A DNA stretch of 64,000 nucleotides from Cubamyces lactineus (taxonomy: Eukaryota > Basidiomycota > Agaricomycetes > Polyporales > Polyporaceae): positions 1,674,001 to 1,738,000 of the forward strand of contig JACDTU010000007.1 of assembly GCA_022376465.1 (NCBI GenBank), written 5' to 3'. The number at the start of each line of letters is the position of its first letter. The first letter of the stretch is position 1. Shown piece after piece: positions 1-64,000 of the stretch. The notes beneath the pieces were generated by a model. The model was not told where the DNA came from. It did not search any database and was given only the letters and a program-made list of their open reading frames with translations. Made by a program: the position numbers and the translations under genes.

Positions 1-432
1 GGCAATTCTCAGATGATCATCGATGCATCGACGCTCTCTTCTTCTCGCGCTCTGGGGCAGTCAAGGGCCGCTGCCGTTGAGAAACGCCCTCGGCCCTTCA
101 TATCAGAGTTGCCTTCTGCAGCCTCCACTACCGTCGCGAAACGCCCGCGCTTGTTGGAGCCTGACGAGTACAGCCTCACAAAAGACCGTCTCACTGGTAG
201 CTCCACAGGAGTGCTTTTCGTGCGTCCCGCAAGGCGATTTGAGTCGTGACGACTCGAATAATAGCTACAACAACTCGGTGACGAAGCCGGGACCCCGGTC
301 AACCGAGCCTCTCAGAAGTCGTCTCAGCACCAACGCGGCGACCGTAGCAATTCTGTATCTGAACCCGCCAAGGCTTCAAACAGTCCCGAAGATGTGGAGA
401 CAATTGATTTGACTACGTATGAATCTGACTAG
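1..432 (+). CDS. 3' end of an unrecognised gene with a SUMO-interacting-like C-terminus (partial)
   Basis: The frame is open from the first base of the window and is rich in Ser, Pro, Arg and Lys, with KRPR-type basic clusters that look nuclear. A frame-preserving intron is inferred at about 211-264 (donor GTGCTT, acceptor AATAG); without it the frame meets TGA at 247-249. The tail reads ...EDVETIDLTTYESD and stops at 430-432. The hydrophobic core IDLT next to acidic residues matches the consensus of SUMO-interacting motifs, as at the ends of some SUMO-targeted ligases and SUMO-binding proteins. No catalytic domain is visible because the N-terminal part lies outside the window. The weak donor is the least certain part of this model. 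Confidence 0.5.
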
Positions 433-837
433 GTCTCTAATTACTGCTTCTGGAGATTTATATTGTACGAATAGCCGATGGATCCATTTACGAAGAACTG
501 GTCCAAGCTCATGTATGTGTTTTCTTTTGTGTCTGCACTTTTACTCTGACGTAGGCTGGCTTGCGCAAAGGTGACGTGGTGGGCCAAAGGAAGTGGCGAA
601 GGACGCTAGGACCTGTGCTCTCGCGCAGGCCGTATATCCCCACAAACCGCTCGTTGCTGTATCTTCCATCCGAACGACTCCTTACTACAACGGATCACTA
701 GCGACTCCACACAACACCAATGGCTATTCAACATTTCTCATAAAATCGGTGCGTATCTGATACAAGTAGTTAGCTACTCCGTAGGTATACTCGGCACGGA
801 CGCCATCGTCCTCTTCCTTTTGCTTGCGACTTATATC
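433..837. other. Intergenic interval between two convergent 3' ends
   Basis: The upstream plus-strand gene and the downstream minus-strand gene both end here, so this should hold two 3' UTRs. I see no open frame with coding character and no repeat. Confidence 0.5.
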
Positions 838-3494
838 CTAGAACTCCACGAAATTCAAGAGGCCCAGAAGAACGAGGCATACAGAATACGCCGACGTCAT
901 ATAACCTGCACCCACATCATCAGAGCCTGCATGAACGTACACTATCGACAGGAAGCGCTCACCTGCAATCGTAAACGCGTCCGAGACGTCCTCAGCAAAA
1001 ATCGAGTAGAGTATTCCTAAAAGCAATGACGCGATGACAGGCAGCAGGATCGCGATCGTGATACGCGTGAGCTGCCAGCCCTCAACAAATTCAATGCCGA
1101 GGTCCGTGCGGGCGGTGAGCACTTGCATGAACTCGTGTCGGCCTTTCATCTGCTCCGGATGGTGCAAGAAGTAACGGAGGCGCATATTCTTCGATGGACT
1201 GACGCCTGCTGGGCCAATGCGCTTGGGATAGACGCAAGTGTGATCCGCCTGTAACATTGTAAGACGAGACTCTCCGGTGAGGGCTCTCAGAACACGTGGA
1301 CAGACGTGATCCGACTCACATATACCATCGTAATAGAGCTGCGAGGATGGTAGGACGCCATCAGTACTTGCGAATTCTAGAGAGAGGGCACGCATACCGC
1401 ACGCTCCGCAGGGAGAACCACTTGCGCCATACAGTGCGCAACCTGTCGTACGAACGTCCAAGTTCTTTCAGCAAGTCCTCGTCGTCCCACTTCGCTTGAA
1501 TCTTGATGTATGTATAACTTGAGCCTCTGAACGCCTTGAGAGGGAAAACCTCCCAGCGCGGATTCCAGTCCTCGGAGCAGCGCCGTAAAGCACGCAGACC
1601 TGCAGCATACGGCCGGTGGGGATACGGCCTCGCATGGGCAGATCGAACCATTGTCGTCGTCACTGCCTTTTCATCGTCTTTGGCCCCGGGGCCGCTCCCG
1701 GACGTGTTCTGGAAGTCGTCTTTCCCCTCTGCATGTGAGAGCGCGAGAGAGGCAGTGGAGGACATGGCAGCGCTGTCTCGTAAGAGTGCGAGCTGCTTCT
1801 CCACGGCCTTCAAGATCTTGGTGATGTGACTTGTCTGCCCTTCCAAGCGCTCCGTCTTTCGATCCCGGTGCTCGAGCGACCCTTCGTGCAAGCCCAAAGC
1901 GGTAGAGCTGATATGATTGGGCGGGCGCGCTTCACTCATTGCTGAGGGTGGACGTAGCCTGGACGCGAGTCTCTCGGCTCGTCCGCGCCTCCGAGGGGGA
2001 GAACGAGAGAGCCCAGGCCCACAGAAGGTGCTCTGCCAATGTAACAGGCTCCGCTCGTAAATTGCCAAGACCCGTTCATGCATGCGAAGCATGCGTTCCA
2101 GCTGTTCCTCCGGGAGGGAGCGCGCAGGGCTGACAGAGTGACGCCGGAAAGAGGGTGTAACCGGCACAGAATAGTGGTCATCGTCAAAGCGGGATGTGTA
2201 GGACCTTATGTGGCTGTTAGAGACACTAGGACTTCTCGTAACCAATCGTCGGGCGGAGCACATGTTGTCTGGAGAGCTCGAACGCGAGACGTAGCGATCC
2301 GGCTCGTTCTCGCGATCACGATGCACAGAGAGGTTTGTTGGTGGAGATCTTCTGACGGGCAATCGCCATGTTCCGATGCTCTCATGGGAGGGCGTTTCGG
2401 GCGTTGGGATACGCGAAAGGGGGAGTTCCAACATGACTAGTGGGGTCGGTAATCGATCCATCGAGCGCGCCGGAGAGGGCGAACGCGTGTCGGGGGTTCG
2501 CTCCTCGTGGAATGTGGTTGGCATGGGCCCGGGAGGACCATGTGAGAGTGAGGGGAAAGTATGAACCTGAGCCCTGCATATGACGCTACGACGGTCAATG
2601 GGCAGCATATAAGATGCCCGAGGGCTCAGAGACCTGCCCCCGGGCCCAAATGAGCTTGAGGCACGCCGCGAGCTCCTTGGGCGCTCGCCCCTGCTGTACG
2701 CCTCGCTCTCTGCCGTCCGCGTGGAGATATCGCTGACTCGGACGCGGTCACCGTAGTCGCTATGGCCTATCAGGTGAGCGCTGTTGGATTTGCGACCGTC
2801 TGCGTGACGGTCCTGTCCCTGGGAACAATCGTGGATAGAGACTGTAACAAGACGAGGCGACGAATGGGCGCTGCGGGATTCTACTCGTTCTTGGACGACC
2901 GCAGGACGATGGTGCTGACGGCCACGCTCCGGGGAACGTGTAGGCGAGAGATGGGCCCTAGCAAATCCAAATGAACACTGGATAGGGGGAGGGGACCCTC
3001 CGTCGTCTTCTAGCGAATCCGAATGGTGGGTGCTGAGATATATCGCCGCATTGCTTGCGGGGCTAGGAGTCCGAGAAATGTCTGGCGCCTGACAGTTACG
3101 AATGTACCGTCCACCAGCTAGTCAGTATCGTTTCACTGCTCGAACGCATTACACCGAGTGCGTCCTGATGAGACTAACGCACGCACATTCGGAGGTACTT
3201 CAATAGCTTCAGGTGCGGATAGAGATATAGCCGAGTGATTTGATCTAGCACATCCTGAGCCAGGAATAGATGCAGCTTTAGCGTGAGCTACTACTTGTAG
3301 ACGCATTGCTGCTTACCGTGCAGCCTTTCATGCTGCGATAGGCTGGGCGTGCGTGCAACATGAGGTCTCTGTAGACCGCTCTCGAGATCATCCTGCTGGA
3401 CGAATCGCTGTTGAGCGATCTCCACCGCTTCGACGAGCCTGTAAAACTCCTCTTCTTCTTGTTCTTCCCGAGCGACTGAGTAGCTTTGACCCAT
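838..3494 (-). CDS. Fungal membrane protein of an unnamed family, Ser/Arg-rich N-terminus and C-terminal membrane segments
   Basis: The gene starts with MGQSYSVAREEQEEEEFYRL (3494), where Gly2 makes N-myristoylation conceivable. A long low-complexity Ser/Pro/Arg region follows (about 3125-1700), then a helical stretch and a conserved C-terminal domain. Introns with GT..AG ends join KWFSLRSVR-SITM-ADHTCVYPKRIGPAGVSP, and the last one (about 894-952) joins ...AFTIAG to YMTSAYSVCLVLLGLLNFVEF. The C-terminus holds two hydrophobic segments, ITIAILLPVIASLLLGILYS and YMTSAYSVCLVLLGLLNFV, so a membrane location is inferred. From memory, proteins with this C-terminal signature (VYPxRIGPAxVSP, ARTDLGIEFVEGWQL) are common in Agaricomycetes and have no assigned function. 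The exon structure between 3310 and 2608 is the least secure part. Confidence 0.7.
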
Positions 3495-4994
3495 GGTAAA
3501 TGTCCGAAGAACGTTAGGCTATGGACGGGGGAAGGGATGGAGGATATATATCCTAGCTTAGCTGTCCTTGTATCCGGGAAAGATGCCGATATCGATGCTC
3601 CTAGCGCTATGCACGCGTGGGCGTCCTGCACCGACCTGCACCGCCCATGAAGTCGAGAACACCTCGACGTGCGTACGATTCTCACATTCCACCGGGGTGA
3701 CCCCGGTCGAAGCTGTCCAGGGTATCTCAGAGCGAACTGAGTGATCATGTTACCAGACATGACGTCCATATTCCATTTCGTCATTCGTATGGTCCGCAAC
3801 CCCGTCTTGCCATGACGCCCTCCAGGGACGCCAATCTGTCTTCATGTCCAAGTTTGAATCTTCAAAGATGTAATAGTCACAAGAAAGCTTCCGCTCACCT
3901 GTAACGTCCGGTAGAACTCAATCTACGCGTCTCTGTGCGGAGACGAGGCTTGAGCTTTTACCATGCAACTTGCTCCGACATGCAGTAGTACTGGATGCAT
4001 GATGCCAGATACAGAAAAAGCGCAGTATCTGCGCTTCATGCTAGATCAATGGATCTATGTCGAAAAGTCAGGCCTCAAGCGTAGAATTCACCGGACATTG
4101 GCACGACCGATGCAGAGTGCGCTCGTCAGAGATAGCGACAAGCCCATAGTACAGCCAAGCGTCAAAAGGACCTCTGCTCGCGAGACCCCATAATCCAACA
4201 AGCAAAGTCTAGTTGAGCAGTTGACCCATGCAGACCAGAGGCTACAGATCGGCAAGGGTTGAACAACAAGATAGTCACGGTGACTGGCCGAGGCAGAGAC
4301 GACTTGGCGCCGGCCACCCTTCGGTGAATGCCGAGGTGAACTTTCGGAGCCTCCGTGGCGCGCTGCTGCGTTTTCTTCTCCTTTTTCTTTTCTTTGTTTT
4401 TATTTGTGATCGCGGGGGGGGGGGTATCCTAGTTTACCTGAATTATTGTATAAGCAGTGCTTGTGCACAAGCTTGCAAGAGGGTCGTTAGTATGCAGGCG
4501 TACCGCTGGGGATCGCCGCGGCGGGGGCTGTTCCTGAGAGTAGGGATATCTGTGAGCCTAGGACGCGCTGCGCTCACTGTAGATGTACCTCCAGAATCGG
4601 GTCCGACCTGATCGTCATTGAGCGTTCTGCGGCATGACCGTCCCACTCCAAGTTCGTTCCGCTCATCTAGCTTGGCTTGTGGGGTGCAGCACGGCAATCT
4701 AGTGCCACGGCTCCTCATCGTTCGGGCCTTCTGGCATCGAGCGTCACATGAGCGACCAACTGTAGGAACCCACTATCTCTACGTCAAACATGGTTCACGA
4801 GAGACATTCATTCGCAATGGCGTAAACATAAACGTAGATACTCGACTCCGTCACCACGTCGGGATACAAACAGCAGTACTAGGACATAACGGAGATAGGA
4901 ATATACAGATATTATCATATGGTGAGTGTGATCCAGCATAGCAATGAGTGTCTGAGGGCAAGGTCGTAGCAAAGGAACGGGAGGACGAGGCATG
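3495..4994. other. Interval without a supported gene
   Basis: Short open frames occur (for example 3963-4193 on the plus strand) but lack continuation through plausible introns and show no recognisable motif. A T-rich tract followed by a run of ten G lies near 4412-4421. The interval probably contains the promoter of the minus-strand gene at 838-3494, near 3500-3700. Confidence 0.35.
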
Positions 4995-6264
4995 TCAGAG
5001 GCCGAGACGTAGGCGCTGCGCCTGGTCGACAGTGAGGATGGTACGCTGCGCAGTCATAGCAATGAGTTCGCGCTCTTCCTCCAACAGCAGCTCGGGTCTG
5101 CCGTAGAAGTGGGTGCTGTACCGAGGCTCAGGTCGGTCGACGTCGGCCCAGCCGCCGACGACACCGGACTCTGCCTTCCAGCCAAGTCCATGAGACTGTC
5201 GGGGCGTGTGCAGGATGGGCACAACCAAGGGGTTCGACGAGTCGAAGAGGTCAGCTCTGCCGAGCTCCGTGTGAATGCTACGAACGCGCGCATGGTAGTC
5301 AGTTGGGGAGGTCCAGACTCAGTGAGCGAGGAAGGAGGAAGCACACTTACTGCATTTGGCGCAGGTACTTCAAGCGTCGTGTGAGCAGGGTCGGTGATTT
5401 GTAGGCATGTTCACACACGATATCATAGCGCACAGGAGGGGGCGGAGGCACATCCTCTGGCACATCTGCTGCCGTTCGGTTTGAGTCGAGCGTGAAGGAG
5501 CTTGACAATTGAGAACTCACATTCGGTCATCACCGAGGTGGACGGGTCATCCACGGAAGGACCGTGCGAATCATCATCGAAGAAATCAGGATCGAAGACC
5601 TGGCTCGAGCTCCCTGAATCCTCTTCGTCGAAGAAAAGCTCGGAAAGGAAGTCGCCTCCCGATTCGAGCGAAGTGTTCGGGCTGCCGTCCGAGCGAGAGA
5701 GGTCTGCAACAAAGGCCTCGTCATCATCCGTATTCAGGAAGTCTTCGAAAGAGGTCGTAGGGTGCAGTTGAGATGTAGCACTCGTCCCCGGCACTGGCAA
5801 ATTGTTCGATGTCAGTCATATGGGCAACACGGGCTATCAAGAGGGGATGGTACACACTCAATGAAGGTCGGTCATTCAGTACATCCGTAGCGCTCTGAGC
5901 TTGCAACTCGAGGACCAAGAAAGAGTCTGTTTGAAGTAAGAACAGGTTGCATGGAGGGGTTCTGAGCATATGACGGACCGTATGGATCTCCGGATATCTC
6001 ATTGTCTTCGTGGTCCAACGAGTTGAACGTGGCTGAGCACAGGCCTGCATCGGCGCCAGCGTTTTCTAACTCGTCAGCTACCGCGTCCAAGGTTAGCGCA
6101 GCTGCGGATAATTGGGTAATGCCGGCAAACGCACCTAGACTGCGGGTGGGTGGGCAATTCTCGTCGGAGGTTACATGGCATTTCGTAACGGCGTAGGTTC
6201 CGTGATCAAGCATCCGCGGGGGATGCATGTTGTCCTTGGTCGGACGAGCGGTTTTGAGCGCCAT
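4995..6264 (-). CDS. Acidic protein of unknown function
   Basis: The gene begins with MALKTARPTKDNM (ATG at 6264-6262) and is split by several short introns. A strongly acidic block (about 5770-5520; FEDFLNTDDDEAF, FFDEEDSGSSSQVFDPDFFD) is followed by a phase-1 intron with donor GTGAGT (about 5516). The next exon reads DVPEDVPPPPPVRYDIVCEH and ends ...LKYLRQMQ. A further intron (GTAAGT donor) leads to the last exon, IHTELGRADLFDSSNPLVVP through TVDQAQRLRLGL. Acidic Phe/Asp-rich segments of this kind resemble transcriptional activation regions, but no DNA-binding domain is visible. I do not recognise the family. Confidence 0.55.
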
Positions 6265-6825
6265 GAGTATGAAGCGGTGACAACGTGTCCAGAAGTCGGT
6301 CGACTACGTCTGGAGTTTTCGTGGTGGCGGGTGAAAGCGGTCGTAGAGAAGAAACGCTGTCTGATCCTGGCTGCGTTTCGCGGTCATAGAGTGCGGGGGG
6401 TGAGCGAAAGAAAGAGGGAGGGCGCTGTGTTAAGCGAGATGTTCGAATGCTTTTGTACGACGTTCACGGTTCTGACAGTCGCCCATTGTTCGCGCTTGTG
6501 GCCAGGATTTCCCACACCACATGACCGCGTGAGTGTGATGGCTTGTCACGCAATTCACGCTTTCACTTTACGCCCGTGAGAAGCGGCCATGATACTTGCG
6601 CCGACAACCTGAGTTCGACCCTAGAAGAAGAATGATAAAATGTGAGTGGGGTTGCTGTGGTGGAGGAGACGCTGCATCGAGGCAGAAGCGTACAATAGAT
6701 CGTGCCGGGATAGATTCAGGCCTTAGCGCGCGGGGCCACTGGATCTGGAAGCATCCAGTTGTCGGGTGGCGGGTTGGAGATGTATGCATATGCACTGCGC
6801 GAGGTTACTAGGCGTGCACAAGGTG
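6265..6825. other. Interval upstream of the inverted-repeat element
   Basis: This should include the promoter of the minus-strand gene that starts at 6264. No convincing open frame or repeat was seen. Confidence 0.35.
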
Positions 6826-8246
6826 TACATCAGCAAATTGTATAAAGCTCTGCCTGGCAAGGTAGCGCCGGGCAAGGATAGCATTCCCGGACAGGCCGGG
6901 GAAGCGCTGGCCTTTCCTTGCCTTGAATAACACTGATTTGCCTGGCAGGGCGAACATCTGCCGTGCGTTCGCCACGCTGGGCGAATTCTTGCCAGGATTC
7001 GTCCGGCCGGGCGTAATCTGGCGATCATTTCCATTGTCATGGAAGGTGTTGCCATATTAACCCTTCTCAGGTAAAAGGTAGGTTTCGCATTGCACTATAA
7101 CCCTGTCTCGAAGCACCGGAATGTCATCTTACTCATGTCAAGTACACGTCCCGAATAATGATACCTGTTTGACGTCATAGCTGTGAGCTCGGACCGCGCA
7201 ATCTGCGCGTCACTACTTAATGGGCATGTCGCGACTCGCGAACTCATTCACATCTCTTTTCCTCTCCACGCCGACCTCTTTCCCGTTGTCCTCAGACTTA
7301 GCTGTTCACCATTGGTCTTGCGCGTGCCCACCGACGCGGCCCCCCAGTGTGCGCCACCAACAGCACCAAGTTAGCACCAGGTGAGTGCATATAACAATAG
7401 GTGAGTGCATATATGCGCGCATACAAGCACAGGTAAGTGCATATATGCATATATACACGCATACAAGCACAGGTGAGTGCATATATACACGCATACCATG
7501 ACTCAAATTGGTGAGCACGACAACCGTGGCGACCGGCGCTAGGTGCAGCAGTATGTCGGCGACCCCGTGGGGGTGTTCAACGTGATCATCGCGGCGCGCG
7601 AGGCAGACATGGATGGGCTGATGTGGTACCCCAACGTCAAGGTGAGTGCGTGGTGCTACGAAATACCTCGCGGCTTGAGGCCTGTCGTCGCGGCTGCCGA
7701 CCAAACTGATAAAAGGTAAGCAACATCACGGACGTGGGTTATTGTTGATTATACTGGTGAGCTTCAGATTATGTGCGCTATAGCTCGCTTATTGTACGCA
7801 TAATATCATGTATTAATACTGTATAAGAATTCAATCATAAGTCCCGCCCGCTATGATTCAATGCACCGCATGTTGAATAGTTTGCATAGAACTACCCGGC
7901 CCCGGTATGTATTAGGCTATGGAAGTGAGTTCTCAGCCTACGGGGTGCATTCGGTATGCAATCTCTACGCCCTCGCATGCCAAACTATCACCGGCGCATG
8001 CAGTCCTTTGCCCGACATTGAAATCCTCACCCTACATGGCCGGGAAGGCAGCCCGCCGCCTTGCGAGGCAAAGGAAGGTTGGGCAAGGTTATGGTAGGTG
8101 GCGCGCGGCGAGGAACTGTCATACATGCCTCTCTCCTATGACAGGCAATGCATAACCGGCGCTTCCCAGGTAAGGAATGCAACGAATTCCGGGATTGCAT
8201 TTCCTTGCATTCCGTTAGGCAGTACTTTACAAAATTTGCTGATGTA
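6826..8246. repeat. Non-coding segment bounded by imperfect terminal inverted repeats (candidate non-autonomous DNA element)
   Basis: The left end, TACATCAGCAAATTGTATAA starting at 6826, is matched in reverse complement at the right end by TACATCAGCAAATTTTGTAA starting at 8246 and reading leftwards. Similarity continues imperfectly for about 80 nt on each side (TGCCT, GCAAGG, TCCCGG and GGGAAGCGC blocks). The 1.4 kb between them has no gene-like frame, and the ends are rich in CCGG/GGCAAGG words. I could not find an identical target duplication: the flanks are AAGGTG on the left and GCAGAC on the right. It may be one decayed TIR element or two copies of a shorter element in opposite orientation. 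Confidence 0.45.
7380..7498. repeat. Short tandem repeat with GTGAGTGCATAT units
   Basis: About three to four degenerate copies of a unit of roughly 35-45 bp occur. They contain AGGTGAGTGCATATA and CGCATACAAGCAC, plus alternating purine-pyrimidine stretches such as ATATATGCATATATACAC. The array lies inside the 6826-8246 inverted-repeat segment. The repeated AGGTGAGTG resembles a splice donor by sequence, but no exon is attached. Confidence 0.65.
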
Positions 8247-8413
8247 GCAGACGATGGTGGAAGGAGGGAAGGGACGCCTACTGCGACGCCCTGCGGGAGA
8301 GGATTCGGACCGTGTCGGACCGTCGACTTCCTACCATATTGGGATAAAGGAGGGTCGCCGTTGTTTCCTCCTTGCGGTCTTCTTTCCTTTCCACCACCTC
8401 CCTCCGTCCCAGC

Positions 8414-9684
8414 CCTGGCCATCTGCTCGTTGACCTCGAATCTGATAGCGCTGAACCTCAGATGGCGAACGTCTCACACTCGGTTTCTTATACTACTGGC
8501 ACAGTTGACGCACCACAGGATGTGCAAGACTTGACACGATCTTCGCCTCCTCCCCCTCTCCCAGCTCCGACCACTGTCTCCACGCGGTCACTTCGCCCTC
8601 GTCGTACACAAAGTCGTCCTTCTACACAGAGCTCGCGGGCATCTACCGTTGCTGCCTCGAGGTCACGTTCCCAGTCGGCCACTGAATCCCTACAACTCGC
8701 ATACCCCGATTCTACCGATGACACCACTGGGTCTACCAATGCGACCACGTCTGACCGTAGCACCACGGATGGTCTCACCACAACCAAAGAGAGCAGCAAA
8801 TCTAAAGATGGGAGGAAAAGGCGTAGGAATCAAGGGGTGTCCAGCGGAGATCCCATAAGGTCCAAAAGGCGGAAGGTGGCACACAATGCGTCTCCCGTTC
8901 AGGCAAGTGCTCTAGCTGAAGCAGAAGCATCCGCCGCGGGTGGTAGTACCATACCTTCTAGTCGTCCAAGTTCTCCGGATTCTGCCATTTCAGCAACGCC
9001 TTCGTACCCCACGAGTCATCCCGGCGCGCATGGTCTTCTGGAACGTGCTGACGAAGACCCCAGAGAGGCCTTTGAGCGAATGATGGCGGGAGGCGTAACA
9101 GATGCATCTGCAGCGCATGATGCGCAAGAAGACTCATCCGCTGATCCACCCGTTTCGCTTAATGCGGGCGACCGATCCACTAGAACTCCCACATCTCCTT
9201 CACGAGCTGATCAAGAAAGGTCTTCTCCTATGCCTGCCTCGTCGAACCCTACTGCGGGCCCCAGCTCTGCACCTCCCCACTCTATAACACCCGCACCAGC
9301 AAGAGCATCCGAAGGTGGCTCTGAGACTCGGGAGGCATCTCAGAGAGCCGAAGACATATCCGTTGACGATGTTCAACCCCTGGCATCATATACGTGTCCT
9401 ATCTGTTTTTCGCCGCCGACGTATGCTACAATTACACCTTGTGGACACGTTCTCTGTGGCGATTGCTTGTTTACGGCCGTCAAGACCACAATTCAACGGG
9501 GAGCGTACACTCTTCCCGCCAGTGAAAGAATGATTGCGAGGTATCTTGTCTTGTGACTGCCGTATGTGGCTCCACTCAAGATTCTCCTTGCAGGTGCCCT
9601 GTGTGCAGAGCCCAGATCCCCGGATGGGACGGAAGAGGTGGCGGAGTCATTGGATTGAGACCCCGGGCGGTGTTCAGTCTATGA
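8414..9684 (+). CDS. C3HC4 RING-finger protein with a SUMO-interacting-like motif (candidate SUMO-targeted E3 ubiquitin ligase)
   Basis: A long Ser/Thr/Pro-rich disordered region with basic clusters (GRKRRR, RSKRRK) leads to a C-terminal RING: CPICFSPPTY...TPCGHVLCGDC...ARCPVCRAQIPG. The last zinc ligand pair CPVC is supplied by a second exon after a 53-nt intron (9541-9593, GTATCT..CAG), and the protein ends ...GLRPRAVFSL. Upstream of the first in-frame ATG (8462) the frame still encodes LLVDLESDSAEP, a good SUMO-interacting motif, preceded by a pyrimidine tract and CAG near 8413. This suggests an exon boundary there and an unseen first exon. RING plus such motifs is the layout of Slx8/RNF4-type ligases; assignment to that group is inference. 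Confidence 0.7.
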
Positions 9685-12600
9685 CACTGTATGCATGTGG
9701 CGGGTGTGTGGGAAATACTGAATCATACAGGTGAGTCTGGAGACTCTGGCTGGGACTCTTCATATCCATGCATGGTTTGTGCGGTACGGTTATCTTAGTG
9801 AGTGGCGGAGACTGGAACATTCATTTGACCCTTCGCGGTTGGGAACAGATGATATTTGGGCGCCGTCTACCGGGATAGCCCGCACACTATTCTATCAGCG
9901 TCGCCATACCAGTACGGCTTCCAGTGTCTGTTGCAACTGCATCGTTTTGGCACCTCACGCGCATCCACGCTGACTTTATGCAATTCATCGCGTTTGCAGA
10001 TAGGTTGGGTGTTCGTCCCTGGTCTTCCATCGAGCAGTGCTAGATACGTCGCGCTTCTGACACAGGAAATGCGGGAGAAGACGTTGCGAACTGTCTGTTG
10101 AGAGAGCATCACGCTCGCTATGCCGCACTACGACAGCACGCACGCACGGGCCGGACGCATCTTCCGGGAATACAGCTAGGCTCTCCTGCGCTCGCGACGA
10201 AGACAATGACACCACCGTTCTTCCGAACAGTACCGGACTTACTCGTGCCCTCCTATCGGCCTCGCGATCAGCATCATTTGCAACGAAACCGCCTCCCTCT
10301 TCCGCCGCCGCCGTTACTCGTTTAGAACTCCTCTTCCAAGTTCTCGCCTCGGGAACCTCGCTCTCCATGAGTCGGCGCTACATAGATTGCGTCCGCGAGG
10401 CTGTGGCCTCACTGGACAACGTGATGCAGCGATTACAAGCCCGGCAACGGACGTCAGGACAACTATGGCGACGGGATCACCTCTTACCCCACGTCCTCTC
10501 GTCTGAGGACAGCTCGGGCCGTGCATGACAAAGTGGTTGATGGGCCAGGCGCAGGTATGCCAATGCTGTGCTCTTCGCTCGGGAGAACAAGAAGGTCTGT
10601 CTGCTGCGGACTGTCGGCGTCGTGGCTTCAGTAGATATGGAGTACGTACGCGGTCATCTAATCTCGTTGATATCGCGAATTGTTCCTGATGTATGCGTCC
10701 GAGGAATCGACCGAACGATAGCGAGCTCGGATTGGGCAGCTCCTTGAATTCGCGCGACAGCAACCTCGTTGCTCGAAAGGAGGGCTTCCAGGCACCGGTG
10801 ACAACATGTGCTGGCATGTTTGATACAACATCGTGCCGGCATTTTGTCGGTTTGCCGCTGAGATGGTCGGGTATGCCTTGTGACTGACAAAATCATCCGC
10901 GATCCTCCAGAAGGAGCAAACACAATGGCTCGCCAACTTTGGCCCTTGTGCTCTTCGTCGCTTCCATTGGAAGCTGCCACCCCCAGCGTACTGAGCGTGG
11001 AAGCTCACATACCCCGTGGACGTGGTATGTGGACGTCCTCGACTGGCGTGGGACCAGGCACTGAGCACGGCGCTAATGCCTGCCTGCACGGCCGCTGTTT
11101 GCTTCTGACTGCAGTTCCCGTACCCTCTCACCTGACCTTCCCGCGGAGGCATCGTTTGACTGCTGGATGCTGTCTATAGGATGAAGCGGGCGCCCACTGC
11201 GACCGTTCTGGTAGTGCAGTCGCTCTACCTGGCGGCGCGAGGGTCGATTCTATCCCGGCGCGCTCTGGCAGAATGGTCGCCGACGTCGCTCGCGACAAGT
11301 CACGTCATAGCGTAGTCGCGCACGGTCCCAGACGGCGATGATTTGAGCATCGGGCGGCGAGATGTGAGAGGGAGCAGCCATACCTGGGCGATTAGCGACA
11401 CCTCGTTGCACACAAGGTTCAATACGGCATCCCGCCCATGACCTTGGGGAGGCCCACAAGTCCGAGGGCTGTAGTTTCAAAGTGAAATTCTATCGCTTCC
11501 CGGGGCTGCCTCGAGTACACCTTCTTTGCCATGCTGCGAGCCGCGGCTCGTCTCTTTTGAGTCGCTCCCTTCAATGTCTTCTCCTTCGTGAACAGCATGA
11601 ATGAGCCCTTACCTTCGATCTCTCCCTCATTGGCGTCCCATGTGCGGCGACGCGCAACGTCTGGGCCCCTTGTCGAAGACACCGACAGCATTTCATATTC
11701 CCGTAGCAGCAGCGTTACAGCGCAGGTGAGGTGAGGAGTCGTTGGCGTACTTCCTTGCCAATTGGAACGGCGTTGCTCTGGTCTTTGGCAGGGACGTGGT
11801 TCGCTAACGGGGTGTTCTAACACCGCCTCGGGTGCCTCAGCTGGTATGTTCGATTGACTGTGATGTGTCGCTGAAGAGTTCTTGTATGTATAGTTGCAGC
11901 CAAGGCATTGTCACGCGCAGTAATGCCGGCCGCTGCGCAGCTACCAGGGGCAAGGGAATCGTCACACGTGCTACCTCGAAAGCCAATCCTCATATCCAAT
12001 TGCGACGTGTTCCGGGTCCAAGATCACTTGCCCCTTGCATCCCAAGTCATCGTAAAACAAAACGAAGGTCAACGAAGAGATCGGTGAGCTACGCACTCAC
12101 AATGTGTCGGACGCTGAACATCGTGTTCAGTGATCATTCATCAGGTTGTTCAGATGGGGAAACGTATCGCCAACGGGCTCTTCCCCGAGCCCGTCAGCTT
12201 CGGTTTTGTATATCGGGCGCTTTATGGCGGGGGTATTGGGTTGCCTAGTCGCGCCGGAATTGCATTTTGCATGGCCACTTGACCTCGCCCAAGCCAGCCC
12301 AGTAATGCGGTGTCCAGTATAATGCAGCTGTGCTGGCCCACATGCAAACATGTGGCCAATGTACGACGCACCACTCGTCAACTCTGGTTGTTCTCTCGAC
12401 GTTGATTGATGTCATTGGTCCGTGGTCTGCGAGGTACGTCCGCTATCACTTATTAAGTAGTTCTATGATCGATGACTGGGCCCAACACCACACGTTGCTC
12501 CAATATCCATAGCAGCGAAGGCTTCTGGCAAGCCGAGATGCCCTCGATTGCTCAGATCCAGCTCGGACGATCGGTGGCCGCGACGAAGTCGCACAAGGGC

Positions 12601-15540
12601 CGTCTGTGCCCTCGGATGCTCGTGTCGTCCTCGTTGGGCTTCTTTCGTGGCTGATCGAACTCTGTGCCGTTATGGACGACGCAGGCAGTGCTCCACTCTC
12701 GTGGGACTTGAGGTCAGTTTCCTCTACTTTCGCCCTGAGCGCTCACCGGGGTATTCATAGAGGTGCCAGCGGAGCTGCAGAACAACCTGCACGACATAGG
12801 ACTCGGAATAGCAGCTTCTAACCCACAAGCTGTGTCTTCCTACGCCGCATGCGACTACTAGATCCGGTAACCTACACCTTTCATTTCCTGCGTCAACATC
12901 ATTGGTGACCCGCCCTGGCCATAGTGCGAACGCGTCTAATGACTCGACACTTGCTTTCTGCTTCCGCGGGGCAGTGTCCGTCCCAATAAGCAGCCTTCGA
13001 AGGACCGTCTATTGAATGGGGCGCTAAGCCGTTCATCGCGCTGCATAACAATGCAGCAGATGCGCACCCACTGGCGTCGTGTAACATCTTGACATTTGCT
13101 CATCTGAGCGCCGCTGATCTCGACTTCGTTAGAAAATGTTCGGGCATCCGCTTCTCGATATCGTACCCGACTTCAATTTGGAAGAGGCCGCCGCGAACGA
13201 AACGTCCCCTGGCCTGATCTTGGTCCCCATGCAAAGTCTCAGGCCTCCCGCGAGCGTGAAGCTCTGTTCATCTCCATTCCCCTGGTATCGCCGACATTCC
13301 CGATATAGCATCTCGAGCGGTGCACGTACATGCGCAGCACTCTGTGCATGTTGGCATGGATGCCAGCTATGTGCGAGAAGCGCGGCTAGAGTGGAACTTC
13401 TACGGTATCGTGTACGTATAGTGCTCCTTAGAATTTTGTCCTTGAGTTTGATGCTGCTGAACTCCGACACAGCCTCGGTCAACACCGTTGCGCAGCATAT
13501 GACAGTTCTTCAGCGGACCGCATATTGAATGATGCTTGTTGCGCTTCCGACACAGAATTAAAGTGGTCAACGTTACCGCAGAGTGTGTCGAACGACCCGT
13601 ATCTTCTTCGCGCTGCGGGGGCTACCGTCGGTCGCACGGAGTTCATCAATGTGCGCGTGATCGCGGTCCGGAGTGTCGAGCAAAGCCCTTCGATGGCGAT
13701 CCTGAGAATACGATGGCAGGTTCCCCAGTATGTTCTGTACCACCGTGGGCGACAGGCGTAGTTTGCGGTCTAATCATGGACTGACCGAAGTAACCTGAAG
13801 GCTAGACATAATCGTTCAGTATGGTGCAACTCCTCACGCCGCCGCTATTGTTGCCTCTTCAGGTATATCGGCTTTTGACGCTTCTCCCTCTGCTTCGCGC
13901 CACATCATCACTGATCGGACCTGACCAACAGATATTACTTCAACGCCGTACAAGGGTGATTCCACGCTCGTCATGGGTCGTTGCCGGTGTGCGACTCCTC
14001 CGGCGTCGGGCGAACACCCACTCTGGTCGACCATCCGGTTCGGAAGCTCAACCATCAAATTCATATTGGGCTTCGCGCAGATTTATCGTGACGCCTCCAC
14101 CCGATCACGCTTGAGGTGAGAGGACCCTTGGCCTGGGATTTCGTAACTTACCAGAGACGAGAGGTGCATGCCGCGGCATCGCTGCGATAAGTGTGGGCCG
14201 TCGGGGCATTGCCGTAATTGTGCATTGCCTGGACCAGCCGGTCTCATACCCTTCCCACAAACGGGAGCGAAGTTCGCGCGCAGTTCGAGCCAGTCCGCAC
14301 CGCGGGGGGCCGCCCATCATCGCCGCCGACTTGCTGTGTAGAGCGTGGGTACGCCTGTCAACTGGCCGGCGGTCTGCCTGTGGAAGAAGCGTCAAGAGCA
14401 AATCAAGGCGGATCAAAAAGCTTGGTCTTGTCGAGACTGCGTACAGATTGCCGCTGATCTCTTAGTGAGCTGGCTATTTGAGGCTGATGTCGTACCTCTT
14501 CGCAGGACGTTGTAGCAGACGTGGCTGCGGCATGCTCTGCAGGCACAGTTCCGTAGGCTGAACGGAGTCAGCTGAACGAGCTGGTCCGACGACGTTCTGT
14601 ACCGGAGTCGTTGCGGTTTGGGTGAGGCTACGTGGCTCATTTGCGATCTTACCTACGATGAAAGGCGATTTTGACTTCCAGGACACGACGGGCGGCTTGG
14701 CCATGATCGATGATGCTGGCGTTGATGTACCATCAACATTGTTGGAGTGCATGGGGGCAAGGCCTGGCGAGCCCGCAGGCCGAGTACCAAGCTTCGACGG
14801 CATTCCTTTCAATTATGGTGCTGCAGGGTCTCTGGGCCATGCAGGCAGAGTATGGGCGCCGTTTAAACTGTGACGGCACAGGGGGGCCGTGCGAACTGGT
14901 TGTTTCACAATGCCTGGTGCAGCAGTGGGCGAGCAGTAGGCGCGCGCCTGAGGCTGAACGGAGGCGACGGGGAGCTGGCACGTCAGAAGTGCCGATGTCG
15001 GTGTAATGTTGTTGTTGTGGTGTATGAGGCAGACGTGCTCGGCATGGACACAGTATCACTTCGCGACAATCTGCCAAACCTGCGCCCCAGCCTGAGCTGG
15101 GTGAATCGCCTTGTATCATGCACTCGGCCCAAATAGGAAATCGATGATGGAGTGGCGGGCTCGTCGCGAGTGGCATTCGCGCTCGCGGGTTCTAAATATT
15201 CGACATTTTCGCTGACTCGCTTAACAGGGCCACATACCTCAACAGGCATTTCCCGTGATTGATCTCGCAGGGCGAGAGGTCGAATCTCTTCCGCCGGGGG
15301 AATCTGGGCAGTGCAGTCCCAGTTGCCCACCAACCATCAACCTTTCTCCCTCAGAAGTCGAAGCGTATAGATGCACTCCCACAGTGCACGACACTAGCAC
15401 AAAACCGTCCTCTGTCCCTCCTTTCTGCCTTGCTTCTCATCTCCGCTTTCGCACCGGCCGACTTCCCTCCCCTCCGCATTCGCCCCCGCTCCTTCTCATC
15501 ACACTCGCGCCTGGTCCTCGCTCTCCTCTCTCCCGCCATC
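9685..15540. other. Long interval with fragmentary coding signal only
   Basis: Several short stretches look protein-like without forming a gene I can assemble. Near 13136-13430 on the plus strand, frames read REALFISIPLVSP and later VGMDASYVREARLEWNFYGI. Near 14167-14230 a Cys-rich stretch reads RCDKCGPSGHCRNC. A frame near 13970-14115 ends ...FAQIYRDASTRSRLR. These could be exons of one or two genes with long introns, or decayed pseudogenes. I saw no transposon motifs and no RNA gene here. Confidence 0.3.
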
Positions 15541-17251
15541 ATGCTTACTGACGACCTCCCTTGGCCGGAGCTCGGAAACGTCTCGCGCGGTGCGACCAGA
15601 GGCAACCAAGGCCAGAAGGGCGTGCTCGGTGCCCCCGACAGCGAGGGCCGCTGTCTCCTCCAACTCCGCGTCCAGCCGGGCGTGCTCGCCGTCCGCCTCA
15701 ATCGCCAGGCTAGCGATTGGTACCGGACACTCGACACGGAGGTGAACCGCGCGCTGAAGCTCACGAAGACGTACTGGCGCAAGGCTCGGCGTCGGCAAGA
15801 CTACGATGCGCGCGCAGACCAGGATCACATGGAGCTCCACGAATGGCTGCAGCAGCTCAAGGACAAAGTCATGTCGCACCTCGAGGTGCTCATGCAGAAG
15901 GGCGAGATTCAAGGCCCACCCTACATTATGCCCGACAACGTCGAGCTCACATTCCTCCGCGGGTTCATCGAGCGGCAAGCAGCCGGGATCCCACACAATC
16001 CCCGCCTGCGGCGCGCCTTCGGGCAGTCCCGCGCACTGGGCTTGGACCAGGCTAGCTCGTCGAAGCTGGGTATCTCCTCCCCATCAATATCTCTCGCCGG
16101 GTGGAATGGCATGGGAGAGAAAGGTCCGTTTATTCACTCGTTTGCCCGTGTGACCGCTTGTGCGCGGCAGCCGGCTCATGGTGCACTCGCAACAGATTCA
16201 AAGGACGAAGATGCGACGCCGCCCGCTTCAACGCCGGAGCAGGGAACGTCTAACTCGCTTCTGAATGAGGTGAACATTAACAGTATGTCTCCGGCCTTTA
16301 ACATGACACCATCGTTGATCCACTCATCCGGACGGTCTCAGGACGGAACATGGCCAGTGCAAAGGCAGCACTGGCGCGCGCGCAGCGGGACACTCAGGAG
16401 GCGTTTGCCCGCTACACCGCATGCTTGGATACCGAGGCTCAAATCCGGCAACAACTTAGCATTGCCGAGGAGCGTCGAGACGCGTTGAGTGAGCAATGGC
16501 CGATTGCCAACCGTGACCGTACGGCGTACTGATGTGTTTACTGCAGTGGCCTCCCTTGTCGAGAACTTCCGGAGTGAGCTGGAATGTAAGATCGGCGTCC
16601 GGCCATATCACTTGCCGCAGACCCGGGGTATCTTTACTGACAGCCGCGCCATCCCGCAGCACCCAGTGGTTCCGGCAAACACTCCCCTCTTGTCGACGAC
16701 ATACAAAACACGCTCGAGCGCTCCGATTCTCGTGCAAGCACATCACATCCCCATGAAGAGATGATGAATGCGATGTAAGTTTCCTCTACCCGGTGTCACG
16801 CGCGCGGGCGAATTGAAAACGGGCGGCCAGACCGAACAATCATGTGGCCTTGCAGGACAGCGTCTCTGCATGGAAGACTATGCGGGAAATGCAATGGTCG
16901 CATAGCGACGCCATGGCTGTACAGGACGTCTCCCGCGGCCACCACGAGCTGGGCTCAGTTGATCAGGTACGTGTCCCCCCTTGTGTGTCCGTGGGGGCCA
17001 GGACCAGGCCACTTATATCGACCCTGCTATCTATAGGCGTTCTCTCCGGCGGCGCGGGGCCAGGAGTTGCAGATGCATGCACTGGGCCAGATGGACCGCA
17101 AACACCCCCGCAGTTGGGAGGAGCAGCTGCAGAGTGCGTCCTCTCCCTTGTCACGCCCGCATGCCGGCGCGTGGTTCCCCGCTCCTCAGCTTCGTATGCT
17201 GACGTTCTCTCCGGTATTGTGTGCCCACAGGCCACAGCGCGTTCGAAGTGA
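15541..17251 (+). CDS. Coiled-coil-rich protein of unknown function (tentative multi-exon model)
   Basis: A pyrimidine-rich leader (about 15405-15540) runs directly into ATG at 15541. Exon 1 begins MLTDDLPWPELGNVSRG and encodes a mostly helical, charged segment (about 15700-15990; KLTKTYWRKARRRQ, ELHEWLQQLKDKVMSHLEVL), ending near 16123 at a GTCCGT donor. Later blocks in the same direction are also helical: ASAKAALARAQRDTQEAFAR (about 16350-16500), VASLVENFRSELE, and SVSAWKTMREMQWSHSD. An intron ending CTATCTATAG joins ...LGSVDQ to AFSPAARGQELQMHALGQMD. Joining all blocks into one gene is inference; the strand and the first exon are better supported than the 3' part. Confidence 0.4.
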
Positions 17252-19601
17252 GTGATTCGAGACTGTGCGTAGAGCATTACCGATGTGACGTCCATTCCTG
17301 ACACTCAAGGATATGTCTTCCCTGCCACCCCGAAAACGCCACCAGATATCCGCCGCCGGCGCAGACTACCTGGCCACTTCTCGCTCGGTATGCTCCTCAA
17401 TAAGGCAGTCGGCGATGCCGCCGCCCGCACAGACGCAGCTGCCTTCCCTGCGTCTTGACCAGGGCGTCGCCGTTCTGCCCGCCGCTGCTCCGACCAACCC
17501 GGAGCTCAGCGGGCTGGCGTTATGACTCTCCGGCATGCCCCGGCCTTGATGCACGAGCCATGGTCTCGTACGTGGTTCAGGTCTGCTACGATCAGGCGCG
17601 CAGATCTCACGCGTCGTCTTCGCAGTTACACTATCTGTTTCACCTAATGCGCCCGCCGCCATCCTCGCCCGCTCAATCTACCCATCCACCACCCGCCGCC
17701 CGACAGCCCGTTTGCTCCGCCCTGCTCCCCTGACTCCATGCTTCATGCTCCCGGACACTCGCGCTTGTGCTCTTTATTGCATAAGGTTATTTTATGTTGT
17801 GCCGCCCGCATCGCTGTGCCATACGTCTCCTTATGCTGTCGACTGCCTCCCTCTCTCTCTCTTTCTCTATCACCGCCCTTCTCGTCTCCCGCTCGTACCT
17901 CGGACATCTGCATCTCCTCCCCACAACCTAATCATTCGTCTGTAGATATTTGCACTCTCCTCTTCTCTTGTACAGGTACCGCAAACTCGCAAGTATGCCT
18001 GTTGTTGGTGAGCTCATTCCGAATCCCGTTTGATCTGGGCACCTGAAACATGACTGGCAGTATAGATGTATCGCTCCTCCCCCATGCAATCTATGTTGTT
18101 TTAGTGTAATTCGCGGTCAAGCAGGCTATGATCGAGTGCGATGTCGCGACAGCTCGGCTCGTACGACACCATCATGCAGGATAGACGTAGTTCTCCAGCC
18201 CAAAGGAGCGAAGAAAGACTCGATCGCGACTGTCACTGGCAGTTTCACTGACCAGAGGAAGCATGTTTGGGTGGCGCGCAAACCGCCGGGATCTCCGGCG
18301 TGCTGTGCTGGCAGTACGATGACGAGTCAAAGGTGCGTCTTCGATGTCACTAGTCTCTGGATCTGAGTCGCGGTCGTGACAGATGGGGAGACGGAAGAGG
18401 TAGAAGGCATCTTGGCTAGCGATCAGGCCACGCATCCCTGCCAGCAGGCTGCACTGGCGACTGGGGGCGCGGGGACGCGTAGACGCTGGGAGGAGGATGT
18501 ACATATGTCCGTTGGCCGATTGACCGGAACTTCTGAGCAAGATGTACAAGATCAAGATTGACACCGAGGCCAAGCATGCCGTATGCCGTAGCTTTAAGGT
18601 TGCGCGTTCTGGAAGGTTGGGAACGATTCGTGAAGCGGACGACTCCGTCCGAACCGGCCTCCAAACGGGAGCCAGCATGACGTCGGGCAAGCAACAAGCG
18701 TGAGGCTAGCCACAGGTCGCGGGCGTATTGTACGTGTTCCTCGGTCCCGGGCGTTCCAAACGCGACGGGAAGCGATGTGGCTTACTGAGCTCGGCAAGAC
18801 GGATTCAGGCAGCGAGGACTGGCGGTCGGACAGAGACATTTTCCGAGCAAATGAAGAAGGTAAGCAGGGGCCGCTCACACGTGCAGTATAAATACGCTGA
18901 CAATGCCACCAGAGAGCAGCAGCCTGCAGGCAGCAGCGTTGCCGGTGCCCCGCGGCGGAGAGCAGGAGGGTTATCGCAGGATATCGCAGGATATCGCACC
19001 GAAAGGGAGACAACGAGGCTGAGCGGCTGTGCCTGCATGACTGGATTACATAAGCCATCCGTCACCCAAGGCCCCCATTAGGACATTCTGGTCTGCTCGT
19101 GTAAACGGCGTGGTCGTGGTGTCTTCAGAGCTTTTCACCCAGTGCCCCCAAGGCGAATGCTTTCCCCCGTCTCTCCTGTGCAAGGGCTGTCCTCTCATGG
19201 CTCTCCTCCCCCGACTCTCAATTTTCTCCCCCGCTGCGCCTCTCAACCGCACCTGCTTACCCCAGGCTCGCGCTTGGACTGTCACGGCCGGAGACTCAGC
19301 CTTTTTGTCTACACAGCCTCGTCATCTAATACCCGGCTCTTTGCTCTCGCTTTTTCGCCGGAACCGTCTTCATAAATGGCGGTTCAACCATACGCATCGA
19401 CTCTAGCCAACTCGCTATCCGCTTCGTCCCGGAACCTTAGCTTTGCTATTCGCGTGAGCAGCACGTGCGCGTGGCAGACATTCATATCCGACCGCTTTCT
19501 TCACTTTGACCTAGACGTGACATATAAGAATCAGGCGCGCGCCCTTCCGCAGACAATTGGCCTTTCTCTCCTCCCCTCCACAACCTCCCTTTGCCTCCGC
19601 C
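17252..19601. other. Interval without a supported gene; pyrimidine-rich tracts
   Basis: Only short frames occur, for example MSSLPPRKRHQISAAGADYL at 17313. The plus strand is pyrimidine-rich at about 17600-17960 and again just upstream of the CCCH gene, where the latter is probably its promoter and leader. A TATA-like TATAAATA occurs near 18888. Confidence 0.35.
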
Positions 19602-21429
19602 ATGTCTTCTCGTCGCGGCCGCGTTCGAAGTACGTCGTCTTTAGTCGTCAGTAACGCCCCACGCGCGCTCAACTAACGCCCAACAGCCAAGTACTGTCGT
19701 AACTTCGCCCTAGGACACTGTCCCCAGGGTGAAAACTGCAACTACATCCACGCTTCACCCAATTCCATCCATACCGATCTTAACATTCCTCCGATGGTAC
19801 ATTCTTCCGTCAGGAACCGGTTACTGAGCCCGGCAGACTTCACTCACGCGATTATGTCTGATGTCCAGCTCGGAACCCGACCCAGCCTCGGCGGTGATTC
19901 CCAGCAGTCTCTGGCCACACTGGCATCTCCCGTCTGGTCAACGCTTTCTCCCGTAACGAACAGCTCAGATCAGCCCAACTACCAGTGGGGCTCGTCTCCG
20001 GTGTCAGGCGTCGCCCCCGCGTCTCGTATCAAGTATCGTCCTCTATCGTGGCGGACGGCGCTGTGCAGACACTACGTGAAGAACAAGGGCTGGTGCCCCC
20101 TCGGAGATCGCTGCAATTAGTAAGCGTATTCTTTCTCCCGCTACATCCTGTCTGACGCCGTGTCTAGCATCCATGACCTTGCGTTGGCCGAACATGCAAA
20201 GGATGACGTACGCTTCGGTGGGCGACACCCACCGGGTGTAGGAACAGGTAAATTGAACGGCAAGGGCAAAGTTGGAAGCAAGCATAGCCATTGCTGGGCG
20301 TACGTCCAAGGCCTGTGCCATATGCAAGACTGCCAGTACCTGCATCCGGTTGCAGTGCAATTGTGTGAGTGGCCTACGTGGCGTTGAGTCACCGTCTCAC
20401 AAGCTTATATATACGTGTCTTTTTAGTCGCCGAGCATACCCCCTGCCTCGCGTGGCCGAACTGCAGGAGAGGCCCACTGTGTCCGTACAAGCACCCGGAG
20501 CCGTACGTTTCTGACACTCCTCCGGACACTCCTGTTCTCTCGCCGGAGAGCACCCGCCCCCCTGGCGAGCAACAAGACCACGTTCCGCGCGGGGCCGTCC
20601 CATTCAACGGCACTATGTACTTTCCCGTCCAATCGCCACCTCCCCCTCCGCCGCCACAGCAGGTACAGCAACCACGGATGCAGCCGCCGCCCATTCCTGT
20701 GCTCAAACTGTCGCCGCCCATGCAGTCCCCGATAGTCGTCCCGAACATGTGGGATGCGTGGCGAATGGCCTACCCACCCACGCCTCTGACGTACATGCCC
20801 ATGATGGCAGGGCCCGCACCGTGGGGGCCGGACAACGCCCCCACAGGCATGAGGTGGCAAGAGGGTCGAGTACCATACGCCCCACAGGGCCTCCCGATGC
20901 TCCCCGTTTCTGCCTTTGGAGAGCTCAGTCCGACGTCATTCCTCCACGTTCACGCTGAAGCGCAAGCCAATGCTCAAGCGCAGCTTCAAGCGCGGCTCCA
21001 AGAGCAAGCTCGAGCTCACGCCCAAGCGCAAGCTCAGGTCCAGGCTCAGCAAGCTGGTGGTCACGCGACGTATGAGGCTACGGAGGAGAACGAGCACTCG
21101 CGTGGACGCTCTCTGCCTATCCCGGAGAGCGAGCTCCCCTACGTCCCTCCGAAGACCCAGCGCGTCGGACATGCTCGACGCGTGAGCGTCACGATCAAGG
21201 GTAAGGAGGATCTCGACGCGCTCGCGCTCGACAGCACCTCGCGCGGGAGGCAGCCATGGCAGACGCACGGTGATCGGCTTGGTCGCAGGGTGAGTGCGAC
21301 GTGCTCTCTTGTGGACTGTATGAACTTCGCGCTGACTACAATGGAACTAACTAGAGCTGGGCGCCGTCGTCGACATCGTTGCACGCCAGGGGTGCTATGA
21401 CACCACCTGCGACCCTCTACGGGCTTTGA
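19602..21429 (+). CDS. Four-finger CCCH-type zinc-finger protein (probable RNA-binding protein)
   Basis: The ATG at 19602 follows a CT-rich leader. Exon 1 is tiny (MSSRRGRVR). After an intron ending CCCAACAG comes finger 1, CRNFALGHCPQGENCNYIH (C-X8-C-X5-C-X3-H). Finger 2, CRHYVKNKGWCPLGDRCN, is completed across the next intron by IH. Finger 3 is CWAYVQGLCHMQDCQYLH, and finger 4, CLAWPNCRRGPLCPYKH, lies after another intron. The long C-terminal part is rich in Pro and Gln, with a His/Ala/Gln repeat (about 20950-21060; AEAQANAQAQLQARLQEQ). A last intron (about 21288-21353) leads to SWAPSSTSLHARGAM...LYGL and TGA at 21427-21429. CCCH arrays of this kind bind RNA and often act in mRNA processing or decay; the target is unknown. 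Confidence 0.8.
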
Positions 21430-23092
21430 ACGCAATACACGACGGCGTTTCATCTACCACATAATGATGGCTTGTTTGCTCAATCTTTGGACCTTCGGTG
21501 CGCTTTCCCTTCTTCTCCGTATGCTTCTTCTATTCCCTCTCCCCATCCTATGGATCACCCTTGCCTTTCCGGATACCATACCCTCCCGCTTGTCCTCTTT
21601 CGTTTGCATCATACACGGCCGCGCACACCAATGCAATACGCTTCCCGGGGTTCGCGCGGGACCCTTGTATCGTTTCTTTACTTCCTTTTCCATGCACTCC
21701 ATCTAGCGACCCATTTCTTCTCTCGTCGGTTCCTTCTCTCTTTCTCCCTTTGATTTCTTCCCTTAATCCACATCCCTCCCCGATTCCCTCGATCTCCCTA
21801 CCGGACCACTCCCAACGCATACCCCTCACACACGACGCGCTCGTCACGCATGCTGTAGTCGATGTTGTTGTACCAACTCTTCTGGCCTTACGCCCGTCTG
21901 TACCCGGATCGTGTTTCCTTATCATCCTCATAGTGCCTCTACTACCCACTGACTCATCATCGTACGCCATATCTCGGACTGTATCTGCATACCTTCGCAA
22001 TGATACCTCGTGCACCTGCTCAACTCTCGGCCGGTGTCTTCCACGCGGGCCTTCGAGTGCCTCTGTCGTATTTCCGCGTTGAGAAAATAGCAATGCCCTC
22101 CGTGAGGCTCGAACTCATGACGTGCGCTAGCGCTCGGAAAGCGGGACGATCGGGCAAATTGGTCATTCCAAGGGTCGTCTCGGGACGGGGCGGGCCGCGC
22201 AACGGCCCACATATGGCACCCAGGCTGGCCTTCGCGCGCGCCGAAGGCGCGCTCTGGGATTGCGCGAGCCCGCGCGTCCAGCACCCACATGCAAGCACAG
22301 CTGGTATTCTATCGCATCATAATACATGCTGTATCTTATATATCCAAGCCCCTTTCTAGCATATATTCAGTAGGAAATCGCCATCTTCTCGGCGGCTCAC
22401 GCCGCCACCTGATACGATACTGGGCGCTTATAGTTGTATTATGGAACATGGCTTCATAGCTACCGTGAGTCCATTGCGAGATGTAGAAGTGCACGCGCGA
22501 GAGTTTGGAGTAGCAAAAAAGCATATTCTGAGCCTTGTGGCGGCGCGCCGCCGCGATTCATAGATAATTGGGCTGCATGTAGCGGTGGTCCTATACTGCC
22601 ACCAATTGAGCTGATCTGGACTCAGGGTTAACCTAGCAACTTTGCAAAGGCCTTCAGTGTGCACATGTCCATTCATTTAAACATATGACATGTTAGATCA
22701 TTGCTACAGCAGTGTCTAACGCAGTGGCAAAGAGTTGGCAAAGGCTAGGGACGTCCCACGCGAGAGATATGGCAAGGTCACGTGCAAACTGAAAGGTCTG
22801 CAAACCCCAATTTATGGTTGTCTTTGGTCTTTGGTCAGCGGGCGCTTAGTACCAATCTGGTTCGCACCGGGAGCCTCGGACCATGTGGAACCGCTCGTAA
22901 CACGAGAAACACACGATAGTTCAAAGATGTCAAATGTGGTTCTTTGTAACACCGTATGTGCTACCTTTGTCTTATGCTAATCACGTCGGTCTTTCAAGAT
23001 CTAACTAGCGTGTAACGCGGTTTTTGCGTAGCATTTGAAGTTTGATACGCATGGCACATTCGGTAGAACACCGTGCTACATATTGCCAGTGA
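21430..23092. other. Interval without a supported gene; pyrimidine-rich then GC-rich
   Basis: From about 21480 to 22080 the plus strand is strongly pyrimidine-rich with few purines, consistent with untranslated sequence, and any open frame there is low complexity. A GC-rich patch at about 22080-22290 includes a tRNA B-box-like GTTCGAGCC on the minus strand but no full cloverleaf. From about 22300 the DNA becomes AT-richer, approaching the island. Confidence 0.35.
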
Positions 23093-23117
23093 TTACGATA
23101 TGATTTCAATGTAACCA
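23093..23117 (+). repeat. Left copy of an exact 25-bp direct repeat flanking the island
   Basis: The segment begins TTACGATATGATTTCAATGT and continues AACCA. It is repeated exactly and in the same orientation at 55743-55767. Outside the 25 bp the two copies diverge. A chance match of this length within 64 kb is not credible. Confidence 0.85.
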
Positions 23118-24395
23118 TACAATGGCCCTCCGGGCAGACCTGGCCTACGTTCGATCGTCATCAGAACACACACGAGCCGGAAAGGCTCTGTCCGACTCCG
23201 CTTGGGCACCAACGCTCGGTGGCACGGCAGAATTAGCGCTTACCCCCCTCCCCCTTCTCGCGCGACACTACGCACCGTTGTTCGCGCCACCTCGGAGGTG
23301 ACAGACTTGTCCGCACATTTCTCGTATACTGCAAAGCCGCAAGGCAGACGAGCTGTTTCCCTTTTCTTGCGCTTTTGTGTAACTGAGAATACTATCAGGA
23401 CATGTACATTATACTTTCCACTTCAATCCGGGTGTCACCTCTCGCACCGAGGGTCCCGCCGCCGGTTTTGGATCTCTGTCGTGCGTCATACCCGCCTATG
23501 AGGTCGGTAACGCAGGTCACTATGGGCATGCTATTACCAAAAAATAGCATTCCAGCGCCTGCGCCCGTTCGCCCAGATTTTCCCCCTTCATGTCACACGG
23601 CGTCCGGAATGAAATGGAACGTACAGTACACGTTGACGACTCTATGTATTGAGGACGTCAATGCATGGCCTCTTTCGGGTATTGCGCCTTATTGGTCAAG
23701 CAGCGGCCACATAACCAAGCCTTGCAGTATTTCTTTCATACCTGGTGCGCGCGCGCACACGGTTTACACATTCGGGCGATGTCGTGTCGTGCGCGCACCC
23801 AGCGATAGTAGGTGTTAAGTATGCCGTGCCGTCGATTTACGGCGCCTACACGGAGCTGGGCAGATCATTTCCCGTCTGAATTAAGCGCCCCCTCTTCAAC
23901 GTTGACAGTCGACTCAGACACCGGCTGAACGCATGTTCAAATCGTTATCTTAGTCTACAGCACGCTATTTAGGAATGACAACTACCCTGTGTTCGTCATA
24001 CTAGAGGATGGAACACGAGCCTCCCATTGCGCTTTCCAATGCGCAGCGCTAATATGTGACCGAAACGCACGCAATTCACACACCGCGATCCTAGTATCGA
24101 CCAGTAGCTACTTCGAGCAACTATGATGTCATGGACCTTCGTATGTATCTCACGTGCTTGCCGATTCAGAGTGGCGCACCTATGCCTTGTGGTTGTTCGT
24201 ACACTTGTTAGTTTTCTGCTGGGTTGGTACTTCATGTGCGAACACGTTCATACCGAAGACCTTTCGATGAGCGCATGGACATGGCGTCTCTCTGCTTGCA
24301 ATTGCACACTCACTATATAAGATAGGAACAGCTAACCCCCCCCCCCCGGCTACTGCTTGCCTGCACATCTTCGGCACGTCGTTCATTCAACCCAG
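23118..24395. other. Left part of the island without a supported gene
   Basis: Nothing gene-like spans this interval. At its right end a TATATAAG box (about 24313) followed by a run of C (about 24334) lies about 80 nt upstream of the ATG at 24396, a plausible promoter for the next gene. Confidence 0.35.
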
Positions 24396-25076
24396 ATGCC
24401 GCCCATCGTATCTGTCCCGCTCTTCGTTGCTCTCAGTGCTGCAGTATATGAGCCGGTGTCTATCACTGTCCTGTATTCTCTTATGCATCCACCTCGTTGC
24501 ACGCTCTACGTCGGTGTTCCTATCCGTCTTTTCCTCTTGCTATCAACAGATTCAGGTGCACCACCCGTTGAAAATGATCTATCGACCATGATCATACCGT
24601 TGAACATCGAGGGGCCGATCATTGCTGAACAACTACTCGACAACTCGACCGTCGAGTATATGGTTTTCAACACCAGAACACATGCGAGGATTCGTGTGGT
24701 AACCATCCGAGCCCCACGTCAATTTGTGTGCCAAGGCGGAAGTCGTATCGCACATTCGACGACCACGAGCGGTCCGGCGGGTGCGACGAAGGCGGACTTC
24801 AACCATTGCTATCCTGCCAAACCCACCGACCAAACCAACACGCATGCTGCATACACGTCCATGGACCTGGATGGCTCTGCAGGCCCGTCACAGGCAGGCC
24901 CGGCGTATGCAAGCCCGTTCCTAACGGATCTTGGCACAAGTTTACCATCACGGTCATGTACCAAATGGGACGAGAACGTTGAACCATCGGGTAGCGCGGT
25001 TCCATCAATCACGGTACATCCTCCCGTCAGCACCTACAGCTCGCTATCTGGTGCCATCCATCCTTACTCTTCCTAG
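24396..25076 (+). CDS. Hypothetical protein, possibly with an unrecognised intron
   Basis: The frame from ATG 24396 (MPPIVSVPLFVALSAA) stays open for 226 codons to TAG. The first 50 residues are hydrophobic, and a GTATAT...CAACAG segment inside them could be an intron, although the frame is open without splicing. The middle part (about 24560-24720; NIEGPIIAEQLLDNSTVEYM) looks like a folded protein, and the C-terminus is Ser/Thr/Pro-rich. A TATA box about 80 nt upstream supports transcription in this direction. I do not recognise the family. Confidence 0.45.
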   Translation: MPPIVSVPLFVALSAAVYEPVSITVLYSLMHPPRCTLYVGVPIRLFLLLSTDSGAPPVENDLSTMIIPLNIEGPIIAEQLLDNSTVEYMVFNTRTHARIRVVTIRAPRQFVCQGGSRIAHSTTTSGPAGATKADFNHCYPAKPTDQTNTHAAYTSMDLDGSAGPSQAGPAYASPFLTDLGTSLPSRSCTKWDENVEPSGSAVPSITVHPPVSTYSSLSGAIHPYSS

Positions 25077-26055
25077 ATGCTGTTCCAGCCAGGCCAGGTG
25101 CGTGCCGTATTCTTCCTATTCTGAACTAGACTCACACCACCTTCTAGGCTTGTTGTTCCCATCTTCTGTCATGGTTCAGGTGACCATGTCGCATCCGCCT
25201 TGTTTTCGCATGCCATACGTATATTATCTCATGTACCTTACGCTTCTCGGGGATCACTTCTTGTAGCCTGTATAGCATATTTTCCTATTGGTTGGAAAAA
25301 GGCTTGGCGTGATTGCACCTATCTATAGAATCTTTGGGATGCACCATGTGGCACACGAATATGGATATATGCATTCATGATGCCAAGGATAATACATCAC
25401 ATGCACAGAAGTCTTCTGATTTTCATGCTACGCCGGAACATTGACGAATCTCAGACGGGCCCATATCGGATCTCGGGGATTTCTATCAAGATCCGGGTTA
25501 TTCTTGTAGGTCTACTGGTGTATCGAAATGAACTTATATAGGGCATGCACAGTCGAGGCAACACGAAGCTCCCGTCCCCCCTATACATTTGCATCATGAT
25601 ACCCGTGTTCGCCATAACGTAAGTGGTTCTATCGGAATGTATGCTATCTCAGGTTGGATACTGCGTACCAATTCATTGTACAGGTTACCATTTTTGTATC
25701 AGGTGATAACGTCACAGTCTGGACCACCTATCGGCAAGTGCGTGGTAACAACACGGTTAGCATGTGTATGCTGCAGTCAGATTACGTCTTGACATGCAGG
25801 GTTGTTGCAGCATCGGAACTCAATTGAGGAAGCGATTAGCTGTATATAGCACTTACGACGGCCTAGACGGCCAAGTGCGGTTCCTATACGGCAATACAGG
25901 CGAGGGCCATGATGGAGCTGGAAATGCAATTTTGTGATCGTCGCTGTCATTAGTGATACTGCGCATATTGAACAATATTTGTCATTCCTGTGTGACCCTG
26001 CATAATACCCGAAGAGGTCCGGAACTTCACATTTAAGCAGGGTCATTATTGCGAT
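25077..26055. other. Interval without a supported gene
   Basis: AT-richer DNA with only short frames. No repeat or structured element was recognised. Confidence 0.3.
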
Positions 26056-26865
26056 ATGCAATACTCCACTGCACACTACGTTCATCTACCTAGCATGTCC
26101 ATTGCCAACACCTACGACATCGGTGTCCCGATATTCTTGCGGGTGGAGGACGCAAATTATCCCCGTATCCCTCGACGATTCCCCTCCGATGACATCCTCA
26201 TGCGCCTAGACATCGACACCACCGACATTGGCTATAGGCTATCACCTGAAGCCTTTTTTGTCACGCCCTGGGAGGCCGATCGCTACATCAGCACCTGCTC
26301 CCTTGTCATCCTCCATGATGTCAGTGGCTTGGACCCCTTGTTCCCGGGTGTGTGTATCCTATTCGAGCCATGCGAGATACGACAATTCGGAGGAGCATAC
26401 CACTACTTTATCCCGGGATGGCGTTTCGACGACCGAGATGGCTTCTTTCACGCATGCGACTTTTGGATTCCCGCCCGCCGTATCCGCCTCTCTGGCGATT
26501 TGGCATTCAATGTCTCGAAGGCTAGTCATGTCGCCCTCGCTCGTGAGGTGGTGATGTCCAACTATCAGTACGTGATCAACATTGTGCTCACTTCGTCTTT
26601 GCATACGGGAGCTGTGGAGCGTTTTGCTGACATATAGCACAGATATGATCTGGTCCGATCCATCACGCCGGTCAGGATCAGACTCAATGGCTATAGAGCG
26701 CCGGTCAACGTCGAAGCCGTGCTGGGCGATGACTACGGTATCAGTACCATGCTCTATCCGCAGGAGGCGAAGACTGTATACCGAGGGAGGGTTGAGACAC
26801 GCCTTACACGCATGATTAAACGGCACGCGATTCCGGCCATTGTCGCTAAGTTGTGTGGATTGTAG
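26056..26865 (+). CDS. Hypothetical protein, two exons
   Basis: Exon 1 starts at ATG 26056 (a second ATG at 26095 starts MSIANTYDIGVPIF) and runs to 26567. A 75-nt intron (26568-26642, GTACGT..GCACAG) joins ...REVVMSNYQ to YDLVRSITPVRIRLNGYRAP, and exon 2 ends ...RMIKRHAIPAIVAKLCGL at 26865. The protein has about 244 residues and is globular-looking, with several aromatic clusters (PWEADRYISTCSLVILHDV, YHYFIPGWRFDDRDGFFHAC). It has no signal peptide or membrane segment. I do not recognise the family. It lies inside the low-GC island. Confidence 0.6.
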
Positions 26866-28204
26866 TCATGGTATACATACGCAAACTGCTTCAATGTTGC
26901 ACACGAACAGCCAATCATTCACTCCTATGTACTACGTAGTGTTGATAAACCGGTCAGGTCATGTTGGGAACATACATACAGCGAACATTAGCTTCATCAT
27001 CCCATAGCATCAACATGTCATTTAGACGCTCGTAGGCGTACGTATAACGCTGGACAAGAGTAAATGAAGGAGATAGGACAGTCAAGGAGAATCAGGACGC
27101 CGTACAGATGTTGCAACAATAGACAAATGAAAGCAATACAATAGACAGTATACATCAGCTATGTGAAGAACATGTAACAGGACGCATAACATACGCAATA
27201 GTAACGGATACATCATATGGGAACCCCATGAGTAAGTATTCGGACACACCATAGAGACTATCTTATAGCGTACGACAACGAGATGGTGAAGAGTCAGCTA
27301 GACAACACGTATAACATTATACGATGACATTACTCACGAGAGCGCATGATCCCGTATACCGAGCACTACGCACGCCATGCCTTACGAGACCTGTCGACGA
27401 GTCAACAAGAGGTCATCTAACATGTAACGTCAGTTGGCACCTTTGTATGACATTAATCAGGCCGTAGACGTACACATAACTGAGGCGGTAAGGAAGTCGA
27501 CGGAATGTAGGGCATGGGTCGGACGACACATCGCGCAGTGACGAGTGCATCCAGGACTATGAACTCCATGATTGGCATGATTGGAACAGCAGGGGATAAA
27601 CATGGCATGTATCAGCTTACGAGGACGGACAGAGCAGGAACGGGACGCACGACACGTAGGCTCCTAGTTCATAGGTACAGATAGTGACGAAGAGGGGATC
27701 CACAGGTCATCGCAAACAGTAGAGGATAGTGAGCACGTCTAGGACGGATGTTATTCGCATACAACAAGAGGTTAGTCGCGACGTCTTGACACGGTATTGT
27801 TAATGAGCAACATACTAAGATGCTTAAGTTCTGCGTGTTATTCAGACATCAGATCGGCGTGTGACGAAAACTTGTGCATGTAGACGTACGTCGACCATCA
27901 GAATGCTTCTACGTGAGTTGAAACGGATCAGGCGGGAGGGACTGGACTGGGGACAACGCTCATGACGAGGGAAGGTACGGGGAGAAGGTGGAGGTGAGGA
28001 GCAAAGTCAGAGAGGTACGACGAGATTTCCTCTCCTCTCGCCGTTCGGCGTTTAAACGAACTGAGCTGAGTCTGAATAGTGCATAGCGTCTATGGGCGAA
28101 CACCGAATAAATCCGATGATTGGGCGGCGTTACGATAGGATTCCACGTTACACAATTGGGTTACAGGATACACATGAGCGCATTAACCTCATGCTCCAAT
28201 ACAG
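26866..28204. other. 1.3 kb interval without gene, A/G-rich on the plus strand
   Basis: No frame of more than about 60 codons is open on either strand between about 26866 and 28110. The plus strand is conspicuously rich in short purine words (GGACAGTCAAGGAGAATCAGG and similar). No tandem or inverted repeat was seen by eye. It is the downstream flank of the minus-strand gene ending at 28205. Confidence 0.35.
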
Positions 28205-29979
28205 TCTACCCGAAAATCCGTCTCTGCGATCTAGTGACGCGGTTGCGGGTGACACGTTGGTCTGAACCTTCGGCAATACTAGCGACACCGACATCATATA
28301 ACTCGCCGGTATCGTCGAAGGTCCTCTGTTTCTTCGGGCTTGGAGAAGTGTTAGGTGTATCATTATCGCGCTTGCGTTTGACGGGCGTGTGAATAACGAA
28401 CTCAGGCTCGGAGCACTGTGTATGGCATGAGACGTGAGTCGGAGAACGTGAGAACTGACGCTCACATAACCGAATGTGGACGGCATCGACACATCAGATG
28501 CACTACGCTCACGTTGAGGCTCGCGTACATACTCCTGGATTGCATTGAAGATACCAGTGAGCTCGACGCGACACGCTGAATACTTAGCAGACGATTCTTA
28601 CCGTGTCTGCAAGGGACGTGGGGGGCGGTACCAATAGGCCGTCTAACTGGGACGTCGTCGACAATTCATCTCTAGTTGCGAGGAGGGGCTCTGCCTGCTG
28701 ATGTACCAACGACTGCGAGTTTAGTTGTACAGCAGATTCCTGATGCTATACAATACCACGTTGAGTCGACAGGAACGTATGCACCAAGGATACACGTACA
28801 TCGACTTCAGTCGGATCTTCGTACTCTATGAGATCATTTGTATCGTCGGGAGCATCACCAGAAAGTATAGGAAAATCCTCGGCTAGATGAATCTGCGTGA
28901 GATACAGTGCACATTCCGATCTAAATACTCACCTATGGGGATCGCATCACCAGCCTGTAGGCGTTGGCGAGGTGTGTCCATGCCATCATCGAAGTATTGA
29001 CCATCTCCGACGAGACTTGGAGCGACCGTCGCAACCCTAACAATCTCATACGGCGTGAATGTAGTAGACCAATGATTCAATCCGATGATGAATTCGACGT
29101 AGAATCCAATCCAGACGAGGTCGCCCGTCTTGAGATGCGGAGTGTCGCAGTCATGTAGATCAACAAGTTTACCGGCGTGCAGCTCGAAAAGCGAAGGGCG
29201 ATCTGGGTTAGCAAAGTACGGAGTCTTCGCAACTGCGTCCGCGATCCAAGGGTGTAGAGTATACCGGATACTGGCCTCTTTACGGGAGGTGTACTTGGTT
29301 CGTTTGAAGAACATCTGAGAGCTGAACACGTATACGCCGCTTCTATCAGCTCCGTCTTGCCACGGCCGACGGGTCTTCTTATGCGGATTGAACCCCTTAA
29401 CAGTCTTGACGTATCTCTCGAGCACCTGCAACGTATGATAGTGAATGTCAATCGGCCCATACTGGCGCGATGAAATCGCGGACCTGCTGCGCAGCCCATA
29501 CTGATTTGTCGTGCTGTGTATCGACAGCATACGAGAATTGACAGAGTGTTCCGGGTTCATTCTGGCTGTAACAGTTGTTAGAATATGACGGCTTATGAGA
29601 TCTACACAATACTCACATCCGAGATTCCACCAGTTTGGTTGGGGCCACTTCACCGACAGGAACGTAATTACCCGTCTCCATGTCTGAGTTCCACCTCCAA
29701 ACAGCCGCAGTATGAAAAATCGCCGGTTTGGTCGCCTTCTCTCCAACTCGACACATCTGCATAAGAGTCAGGATGTTACGAGAGATAAAGCACTGCGAAC
29801 GCGATGCATACCACCCAGCGACCGGGATAATCCTGGACGGCCTCGATTTCTTGATTGTCGGTTCCTATCGCCTTGACAGCAGCCTGAAAATTCATGTAGT
29901 TCTTCATGAAAGTGAACCCCTTCCAGTATCGCAAAGCCTGTGCGAGATTGTCAGCGGTGTCGATATGCTGGACGGTCAT
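28205..29979 (-). CDS. Nuclear-looking hypothetical protein with seven or more exons
   Basis: The model starts at ATG 29979 (MTVQHIDTADNLAQALRYW). Frame-consistent introns join PGRWV to MCRVGEKATKPAIF (donor GTATGC, branch CTGAC, acceptor TGCAG), VESR to IQNEPGTLCQFSYAV (branch CTAAC), FIAP to VLERYVKTVKGFNP, AIPI to AEDFPILSGDAPDD, EVD to HQESAVQLNSQSL, LADT to LTGIFNAIQEYV, and TFGY to CSEPEFVIHTPVKRKRDND. The stop is TAG at 28207-28205. The central part (RRPWQDGADRSGVYVFSSQM, TGDLVWIGFYVEFIIGLNHW) looks like a conserved domain. The C-terminus has two basic clusters (PVKRKRD, SPKKQR) typical of nuclear targeting. No enzymatic motif is seen and the family is unrecognised. Confidence 0.65.
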
Positions 29980-30394
29980 GGCGATGTTTATAGTGAGTTA
30001 CGAGAAGAGCTATGCAGATGAGTAGTACGAGATGAAGGTGATGATAACAGGTCAAGAAACGGCCTACCATCTTATATCTGACGTTGTACTCGAGCGAAAA
30101 CAGCGCAAACGGAGTGAGTACGTATGCCCAACAGGGTACATGGTGACTGGAGAGAACAAACACTGACGCGGAAAGGTAGGATTGACGCCGGTGCCTCTCA
30201 TGGGGCACGTGATCCGGATGCGAAATCTCAGCTCGCTGAATTCGTAAGTTCTTTGCTTCTCGTCCTGACTGCGCTTCCACATGCATCTTTACTTTGTTGC
30301 CTGCGTAGCCATACTATTCCAATAGTTGGTTGCAACTACACGGACGACAAATGCTCTGCCTGAACTATTCGCTATAACTGGGGGGTGATTTCAA
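29980..30394. other. Probable divergent promoter region
   Basis: This interval lies between a minus-strand gene starting at 29979 and a plus-strand candidate starting at 30395. No convincing coding frame; short open frames here do not join to anything. Confidence 0.3.
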
Positions 30395-30885
30395 ATGAAC
30401 AGCTCAGCCTCGCCGCGCACGCAATCCGACTACCTCGACTTTACGAAGATGTTCGAAGATGACTGCGCTTTACTTGATGCCTCAGTGTTTGATACACGCC
30501 AACAATATCCACCAATCGGTTCGTTGTTATAGTCGGCGGTGGCTGGATTCTGTACTTTAACGGCCGACAGAAGCAGGATGTGAGTTCATCGTCAAAGGTT
30601 CACCTGCAATGTCCCGTACAGGCTACCTACCATTTGCGTCTTCATTCGAGGAGCCAGAGGCCGCGGCTGTTTGTGCGATTCTCGCGTCGTGCAGAGCTTG
30701 CAATGCCATATGTGCGCGTCAACCAAACGTTGAGCATATCCGGTACCAACACAGTACGTCCCTCCCTTCCCACGTGCCAGCGCATACTGACGATACAACA
30801 ATCTAGCGCACCGAAGTGGGAGGTATATCGTATGCATCGCCATGCCCGGGCGACGGCACACCTCGAGGTCCACGTACCTCCATAG
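30395..30885 (+). CDS. Small hypothetical protein (tentative)
   Basis: ATG 30395 opens MNSSASPRTQSDYLDFTKMF and DDCALLDASVFDTRQQYPPI, then meets a stop unless an intron is removed. Downstream blocks in the same direction include ATYHLRLHSRSQRPRLF, followed by a GTACGT donor after ...NQTLSISGTNT and a last block ending ...HRHARATAHLEVHVPP at 30885. The exon joins are not unique, so length and N-terminus are uncertain. No family is recognised. Confidence 0.35.
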
Positions 30886-31479
30886 TTACTTCGTATTGGT
30901 TAGCGACCGGTCCAACTTACACACAGTGAGAACAGCCCGGAGTTTTCTTTTGCCGCGTCTGTGTCTAACATGCCCGTCCACAGCGAGGCATGCAAATCCC
31001 ACTTGGATATCATCCCACTGCCGCTTCGCAAATGCACACGATGGATGAGGTAGATGTCATGGAATGGGTTCGAAACACGTGATGTACCCAAGAGGTCGTA
31101 CAGTGAATCAGCACGAGTAGCTATGCTGTAGACGGGATCCGAAGTATTCATCCCCCAGTGCTTCGAAACGCGCTCTCTGCATGCTGTATAGCCCACGGGA
31201 TTGGAACATGAGCAATTTGATATTGCATAGCGCGTCAATAGCGCACTGTGTAGGGTGGCACGTTCACGATCCACTACCCCTTTCTGTCTGGTCACGACGC
31301 GCCGCCAGCAAGATGAGACTGACAACGCCGCTCGAACTCGTCCCATGTAGCTATCAAAGGAGATGGTGTCTGTCTGAATGCGTCGTTATAAGCTCGGCTG
31401 CGAGATGGGTACGTTCAATATCACAGCCTACTCGTATCAAACATCGCATCTACAACAGCTTACCTCAGTGCAAGACAGT
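30886..31479. other. Intergenic interval upstream of the nucleotidyltransferase-fold gene
   Basis: Only short unconnected frames. It should hold the promoter of the gene starting at 31480. Confidence 0.3.
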
Positions 31480-32736
31480 ATGTCCATGCAAATCACCACC
31501 GAGCAGTACGCTATCTATTACGGGCGATTGCACTGATGGATTGACAAGCACCATTCCAGTTCGATTTTCTTCTCGAACGAGTCTCAGCCAGTCGAAGGTC
31601 TTCCAGGTCAGAAGAAGGGTTTTACCCGGTAAGCTATAACCACTGAGCGTAGTCCACGAGCACTCACAACATCAACAGGCTCAACTTCGACGTTCTCTAC
31701 TACATCACCGCTATGCTCGACGTTGAGACCATGCAGGCATGGAGGGCTACGTGTCAGGCCACTGAAGAGGCTACTGTATGCGTATTGAACGTTCGGTACA
31801 ACGGTGCCTTGAGCAAATTCGTCGACAACCCATCCGGGTTCCGGTCGCTCCTCCGTGTCACGAATTCTGTCCTGTCCGGTTCATTCGCGTTACACGTCCT
31901 GAACGGCCATCGTGGCCCTCGATGGATGCCGAATGATATGGATGTCTACGTGCCCATGTTACGAGCCCGTCGGGTCGCCGCATACCTGGTTCTAGCCGAA
32001 GGCTACCACATCAATGAGTACCGGAAGTCTGTCTATTCTGTTCATCTCGCCGGGTTCTCTCTAGCTATACAACTCACCAAGGGGAACTCCAAGATCGACA
32101 TCGTCCAAAGCACGACCCTTTCCGCGTTACACCCCATTCCGTACTTCTGGTCGACTCACGTGATGAACCATCTCACGGCGGACACCTTCTGTGTCGCTTA
32201 TCCTCATTTCACCCTCGCTGGCCGTGCTCTGTTGAATCCAATTGTCTTGATCGACGATCGCTATCCCAACGACCGAACACTTGGCATGATCACCAAGTAT
32301 CAGGCGCGCGGATATGACTTCCGTCTCCATCCCTACGCATGGTCGGACGATCCGAAGGAAGAATGTACTGGCGGCGAGGGATGCCCGAGGACGAGTAGGA
32401 CGTCAGGAGACAAGTTCTGTCTTGTTGGATCGTTCAATGCCTCTCCGAGGCAGGACGCGTTTCGGCATGGCTTACCGGATAACACACGCACAGTGTACTG
32501 GTTCCGAGGAGGCGATGCTTGTGGCGGAAAATGCAAATACATGGTGCCAGGTCGACAGGTCCCAGCCGTTTACACCCAACGCGCGAAGCATCCTTTACCA
32601 AAGTCTCCAGGAGTCATAAGAGGGTTGCGGGAACGTTCTGATATGTTATGGGCCTTGGTCAGTTACGCTTTTCTTGGTTGCTATACGTGATGCTGATCGC
32701 ATTGCAAATTCACAGACGCACGACGGTATCGTCTAA
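31480..32736 (+). CDS. F-box-like / nucleotidyltransferase-fold protein
   Basis: ATG 31480 (MSMQITTEH) is joined by a short intron (GTACGC..TTCCAG) to SIFFSNESQPVEG. A 50-nt intron (31629-31678) leads to LNFDVLYYITAMLDVETMQA, which has the hydrophobic spacing of an F-box (L..DVL..I...L......W..TC). The nucleotidyltransferase signature then follows: LSGSFALHVL, with Gly-Ser in the nucleotide-binding loop, PNDMDVYVP giving Asp-x-Asp, and SKIDIVQ giving the third acidic residue about 52 residues later. All three metal-binding acids are therefore present. A last intron is inferred to join ...MLWAL to THDGIV and TAA at 32736. Substrate and target are unknown. Proteins with a GSxAL...DxDxYVP signature recur in Agaricomycetes (from memory). 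It lies in the low-GC island. Confidence 0.65.
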
Positions 32737-32754
32737 CTGACCGGACGACCAGCC

Positions 32755-33770
32755 ATGGAAACGATGAAATATGAGGTACCTGGTGTTGTATTAGTGGCAG
32801 TAAGAATAATCATGTTGTGTTCATCTTATAAGGACCGTCAGTGTTCGCCGAGGCAGTCAGCATCCTTTGTCAGCTTACTCCCGTCTTCACTGTCATGGCA
32901 CGGACTATCAGTAACTTTCTGCATCTCTTGCCTAACTTCCAACTCACCCGCTTAGGCGAATTCTATCCGCCGAGTAAGATCAAGTGAGTATATCGCAACA
33001 CGGACATATCTCGATTGCTAACAATACCTACCCGTAGAGCACTTGATGGCCTGCATCTGGAGGCACGTCGTAGCTCCCCTTACGCCATATCTACGCTACC
33101 TATGTGCAATGCGCGGTGGGCATTCGACTCCGGTGATGCCGACGCTTGTCTGGAAGTGGACGCCGGGCCCGTCGAGGTTCAACTGATTGGCGTCATCGAC
33201 GAAGTGACGTTCTCCAAGACCACCTCGACCATCGCTATATTCCCTCTATATGCGAATGACGCTACTGTGGGTAAGACCCTTCTGGCGCCTACGAGGCCAT
33301 TCGATCCAGAATGGGACGAAGGTGAGGTAGCATAACATAATTGACAAACATTGGCTAACTCCCGTCTCCGCATTCCGTTGTCCTCTTCATCGTATCCTTC
33401 CCTGTAGATGATGAATACCCGTCGTTGAAGTTGATAGTCAATCCGAAGGCGAACGGAATTGATGCTTACTTCCCACGCGAAGACGTTCGTACATTGCCCA
33501 ACCTGTTGTTATGCCACCGAACTAACTTCTCAACGATAGACTCCCTCTATTGACGTGTACGACGATACAACACTTCAGTTCAATAGTTCCTCGCCGCGCA
33601 TCGACCCAGTGATTCTAAAATGCAACGACTTGATTGTAACGAGGGGCCATATACATCTTCAAGCAGATCTGGCCCGCGGAAAGCCGTATTACTATATGCT
33701 TGTCCGCGAGATTCGCCTCGTTCACATTGCCATGGACGAAGAGGGTCGGGATCCGCTTTCTATGCAGTAG
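32755..33770 (+). CDS. Hypothetical protein, five exons
   Basis: ATG 32755 (METMKYEVPG) is joined by an intron (GTGTTG..TATAAG) to PSVFAEAVSILCQLTPVFTV. Further introns join PPSKIK to ALDGLHLEARRSSPYAI, PEWDE to DDEYPSLKLIVNPKANG, and YFPRED to TPSIDVYDDTTLQFNSS, all frame-consistent with GT..AG ends. The protein of about 270 residues ends ...HIAMDEEGRDPLSMQ at 33770. It looks globular, mainly beta-rich, with no signal peptide or membrane segment. The start codon is only 18 bp after the stop inferred for the preceding gene, so one of the two boundaries may be wrong or the genes may be transcribed together. Confidence 0.55.
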
Positions 33771-34072
33771 CCGAAGCGGCCTTCACGTACTGTTCTCATA
33801 ATGTACCTTCATGTCGTTATAAACGTCACCGGTCTGTGCCTGTGGCAAAGATATTCAAACTTTCCGTTGCAACCGAACTCAGCACGCTCCGGAAAATACT
33901 AGGATATGGTACGTGTAGCAATGCACTGCGAGGGCATACGATCCGTAGGCGCGCATGTACCGTAGCCACGAGGCGCGGACGCTGTACAGCGTGCGAACTG
34001 GAGTACACAAACTACGTACGGATGGCTGCTGCTATGTCCGGGGCACATCGGTGCTATCGTTAATCCGTTAGA
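33771..34072. other. Interval between the hypothetical gene and the retrotransposon insertion
   Basis: Presumed 3' UTR and spacer. A short open frame ending near 34063 has no coding support. Confidence 0.3.
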
Positions 34073-34077
34073 CTAGT
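34073..34077. repeat. Target-site duplication, left copy (CTAGT)
   Basis: CTAGT directly abuts the first base of the LTR at 34078 and is repeated at 42998-43002 directly after the other LTR. Five bp is the usual duplication length for Ty3-type integrases. Confidence 0.9.
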
Positions 34078-34627
34078 TGTTACGCTTTCGAGCGTGACTC
34101 TTAAACTATCAAGCCTTAAGACGTCAATGAATAGAGAGCTTGTATCTATTCAGCTACTAGCCCTAGCTTGTCGAAGATAAGCGCGTAGTAGTATTTGCAG
34201 TTGAAAGCGAGTTAACGAGCAACCAAAGTCGTATTTCGCGAAGAGACTGAAAGCTGAGGGTCGCTCTATGGCGTCGCCTCTTATATACATGTATACCAGC
34301 CTGTAGACGGAACGTTCTAGCGTATACAAGGACTTTCTGGTGCGTAGTAGTCAGCGCTAGTCGAACCTAGTAACACTGTGGCAGTGCTGCTGTGTACTGT
34401 GCAGAAGCGCTGTGCACTGCGCGGAAGCGACTGTGCACTGTGCAGAAGTAACTGTGCATGGAAAGTCCTAGAGCATCCTAGATAATACGAGACTGTTCCA
34501 TAGAATCCGCCATATACAATCGTAGCTGGAGTCCCAGAGCCTACCATACTTGTATCGTACAGAGTAAGTACTAGAAACCGTTACCAGTTCGTCGAGACGT
34601 CGCAATACCTATTGTACATTCGTAACA
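34078..34627 (-). repeat. 3' LTR of the Ty3-type element
   Basis: It starts TGTTACG and ends CGTAACA, perfect 7-bp inverted termini within the TG..CA rule. It is identical by eye to 42448-42997. It contains a TATA box (TATATAA on the minus strand, 34287-34281) and, upstream of it, about 3.5 tandem copies of a 20-21 bp unit at 34390-34461 (CTGTGCACTGTGCAGAAG and variants). Confidence 0.95.
34390..34461. repeat. Tandem repeats in U3 of the LTR
   Basis: Three units of 20, 21 and 21 bp starting CTGTG(T/C)ACTG and a partial fourth lie about 100-170 nt upstream of the TATA box in element orientation. The same array is at 42760-42831 in the other LTR. Position and copy structure suggest promoter or enhancer elements; this is inference. 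Confidence 0.75.
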
Positions 34628-34631
34628 TCAG

Positions 34632-34641
34632 CTCCCCCTCC
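34632..34641 (-). promoter_or_regulatory. Polypurine tract
   Basis: On the minus strand GGAGGGGGAG is followed by CTGA and then the 3' LTR (TGTTACG). A purine run in this position is the expected primer for plus-strand DNA synthesis. The four-base gap to the LTR is slightly unusual, since the tract normally abuts it. Confidence 0.65.
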
Positions 34642-34661
34642 GCTGAAGGTCGTCCTCGACC

Positions 34662-35957
34662 TTAGAGGTGAACGATAGCATTGTTTCTCTCGACGACCTC
34701 AGGACGGAAGACATCCAGGGAGATCTGGACGAGCTCCGCATCGCTACCTACTGCTCGAATGCAGTCCCATTGAGCAGTCTCTGCCGCCGACATGCCTAAA
34801 GCCTCGCGATAAGTAGTCGCGATGCGTTCAGCGTCGACCTTGAAGGCGGGGTAATTTCCACGCCGGGCGATGACATCGTCGATGAGTAGGGAGGCGGCTT
34901 GGGTGGTCCTGACTGAAGCTTCCGGCCATCGGAGATGGTATGCGACCATGATCCGAACGTCAGAGATGCCGAAGGAACTGTTGGGGACCATGAAAATGTC
35001 GCCTCGAGAGTTGATGTATCCGAACCGATCTTCTCCGGTTCCACGAAAGAAACCGCATCGTCCATGGGGTTCCTCGACGTGCTTGGTGATCGTAGTCGGG
35101 GGAGGAGGAGGCGGGGAAGGGGCCCTTACTGCGACTTTCAGGGCTTCGTGGAACTCCTCTTCCGAGAGCTCGTCGATCGTGCTAAGCTCTAGTTGTTCGA
35201 GCTCAGGGAGTAAGTCGAAAGACTCGACTTCCGAATAGGAGGAGTCAGAACTTGAGGAGGATAGGGTCGGGGTCGACCCCTCAACTGAAGTCGGACCCCA
35301 TTTGATGGCTTCCTCCTCAGGATCAGGAGTGGAAACCTTCCAAGGGTCAGTCGAGGGAATGGACCATCCACCATCCGAGCGTACCTCGTCCTCGTCTTCT
35401 TCCTCATCCGAAGAATCGACCTCGATAGCTTGCGGGTAGTCATCGAGGCGTTGCGGCCAAAAGACATGCCCCCAACTATGCGTACCGTGTTGGTTACGCA
35501 GGGGCATCAGGTCCGAGAGTGCTCCCGCGACCTGAGGGTTAGCGAGCATAGAAATTACTTTCTCTGCCGCTTGAACCACTGCCTGATAGGCCTCGCTCGC
35601 AACTTGAACTACCTTCTTCTTCTCGGACTTGGGCGCCGACGTTCTCTGGTTGTGTTTGATGAGAACAGAGTAAGAGGGGGCGGCCCTGGCGAGAGCGCGG
35701 TAGACGTCGATGAGGTCCTTGACCTCAGGAAGATGGGCAATACGGGCCTCGACATGGCTGTAGAGGTCGGGGTGCACGATGACCCAGCCGACACGATCGG
35801 CGAGGGTGCCTTCGTCGTTGCACGAGACGGTGTGTCGGGGAAGATGGTTGTAGAAAACAGTGCGCCGTGCCCTAATGAAGTTGGGGGGACGGGGAATGTT
35901 GCGACGAGTCGCCTCAGAGAAACGACGACCAGTAAGACGAGTGTTGGTGTAGACCAT
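34662..35957 (-). CDS. ORF3: additional acidic protein encoded downstream of pol
   Basis: The ORF starts at ATG 35957 (MVYTNTRLTGRRFSEATR), 67 nt after the pol stop, and encodes 431 residues. The N-terminal third is basic to neutral and helical (AEKVISMLANPQVAGALSDL). The centre is strongly acidic and Ser-rich (EVDSSDEEEDEDEVRSD), with a Pro run. The C-terminal part looks folded (FFRGTGEDRFGYINSRGDIF, AETAQWDCIRAVGSDAELVQ). There is no signal peptide, membrane segment or furin-like site, so it is not an envelope protein. Most chromoviruses end at the integrase/chromodomain, so this ORF is unusual. Access may be by splicing, reinitiation or a subgenomic RNA; the sequence does not decide. Confidence 0.8.
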   Translation of the reverse strand: MVYTNTRLTGRRFSEATRRNIPRPPNFIRARRTVFYNHLPRHTVSCNDEGTLADRVGWVIVHPDLYSHVEARIAHLPEVKDLIDVYRALARAAPSYSVLIKHNQRTSAPKSEKKKVVQVASEAYQAVVQAAEKVISMLANPQVAGALSDLMPLRNQHGTHSWGHVFWPQRLDDYPQAIEVDSSDEEEDEDEVRSDGGWSIPSTDPWKVSTPDPEEEAIKWGPTSVEGSTPTLSSSSSDSSYSEVESFDLLPELEQLELSTIDELSEEEFHEALKVAVRAPSPPPPPPTTITKHVEEPHGRCGFFRGTGEDRFGYINSRGDIFMVPNSSFGISDVRIMVAYHLRWPEASVRTTQAASLLIDDVIARRGNYPAFKVDAERIATTYREALGMSAAETAQWDCIRAVGSDAELVQISLDVFRPEVVERNNAIVHL

Positions 35958-36024
35958 AGTGAATAGAGGAGAAATTTGTTCAGAAAATTCGAAGAGATAT
36001 TGGGTGAGGAGTGGGTTGAGTCCT

Positions 36025-39000
36025 TCACGACAACTTGTGCCTCTTCTTATAGTTGCGCAAGATCGACTGCGCGTTCTTGAGATGTCTTTCTGGTTCCCAA
36101 GAATTTTCCGATGCGGGCCAGCCCTTCCAAGCCACTAGATACTGCTTTTGGGTACCTCTAGTGCGGTGGCTCAGAATTGCTTCTACCTCCCATTCCTCTC
36201 CTTCAGTTGATTCAGGAGTGGGAATCGGTGGAGGTCGGACATAGTCTGGTCCGTGCTCCTTAGTTGTGTGGTACGGGGTAAGTAGCGCTGCGTGGAAGAC
36301 GGGGTGTATCTTCCATTTCTCCGGAAGCTTTAACTTAAATGTAACCGGTCCCAAGACCTTGACGATGGTGAACGGTCCCACTCGTTTTGGAATCAACTTC
36401 CTGGAGACATATGGAAGCCTGAGGTTCTTTGTATCGAGAAGAACCTTGTCTCCGAGCTTCAGCGGAACTTGCGCAGCGGGGAGCCTTCTTGACATAGCTG
36501 CGGCGGCCTGCGCATGCGCCGCTATTGTATTCTCCCTGGCTTCCTGAAGACTTTGAAGCCTCTGCTCCGTACTTGGATGCTTTGGGGTGGTTCGGACTGT
36601 CCCAACGGCCTCTGGCTGAAACCCGTAGAGTAGCTCAAACGGGGATTTTCCCGTGACAGAGTGTGTCCGCTGATTGTGCGCGAATTCGAATTGAGGCAGC
36701 AGTTTGGCCCAGTTCTCCGGATTGTTAGCACAGTAGAGCCGAAGTGCTAAGTCGAGTTCTTGATTTACTCGCTCCGTTTCCCCATCTGTCTGAGGATGGT
36801 AGGCCGTGCTGAGTGCCGTTTCAATTCCGAGGCTATTGTGTAGTTCTTTGAATGCCTTGGATATGAATTGCGGCCCCCGATCCGAGATGACCTTCGCAGG
36901 TAGTCCGAATCTGCGATACACATCCCTTTGCAGAATATCCATGGCTCCTTCTGCCGTAATATTCTTGGTGCAAGGGGAAAATACCGCTGCTTTGGATACA
37001 TCATGGTCGACTACCACTTGGACGGCATTAAAACCATCCGATTCTGGTAGATCGGTGATATAATCCATGGTAATTGTCCGGAAAGGCCTAGTATCCCCAC
37101 TGTGTTGAATGGGAATTAAGCCTGGTTTAATGGGATGCGTATTGACCTTGCTTGTTTGGCAAGCGGCGCAACCTTTGACATATTGCGCGATGAATTTCCG
37201 CATGCCTGGCCACATATATTCCTGTTTAACCAGATCATAGGTTTTCTGGACTCCTGGGTGTCCCATAATCGGTGCGTCGTGATGCATCTTGACTATATCA
37301 CGATACAATTGATTATCTGGTGGAACGTATACTCTGTTCTTGTACAGGAGTATTCCGTCGTCGTCGGACCAATCTTCTGGTTTGCCGAACTCTGGGCGTT
37401 TGGTAGCCTTTCCTTTTAGAGTAATGTACTCTACTACCGAGTTGTCCCGTAGCTTGCTATCACGGATGCGCTCTTGTAGCTCAACGTTGACAGCTTTGGC
37501 AAAAAGTTCTGGCCCTAGTAATACGACGTCCTTGTTGTCATTTTCCCCCCCGTCATGCCCTGATCTCCGAGAAAGGGCGTCTGCTTGAGTGAGGGATTTT
37601 CCGGGCTGGTGCTTGATTACGATGTTGAACTCCGAGAGGAATAAATGCCATCGCGCCTGTCTGCGATTTAACTTCTGCGCCGTACGGAAGTAGGTCAGAT
37701 TTTTGTGATCTGATAGGATTTCTGTAGGGTGTGGGGAACCCTGCAAAAAATGTCGCCATGCTTCGAGAGCTCGAACAATGGCTAACAATTCTCTATCATA
37801 AATCTGATAGTTCCGTTCCGCAGGAGTAAAGGACTTGGACAAATAGGCACAAGGATGCCATAGTCCGTCCTCTCCTTGCTGTCGTAGTACAGCACCTGTT
37901 GCGACCTTAGAAGCATCGCACTCAATCTGAAATGGTTTCTCCGGATCCGGGATTTGTAGGATCGGTTCTTCAGTAAACCGCTTCTTGAGTGTATTGAATG
38001 CTTTCTGACAATCAGAGGTCCACAGAAAAGGCTGGTCCTTCTTGGTTAATTCCGTGAGGGGTCGGACTATCTTTGAATAATCCCGAATGAACCGTCGGTA
38101 GAAATTACCGAACCCTAGGAATGCCTGAACCTGCTTGACTGTTTTCGGTGGTTCCCACTCGATAATTGCCTTGAGCTTTACTGGATCCATAGCGACTACC
38201 CCTGGCCGGATTATTGATCCTAGAAATTCGACTTCTTGTCTGTCGAATTCGCATTTTTCCGCCTTGAGGAATAGATCACTGTCTTGAAGTCGCTGTAAAG
38301 CTCTTCGCGTGCGTTTGTGATGGTCCTCGACATTGTCTGAGAATATCAGGATGTCGTCCATGTAAATGACCATCCATCCTTCCTGAAGCATGTCCCGGAA
38401 GAGATCGTTCATCATGTTCTGGAATGTGGCCGGTGCGTTGCACAAACCAAAAAACATGACTGTCGGTTCGAACAATCCGCTGGGTGTTATAAACGCAGCT
38501 TTCCACTCATCACCCTCTTTGATGCGAACATTATTGTACCCTGCTCGCACGTCGAGCTTGGTGAATATTGTGGCCCCTTTCAGCCGGTCAATGATGTCGC
38601 TGATGAGCGGCAAGGGATATGCGTTTTTGATAGTCCCCTCGTTAAGAGCCCTGTAGTCTTGAACAGGTCGAAGACTCCCATCCTTCTTGGTGACAAAGAA
38701 AAATGGCGAGGCTAGTGGAGACTTGGATTTTCGAATGTAGCCCTTCTCGAGGTTCTCCGCAATGAATTTGTCGAGTTCTATACGTTCCGTATAGGTCAGA
38801 GGGTAGATTTTCCTCCAAGACCCCTTGGTATGATGGTCGAAGTCCTTCTTGAATTCGATAGCATGGTCCCATGGTCTCGAGGGCGGAAATCTACTTGCTG
38901 CCTTTTTCTCAAAGACCTGTCGATAGTCCTTTACAAAATCAGGTAGGATTTCGTCCAAGGTCTTCTCCTTCTGGTCTTTCTTCGCTGCTATAGCGATCTC

Positions 39001-39684
39001 CGTAGACTTATTAATCTTTCGGATTTTCTTCTTGCGGTACCATAGCTCGATGGCCCTCGAAGGATTAAATGTAAGCCTTTCGGAGTCTGGGTCTGCGTCG
39101 TCCTCGTCCGGTATAGCACGTACGAACGATACGACCAGATCTTGATTTAGAGGTTTTACTGGGAAATTCCACAGCATCCCTTCGGGTGGGTCGTGCTCGC
39201 ATTGGTATTTATGGATCTGCTGCTGCTTCTTGATAATATCCGACTTGAAAGTAATGCGTCCACTTTCCCAGTCGATATTAGGATTGTACTTGCGGATCCA
39301 TGGCATGCCGAATAAGACATCGTCCCGCCCAATGTCGGCCACATACCAATTTGTTGGGAGCTTCTTCCCGTGTAGATTAAATGTCCCCTCCACCCGATGG
39401 GTAATGGTTCCCATGCTATTAACGCTATCGTCCGCGTTCCGGAAAGTCAGAGTCTTTGGTAGTCTGACTGTCGGAAGATTGTACTTGTCCACAATCTTTT
39501 TATTGACGATCACGGCATCCGCACCAGTGTCGATGAGCCCCTTGATTTCGACGGCTTTGTCCTGAACCTGCATGTAACCGGGTATCAGCAGAGCACTGCG
39601 TCTCCGCTCTGTATTGGTTACAATAGTTACATGCAGTTCCTTGGGCAAGTCAGGCGTCGAGTCTGCTTGCCTGCCTAAAAACCC
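36025..39684 (-). CDS. pol: Pol polyprotein: protease, reverse transcriptase, RNase H, integrase, chromodomain
   Basis: The frame is -1 relative to gag, has no ATG near its start, and is entered at the slippery site. Counting from the Leu codon at 39648, the protease motif is GLIDTGAD (Asp40). Reverse transcriptase has LDVRAGYNN and YMDD (Asp431, Asp432). RNase H has ECDAS (Asp578), YDREL (Glu620), SDHKN (Asp647) and TQADALSR (Asp690). Integrase has a zinc-binding H..H..CxxC (Cys827, Cys830) and the catalytic triad Asp862, Asp923, Glu959 with the canonical 35-residue spacing. A GPF motif (KRVGPFTIVKVLG) and a C-terminal chromodomain (EWEVEAILSHR, YLVAWKGWP, NSWEPERHL) follow. All catalytic residues are intact. 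Chromodomains guide chromovirus integration to heterochromatin marks. Confidence 0.97.
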   Translation of the reverse strand, partial: GFLGRQADSTPDLPKELHVTIVTNTERRRSALLIPGYMQVQDKAVEIKGLIDTGADAVIVNKKIVDKYNLPTVRLPKTLTFRNADDSVNSMGTITHRVEGTFNLHGKKLPTNWYVADIGRDDVLFGMPWIRKYNPNIDWESGRITFKSDIIKKQQQIHKYQCEHDPPEGMLWNFPVKPLNQDLVVSFVRAIPDEDDADPDSERLTFNPSRAIELWYRKKKIRKINKSTEIAIAAKKDQKEKTLDEILPDFVKDYRQVFEKKAASRFPPSRPWDHAIEFKKDFDHHTKGSWRKIYPLTYTERIELDKFIAENLEKGYIRKSKSPLASPFFFVTKKDGSLRPVQDYRALNEGTIKNAYPLPLISDIIDRLKGATIFTKLDVRAGYNNVRIKEGDEWKAAFITPSGLFEPTVMFFGLCNAPATFQNMMNDLFRDMLQEGWMVIYMDDILIFSDNVEDHHKRTRRALQRLQDSDLFLKAEKCEFDRQEVEFLGSIIRPGVVAMDPVKLKAIIEWEPPKTVKQVQAFLGFGNFYRRFIRDYSKIVRPLTELTKKDQPFLWTSDCQKAFNTLKKRFTEEPILQIPDPEKPFQIECDASKVATGAVLRQQGEDGLWHPCAYLSKSFTPAERNYQIYDRELLAIVRALEAWRHFLQGSPHPTEILSDHKNLTYFRTAQKLNRRQARWHLFLSEFNIVIKHQPGKSLTQADALSRRSGHDGGENDNKDVVLLGPELFAKAVNVELQERIRDSKLRDNSVVEYITLKGKATKRPEFGKPEDWSDDDGILLYKNRVYVPPDNQLYRDIVKMHHDAPIMGHPGVQKTYDLVKQEYMWPGMRKFIAQYVKGCAACQTSKVNTHPIKPGLIPIQHSGDTRPFRTITMDYITDLPESDGFNAVQVVVDHDVSKAAVFSPCTKNITAEGAMDILQRDVYRRFGLPAKVISDRGPQFISKAFKELHNSLGIETALSTAYHPQTDGETERVNQELDLALRLYCANNPENWAKLLPQFEFAHNQRTHSVTGKSPFELLYGFQPEAVGTVRTTPKHPSTEQRLQSLQEARENTIAAHAQAAAAMSRRLPAAQVPLKLGDKVLLDTKNLRLPYVSRKLIPKRVGPFTIVKVLGPVTFKLKLPEKWKIHPVFHAALLTPYHTTKEHGPDYVRPPPIPTPESTEGEEWEVEAILSHRTRGTQKQYLVAWKGWPASENSWEPERHLKNAQSILRNYKKRHKLS
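39644..39684 (-). promoter_or_regulatory. -1 programmed ribosomal frameshift signal between gag and pol
   Basis: In gag frame the sequence reads ACG GGT TTT TAG, giving the canonical heptamer G GGT TTT (39684-39678) immediately before the gag stop. After a 6-nt spacer (TAGGCA), a stem-loop can form: GGCAAG (39671-39666) pairs with CTTGCC (39649-39644), and CAG (39665-39663) pairs with CTG (39653-39651), with one bulged A and a 9-nt loop. Slipping back one base continues directly into pol (GGG TTT TTA GGC AGG). Heptamer, spacing and downstream structure all match the known requirements for -1 frameshifting. Confidence 0.88.
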
Positions 39685-41549
39685 GTCTCAAAATCTGTAG
39701 CCCTGAGTGCGTTAATAGAAATATTGTCCTCTTCGTCCTCTTCGTCCTCTTCGTCTGAGATCTCCTCAGACTCGTCCTCTAAGTCCTCGTCGGTAACCTG
39801 TCGTACCTTCCGACTGACGGGTTTGCCGGGCTTCTTAGGTTTAGAAGGACAGTCTCTGGAAATATGTCCCGGCTTCCTGCACCGGAAACATAGTCCCTTG
39901 TCTTGCAGCTCCTGTCTCTCCTTGACAGAGAGCTTGTTAATATCGAGCGAGTCGTCCTCGATATTAACCGTCTTGACATTCTTCCTAGTCTTCGAGGTTT
40001 TGGCCTTGCGTCCTCTGCGATTAGCCAAAATCTTCTCCATAAGGTGATAGCTATGGTCGATCTCCTTAGTCCTAGTCATCCACTCTTCAATGGTCGTCGG
40101 CGGAGGGTACGACATGGATATCTTCTTCAGTAAATATTCTGGAAGCGCATTCCTGTACAGGGCCAGTTGCGCTGCTGGGTCCAGAATTTTTCCCTTAAGA
40201 GCTAGATCCATGAACCTCGCATTGAACTCATCGACTGAAGAGTAGTCCTTGAGCTGTATCGTCGTGAGATTAACCATAGAGTCATCCACCTCGTCTACTG
40301 GGGCAAATGCGAGCAGGAAATTCCTCTTGAAGACCGGCCAAGAGTCAAATCCTCGATAGACTCCCGGTCTAATTTCCTCTTCAGCTCGCTGAATTGTGAT
40401 GTCCTTCCAGTAGTTTATATTGTCCCCTTCCATGAAGGATAGGGCCGTCGCCACCTTCGTGTAATCATTAACGAAGTCGTGGGGTCGCGCCGTGAACAAC
40501 AGGAACAGTTGATTGAGGAAGGACCTGGTTTTGTCTCGGTCTCCGTTGAAGACCTCAGGGTCCTTGATCTTGCCCTTTCCGTGTCCTTGCGGCGCATTTC
40601 CTGGAGCTTCTTGCGGTTCCGGGTCTGGGTCTGGTCCTGGTGGTCCTCCTCCTGGGGAGTAGGGATCTGAAGGCTCAGGGTCAGGCCGACCTCCGGGCCT
40701 ACCTGGTCCGCCTCCTCCTCCACCTCCAGAAGGATTGATAACTCCTCCAGAAATTGCCGTTGCCCGAGGGGCTGGTCCACTTGATAAAGACCCGTATCTT
40801 TCTCCTTCTGAGCCTTGCCCTTGCGGAGTGAACGCATATCTATGAGCTCCAGAAATGGACTCTCCTGTCGCTGTTCCCGACATGTACGATGGTACTGATT
40901 TTCGTACAAATTCTGGGGTTGCGCTGCGACCAGTATACTCCAATTCAGATTTAGTCTCCTCGACCTCTGTCTGAATATGCTCTTCTCTCGGTTCAGGTGT
41001 TTCTGCCTCGACCCGAGTGTCTTCTGTTTTCGGTGCAGGTACTACGACCTTAATCCGAATAGTTTCTTCGATTTTCGGTTCAGGTGCTTCGACCGTCGTC
41101 CGAAAAGTCTCGTCCTCCTTGTCCGAGTCCTCTACCTTAGACGGTTCGGTCTCCTTTCCTTTCTCCTTGAAGGATGGACCTGATTCCTTAGGTGATTCGG
41201 ATTCTTGAGGTTTCGGGGTTCCTACTCTTGAAGTCGGAAATGATCCTGACGCAACTCTCGGACTATTAATCCGACCAGTAGCTTTTCCAGCAAGTAGTGG
41301 TTTCTTGACTACCGCGGGTTGTCGTCCGTGGGTACTAGTAATATCCCGCTCTTGTGAGGAGTGTGTTAGGATTAAAGCCGATGCGTGCTTGACGTTTGGA
41401 ACCTCCTTAGTGTTGTACCGAAGTGGACACCTTTCGTTGGTGCAAAAATTCCACTTGTCTACGCTTTCTCGATAGTATACGTCCCGAGCTTTGTCGGAGT
41501 TGTAGAGATGATATAACCTTGAACAACTATATGGTTCAGCTGAACTCAT
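39675..41549 (-). CDS. gag: Gag polyprotein with retrotransposon capsid domain and zinc knuckle
   Basis: The ATG at 41549 is the first AUG of the predicted transcript in any frame. The protein has 624 residues. The N-terminus contains a small Cys-containing region (WNFCTNERCPLRYN). Residues about 115-210 are acidic and partly repetitive (EAPEPKIEETIRIKVVVPAP), and about 270-325 are Gly/Pro-rich. A capsid domain of the Retrotrans_gag type follows at about 330-510 (DPEVFNGDRDKTRSFLNQL, FDSWPVFKRNFLLAFAP, YRNALPEYLLKKIS). A CCHC zinc knuckle CFRCRKPGHISRDC (Cys554, Cys557, His562, Cys567) precedes an acidic tail, and UAG sits directly after the slippery heptamer. It forms the virus-like particle and binds the element RNA. 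Confidence 0.95.
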   Translation of the reverse strand: MSSAEPYSCSRLYHLYNSDKARDVYYRESVDKWNFCTNERCPLRYNTKEVPNVKHASALILTHSSQERDITSTHGRQPAVVKKPLLAGKATGRINSPRVASGSFPTSRVGTPKPQESESPKESGPSFKEKGKETEPSKVEDSDKEDETFRTTVEAPEPKIEETIRIKVVVPAPKTEDTRVEAETPEPREEHIQTEVEETKSELEYTGRSATPEFVRKSVPSYMSGTATGESISGAHRYAFTPQGQGSEGERYGSLSSGPAPRATAISGGVINPSGGGGGGGPGRPGGRPDPEPSDPYSPGGGPPGPDPDPEPQEAPGNAPQGHGKGKIKDPEVFNGDRDKTRSFLNQLFLLFTARPHDFVNDYTKVATALSFMEGDNINYWKDITIQRAEEEIRPGVYRGFDSWPVFKRNFLLAFAPVDEVDDSMVNLTTIQLKDYSSVDEFNARFMDLALKGKILDPAAQLALYRNALPEYLLKKISMSYPPPTTIEEWMTRTKEIDHSYHLMEKILANRRGRKAKTSKTRKNVKTVNIEDDSLDINKLSVKERQELQDKGLCFRCRKPGHISRDCPSKPKKPGKPVSRKVRQVTDEDLEDESEEISDEEDEEDEEDNISINALRATDFETGF

Positions 41550-42442
41550 ACACGTTGTGCTTGTCGTAGGAAAGCCTGATGTAGTTCCCTAGCTCGGAGG
41601 CAACTACGAAATTTCCTAAGATTTTCTTCGAGGTCTATATCTGCGTAGTTCTCCGGATTGAGGACCTTTGCTCGCAGGTAGTCAATCTGGTTCTGAAGAT
41701 ATCCCGCAAAGTTCCGTACCCTCGTTGGAGGCGTAACAGCTTGTCTTGGAATAAATTCGAGTGTCTGGATGACCTGAGTTATGTATCGATGGGCTCGTTC
41801 GAGAGTCGCGTGATATCTCCTCGTGAAGTCTTCCTGTCCTAGTACTTCCAAGTTATCTGCTATAACTCGAAGTGTATCGATCGCGTGCACCGGAAGCTGT
41901 GTTCTCCGATAGAATATCCCTGCCGTTGAGGATGCTTCTTCAACACTAGTTTCTGGAGTCGATCGATCCGAACTATCCGTTCCTGGACTCGCTCGGGTTG
42001 GAATGGGTACGCCTATTGCTACTCCTGATTCCGCCTGAATGGCCAGAGAATTCCTATATTCTCTCCACTCTTGTGTTCGCTGAAACGCGGGTTCGTGGTC
42101 CGATACTCGAGTGCTCTGACCCGACGATATTGAACCGGTACTTTCTACGTAAGGGATTGTCGAGCTAAAACCTCTTATCAAGGGGAATGGGGATCCTCTT
42201 GGCGAACTTGGGAGAGCAACTATATTCTCCGGGATCGCGAGTGGTGGTAGCCTCGGCAGTGTTTTGTTCCTTCCGTCTAGTACCCCGGGTGATTGTCGCA
42301 ATGGGGGTTGTGTAGTTCCCTCCGTATTGACTATCGTCTCTCTGTACGTTACGAGCAAGAGAGGGTTCTGATGCGTTTCGTAGTCGTTGTCTTCCGACGT
42401 AGGCCTCTGCACTTTTAACAAGTGGAGGGTTAAAGCTTTCAG
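41546..42442 (-). CDS. ORF0: long ORF without AUG upstream of gag
   Basis: The frame is open from 42475 (inside the LTR) to TGA at 41548-41546, about 310 codons, yet contains no ATG. No ATG exists in any frame from the predicted transcript start to the gag ATG. The stop overlaps the gag start as ATGA. Near-cognate starts in frame include CTG at 42442 (AGA CTG A, with A at -3, inside the primer-binding site) and TTG at 42421; the listed start is a guess. The N-terminal half is Pro/Ser/Thr-rich, the C-terminal half strongly helical (DTLRVIADNLEVLGQEDFTR, FAGYLQNQIDYLRAKVLNPE, LRKFRSCLRARELHQAFLRQ). It resembles no retroelement domain I know. Expression through a non-AUG codon is inference. Confidence 0.65.
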   Translation of the reverse strand: MKALTLHLLKVQRPTSEDNDYETHQNPLLLVTYRETIVNTEGTTQPPLRQSPGVLDGRNKTLPRLPPLAIPENIVALPSSPRGSPFPLIRGFSSTIPYVESTGSISSGQSTRVSDHEPAFQRTQEWREYRNSLAIQAESGVAIGVPIPTRASPGTDSSDRSTPETSVEEASSTAGIFYRRTQLPVHAIDTLRVIADNLEVLGQEDFTRRYHATLERAHRYITQVIQTLEFIPRQAVTPPTRVRNFAGYLQNQIDYLRAKVLNPENYADIDLEENLRKFRSCLRARELHQAFLRQAQRV

Positions 42443-42445
42443 TCT
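42434..42445 (-). promoter_or_regulatory. Primer-binding site, self-priming type
   Basis: Two bases inside the 5' LTR, the element strand reads AGACTGAAAGCT. This is the exact complement of AGCTTTCAGTCT in the same LTR (42625-42614), which starts about 32 nt downstream of the TATA box and so at the predicted 5' end of the RNA. The site does not start with TGG, so it is not complementary to a tRNA CCA end. The arrangement matches the self-priming mechanism known from Tf1 of fission yeast, where the first bases of the mRNA fold back on the primer site. Confidence 0.85.
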
Positions 42446-42447
42446 AA

Positions 42448-42997
42448 TGTTACGCTTTCGAGCGTGACTCTTAAACTATCAAGCCTTAAGACGTCAATGA
42501 ATAGAGAGCTTGTATCTATTCAGCTACTAGCCCTAGCTTGTCGAAGATAAGCGCGTAGTAGTATTTGCAGTTGAAAGCGAGTTAACGAGCAACCAAAGTC
42601 GTATTTCGCGAAGAGACTGAAAGCTGAGGGTCGCTCTATGGCGTCGCCTCTTATATACATGTATACCAGCCTGTAGACGGAACGTTCTAGCGTATACAAG
42701 GACTTTCTGGTGCGTAGTAGTCAGCGCTAGTCGAACCTAGTAACACTGTGGCAGTGCTGCTGTGTACTGTGCAGAAGCGCTGTGCACTGCGCGGAAGCGA
42801 CTGTGCACTGTGCAGAAGTAACTGTGCATGGAAAGTCCTAGAGCATCCTAGATAATACGAGACTGTTCCATAGAATCCGCCATATACAATCGTAGCTGGA
42901 GTCCCAGAGCCTACCATACTTGTATCGTACAGAGTAAGTACTAGAAACCGTTACCAGTTCGTCGAGACGTCGCAATACCTATTGTACATTCGTAACA
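42448..42997 (-). repeat. 5' LTR of the Ty3-type element
   Basis: It is identical by eye to 34078-34627. In element orientation it provides the promoter: TATATAA at 42657-42651, predicted transcript start near 42625, then an AUG-free leader. Its end (CGTAACA at 42997-42991 on the plus strand) abuts the target duplication CTAGT at 42998-43002. Confidence 0.95.
42651..42657 (-). promoter_or_regulatory. TATA box of the retrotransposon promoter
   Basis: TATATAA on the minus strand. The distance from its first T to the A of the self-primer (42625) is 32 nt, the usual TATA-to-start spacing, which independently supports the self-priming model. Confidence 0.75.
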
Positions 42998-43002
42998 CTA
43001 GT
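42998..43002. repeat. Target-site duplication, right copy (CTAGT)
   Basis: Matches 34073-34077 exactly and directly abuts the LTR end. Confidence 0.9.
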
Positions 43003-43283
43003 CAGCTAACTGATTACAGGCGCGCTGACTTTCAGGAGGGATGGGATATCACCTAGCAGGTGCATTTCGAAGCCGCCCAACACGGCATGTATCCAAGCTC
43101 CAAGTACATATGGGACAGCGGGGGCGGATGAACATATAGATACCCTCATAGGCTCAGCACGAGTGTGTACTTCTCACCAAGCTTCTTGTTTGCAGTCCTG
43201 TAATCTTCACCAACTTTCCTCCCGAGACATAATTTGTCTGCGCCTCGCACGGTTCGGTGCTACCAGTATAAACCGCGAAGACC

Positions 43284-43851
43284 ATGGCCGGTCTCAACAT
43301 CGGGCTACAGCTCGCGTGGTATGTCGCTCTTAATATATCGCGATCTGCTTGAACCTCTCTAGGCTAAACGGAAGCATAGCCAAACGCGCTCTTTTATCAC
43401 AATACCCGGTGTACGCTTCACATGCATTGACGGCAACTCGAGTACATCTCAGTGGGAAAGCGTGGAATTATCCCTCATGGAGAGACCTGGTAGCCTCCAC
43501 ACCGGCGCCTCGCAATGGTGTAAGTATCCATACTAGTCATGTTTTCACTACTCATGGTGTGCACAGACATTGAAGTCCGACGAGGAGTAAGACCGACCAT
43601 TCTGACCGCCTACTTAGAAGATGAGTCTATCTACATGAGCTGGGAAGATGTACGGTTATGCACTCGTAGTCCGATGCGGTACGCTAACACGATCTCAGGC
43701 AAAACAAACCATTGTGCTCAAGCAAACCTTGCCGAATGCCTCAAGCATGCAATGGATATTCGTCGTTGGAAACAATACGATGTTTCAAACATTCCTCGGG
43801 TTCTGCTCGAGCATTAGAATGTATATACACACCGGCAAGTTGCCTCTGTAG
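43284..43851 (+). CDS. Small hypothetical protein, four exons
   Basis: ATG 43284 (ACC ATG G context) opens MAGLNIGLQLA. An intron (GTATGT..CTCTAG) leads to WLNGSIAKRALLSQYPVYAS. A second intron ending TGCACAG leads to DIEVRRGVRPTILTAYLEDE, and a third (GTACGG..CTCAG) leads to AKQTIVLKQTLPNASSMQWI, ending ...MYIHTGKLPL at 43851. This gives about 142 residues without recognised motifs. A TATAAA motif lies about 20 nt upstream of the ATG. The second donor (GTGTAA) is atypical. The gene begins about 280 bp from the retrotransposon insertion, so its promoter may have been displaced by the element. Confidence 0.5.
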
Positions 43852-44050
43852 TGGCGTGACTTATGCGTAAAGATATTATGCATGATCAATGTATCATACT
43901 ATATCGTTTGAACTTGTCAAGTCGTGTCCAATGGATCTGTTCATTCCGTGGGCTCACATGCACGAACGCGCATGTGTCTCTCGCGTTCGGCGTGCGCCCG
44001 AATACCGCGTCTTCACTACCGTATATAGCATGGCTTGTATCCGCACTGCA

Positions 44051-44872
44051 TCAGTTCTCATGCCGTCTGGCAGTGCACTGTATAATCGCGAACCTCGCTC
44101 TATCTCCAGCGTACATGTCGGGGGCATACCGCATTACTTTCCGCATGAACTCGGGTGCCAATCCGTATATTACGATTGGCGCATTACAATCTGCAAGGTA
44201 CATTGAAGTGGAACGATACCGGCGGGACTACAACTCGTGTTTACTATGGTAGACCTACTCGTCGTCCGGGGAGTGGTAGTCTAAGTATAATTCCAACCAC
44301 CTATGGCACAGTCAACACGCCGCTCGGGGCAACCTGACGGCAGTAAAAAAGCTCACCTGTCTACGAGAGCGTCGATGGTAGATACTTCTGACTGCGTGAC
44401 GCTAATCGCGCGACTGGGGTCATGACATCCACGCTTCACAACCAACAGATTTCCAACCCATTCCTTAGAGAACATGGTTTGAATGGTCGCATTGGGTAGA
44501 GCATCACAGCCGTCCGGTCGTAAGGTTACGATGTCGAAACCGTTACGGAGGTAGCAATCCGTACCCGGTATGCGGTTCATACGGGTAACCCTGTGGTTCG
44601 TGCTTCCCAGCCAATCGCTCATGTCTAGATCGTCAGTACTCAACGGAGCACCGCAGGCAGGATCCCAATCCTCTCGCGCGGCCAGGAATACTAGCCGCGA
44701 ACGCCGAGAATGTGATTCGTATATCACAGCCTTGCGTGCGACAGTGAGTCCCTGATTCGAAATTGCGTGAGTAGTGACATCTCAGTTTCGGGCATATTGC
44801 ACGTACGCATTTCACGAACCACCTGATACGTTCGTTATATTCTGATATGCAGGGGTTGTTGCGAGATGCCAT
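44051..44872 (-). CDS. Hypothetical protein, several exons
   Basis: ATG 44872 opens MASRNNPCISEYNE. An intron ending TCGAATCAG leads to the main exon GLTVARKAVIYESHSRRSRL through DWDPACGAPLSTDDLDMSDW and NRIPGTDCYLRNGFDIVTLR to ...VSTIDALVDR, followed by a GTGAGC donor (about 44355). The last exon appears to be NAPIVIYGLAPEFMRKVMRY...QCTARRHEN with TGA at 44053-44051; the join between these is not resolved. No catalytic or localisation motif is recognised. Confidence 0.5.
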
Positions 44873-45061
44873 AAGGATCTTGTATTGGAACTGAGAGCGT
44901 TAGGGAGAATGGATGACGATGTGGCGAAAAACTCACAGTAAAGTTAGACGTCGAATAGCGTTGAAGGAGTCGGACATACCTCCACACCCATACCTCTTAT
45001 ACGAGCTAGTAAAGCAAGCGTCGGGGTGTATCGAATCATCTACTACCTCTGAATAGTCAAT

Positions 45062-45914
45062 ATGAGTTCAAAGCGCATCCATGGTGGACGATGCGTTGAC
45101 TTAGGGCAGTCAATTGACCTCCATCGCGGTCGCGTAAGCCTGTATTGCAAATTTGTTAGGTCCGATCCCACTATACAAATACGCCGCACCTACCGTCATC
45201 CCGATCGGACAAATAGCATTGGAAATGCACCATGGGCATGTATTAGTGACATTCACAGACCATGGAGACGACGGGAAAGACTTATCATCTTCCTGTCACC
45301 ATGTCGTAAACATGGTAACGCTTGTCTGCTTCAGCAAGTACATCCTGTGCGTTCAACCGTCCTCACCTCCTACCAACACTCATCCCGATATGAACTTGCT
45401 ATGGCGCACCCATTTTGACTGTGATCATGCAGAGTTCAGCGCGACCACAGGCGGCGGGAGTAGCGTTGGGAGAGCTAGCGAGACTTGGCAGGACGCAAAA
45501 GTCTCTGTCTGCGACATTACGGAGAGCCATAGTAAGTCTCTGCAACGAACGAGAGGCTTTAGCTACATATCACACAGGATGGCTTGTGGTTACCATCCCT
45601 ACGGAACCTACGCCTGTAGTATGGCGTGCTATCAAGGATGATTGGCTAGTAGGGTGCGACGAGGTGAGTCCTTCCGGTACGTAGCAGAGTCACCGATGTC
45701 TAATAACTCGTCGCGACATCAGAATACTCTGACTATGTCGATGCGCACCATCAATACAGACCTCCAAACCGCGACAGTTCAGAAGATCCGATTCGGCTCC
45801 CGGAAGGAGTACTGGGGATTTGTTGCAAACGTGTCTTATGCACGTCTGCGGGCGTACGATGGGTGGCCCAACATAGAGCAGTTCAGTATTGATGGTACGG
45901 GTCAGCGCGCGTGA
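45062..45914 (+). CDS. Hypothetical protein, several exons
   Basis: Coding-like blocks in order are GPIPLYKYAAPTVIPIGQIA (about 45157), ARPQAAGVALGELARLGRTQ through TPVVWRAIKDDWLVGCDE (about 45428-45661), and, after an intron with donor GTGAGT and branch CTAAT, NTLTMSMRTINTDLQTATVQ...NIEQFSIDGTGQRA, stopping at 45914. The first exon (ATG 45062, MSSKRIHGGRCVDLGQSIDL) is connected only by weak splice signals. I do not recognise the family. Confidence 0.45.
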
Positions 45915-46383
45915 AACCGAAACATTTGACGTACTGTGGTTTCATGTATTCCGCGAATTATGTTCGACTACGTTCGCGATAACCCAGACGAGCTGAACAG
46001 TGTCGACCACAGCCAATGCATAGATGGCGCGTGATGTGTCTGTCATGCACGATTTTCCATGTGCAATGTAACATTCCCGCGTAAGCCTGTAAGCTGTCAC
46101 AGAGAGGTTTACTCGGTGGTCCCGGTAAGATATCCGCAAGGCGAAGAAGCTGACAGTGCCAATAGGAACACTGAGAATAACTCATACAGTTCGTCTTGAG
46201 CGTTACGAGGCGGTATGACATTTTCCTGCAAGCAAACTTGCAAACGTGACGTCAGGAGAACAGTCCCTCTAGAGGGGGGGCACATTGGTCATGGAAGACG
46301 GGCCTGCTCGTTGTGATACTACATGAATACAGTCGCAGTTCTAACCGACCATTGTACGCGGAGTTGATCTGGCAGGGTGAGTA
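45915..46383. other. Interval between two convergent 3' ends
   Basis: Presumed 3' UTRs of the plus-strand gene ending at 45914 and the kinase gene ending at 46384. No supported gene. Confidence 0.3.
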
Positions 46384-47840
46384 TTATAGACGTAGCCCGG
46401 GTACACGAAGGACATCAAAGTACTCATGTTTCACCGCATCCTTCATCGCTATCCTCAAGCTGGGATCCAGCCGTGTAAGCCTTCTGATTAGATCGTGTAA
46501 AGGTGCGTTGTGTATACGCGTCTATACAGACATTAGCATATTTGGCACGATGCAGATGGTTGAATACTCACGGACGCTGGCCGTAAACAACCTAGCCGTA
46601 GATATGCGCGTGCATGGTGGTATTCGACCGGAACACACTTGCGATACGAGGGAAAGCTGACCATTGGAACACCGTCGACGAACAGGAAACTATCCGGAAT
46701 CTGCTCGTTGATGCGCTGAGCGAACCCCTGTGGAAATGGTCCGAGGACCGCGTCGAGAACCGCGAGATGTTCGCGGATGCTCGCGACTTCGGGGCTGACA
46801 AGGGGTTCCTCCAAATATAATTCGGCAAGTATACATCCGACGCCGTATGCGTCTACCCCGTAAGACCAGGGGAATCCTGTGTTGTCATTGTCGGCATGAA
46901 ACAGGAGACGGGATTGCGAATTGGCATACCTGTCAACACCTCGGGAGCGCGATATGGTCGCGCCCCGACACATCCATGCCGATTAGGTGAGTCAGACAGA
47001 TTAACCGCGTTACCGAGGTCGATAACACAGATTTTCGTAGACATCAGGATCTCCTGCCAAGCCGTATCAGCACTGCGGATAGATCCAGCACAATATATGT
47101 ATTCGTGCTTACCTTGGAGTGAAACCCGCAGGAACCGTCTAACCAATGTACAGCGACGGTATCTCCATGGCGTATCGCGACGTTGTCGGGTTTCAAATCA
47201 GTGTGTACGAGGCGCAGGGAATGCAGATCTTGTGCGCCGTACGTTAGACGTATTCCAGTACAAACGTAACAGACTCACATTCAATCGCACATACGATCTG
47301 GTAAGCTATCTCCAATATGTGTCGAGGCGGTAAGGGGGTCAAGCCGCGAGAGCTATCTAGGAGGTTGCTCAATGTGCTGTGACACAAATCGAACACGATA
47401 CAACGAAACCCGTTATGAGTTCCGGTGCCGTGCACGAATGCAAAAAGACTTGATGGACACTGTGAATTACAGGATGATGTGTGAGGCTATATAACGCACT
47501 TTATACGAGGATCACATCCCGATGCGATTGCTTGATACGTCCGCTGCTCTGCCTGTGGGTCTGCATGAAGCCTGTCGTCACGGTGGAATAACTTGACTGC
47601 AACGGGATTGCTTGTATAGGTGTCCAAGGCTTTCACGACCGTGCCATGATTGCCGTAACCGATAGGGGTTTCAACCGAGTCTGTGAAGATATACAGGTGA
47701 CCGGTGGGTACCAGGACAGGTAGAGTACGCACATCTTCCCATGAGCATGTCAAACGGGTGAAAGGTATATACGCTACAAGTAGTCCGAGCGTCAGTAGCA
47801 TGTACGTTGGGAAAATGAGTATTGCCAACCTAGTCGACAT
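46384..47840 (-). CDS. LAMMER/CLK-type (CMGC) protein kinase
   Basis: All core kinase elements can be joined through short introns. The glycine loop is IGYGNHGTVVKA and the ATP lysine is in NPVAVKLF. Then come HILEIAYQIVCAIEYLHSLRL, the catalytic loop VHTDLKPDN (HTD, as in LAMMER and SRPK kinases), VIDLGNAV replacing DFG, the activation-segment end ARPYRAPEVLTG, and WSYGVDAYGVGCILAELYLEE. A degenerate LAMMER motif EHLAVLDAVLGPFP and the C-lobe end LIRRLTRLDPSLRIAMKDAV...HEYF follow, with TAA at 46386-46384. The N-terminus is uncertain: ATG 47840 precedes a hydrophobic stretch (LAILIFPTYMLLTLGLLVAY) that may be a membrane segment or an intron. CLK/Kns1-type kinases phosphorylate SR proteins; this divergent copy may have another role. 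Confidence 0.75.
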
Positions 47841-48753
47841 AGTAGACACGCTAGACACATTGTACGTCCGAATCGTGTTGCCACCCACGATGGATGTACA
47901 ATTCAAGCATCCTTCAGACCTGACCCTTTGCGTAGGGTAACGAGTCGCTGTACAGCAGAGGTCAGCGGTATGGTCAAGCGCGTTGCATGGTTAACATACG
48001 ACGCTGCTTCGTGCCAACATCTGACCGGGCCGAAACTTGAATACACTGGGGTGGGGGTGCCATATGCGCGATGGGAATCTAAGTGCGAGCATTCCGGAAT
48101 GGTGGTCGGGGTTTTGTATGGCTATGGAACCATGATATTCACGATGTTGCACGCGGATTGTGTAACAGACGCCGTTACGGAAGAGAAACGTACAGTTGTG
48201 ACTTCTCGTATGATACCAATTTGTAGTTGAAGAGAGGACGTCGAGGACTTAAGGAGACGTTGAAGATGGAGGAAAGGAAAGAAGGACATAGACTGCGGGG
48301 ACGTGAGCGCTACGTAGCCAACATTCAACATCACGTGCATATGGGGCCTTTCGGTCAGAGCGTCTGCCTGAACGGGTTGGAATACTCCTCCACATCCTGT
48401 CCTCGCGCACCGTCCTCGTTAATCAAACGTCCTTAGAACTGGGCTGTATATCTCTTGACAAAAATGTCTATCATATTCGCACGACTTTTGTTCCCCGTTA
48501 TGAATCCACATATTACTACACGCCCAAGAACTCTAGGTGAAGTCCATATTGGCATACAACATGGGACTCGTCGAATATCGAATTGTGTATGACGGCATAG
48601 TGAGTGTGCAAATAGTAAGTTGTCTGCCATACTACCAATTGGCGGATGACAACAGTCTCCTCCATCCACGCTCCCCCAGCCCCGTTCTTGAGGGACCGGT
48701 AACGGCAAAGGCCATCGTACGGTCGCACCAACACGTGTGAATAGAACAAGGGA
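47841..48753. other. Interval between kinase and Helitron gene
   Basis: A plus-strand frame from ATG 47970 (MVKRVAWLTYDAASCQHLTG) is open for 86 codons but has no other support. The 3' end of the Helitron should lie in or left of this interval. I found no CTRR end with an adjacent hairpin here on the minus strand. Confidence 0.3.
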
Positions 48754-51700
48754 TTATGCCCTATGTCTTTGATGGTTGTAGCGTAAGCACGTCATCTTGT
48801 CTATATAATCAATGCGCTTGAATTCGTCTCGCATCTCTTGTGATAAACGACTACATATCTTACTTGTAGAGAAAGGCCGCAAGATCAGCAGGCCACGCAA
48901 TGAACGTACCCTCGAAAGCATAACATACACGCCTTGAAGAGATTGTGCGCTGTCTATGTCAACGATTGCGCGTGTAAGAGACTTTCCTTGACTTTTGTAA
49001 TCCGTATATGCGTACGCCGGGATCAATGGTAACTGATACCGGATGATGTTCTTACGCATCTTCTTACCTCCTATTTCTAGATCACATTTAAAACTTGTTG
49101 AAGTAGGGAATATAGGCACTACATCCTCATCAAGATCTGGGGACAACCTCCCGACTCCTGGTACGTGGATATAAGCGACGGTTGCATACGCACGACCATC
49201 ATCCATCTCGTATATCACGTTTCTGACTGTGCCTTCAGCTCCATTAACGAGACGTTTTCCGAATGCGATGTTTTCTCTTATCATAACCTTCATTCCTTTA
49301 AAGATTGGCAGACGACCGATGGAATCGTCAGTGACGCTTGACGGTAACCGCCATAAACCACGACGCAGCTCGCCTTCCACCAACTTCCTCTTAATCCGAT
49401 CATGTGAGTGGAGCTGTAACACAGGCTCGTTGGCCGCGTTCGCTTTGTGACTTATAATACGAGCATTCAGTGCGTCTCTGACCGCTTTCGTTCCAACGAT
49501 TATCGGCGCATTGTCGAACTCTTCTAGGACGCGCGGGTCGTCTAGCACGGCCTGTTGCATCACCCGTCTGGACAGGATGTCTATGTCGCTCTTACTACCC
49601 GTAGACGCTTCGGGACGAGTACGGACCTCGCCAACTCTAATCCGCCCAAGTAAGTCTGCGTATTCAGGGTCAGAGGATTGTCTTTGGTTCCGGACAAGTT
49701 TGACCATCGTTTGCACCTGGCGCCACAAGTAAACCCCTTCCATCTTCTCAATACCGGCAGTATTTCTGACGATTTCGATCCCAGGGCAGTTAATCGTCTT
49801 GTAGCTGTATAATGGAGACGCCTGGACGGGCTTCAATTGTCCAAAATCACCTGTGAAAATGACATTTACACCGCCAAAGGGTAAGATCGCTATACTTGTG
49901 TCGTCAGATTTGGCTTGTTGTAAACGCTTAGAGATTATGGTCAGGAATTTGGCACCGAGCATGGATATCTCATCGATAATGAGGTACTTGACCGGTGTCC
50001 ATAGCTTGCGCAATGACTGTAATGCGCTATTACCCTTCCTCGGAAACATGAGCAACGAGTGTACGGTGTACCCATCAATATTTAACGCTGCAGCTCCTGT
50101 TGGTGCACCTACCAATATCTCACGCGAGCGATTGAGCTGAGCGAACAAGTCCAAGATGGCACGCACGACATGTGTCTTTCCAGTTCCACCGACACCTGCG
50201 ATATACATCAATAATTGATCCTTTCCGCGATGTACATGCTCTGCGATTATGCGGAATGCACGCTCTTGTTCAGGGTTGTCTTGTAAGTTCTTTTCCTTAA
50301 CAATGTCCTCGATGAGTCGTTCTATATCAACCTCATCTGACAATTTTCTAGGACCCGGTTTACCTCTCACCATCCCTTCCTCTAAGGTCATGGCCGCAAC
50401 GTTTTCCACGACTTCAGTTCGACGCCGTCTTTTGGTGGGTCTATCCTTGGTATCCTCATCGCTGAACTCAGGGCGTCTCTGTCTTTTCAACAAGTTCATC
50501 ACAGCCTTCTGCTTTTGTATGGAATGCTCGTCATCATCCTCTCGTACTCGCGACTCATCGCGAGTTGTACCAACGGTCTTGTTATGTGATGTACTCGAGA
50601 TGGGAGCGGTGAATCCACCGTAACAGCAGTCAAGGAGTTCGCGTGTTTTAGCCCCGACTCTGTCGTCTAACGCACTCTGAGACATAGCTAACTCGTGTAC
50701 ATTTTCATAGGCATCAACGTATCCTGGTTTATCGAACAACTGAAACTCCTGACCCTCTATGTCGTCGTCCATCCCCGAGTGGCGTGCGCGGATATCCACA
50801 GGTAGTCCGTCACGCAGAACTGCCAGTGCTTCAGCGCGTCGCATGTCATGGAATGAGTCCCGTGCATCACGACACTCGGATAGCACATTCATATTGGCTA
50901 TGAGCTCCAATTTCCTCGGAGTCAACGTCGGACGATGCCGTTCGAACGCGGTTATCCAATCCTCTGAGCGGGATCGTAAGTCAGACAGTTGCCTCCACGG
51001 AACAAATAAGATTAACATCATACGTGCCCAGGCTTGTCGCTCATTATCCTCGCGATCTGACCGGGGCGTACGGTCGCCCAATATAACAGGAATTGTCCAG
51101 CATGTTCTCTTCCGTAACATGTGCGTGTCATGCTGCCTATGTAGACGAGACGAGAAGAAACCACGAGGTTCGGCTGTACGTCCGTGGCGTCGAGCGTTTC
51201 TGGCATACTCGGAAGTATCCTCTCGCATAGTCTCAGTGTTGTCCTGTGGGGGTCTGCGTATCTTTTCTACGATCCCAACAAACTCATAGAGAGAAAGTTC
51301 TTCGAATGCTGCATCTGTGCTTCGGTGCATGTAGTCTTCTTGTTGACTCATGGATGATATCGAGCCAGGTTCTAGCGTCAACATGGACGTGTCCTCAGCG
51401 TCAGTGGTATCCTCTATATCACGTACTTCCTGCGTGATCTCTCTATGACCATCCATATCATGATCATCACTCCCAGCGTTCGTAATTTCATCCAATGTGA
51501 TATCGACTTCAACTAACTTTTTGAATAGGCGATCAAAGGAGCCCCAGTGAAGCACACGAAAGGTGTGACTGCTGTATACATCGCCACCTCCCACGAGATA
51601 GCTCATCACCTGCTGTTGTGACAGCTCCTGTCGCGAAATCATACGATTCACGGTGAGTGTCAATGCCCCCTTGGACGATCCCGCCCCAATTGCCTCCTCG

Positions 51701-54700
51701 AGACGAGGGTACTTTTCATTTGTCCTTTGGATGGCATAAGACAACGCACCCAATCCGACATGGATGGGTAACGACGGTTTGGTGATATAGTCTGTAATGT
51801 AGTATATCAAGGCCTTGGCGGCTTCCCCCGAACCAATGAACTTGATGTCCATGTTACATCGCATCAGATAGACTACTAAATCATTATAGCTCGCGATGCG
51901 CGGATGCAATCGACGTAATACAACGGCCCCAGATTCCTCATCTAGGTGTGTCTGCGCGCACGTTGAACCGTCTATACGCATTCGACACAACGCATCGCGA
52001 TGGGTTGCACCTGTAGGTATAGTACCATCGGGAACATACTTGAAACATGTCGCGTTATGCTCATGCCAATTAAATACTTGTACAAGTTCCGTAACAGACG
52101 CATCATATGCCATCTGGAACTCTTCTACCCTAGAGAACGAAGACATCGCAAGTGGTTCAATAGCACCCGGGTGCGAGCTAGTTCGCGCACGTAACGGTTT
52201 TGGTAAAGGCTCCTCCCCCGGTTCCTCAACCACGCTTACGGTACCAGGTAGCTCGCATTTTATCAGCGACTCTATCCATTCAAACATACGAGACCGGTAC
52301 GTTTCTGAGTTTGCTAGTTTATCGCGTAGAACCTGAGGCGACGAATGTCCTTCTAGCCATATCAACATATGACAATGAAGAGTACCCCTACCTTGCGCTT
52401 CCACAGTTCCGAAGTATGCATTACATTTACCAAATAAGCCTCGACCTGATTTCCCGAACCTCAGGATGACACTGATGAAGCTACTAATCATCTTATCGAA
52501 AAACTGCGCGCATGCAGTGGGATTTCGGGCCGCGAAACAAGTCCGTTTCCATCGGGACAACTCTACACCTTTCATCCGCTCCGCAGGATCAATCGCATGC
52601 CCGGCATACCACTCAACAAGAGGATGGTCCCTGTCAGACGGGTTCAGTGTAATGAAGAAGGTAGGTGTTCCCAGATAGTTGATAAGGCCCCGTATCTGAT
52701 TACGAAGTCTGATCTTGTATCCGTTCGATCCTGGTAAACTAGGTGATACTGCGTTCACCCTCGCCAAGACGCGCATCAGCGTGCTCTCATCGTCCGTTTG
52801 GGGTTTGTACCTTGGATTTCGCCTAAACTTGTCTATGAGGGTATTCAATTGGTTCACATTGACGCGCATCAACTGCCTTATAACGTCGTCCCGTTGCGAC
52901 GCAGGCACTCTAAATGTGACTGAATCAAGCACAGTTCTTTTCTGGCGAATGTTATAGAAAACAAATGCGAAGTCTGGATCTTCTCGGAACGGCGAGCCAT
53001 CAACAGTCAACAGGTATTTCAGTTGTTGTTCTAAACTCAGCCGACGTCCACGTCTCTTATCGTGAAACCCGCCTATGTTCCACGGGTCTAAATGCGGAAA
53101 CAGCAGCGTCAACAAATCTTCATTCTCGAAGTCTGGGATGAAGCGAGATCCTGCCTGAGATTGTACAAACCGACGGCCATCGAGACAATGGGAAAGCGCT
53201 ACCATCCTCATATCTCGTTCACTAACAGGAGAATCATCGTTGTCCGTATAACCAACCGTATCCATCAAGAAGTCGTCCCCCGACTCTCGGGGCCCGTCAT
53301 CTTGGTTAGGAACGTAATCAGCTGTCGCCGCAGACACAGCACTATTAGATGGTATGTGTCCAATCTCTATAGAACAGGGGACACCGATGTCGATGTGAGC
53401 CGTACCGTCCCCAAAGAGCCCATCCATATTGGATTGGCTATAACCTTTGAACGTGTCTGTCAGTGAGTACAACGGATTGTTTTCTACCAAGAAGTCTATC
53501 ATTGTCCTCACTCGGCTTTTTCTGACAACGATCGGTTTCAGCTTCTTGATGTTCTCCATCGTGGGTTTATTCTCACCCACAAATACAGCACAGAGCGTGT
53601 CCCGGATGGCATCCCTCCCTGGAGGCAGCACCTCCGTCAAGCGAGCGGCGTCCTGCGGGTGTATTGCGACGTTTCCCTTGACACACTTCTGCGATCCTGC
53701 GTGTGCAGTATTGTGCATGACATGACCTTTGAGCTCGCTGAACCTGACTGATATGGTGCTCGCCCTCGCACGAGCAACTAGCAGACGTTCAGCATGAGTA
53801 GACTCCCGGAACGCTTGGCGTACTTCCAGTGGGAGCCGATCATGACCATAATACAACCAATTAGCCAACGCGAACAGGGGCATTCGGCCCGATCGCAAAT
53901 CCCTACGGCATTCCCGACAGACCTGTATTTCTCCCTGAACGTTTGTGTTCTTCAGCCCCTTCGGATTCAGAATGGCGCCGTCGTACGCCTCTAAGTTGTA
54001 TGAGGTCGGTCGCACATGTGGAGGCAACGCATCGTTTCTCAAAAGCGTGAAGTCGATGCGGCTCGGCTTCTCCACAGTAACGTATTCAGCGGGCATCGAT
54101 CTTGCGCAGACGGCACACACTAAATGCTGTAATGTCACCGTAGATGTGGATGCCTGCCACTCCTCGATGATTGTCCGTCGGAGCACATGATCTGCTATCT
54201 GAAGGTGACCATCCTCTATATTCTCCGGCCCGATCTCACTCGGACTGTGTAACTCGGCAGACACTGGAACAGTGGGTGAAGGCGATATACCCGCATTTCT
54301 TGAGGGCATCAGAGTCTCTCGTGCTCGCAAGGGCCGTGGTTTACTCAACATCTGAAAGACATATGTGAAACACAAACAGTTCGTCACACACACATGACCA
54401 GAAAGCATCTCAAGCATTTCGCGCACAGTACGTCTCTGTGGTATGTACAACCCATGCACACGTGCGATCGCCCGTAGCTGTCCTCCGTTCCAGAGTCTGT
54501 AGATATTCAAGACATCGTTTAAAGACAATTGTAGCATGAGATCACCGGCACGAGCCCCGCCGCTATCAATGTACGTCGCGCCCGAAGACACTGACTTGAA
54601 CTGGAACATGGTATTCAATTGGAGGGGGAGCACAAGCCGCGGATGCGACACGATTCGCCCCCCGACGGCCGATAGAAGTAGGCCCATTACTGTCGGATAG

Positions 54701-55512
54701 ATGAGTTCACACAGAACGTAGCGCAGTTTAACAACATAATCAACAGCATAATTCATTATCGTCATTGTAGAACGCGGAGAAATACGAGGTAGAGAAGGCA
54801 TTGATTAGTACAGATACAAAGGGTGAGAGTGATAACCACTCACCGCCGGGACTTCCATCAGCCACCGATGTTGCAAGGGAAGGCGGAGACGGGGCCTGCG
54901 ATGTATCTTGAACGACCAAGAGTCAAGGCAAACTCAGTACACATCGCGTGACAACGGTACAACTACTACGTACCGTCCAGAGCCCCTTCAGCTCCCATCG
55001 TTTCAGGAAGCTGCAGCGGAACTAAGGAAGACCATGAGAGTACGAGCACACAGTCGTCAGTACTATACGATGAAAAAACCCGATATACACTAACCGTCAG
55101 GGACTCTGTCAGTAGCCGATGTCTCATGCAATGACTGGTTGGCATTCCGAAGGACCCCTGGGATAGAGGTCAAATAACATTGTGATGGTAGCACATGCGG
55201 ACGGGCCTTCAGAAGGGTCACAACTGAAGCGGTCACCACTGTGCGCAAGAGATGCTGTATATCGACTGAGAGATATGACTAATACGACTTGCTAACGACA
55301 TACATACCGCTGGCATCTGCGCTCTCGGAGCGCATAAGCGACGAGGACGACTCTAAAACCGGTCCTGTACCCCAAACTACATTAAACTCTGTGATCAGCT
55401 TATGATCAGAAACGTATTTATTCCAACACATACCGGCTGGCCTCAGGCGAGGGACGACATAGGGAGCGGTCGAATGACGAGCAATACGAGCCGGAAGATG
55501 GAACGAAGGCAT
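48754..55512 (-). CDS. Helitron replicase-helicase (HUH Rep plus PIF1-like helicase), apparently intact
   Basis: The main exon encodes about 1,980 residues. It contains a Cys-rich N-terminal region (LVCAVCARSM, VCRECRRDL), a Rep domain with FFITLNPSD, HUH as HCHMLIWLEG (His809, His811 numbering from ATG 54801), and the twin-Tyr motif ALIYYITDYITK (Tyr1001, Tyr1005). A PIF1-type helicase follows with GVGGTGKT (Lys1542), LIIDEISML, FTGDFGQLKP and YVMLSRVRSLRG. The ATG at 54801 is probably intronic. Four upstream exons join through phase-1 introns: MPSFHLPARIARHSTAPYVV (ATG 55512), VVTLLKARPHVLPSQCYLTS, VPLQLPETMGAEGALD, and DTSQAPSPPSLATSVADGSP, which joins to VMGLLLSAVGGRIVSH. All catalytic residues appear present. 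It drives rolling-circle-like transposition. Confidence 0.9.
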
Positions 55513-55742
55513 GATGGTTAAACAAGAGGTCAAAGCGGATGAGCGTATGTAGGTGCAGAATCCATGTATGGCACCGTGCATAAATACGAGAGACCGCGAG
55601 AATGACAAACAAAGCATCACAATCAACAACGAGTCACGAGGTTCAGCAAGTAGTATGCACGTGGTTTGAGCGTGATGTGACCGTCACTTTGTAGCGTTAT
55701 TCCTCACCCCAAGACCTGTCCTACTAACGTAGTCCAGGAACT

Positions 55743-55767
55743 TTACGATATGATTTCAATGTAACCA
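55743..55767 (+). repeat. Right copy of the exact 25-bp direct repeat
   Basis: Identical and co-oriented with 23093-23117. It lies about 230 bp upstream of the inferred Helitron gene start, and strongly GC-rich DNA begins within about 30 bp to its right. Confidence 0.85.
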
Positions 55768-56890
55768 CTTATCTCACATGTCGGTGCCCCCGGTGCCGCG
55801 GCCGCGGCCGGCCCTTGGAATGGCGGAGTATCCAGCCACCCAAGCCGGGAAAAGCGCTCGAACCAGGTCTCCCCTGTCTCCCTGTCGCCAGCACACTGTT
55901 TTCTCGACAAACTTCTTGCTTTGTCTGTCACCCTCTCGCTGCTTGTTGCCTTTGAATGTCTTAAAAAACCTGAGAAAGGGCACCCTTTCACTCGTTGACT
56001 GGCGAGCGCGTTAAGCCAATGCCGCAACCCCCTGCTCAGCGTTACTCAGCGTTGGTTTTCGCACCTGGGTTGATTCTCCGGCAGTCTGCATATCGCAGTA
56101 TACAGTATCGTTACAAAGAAATGCAGCTGTTCAAGGGACTGGATATGCTTTTCGATCGTAAGTGATTGCACCTCTATCCGCTACATCAAATCCTTTGCCT
56201 CTACGAGGCGTTGTGCGCTACGCCAAGCTCTTTGAAGTTGTCTGTAGCGATTATGCTGGAGGGCCTCACCACAGCAGGCACAACATCGCCTTTATCATTG
56301 CCCTGTGCCTAGATGTGGACTGTGGTTCTGGGGAAAGACTCGCGCCAAAACCACTGCGAAGTACACTCTCTAGAGACGATAGCATATGCCATGAACCCGG
56401 CTAAACCTGTTCACCTATGTGGCGTGGACTACAAGTTTTAAGATCATTCAAGTGAACGTGGATGTCGAGGCTAATTTGATGATGCTCTCGATGCCGCTCT
56501 GTGGCTATGTCACTGTATATTCCTGAGGCTCGCACGCGCTCTTGCTAACTGGTGTAGACAAGTTCTAGTGAATCTTTCGCTGATTACAGTCAGGCAACTG
56601 TGATTAACGTTGTATCCAGATACATCATAGCTATATCACACAACCTATGCACGACAGGTTCAGTTCTAGGAAAGCAATGTAGACGGGTAAAGCAAGGAAC
56701 AATGAAGAGCACGGTAAGTGGAACAAGAAAGACATATCTGCTGAATGCGGCGGAATATGGAGCACAGAGGATAGATGGTCCGTGAAGTCATAGGGTAATG
56801 AGGTGTCGCGCATTGCTCCTAGAGTCCGTATATGCGATGCCCACCAAGAATAAACCCTGCCTTGGCCAAGGTAGGTCCCAAATCAGCGCC
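55768..56890. other. Interval without a supported gene
   Basis: It begins with a GC-rich patch (GCCGCGGCCGCGGCCGGCCC near 55796). Short frames on both strands overlap without coding character. Confidence 0.3.
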
Positions 56891-58706
56891 CTATTCGCCC
56901 TCAAACAAGGCCGGATCAATCCAATCCATGAAGTCCTCCTCATCGTTGTCAGTGAGGACACACGTTTCGCCAGATGCATTACTGTCGACGTCGATGTCCG
57001 GCTCCGCAGCCGGAGTTGGGGATGGGGCAGGGGGAAGAGATACGGTGGAAGATGACGACGCGAGTGCTTCTTCAACCAGCTCTGCCTGTATGGCCTCCGT
57101 GGCGACCCGGTCGAACTCCCATGCCTGGACAATTGCGAACGTTGTGCGGCCAGCCCAGCCTCGCACGTCCAAGACTTGACAGGCGTGACTGTGTTCCTTC
57201 CAGAGGCTCATCGCTCGCACATCCGTGTGGATCTCGTAGTCGTCGTTGGCTTCGAGGACTCGGATGCGGAGCGCCAAACAAGCCGGTTTCTCCCCTTCAG
57301 TTTGTGCGATCGCCTTCCCTTTGCCCTTCAGGTCCGGTACAAGCATCGCCCATCTACCCGGACCGTGGAAGGCCTCCTTGTTGATTCCTTCGCCCATGAA
57401 AGCTCCGGACGCGACTGTGTACCAGTAGTCCGACTTGGGTGGTACGAGGGTAGGCCGTTCGCAGCACGGATCTCGAGGGCCCGGAGGAGTGCCCTTGCCC
57501 TTCGTGCTGTAAGGCATCGGCTCGACATTCGACTCGTCGAGCATCTGTGCCATTTCGCGCCTTGCGATCTCGGAGCAACCACTGACAAGACGAACGTCCT
57601 CTGGGAGCTGATCATAACTGCCACACGGTAAGCACGAAGGGCATCGAGGCAGAGTAGCGGATGGTTACTTACTGGAGACATGCTTGGGCGCGAAGAACGA
57701 GCTTCCTGGCGCAGATTCGATCCACCACGACGCGGTCGCGCTTGGTCTCTATGACTCGACGACATCGTGTAACAAGGAGAAGATGAGAGGCACGCTCCTC
57801 CTCGTTGTCCACGGCGAGCTCCTGTCGAAGAGGTGAGAGGCCAGGCTTGTTCCATATCTTCGGGCGCTCTTCGCACTGTACTCGGCCCATTGCAGGCAGA
57901 GCGGACTCTGCGATCGTCGCCACAAGTAGCTCGTCGCGGGCCGCTTCCATGAGCGTCTTCGATCCAAGAGGGTTGGACGGTAGTCTGCTCTGCGGTTGTA
58001 TGTGGTCTGCGATGTCCACAGTGCCGTCGCTGCACTCGCTACTGGCCTCGTCTTGATACATTGCGAAGTTAGCTTTGTCTATGAACGCATAAAGACGCGA
58101 GTTGACACACATTGGCCATCCTCATCCTCGTAGCCATACAGCTCTCTGAACGTGGCCTGAGGGTTGGGCGCTACCTTTGGCGGCAGCGTAAGCGCTGGAA
58201 CAGTAGACGCCGAACTCTTGGCTAAAGAGTGCGGTCAGACTATGAGCGAGGCAAGGGAGATGTCACTGACCGGTGTTAGTCCAGCTGTTAAACGGGCTAC
58301 CTTTCCCTATGTCTTGCGAGTTAGGAAGCTTGAACATGCTAGGGTGCGACGAGGTTAACGGCGAGACACCCCCATCTGTGGTGGTGGTGGGCTCGACATC
58401 CATCGCGTCGAAGGCTGCAGGGCATATGCGTCAGTATATCGTTCATTCGGATCGTCGAGGATGCCAAGGACAGTGGTCGGCATTTGGAGACAGCTCACAT
58501 GGATCAGACGAACGGATCCTTTTCGTTGAGAACCTGTCGTCATAAACCTCGGCGTCACGGCTGCGTTTTGTCGACGTTCGGGTCGCAGGGGCGATCCAGC
58601 CGCGGGGTCCAGCCGTGACGATGGGGCCAAAGAATGCCGAGACATTGGAAGGAATGTCTTCTCGAGAGATGACGTGCTGCAGAGGGGAGCTTGTTTTGTG
58701 AAGCAT
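56891..58706 (-). CDS. Nuclear-looking hypothetical protein, multi-exon
   Basis: ATG 58706 opens MLHKTSSPLQHVISREDIPS. The first exon contains basic clusters (TSTKRSRD, STKRIRSSDP) suggesting nuclear import. A phase-1 intron (GTGAGC..CTGCAG) leads to SFDAMDVEPTTTTDGGVSPL. Later exons include KSSASTVPALTLPPKVAPNP, YEASSECSDGTVDIADHIQP...CARKLVLRAQACLQ (about 58050-57670) and a last exon with PPKSDYWYTVASGAFMGEG and KEHSHACQVLDVRGWAGRTT, ending in an acidic tail (TDNDEEDFMDWIDPALFEGE) at 56891. The acidic-aromatic tail resembles a transactivation segment; this is inference. The family is not recognised. Confidence 0.55.
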
Positions 58707-59582
58707 TTTTGTGAATGTTACGGGGAAAGATGGATGATGACGCTTTGCTCGATCGGTAGAACAATAGATAATGGGTATGTGGGGGCAGGTGAAGGGTATG
58801 TATGTGTCGTGGCTCAATGACTTTGTGACTCCTAGAGAGGGGAGGGACAAAAGCGGAAGGACACGGACACGATGGAGGAGGATGTAGGTAAGGAGGAGAG
58901 GAAAGAGGTGGGCAGCGTTTTGAACGCCTCGGCTAACGACATTCCCACGCACTTCCCAGGTCTCGCTGCCTCCCGCTCTCCCTGCTCCCCTAGGCCGCGC
59001 AAGCACAGACGCCCTGAGGTCCCAGGCTCCCAGCCGACCGCGGCGTCGTTGATCACGATGGCTCAAAAGATTTGATAGCGGGTGAACCTGCAGACTGGCC
59101 GGCGACAGTGATTGCCCTCGATTGGGGAGCAACGCACCTGAGCCGTCGAGCAGCGGACACGTCCTACTAATTTGGCGACCACATTTGTCTGGCCTTGCTG
59201 CTTGATTATTGGAGCGACAATGGGACACAATGGATCGAAAAGAGATTTTAGAAACGGCCCATGCAGGTCCTGTCCCCCGTCTCCGGCCGTCGACTACTCT
59301 GCCATGTACGTACGCCAATCCATCTAGTCTGTCGTCTCTCTAGATGCGTCATCGTCATCGACAACTCAACAACACGAGGACGTCTTGATCTAGCCGATGT
59401 CTGTCTTGGGACGGAGTCTGCGTTTCCCCGCGGAGTCGGTTCTGAACCGTTGACGCTGGGTGGCTAGCCACTGGCTATTTCGATCGGTCTGCCCGTCTCT
59501 CTGCACGATCTCTCTGTCTCTCTGTCTATCACCACCACCAATCTTTCCTCGCCGTGTCGCACACCCTTCTCTGGTAGCTACA
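58707..59582. other. Divergent promoter region
   Basis: This lies between a minus-strand gene starting at 58706 and a plus-strand gene starting at 59583. A CT-rich stretch (about 59488-59575) directly precedes the right-hand ATG, as is common in fungal promoters. Confidence 0.45.
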
Positions 59583-60954
59583 ATGGCAACGACGACCCAA
59601 CCCCTCCAGTCTACTTCGACCACTCTGCCCGCTGATTCGGACACTCCAGTCATCCCTCGCCGGGCCGCAGGACAGCCGGCCGTGCTCACACCACCTCCGA
59701 TATTCAGCATCTTCCGCGCATATCAGCCTTCGGCCCTCCGCAATGTCATCGAGGTAGCTAGCGACGAGGAAGACAATGCTGAACCCTGCGCTGAATCGAC
59801 GGAGGGTGAGCACATCGAATTCCTCTACATTGTTCGTCGACTCAACGTCTACCTAGCCGCGAGTGCAAGTACCGGCAACAGCCTAAGCCCGACTAACCAT
59901 GCGAGTGAAGGCCCAAGCAGCGATGAACAGGCGGGGCCCAACGGTGAGTCTGCTTGTGTTGACATCCGGGTTCTCTGCTCAGACCTCCGACAAGCCGCCC
60001 ATGCGGACGCTCCGGTTGACAAGGAGAATGTCCCGGCTCTGCATGCAGCAGTCGACGACGCCGCGCGATCTACCAGCGACGCTCCTCCTGCCTCACAATC
60101 GTCGACTGTGACCCGTTTCGTGTCCGTGAGGCCTCTGCGACCGATAGTGCCGTTGCCCAAGTATCGTACCGCGTACCGGAGATTCCTCCGCGGCAAAGAT
60201 CTCGCCAACACCAAGTCCACTGTAGCTCCATTGATCGCCCAACGACTGAACAATCGCGTGTTCAAGACGCAAAGTGAGACGTCCCGGAACCTCCTCAGAG
60301 GGATCAAGCGCAAGTGGACGCCGTGCGTGTCTCCATTTGCGCTCCATCTCGATCGCTCATGTGCTCATCGTGTTCTCCCCAACCCATCCCAGTACGACCG
60401 CTGAATTCGTGCCCAACAAACGACCGGAGACCGTCGCCGGCCGAGGCACGCCTGCGGAGCGTCCCGACGGAGAGTCGTTCAGCGAGCGAGGTGCCTACGA
60501 GGTACCAGAGAAGATGCGCGGCTACAGAGTGCCCGACTGCGGCACAGTGAGGACCGTGCGGAGTCCGATGGAATACCTAGAACTGCACAGCTTGGCGCTG
60601 AAAAGAGAGATGCCGAAGAAGGGGACGAAGGGGGCGAAGCGTGCGCAGGGCGGGCTCCGGACGACCGACCTTCTCACACCGGTCGTCGACTTGCGCTGGC
60701 AGCTCATGCAGATGGACGTCGACGCTGACGGTGATGGGCCTTGGCACGTTAGCGTTGGATGTCAGGCTTCCCCAGAAGCAATTGCTGAAGCTGCTGAAGA
60801 GACGTCTGCGGAGAACCCGCTGGATGCGGCGTGTGTGGAGGAGACAGGGCGTCTGCTCCCTAAGGCGAAGATCGAGGACGAGAGGCGGGACACGGGGGGC
60901 AAACCGACTTGGGACACGATGGACAATCGTGAGCCGATGGTGATAGATGATTGA
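59583..60954 (+). CDS. Disordered hypothetical protein, two exons
   Basis: ATG 59583 follows a CT-rich leader and opens MATTTQPLQSTSTTLPADSD. Exon 1 contains an acidic motif (NVIEVASDEEDNAE), resembling a SUMO-interacting motif, and a basic region (FVSVRPLRPIVPLPKYRTAY, GIKRKWTP). A 70-nt intron (60323-60392, GTGCGT..CCCAG) preserves frame into TTAEFVPNKRPETVAGRG. Exon 2 is charged and ends ...DNREPMVIDD at 60954. A repeated IDD/DVD-type acidic ending and scattered basic blocks suggest a nuclear protein. No folded domain is recognised. Confidence 0.6.
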
Positions 60955-62287
60955 CCGAGTCGTGCATGTTTGTATGTAGTCGTATGTCTTGAACGCTGAA
61001 CGTGTGTATTGTCGAGCTATTGGCATTCATTCAACACTACCGTCACGTTGGGCTATGCTAGCTCCCAAATGATCACAACGAGGAGTCGTGTGATCATTGT
61101 AAGTCACTCTATGGCTTCGAGACGTCCGTCGTTCGTTTGCGTGTCTCAGCGAGTCCGCCCTTGTTTGGTTTCATGTGTTCGAATGGATGGAAATGCGAAG
61201 TCCTTGGATAGAGGCGCAAGATTAGCGGTATAGTACAAGCGCAGATTCTGCAGTATCTACGGTCAAGTGGAGCAGCACATTCGACGGATTTGTACGAACT
61301 GTGAGTACGCTTCAGATTCTGATAAATCCACTGTCCGTAAAGATGCGATTGTGTATTTGTAGCAGGAGCTATGACAGAAAGCGACACAGATGATGAGAAA
61401 TTAGCGGAATAAGAGACATTGCTTGATGTACGGTATTCCACGATCGAGAAAGCACGGTGAATAGCATACGTAGTTCCATGGCTGGTTGAAAACGAGATAC
61501 TGGCCGAATACGCATGGAGAAATCCGCGACCGCTACTAGTGAGAGGAAATCGCCTTAGGCAAGCGACAGAACACCCAGGGTCTCGCGGCGGCCCTCCACC
61601 TTAGATATTGAAGACCGAGGGATCCTCCGGGTGGACCTTGCCTTGGGTTCTGTTTGAACAGGCACGGCTATTCCGTTGACGGGCCTGAAATCATACGTGT
61701 AAAAAACCAGATCATCATACCGACAAAGTTCGAATACCTACGGCACATTCTCATCCTTCCTAGAAGCCGTAAGGACATTCGGGCTGGGACTCGCATGAAG
61801 AAGACATTGGGAGGCGACTCCGGCAGCTTTTCCCGCGTGCACTGTCGCCCTCGTCACAACTGAGAACGAGGCAGCACGGCGAGTGAGCGTAGGCCTTGGT
61901 ACAGCGACTACACTCGACACTACTCGTGGAGAGTGCGCAGAACCTGTTTCGGTCAGTCAGAACCCTTTCCATATCACGTTTGAGCCATGCATGCAGTACG
62001 AACCTTCTCCCTCAAGCTCAACAGGCAGAGATGGCATTGCCACGCAATCTACAGGACATCGTCAATTCCGATTGGCATGTCATGAGGCGTCGATACGAGC
62101 TGTAAGCTTACCATCTATCCCTGTAGGAATAGTTGAAGCCGATTGGTCGACCAGTGGGACACGAGTCGACGCATTTCTCCCAGTGGTAGAGAGCGGTCGA
62201 CCGCGAGGTGCCGCCGTCCACCACGCTTCGGGAGGAGTAGCTTGTTGAGACACCGGGTGGTAGTCTGCTGATACTCGACGATTGATA
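60955..62287. other. Interval without a supported gene
   Basis: Short frames only. A plus-strand stretch around 61883-62248 is open but of mixed composition and starts at a non-ATG codon. No repeats were seen. Confidence 0.3.
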
Positions 62288-62880
62288 TCAGTGTCGTCCC
62301 GGCACAACTGCAAGTTCATGCGTACCTTCATACAGCATGTTCGCAGCTGCAGTCATGCTCACTATGCCGTGATGAGTTGCTGTAATATGGAGTTGTGTCA
62401 GTCTATTGCAAGATGGCTGCATCAGCCTATCTGCAATAGTTGACTTACCAATGACTCGGTCATAACGAGCGCGTGGAGGCTGTCTAACAGTGACTCGGCT
62501 TTGGGCAGGAGGCACTGCATTGAGGATACGTGGGCGTCCAACAGGGCGGACTGGTTTGGGAGCGTGGATCATAGACGTCACTAGAATATGTTGTTAGATG
62601 ATGTCCATATCTCTGTGGGCGTAGGACGCTTTACTCGGAGCCATAGAGCGTGTGCCGGGTTGAGGGTGTAAATGATTTGCGGGGAGGTGTAGGATCGCAC
62701 AAGGGGTAGGCGGCGGTAGTGCGCAGAAGAGAGGGTAGCTGGAGAGGCAGAATATGGCCGCCAGTAAAACGGTTGGAATGATCCAGATGGTCGTTCTACG
62801 AAGAGAGGCTGAGAGGCGACGGGCGTGGTGTTATAAAGGCGCTGGAGGGTGGCTAAACGCGAAGGCGGCCACCGAACCAC
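62288..62880 (-). CDS. Possible small gene (weak model)
   Basis: Two blocks on the minus strand look coding: RPPSRLATLQRLYNTTP-like sequence at 62880-62581 without an ATG, and TSMIHAPKPVRPVGRPRILN...RARYDRVI at 62578-62447. The second is followed by a GTAAGT donor and a TTACAG acceptor leading to ATHHGIVSMTAAANMLYE. A TCTAAC branch point and TTCTAG acceptor sit between the blocks. No ATG with support and no known motif were found. Confidence 0.3.
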
Positions 62881-63338
62881 AACTGGCGCCGATTCGAGCT
62901 AGTCTTACTATCGCTTTGGTTCCTTATATCTAAGGAGTCTCTTTACAGGAAACCAAGTTGTGCGTCGTTCTACTCTTCGATTTTAGTGTAATCGTAGCAA
63001 ACAGTGGGTCGGCCAACTCGCCCGGAGATTGTGCTGGGTTGTGGCTAAGGTCGAGGGAACGGTCACGTGGACGTCACGCCTCGCTCAAATTCTGGAGGCT
63101 CTTGCGTCTTGACTCAGTGCCATTGACGACTGCTGCTAGCTTCCTCTATATCTTCATCGCTCCACCATCTTCCTCCGGTTACACGACACGTCGCACACTG
63201 GCCTTTTGCCCAGCTCCCCTCTAATCTACAGTCGCCATCCTTGAGCCTCGTACCGCTATTGTTAGCCACGCACCCTTCTTCTGAGATTTCCGTACATTCC
63301 ATACACCACCACTCACGACACATCACAAGACCTCCGTC
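62881..63338. other. Promoter-like interval
   Basis: Pyrimidine-rich sequence with CACC/ACACC words precedes the ATG at 63339. No supported gene. Confidence 0.35.
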
Positions 63339-64000
63339 ATGCAGCATCTTAGCTCTTCACGGCAAAGGAGAGATAGTCTCGCGTCCGAACGACCCGCTGT
63401 CATGCTCAAGAGGCCCCTGAACAGTTCCTTGCCAACATACCGTCGTTCTCCCCTTCATATCGAAGTAGTCCCGTGGTGGAGGCTCCACCCCGACGTATCC
63501 AAGATGTTAGCTGAGTGGTGTACGTACCATTTTGTTGAGCATGCCAATTGTACAGTTCCTGAGCTGAGTCCCTGGCTGCCCAGCATCGTCTCGGGGACAA
63601 AAGAGGCCCAGGCCACCGAGCCCTTCATCAATGTATAAGAGGCCAAGGCCCGCCAGGAAGCCGAGTGCGTTTCCTCAAGTTCTTTGGCTAAGATAGCTCA
63701 CTCAAGGGCACAATACAGAGAAAGTAGATGTCGAGAACGCTCTAGTGAAATCTGAGATGCCCGCGTCAAGCTCACTTGGGAGCGGCATCCAGGCACCGCG
63801 TCCTGTTGTAGCGACGGTCCCGTTCATCGCATGGGACGGCACAAGTCCCCAGGAGCCCGACACCCAGCTACATGATCTCGAACAATATGTCTCAGCATAT
63901 CGCAGAACCATCTCCATGAAGGATAACTCGGTGACCAGAGCTTCTCCGATTCCAACCCTCACTACCCAACGACTCGGTACACGGCCGATGAACGATCAGG
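63339..64000 (+). CDS. 5' part of a hypothetical gene running off the window
   Basis: ATG 63339 (TCATGC context, CT/CA-rich leader) opens MQHLSSSRQRRDSLASERPA. Exon 1 runs to ...ATEPFIN, where GTATAA could be a donor (about 63636). An acceptor ending ATACAGAG near 63721 leads in frame to KVDVENALVKSEMPASSSLG and QLHDLEQYVSAYRRTISMKD, and the frame remains open to the last base. The intron ends are weakly defined. No family is recognised and the 3' end is missing. Confidence 0.45.

Follow-up and report, generated by a model that had tools for sequence, protein, structure and literature searches.

Plant pararetroviruses have been described as combining a non-AUG start with leaky scanning over long distances (PMC5902531, in excerpt). 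In rice tungro bacilliform virus (RTBV) and the badnaviruses of the Caulimoviridae, ORF I is translated from an AUU codon and ORFs I and II, about 900 nt, contain no internal AUG; the second AUG has a moderate context, leaky scanning gives access to the later ORFs, and the stop codon of one ORF may be fused to the start codon of its neighbour (the same excerpts). In the Retrosat2/RIRE elements of grasses the gag-pol ORF is reported to be preceded by an additional ORF0, in a text that does not contain the term 'start codon' and whose excerpts do not mention AUG purging (PMC3485330). No LTR retrotransposon with long-range non-AUG leaky scanning was present among the literature matches listed. 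Here we describe a fungal element in which gag is preceded by an AUG-free leader and by an open frame, ORF0, that may be read from an ACG codon.

Results

Structure of the element

The window, by which we mean the whole 64-kb stretch of DNA analysed, contains a complete LTR retrotransposon on the reverse strand (Table 1), flanked by copies of the target duplication ACTAG at 42998-43002 and 34073-34077. Repeat detection gave a 300-nt identical core for the LTR pair, from which the ends were then read in the sequence. A Pfam search found the domain order PR-RT-RH-IN in pol, as in Ty3/gypsy, with a chromodomain (PF00385, E 1.9e-15) at the integrase end (pol residues 1166-1216), and pol matches Ty3 Gag-Pol with an E of 1.5e-131. 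The Retrotrans_gag-like match of gag is below the Pfam cut-off, and no Pfam family was found for ORF3. We class the element as a recent chromovirus (Ty3/gypsy) of the fungus, with 61 full-length close copies, the window element counted among them, besides other families.

The RNA start predicted in the initial annotation, 42625, is backed both by a TATATAA box, which the last U3 ATG (42660-42658) adjoins, and by the predicted RNA 5' end, which is complementary at 11 of 11 nt to the site beside the 5' LTR. This complementarity points to self-priming of the Tf1 type. The arms of a predicted stem-loop further downstream are retained in family D and in L079 despite their different frames.

Table 1. 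Features of the element and of its leader (positions in the window)
Feature	Position	Strand	Details
Ty3/gypsy LTR retrotransposon, whole	34078..42997	-	8920 bp; terminal repeats and flanking 5-bp duplication
5' LTR	42448..42997	-	550 bp; TGTTAC...GTAACA; ends read from sequence
TATATAA box	42651..42657	-	26-32 nt 5' of predicted RNA start; read from sequence
First 11 nt of predicted transcript	42615..42625	-	AGCTTTCAGTC; complement of primer-binding site
Putative self-priming primer-binding site	42434..42444	-	GACTGAAAGCT; just past 5' LTR; includes CTG at 42442
Predicted stem-loop	42404..42428	-	CCUCCACUU...AAGUGCAGAGG; just 5' of ACG; without covariation
Candidate ORF0 start, ACG	42398..42400	-	codon 26 of stop-to-stop frame; ACG in 45/45 close copies read
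ORF0 from ACG	41546..42400	-	284 codons + TGA; ATG-free in every frame before gag ATG
Predicted hairpin	41523..41558	-	gag AUG in stem
ATGA, gag start fused to ORF0 stop	41546..41549	-	U at -3, A at +4
gag	39675..41549	-	624 aa; Retrotrans_gag-like, CCHC zinc knuckle
ATG-free N-terminal part of gag	40884..41546	-	residues 2-222
gag Met223 (PSYMS)	40881..40883	-	first ATG past gag start; gag frame
Predicted gag-pol -1 frameshift site	39678..39684	-	GGGTTTT then TAG; read from sequence
pol	36025..39687	-	1220 aa; protease, RT, RNase H, integrase, chromodomain
ORF3	34662..35957	-	431 aa; after pol
Polypurine tract	34632..34641	-	GGAGGGGGAG; read from sequence
3' LTR	34078..34627	-	550 bp

AUG codons in the leader and in gag

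The element strand was said to carry no ATG from 42625 to the gag ATG at 41549, and the opposite strand about twelve; our recount gives 0 and 12. The accompanying expectation of 15-17 ATGs agrees with the base composition (15.9) but shrinks to 6.4-6.5 when dinucleotides are kept, and 1 of 1000 dinucleotide-preserving shuffles of the leader reached zero. ATG is the only one of the 64 trinucleotides absent from the leader and also has the lowest z-score. Considering either strand of the window, the longest ATG-free run (1111 nt) extends from the ATG at 42660, and the next longest (666 nt) begins at the gag ATG.

Leaders were read in 45 of the 61 close copies, the window's own included (41 plus 4), skipping L001-L026, which are the same places as L031-L056. 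All 45 are free of ATG, while the other strand has 11-14 in close copies. The first 41 read comprise 36 distinct leader sequences; among the 37 of them with a 1080-nt leader, 72 distinct substitutions would be expected to create 3.8 ATGs and created none (P 0.02). When the protein and codons of ORF0 are held, 4.5 off-frame ATGs are expected and none is observed (0/1000 shuffles); counting the overlapping gag ATG as one, 5.0 are expected (P 0.002). Codon choice shows the purge directly. Before G, 0 of 14 His, Asn, Asp and Tyr codons in the purged zone end in T, compared with 26 of 52 before other bases (P 0.0004) and with 42 of 97 where codons preceding G were counted in gagC, pol and ORF3 (P 0.0009).

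The purge was originally placed at 42625-41549. This zone stands, but its end does not: apart from the gag ATG itself no ATG occurs in any frame until 40883, which extends the purge into gag as far as 40884. Off-frame ATGs in gag residues 2-222 number 0 against 2.8-2.9 expected in two window-family copies (P 0.018-0.026), and T-ending codons before G 0 of 6. The signal in this part is weaker than in ORF0. For family D the codon tests covered L072-L075, leaving out the broken L076 and L077; the gag part is depleted in L073-L075 (P 0.018-0.035) but not significantly in L072 (P 0.12), and the off-frame purge of ORF0 is not significant in L073 (P 0.14). All six family D leaders read contain ATGs, 1-8 per copy, which look like decay because none is common to all six. 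No clean full-length family D copy was found, only a 5' part, in L078.

The fusion of the gag start to the ORF0 stop is kept in 41/41 close and 6/6 family D copies. The context of the gag AUG is poor. Among 118 folding windows, the one with the hairpin predicted around this AUG ranks second lowest in z; in family D the hairpin is weaker, with z from -0.02 to -2.07. The next AUG, that of Met223, has U at -3 and is hence not a strong start either; the first internal Met of Gag in four diverged relatives (P0012, P0019, P0020 and P0021) is this same conserved Met. By eye, the 43-nt overlap contains no slippery heptamer for -1 frameshifting from ORF0 into gag.

ORF0 and its start codon

The frame, put at about 310 codons in the initial annotation, measures 309 codons from stop to stop (42475-41546). 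From codon 24 onward it is free of stops in all 41 close copies that were checked, and for the remaining 20 of the 61 no ORF0 stop is reported anywhere. dN/dS was calculated for ten chosen pairs. Against the 72%-identical family D it is 0.36-0.38 (five pairs), compared with 0.89-1.17 in shifted control frames, while close pairs are uninformative (0.64 for L035-L068 and 1.44 for L035-L058); the 41 close copies show 38 non-synonymous and 24 synonymous variants. The gag dN/dS of L072 is unreliable because its gag carries an insertion. By these sequence comparisons ORF0 is a protein gene under purifying selection. Full-length relatives of similar length exist at 45-55% identity, and neither the window ORF0 nor its relatives P0002, P0004, P0005, P0006 and P0009 have an internal Met; P0001, which represents 215 sequences, has one. 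No relative was confirmed in viral and genome contig collections. ORF0 gave no match in Pfam, a best match of E 1.1 in the fold search and no kinship to Gag in a profile comparison. Its structure model has a mean pLDDT of 49, with only residues ~196-306 mostly above 70, all helical.

The start of ORF0 had been sought near 42442-42421, but ACG at 42400 now appears likelier and is probably the start codon. Both codons upstream of codon 26 that a transition can turn into a stop have mutated to stop (6 of 61 copies), while none of the 29 such codons downstream has done so (P 0.002-0.004). Four close copies have TAG at codon 23 with the rest of ORF0 still open, and in these ACG is the first near-cognate codon past the TAG, AGG24 excepted. 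They have a second derived change in common and four different flanks, and the lineage has therefore spread by transposition, although other copies might have mobilized them in trans, which would count against the ACG. The aligned codon is ACG in L078, in L079 (a third family) and in three of six family D copies, the others having ACA, ATG and ATG; in family D and L079 a TAA shuts the frame shortly upstream. The context of the ACG in the window family is unfavourable (C at -3), and folding just downstream of it showed no structure that might aid initiation (z -0.34).

Discussion

Initially it was proposed that ORF0 is translated from a non-AUG codon on the mRNA that also yields Gag, and both the purge and the dN/dS support this, translation itself being inferred. 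The sequence directly shows the purge and its extent, selection on ORF0, the AUGA fusion and the poor context of the gag AUG, from which we deduce the RNA start, non-AUG initiation, the ACG and leaky scanning as the chief route to Gag only as probable. We think it likely that a single unspliced polycistronic RNA is scanned much as in tungroviruses to give ORF0, Gag and Gag-Pol. A minority of scanning ribosomes would initiate at a near-cognate codon, most likely the ACG, and make a 284-residue ORF0 protein; the remainder would pass through the AUG-cleared ORF0 and initiate Gag at the AUG fused to its stop, and Gag-Pol would arise by -1 frameshifting. Ribosomes missing the poor gag AUG would find the next one only at Met223, in the gag frame, and there would be no out-of-frame product since no AUG intervenes. 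An extension, possible though on balance doubtful, is a three-step leaky-scanning operon: ORF0 from ACG, a long Gag from the hairpin AUG and a short capsid-nucleocapsid Gag from Met223, over about 1.74 kb otherwise AUG-free, with one RNA setting the ratio of the three products. The gag part of this pattern has another explanation, which does not exclude leaky scanning and whose chances we put only slightly below even: that the Met-free part and the conserved PS[YF]MS reflect low-complexity composition and a protease site at Y/F-M. Residues ~110-222 are indeed charged low-complexity sequence, an aromatic residue followed by Met is a plausible cleavage site for a retroviral-type protease, and the U at -3 of Met223 is forced by both Tyr and Phe. 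Against it stand the missing off-frame ATGs, though in L072 these are not significantly depleted, and the choice of codons before G.

It would seem unlikely that Gag comes mainly from ribosomes that have terminated on ORF0 and then reinitiate at the AUGA. Such coupled termination-reinitiation would fit the invariant overlap and a gag AUG that is poor in context and lies within a predicted hairpin, and the other full-length ORF0 relatives end in V, I or A, with which an NNA-TGA junction is possible. However, a ribosome translating ORF0 would ignore off-frame AUGs, so that the off-frame purge of ORF0 and of gag residues 2-222 is left unexplained. Non-AUG starts are usually inefficient, and an inefficient ORF0 start would then starve Gag. 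That ORF0 begins farther 5' than the ACG, whether at CUG 42442, which is part of the primer-binding site, or at UUG/GUG 42421/42412, is distinctly improbable. The CUG has A at -3, shares the ORF0 frame in the window family and is followed 11 nt downstream by the predicted stem-loop, a layout said to aid weak starts (PMC5902531, in excerpt); a GUG could be the codon called as M in P0001, P0004, P0005 and P0009, which are known as proteins. These candidates are nevertheless separated from the open ORF0 by the TAG at codon 23 in four copies with different flanks, in family D and L079 they are out of frame or severed by the TAA, and protein similarity to family D sets in only at about codon 25. 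That ORF0 or Gag is made from another RNA, either one that begins in U3 and brings an AUG of its own or one spliced at a conserved GTGCAG/AGG, we regard as very unlikely. A frame of 46 codons does start with the ATG at 42660, but this ATG is situated immediately 5' of the TATA box, and the likely 5' end of the RNA is suggested by the self-priming complementarity. The GTGCAG/AGG motif looks like a 3' splice site, which the change to GTGTAG (four copies and L079) would preserve, and in the deposited Cerioporus protein P0010 a foreign N-terminal part precedes the region homologous to ORF0, as though the gene model had been extended to an upstream exon. Against this, splicing within the leader cannot supply an AUG, there being none between the predicted RNA start and gag, the frame across the motif differs among families, and a leader removed by splicing would have no cause to be purged. 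AUG-poor leaders are common, and ORF0 might be untranslated, the leader merely being kept clear of upstream AUGs, but this is hardly credible given its dN/dS against family D, its 284 codons without a stop in 61 copies and its similarly long relatives.

A recent, high-copy fungal element with its purged zone intact would make it possible to test over what distance eukaryotic ribosomes scan and how LTR elements gain an extra protein without splicing. As ORF0 has no AUG, AUG-based annotation will miss it or attach foreign sequence to it; the Cerioporus record P0010 appears to be such a case. Further genes of this kind might be detected by screening open frames for AUG deserts confined to one strand.

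Comparison with known systems

The features of the element, namely the 11-nt complementarity between predicted RNA 5' end and post-LTR site, gag, pol in the order PR-RT-RH-IN and the chromodomain, liken it to the Tf1/sushi elements, which are self-primed chromoviruses of Ty3/gypsy. Unlike them it carries two further ORFs, the purged ORF0 on the 5' side of gag and another on the 3' side of pol. An extra ORF0 before gag is shared with Retrosat2/RIRE as excerpted, a likeness of position. The AUGA overlap recalls the victoriviruses and SART1-type LINEs, whose coupled systems have an AUG-started upstream ORF; AUG purging is not known to be part of coupled termination-reinitiation. Caulimoviridae have a movement protein and lack LTRs and integrase, both of which are present here. 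The element also differs from RTBV in being a fungal LTR retrotransposon, in its candidate near-cognate ACG where RTBV uses AUU, in a third AUG that lies inside gag in the same frame, and in a leader without the AUG-started uORF that shunting needs; set against the RTBV ORFs, ORF0 is without a Pfam or fold match. What it shares with RTBV is the lack of AUG, in every frame, from the leading ORFs, and a second ORF, here gag, whose AUG has a weak context (a moderate one in RTBV).

Structure of the element and its surroundings

The element carrying ORF0, the ATG-less open frame 5' of gag, is a Ty3/gypsy chromovirus, because its pol matches models for protease, reverse transcriptase, RNase H, integrase and chromodomain, as well as the Ty3 polyprotein. 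It is flanked by a 5-bp target duplication, ACTAG, and has a polypurine tract; the LTR boundaries were read from the sequence, the repeat search itself giving a 300-nt identical core. TATATAA lies 26-32 nt upstream of the inferred RNA start, gag ends in GGGTTTT-TAG and pol is in the -1 frame. In Tf1-type elements the 5' end of the RNA pairs with a site by the 5' LTR to prime its own copying, and the layout here, as read from the sequence, is alike, with an exact complement of the inferred transcript's opening 11 nt adjoining the 5' LTR.

Features of the window
Feature	Position	Strand	Evidence or content
LTR retrotransposon, 8.9 kb	34078-42997	-	terminal repeats, target duplication, polypurine tract
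LTRs, 550 bp each	42997-42448 and 34627-34078	-	repeat search and reading of ends
Inferred RNA start, first 11 nt	42625-42615	-	
Candidate self-priming site	42444-42434	-	exact reverse complement of 42625-42615
Lowest folding z (-4.7)	42431-42490	-	lowest among 118 windows of the 5' region; spans LTR end and primer-binding site
Probable ORF0 start, ACG	42400	-	codon 26 of the stop-to-stop frame starting at 42475
gag N terminus	41549-41220	-	C9, H14, C36, C41 invariant across six aligned sequences
208-codon frame	40415-41041	-	overlaps gag in another frame
ORF after pol, 431 aa	34662-35957	-	begins 67 nt past the pol stop
Open frame, 2016 codons	48757-54804	-	Helitron_like_N, DUF6570, PIF1 helicase domains
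Open frame	8348-9553	+	RING finger

The ORF after pol gave no match in a Pfam search. Sequence similar to its 3' end occurs in L078, a derivative of the approximately 72% identical family D, which suggests that this ORF is a lasting part of the element group. L078 itself, with a deletion from ORF0 to ORF3 and an LTR attached, is possibly a non-autonomous form. The invariant cysteines and histidine of gag may form a zinc-binding domain; the 208-codon frame is probably a by-product of a repetitive acidic and glycine-rich stretch. The 2016-codon frame represents a Helitron with its frame uninterrupted.

ATG is purged from the leader

The initial annotation had noted that no ATG occurs on the element strand between 42625 and the gag ATG at 41549, against about twelve on the opposite strand, and the counts are indeed 0 and 12 in 1077 nt. 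Its expectation of 15-17 agrees with that from base composition (15.9) but drops to 6.4-6.5 when dinucleotides are kept, making the contrast smaller. When both the ORF0 protein and its codons are preserved, the expected number of off-frame ATGs is 4.5. ATG is the sole trinucleotide absent from the leader, with the lowest z of 64. Chance is thus a poor explanation. Codon choice is a telling sign of the purge: NAY codons before G never end in T in ORF0 plus gag residues 2-222 (0/14), compared with 26/52 before other bases and 42/97 before G elsewhere. For A before TG the difference was not significant (0/6 versus 17/49, P 0.16).

In the assembly (36.3 Mb, 43 contigs) ORF0 is full length in at least 61 close copies (94-100% protein identity), with at least one partial copy and some remnants besides, and a family D that is about 64-72% identical, all counts being lower bounds. 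The depletion predicted for related copies held in the close ones: 41 fetched copies (36 distinct leaders) have no leader ATG and 11-14 antisense, and four additional copies agree. From their own spectrum, the 72 distinct substitutions in 37 of these leaders would be expected to create 3.8 ATGs, yet none arose (P 0.02). The six D copies read are old and carry 1, 2, 2, 2, 7 and 8; no single ATG is common to all six, and ORF0 has stops in two. L078 is free of ATG up to position 394, which is past its deletion junction. L079 is broken and is taken to represent a third family (E); its first 819 bases contain no ATG.

The purge continues in all frames for 666 nt into gag, up to Met223, beyond which ATG density is ordinary. 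In 38 of the 41 fetched copies and in the four additional ones the following ATG falls at +666, and in one at +663; two of the 41 have new ATGs, at +138 and +154. Of the 41, 35 keep gag open over all 500 codons read. Three of the six D copies have their next ATG at the homologous +582. For the gag relatives P0012, P0019, P0020 and P0021, the first internal Met is this same residue, in a conserved PS[YF]MS (195, 197, 186 and 195, respectively). Against this, some copies do have ATGs in the zone: an additional Met precedes the start by two codons in P0011, and the N-terminal Met of P0013 and P0014 falls inside it. Trametes cubensis has a recorded gag with 90% identity across the searched part, and Cerioporus squamosus a recorded relative of ORF0, so a polypore is the probable host.

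ORF0 is a protein gene with a probable ACG start

The proposed dN/dS comparison of ORF0 favours a protein: against D, five pairs give 0.36-0.38 where shifted frames give 0.89-1.17, and the start of gag gives 0.39-0.47; the five close pairs (0.30-1.44) were uninformative. ORF0 relatives from other data have 281-302 residues, 45-73% identity and a common end position. Internal Met is absent from P0002, P0004, P0005, P0006 and P0009 and from the shorter pieces P0003 and P0007, and occurs once in P0001; P0008 and P0010 have two each, upstream of the ORF0 homology. ORF0 is thus a protein gene.

The in-frame near-cognate codons include CTG12, TTG19, GTG22, AGG24 and ACG26. A start near 42442-42421 had been suggested, but ACG 42400 is preferred. 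Six of the 61 copies have in-frame stops, TGA at codon 6 (two) or TAG at codon 23 (four); these are the only codons upstream of 26 that one transition turns into a stop, and both are mutated, while none of 29 downstream is. The TAG23 copies share a second derived change and have four different flanks, so this lineage spread with its stop in place, relying either on proteins of its own or on borrowed ones. In D and L079 a TAA shuts the frame a few codons upstream of the aligned ACG. The window's family and D differ in the frame in which they read the motif AAGTGCAGAGG preceding the ACG, and the motif supplies the 3' arm of a predicted stem-loop; it is therefore conserved at the RNA level rather than the protein level. 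All 45 close copies read, as well as L078 and L079, carry ACG at this codon; of the six D copies aligned, three have ACG, two ATG and one ACA. Taken together, this makes ACG 42400 the probable, if not assured, start.

Proposed mechanism

Ribosomes translating ORF0, or a spliced RNA, would not need a purge; the purged zone is probably the track of scanning ribosomes. If so, most ribosomes would bypass the ACG and scan about 850 nt to the gag AUG, which has U at -3 and lies in a predicted hairpin. Those missing it would find the next AUG, Met223, still in the gag frame. Met223, whose own context is poor, could start a short Gag or be only a cleavage site. Coupled restart at AUGA might contribute additional Gag.

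Comparison with known systems

Extra ORF0s 5' of gag are already known from grass elements, as described in part of PMC3485330. Titles and abstract openings gave no case of leaky scanning or a non-AUG start in LTR or gypsy elements, nor such a case among retrotransposons with ACG starts, elements of Trametes or of polypores, or ORFs lying upstream of gag; subscription literature lay mostly outside this scope, and novelty is not proven. The sections covered of PMC2864245 and PMC3248453 do not mention such a feature, and a search within PMC7264820 turned up no passage. In rice tungro bacilliform virus, according to passages of PMC5902531, ORF I begins at AUU and 900 nt are free of internal AUGs. 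The window element would share this logic while belonging to a different group of reverse-transcribing elements; it differs in having no uORF for shunting and in not being a caulimovirid.
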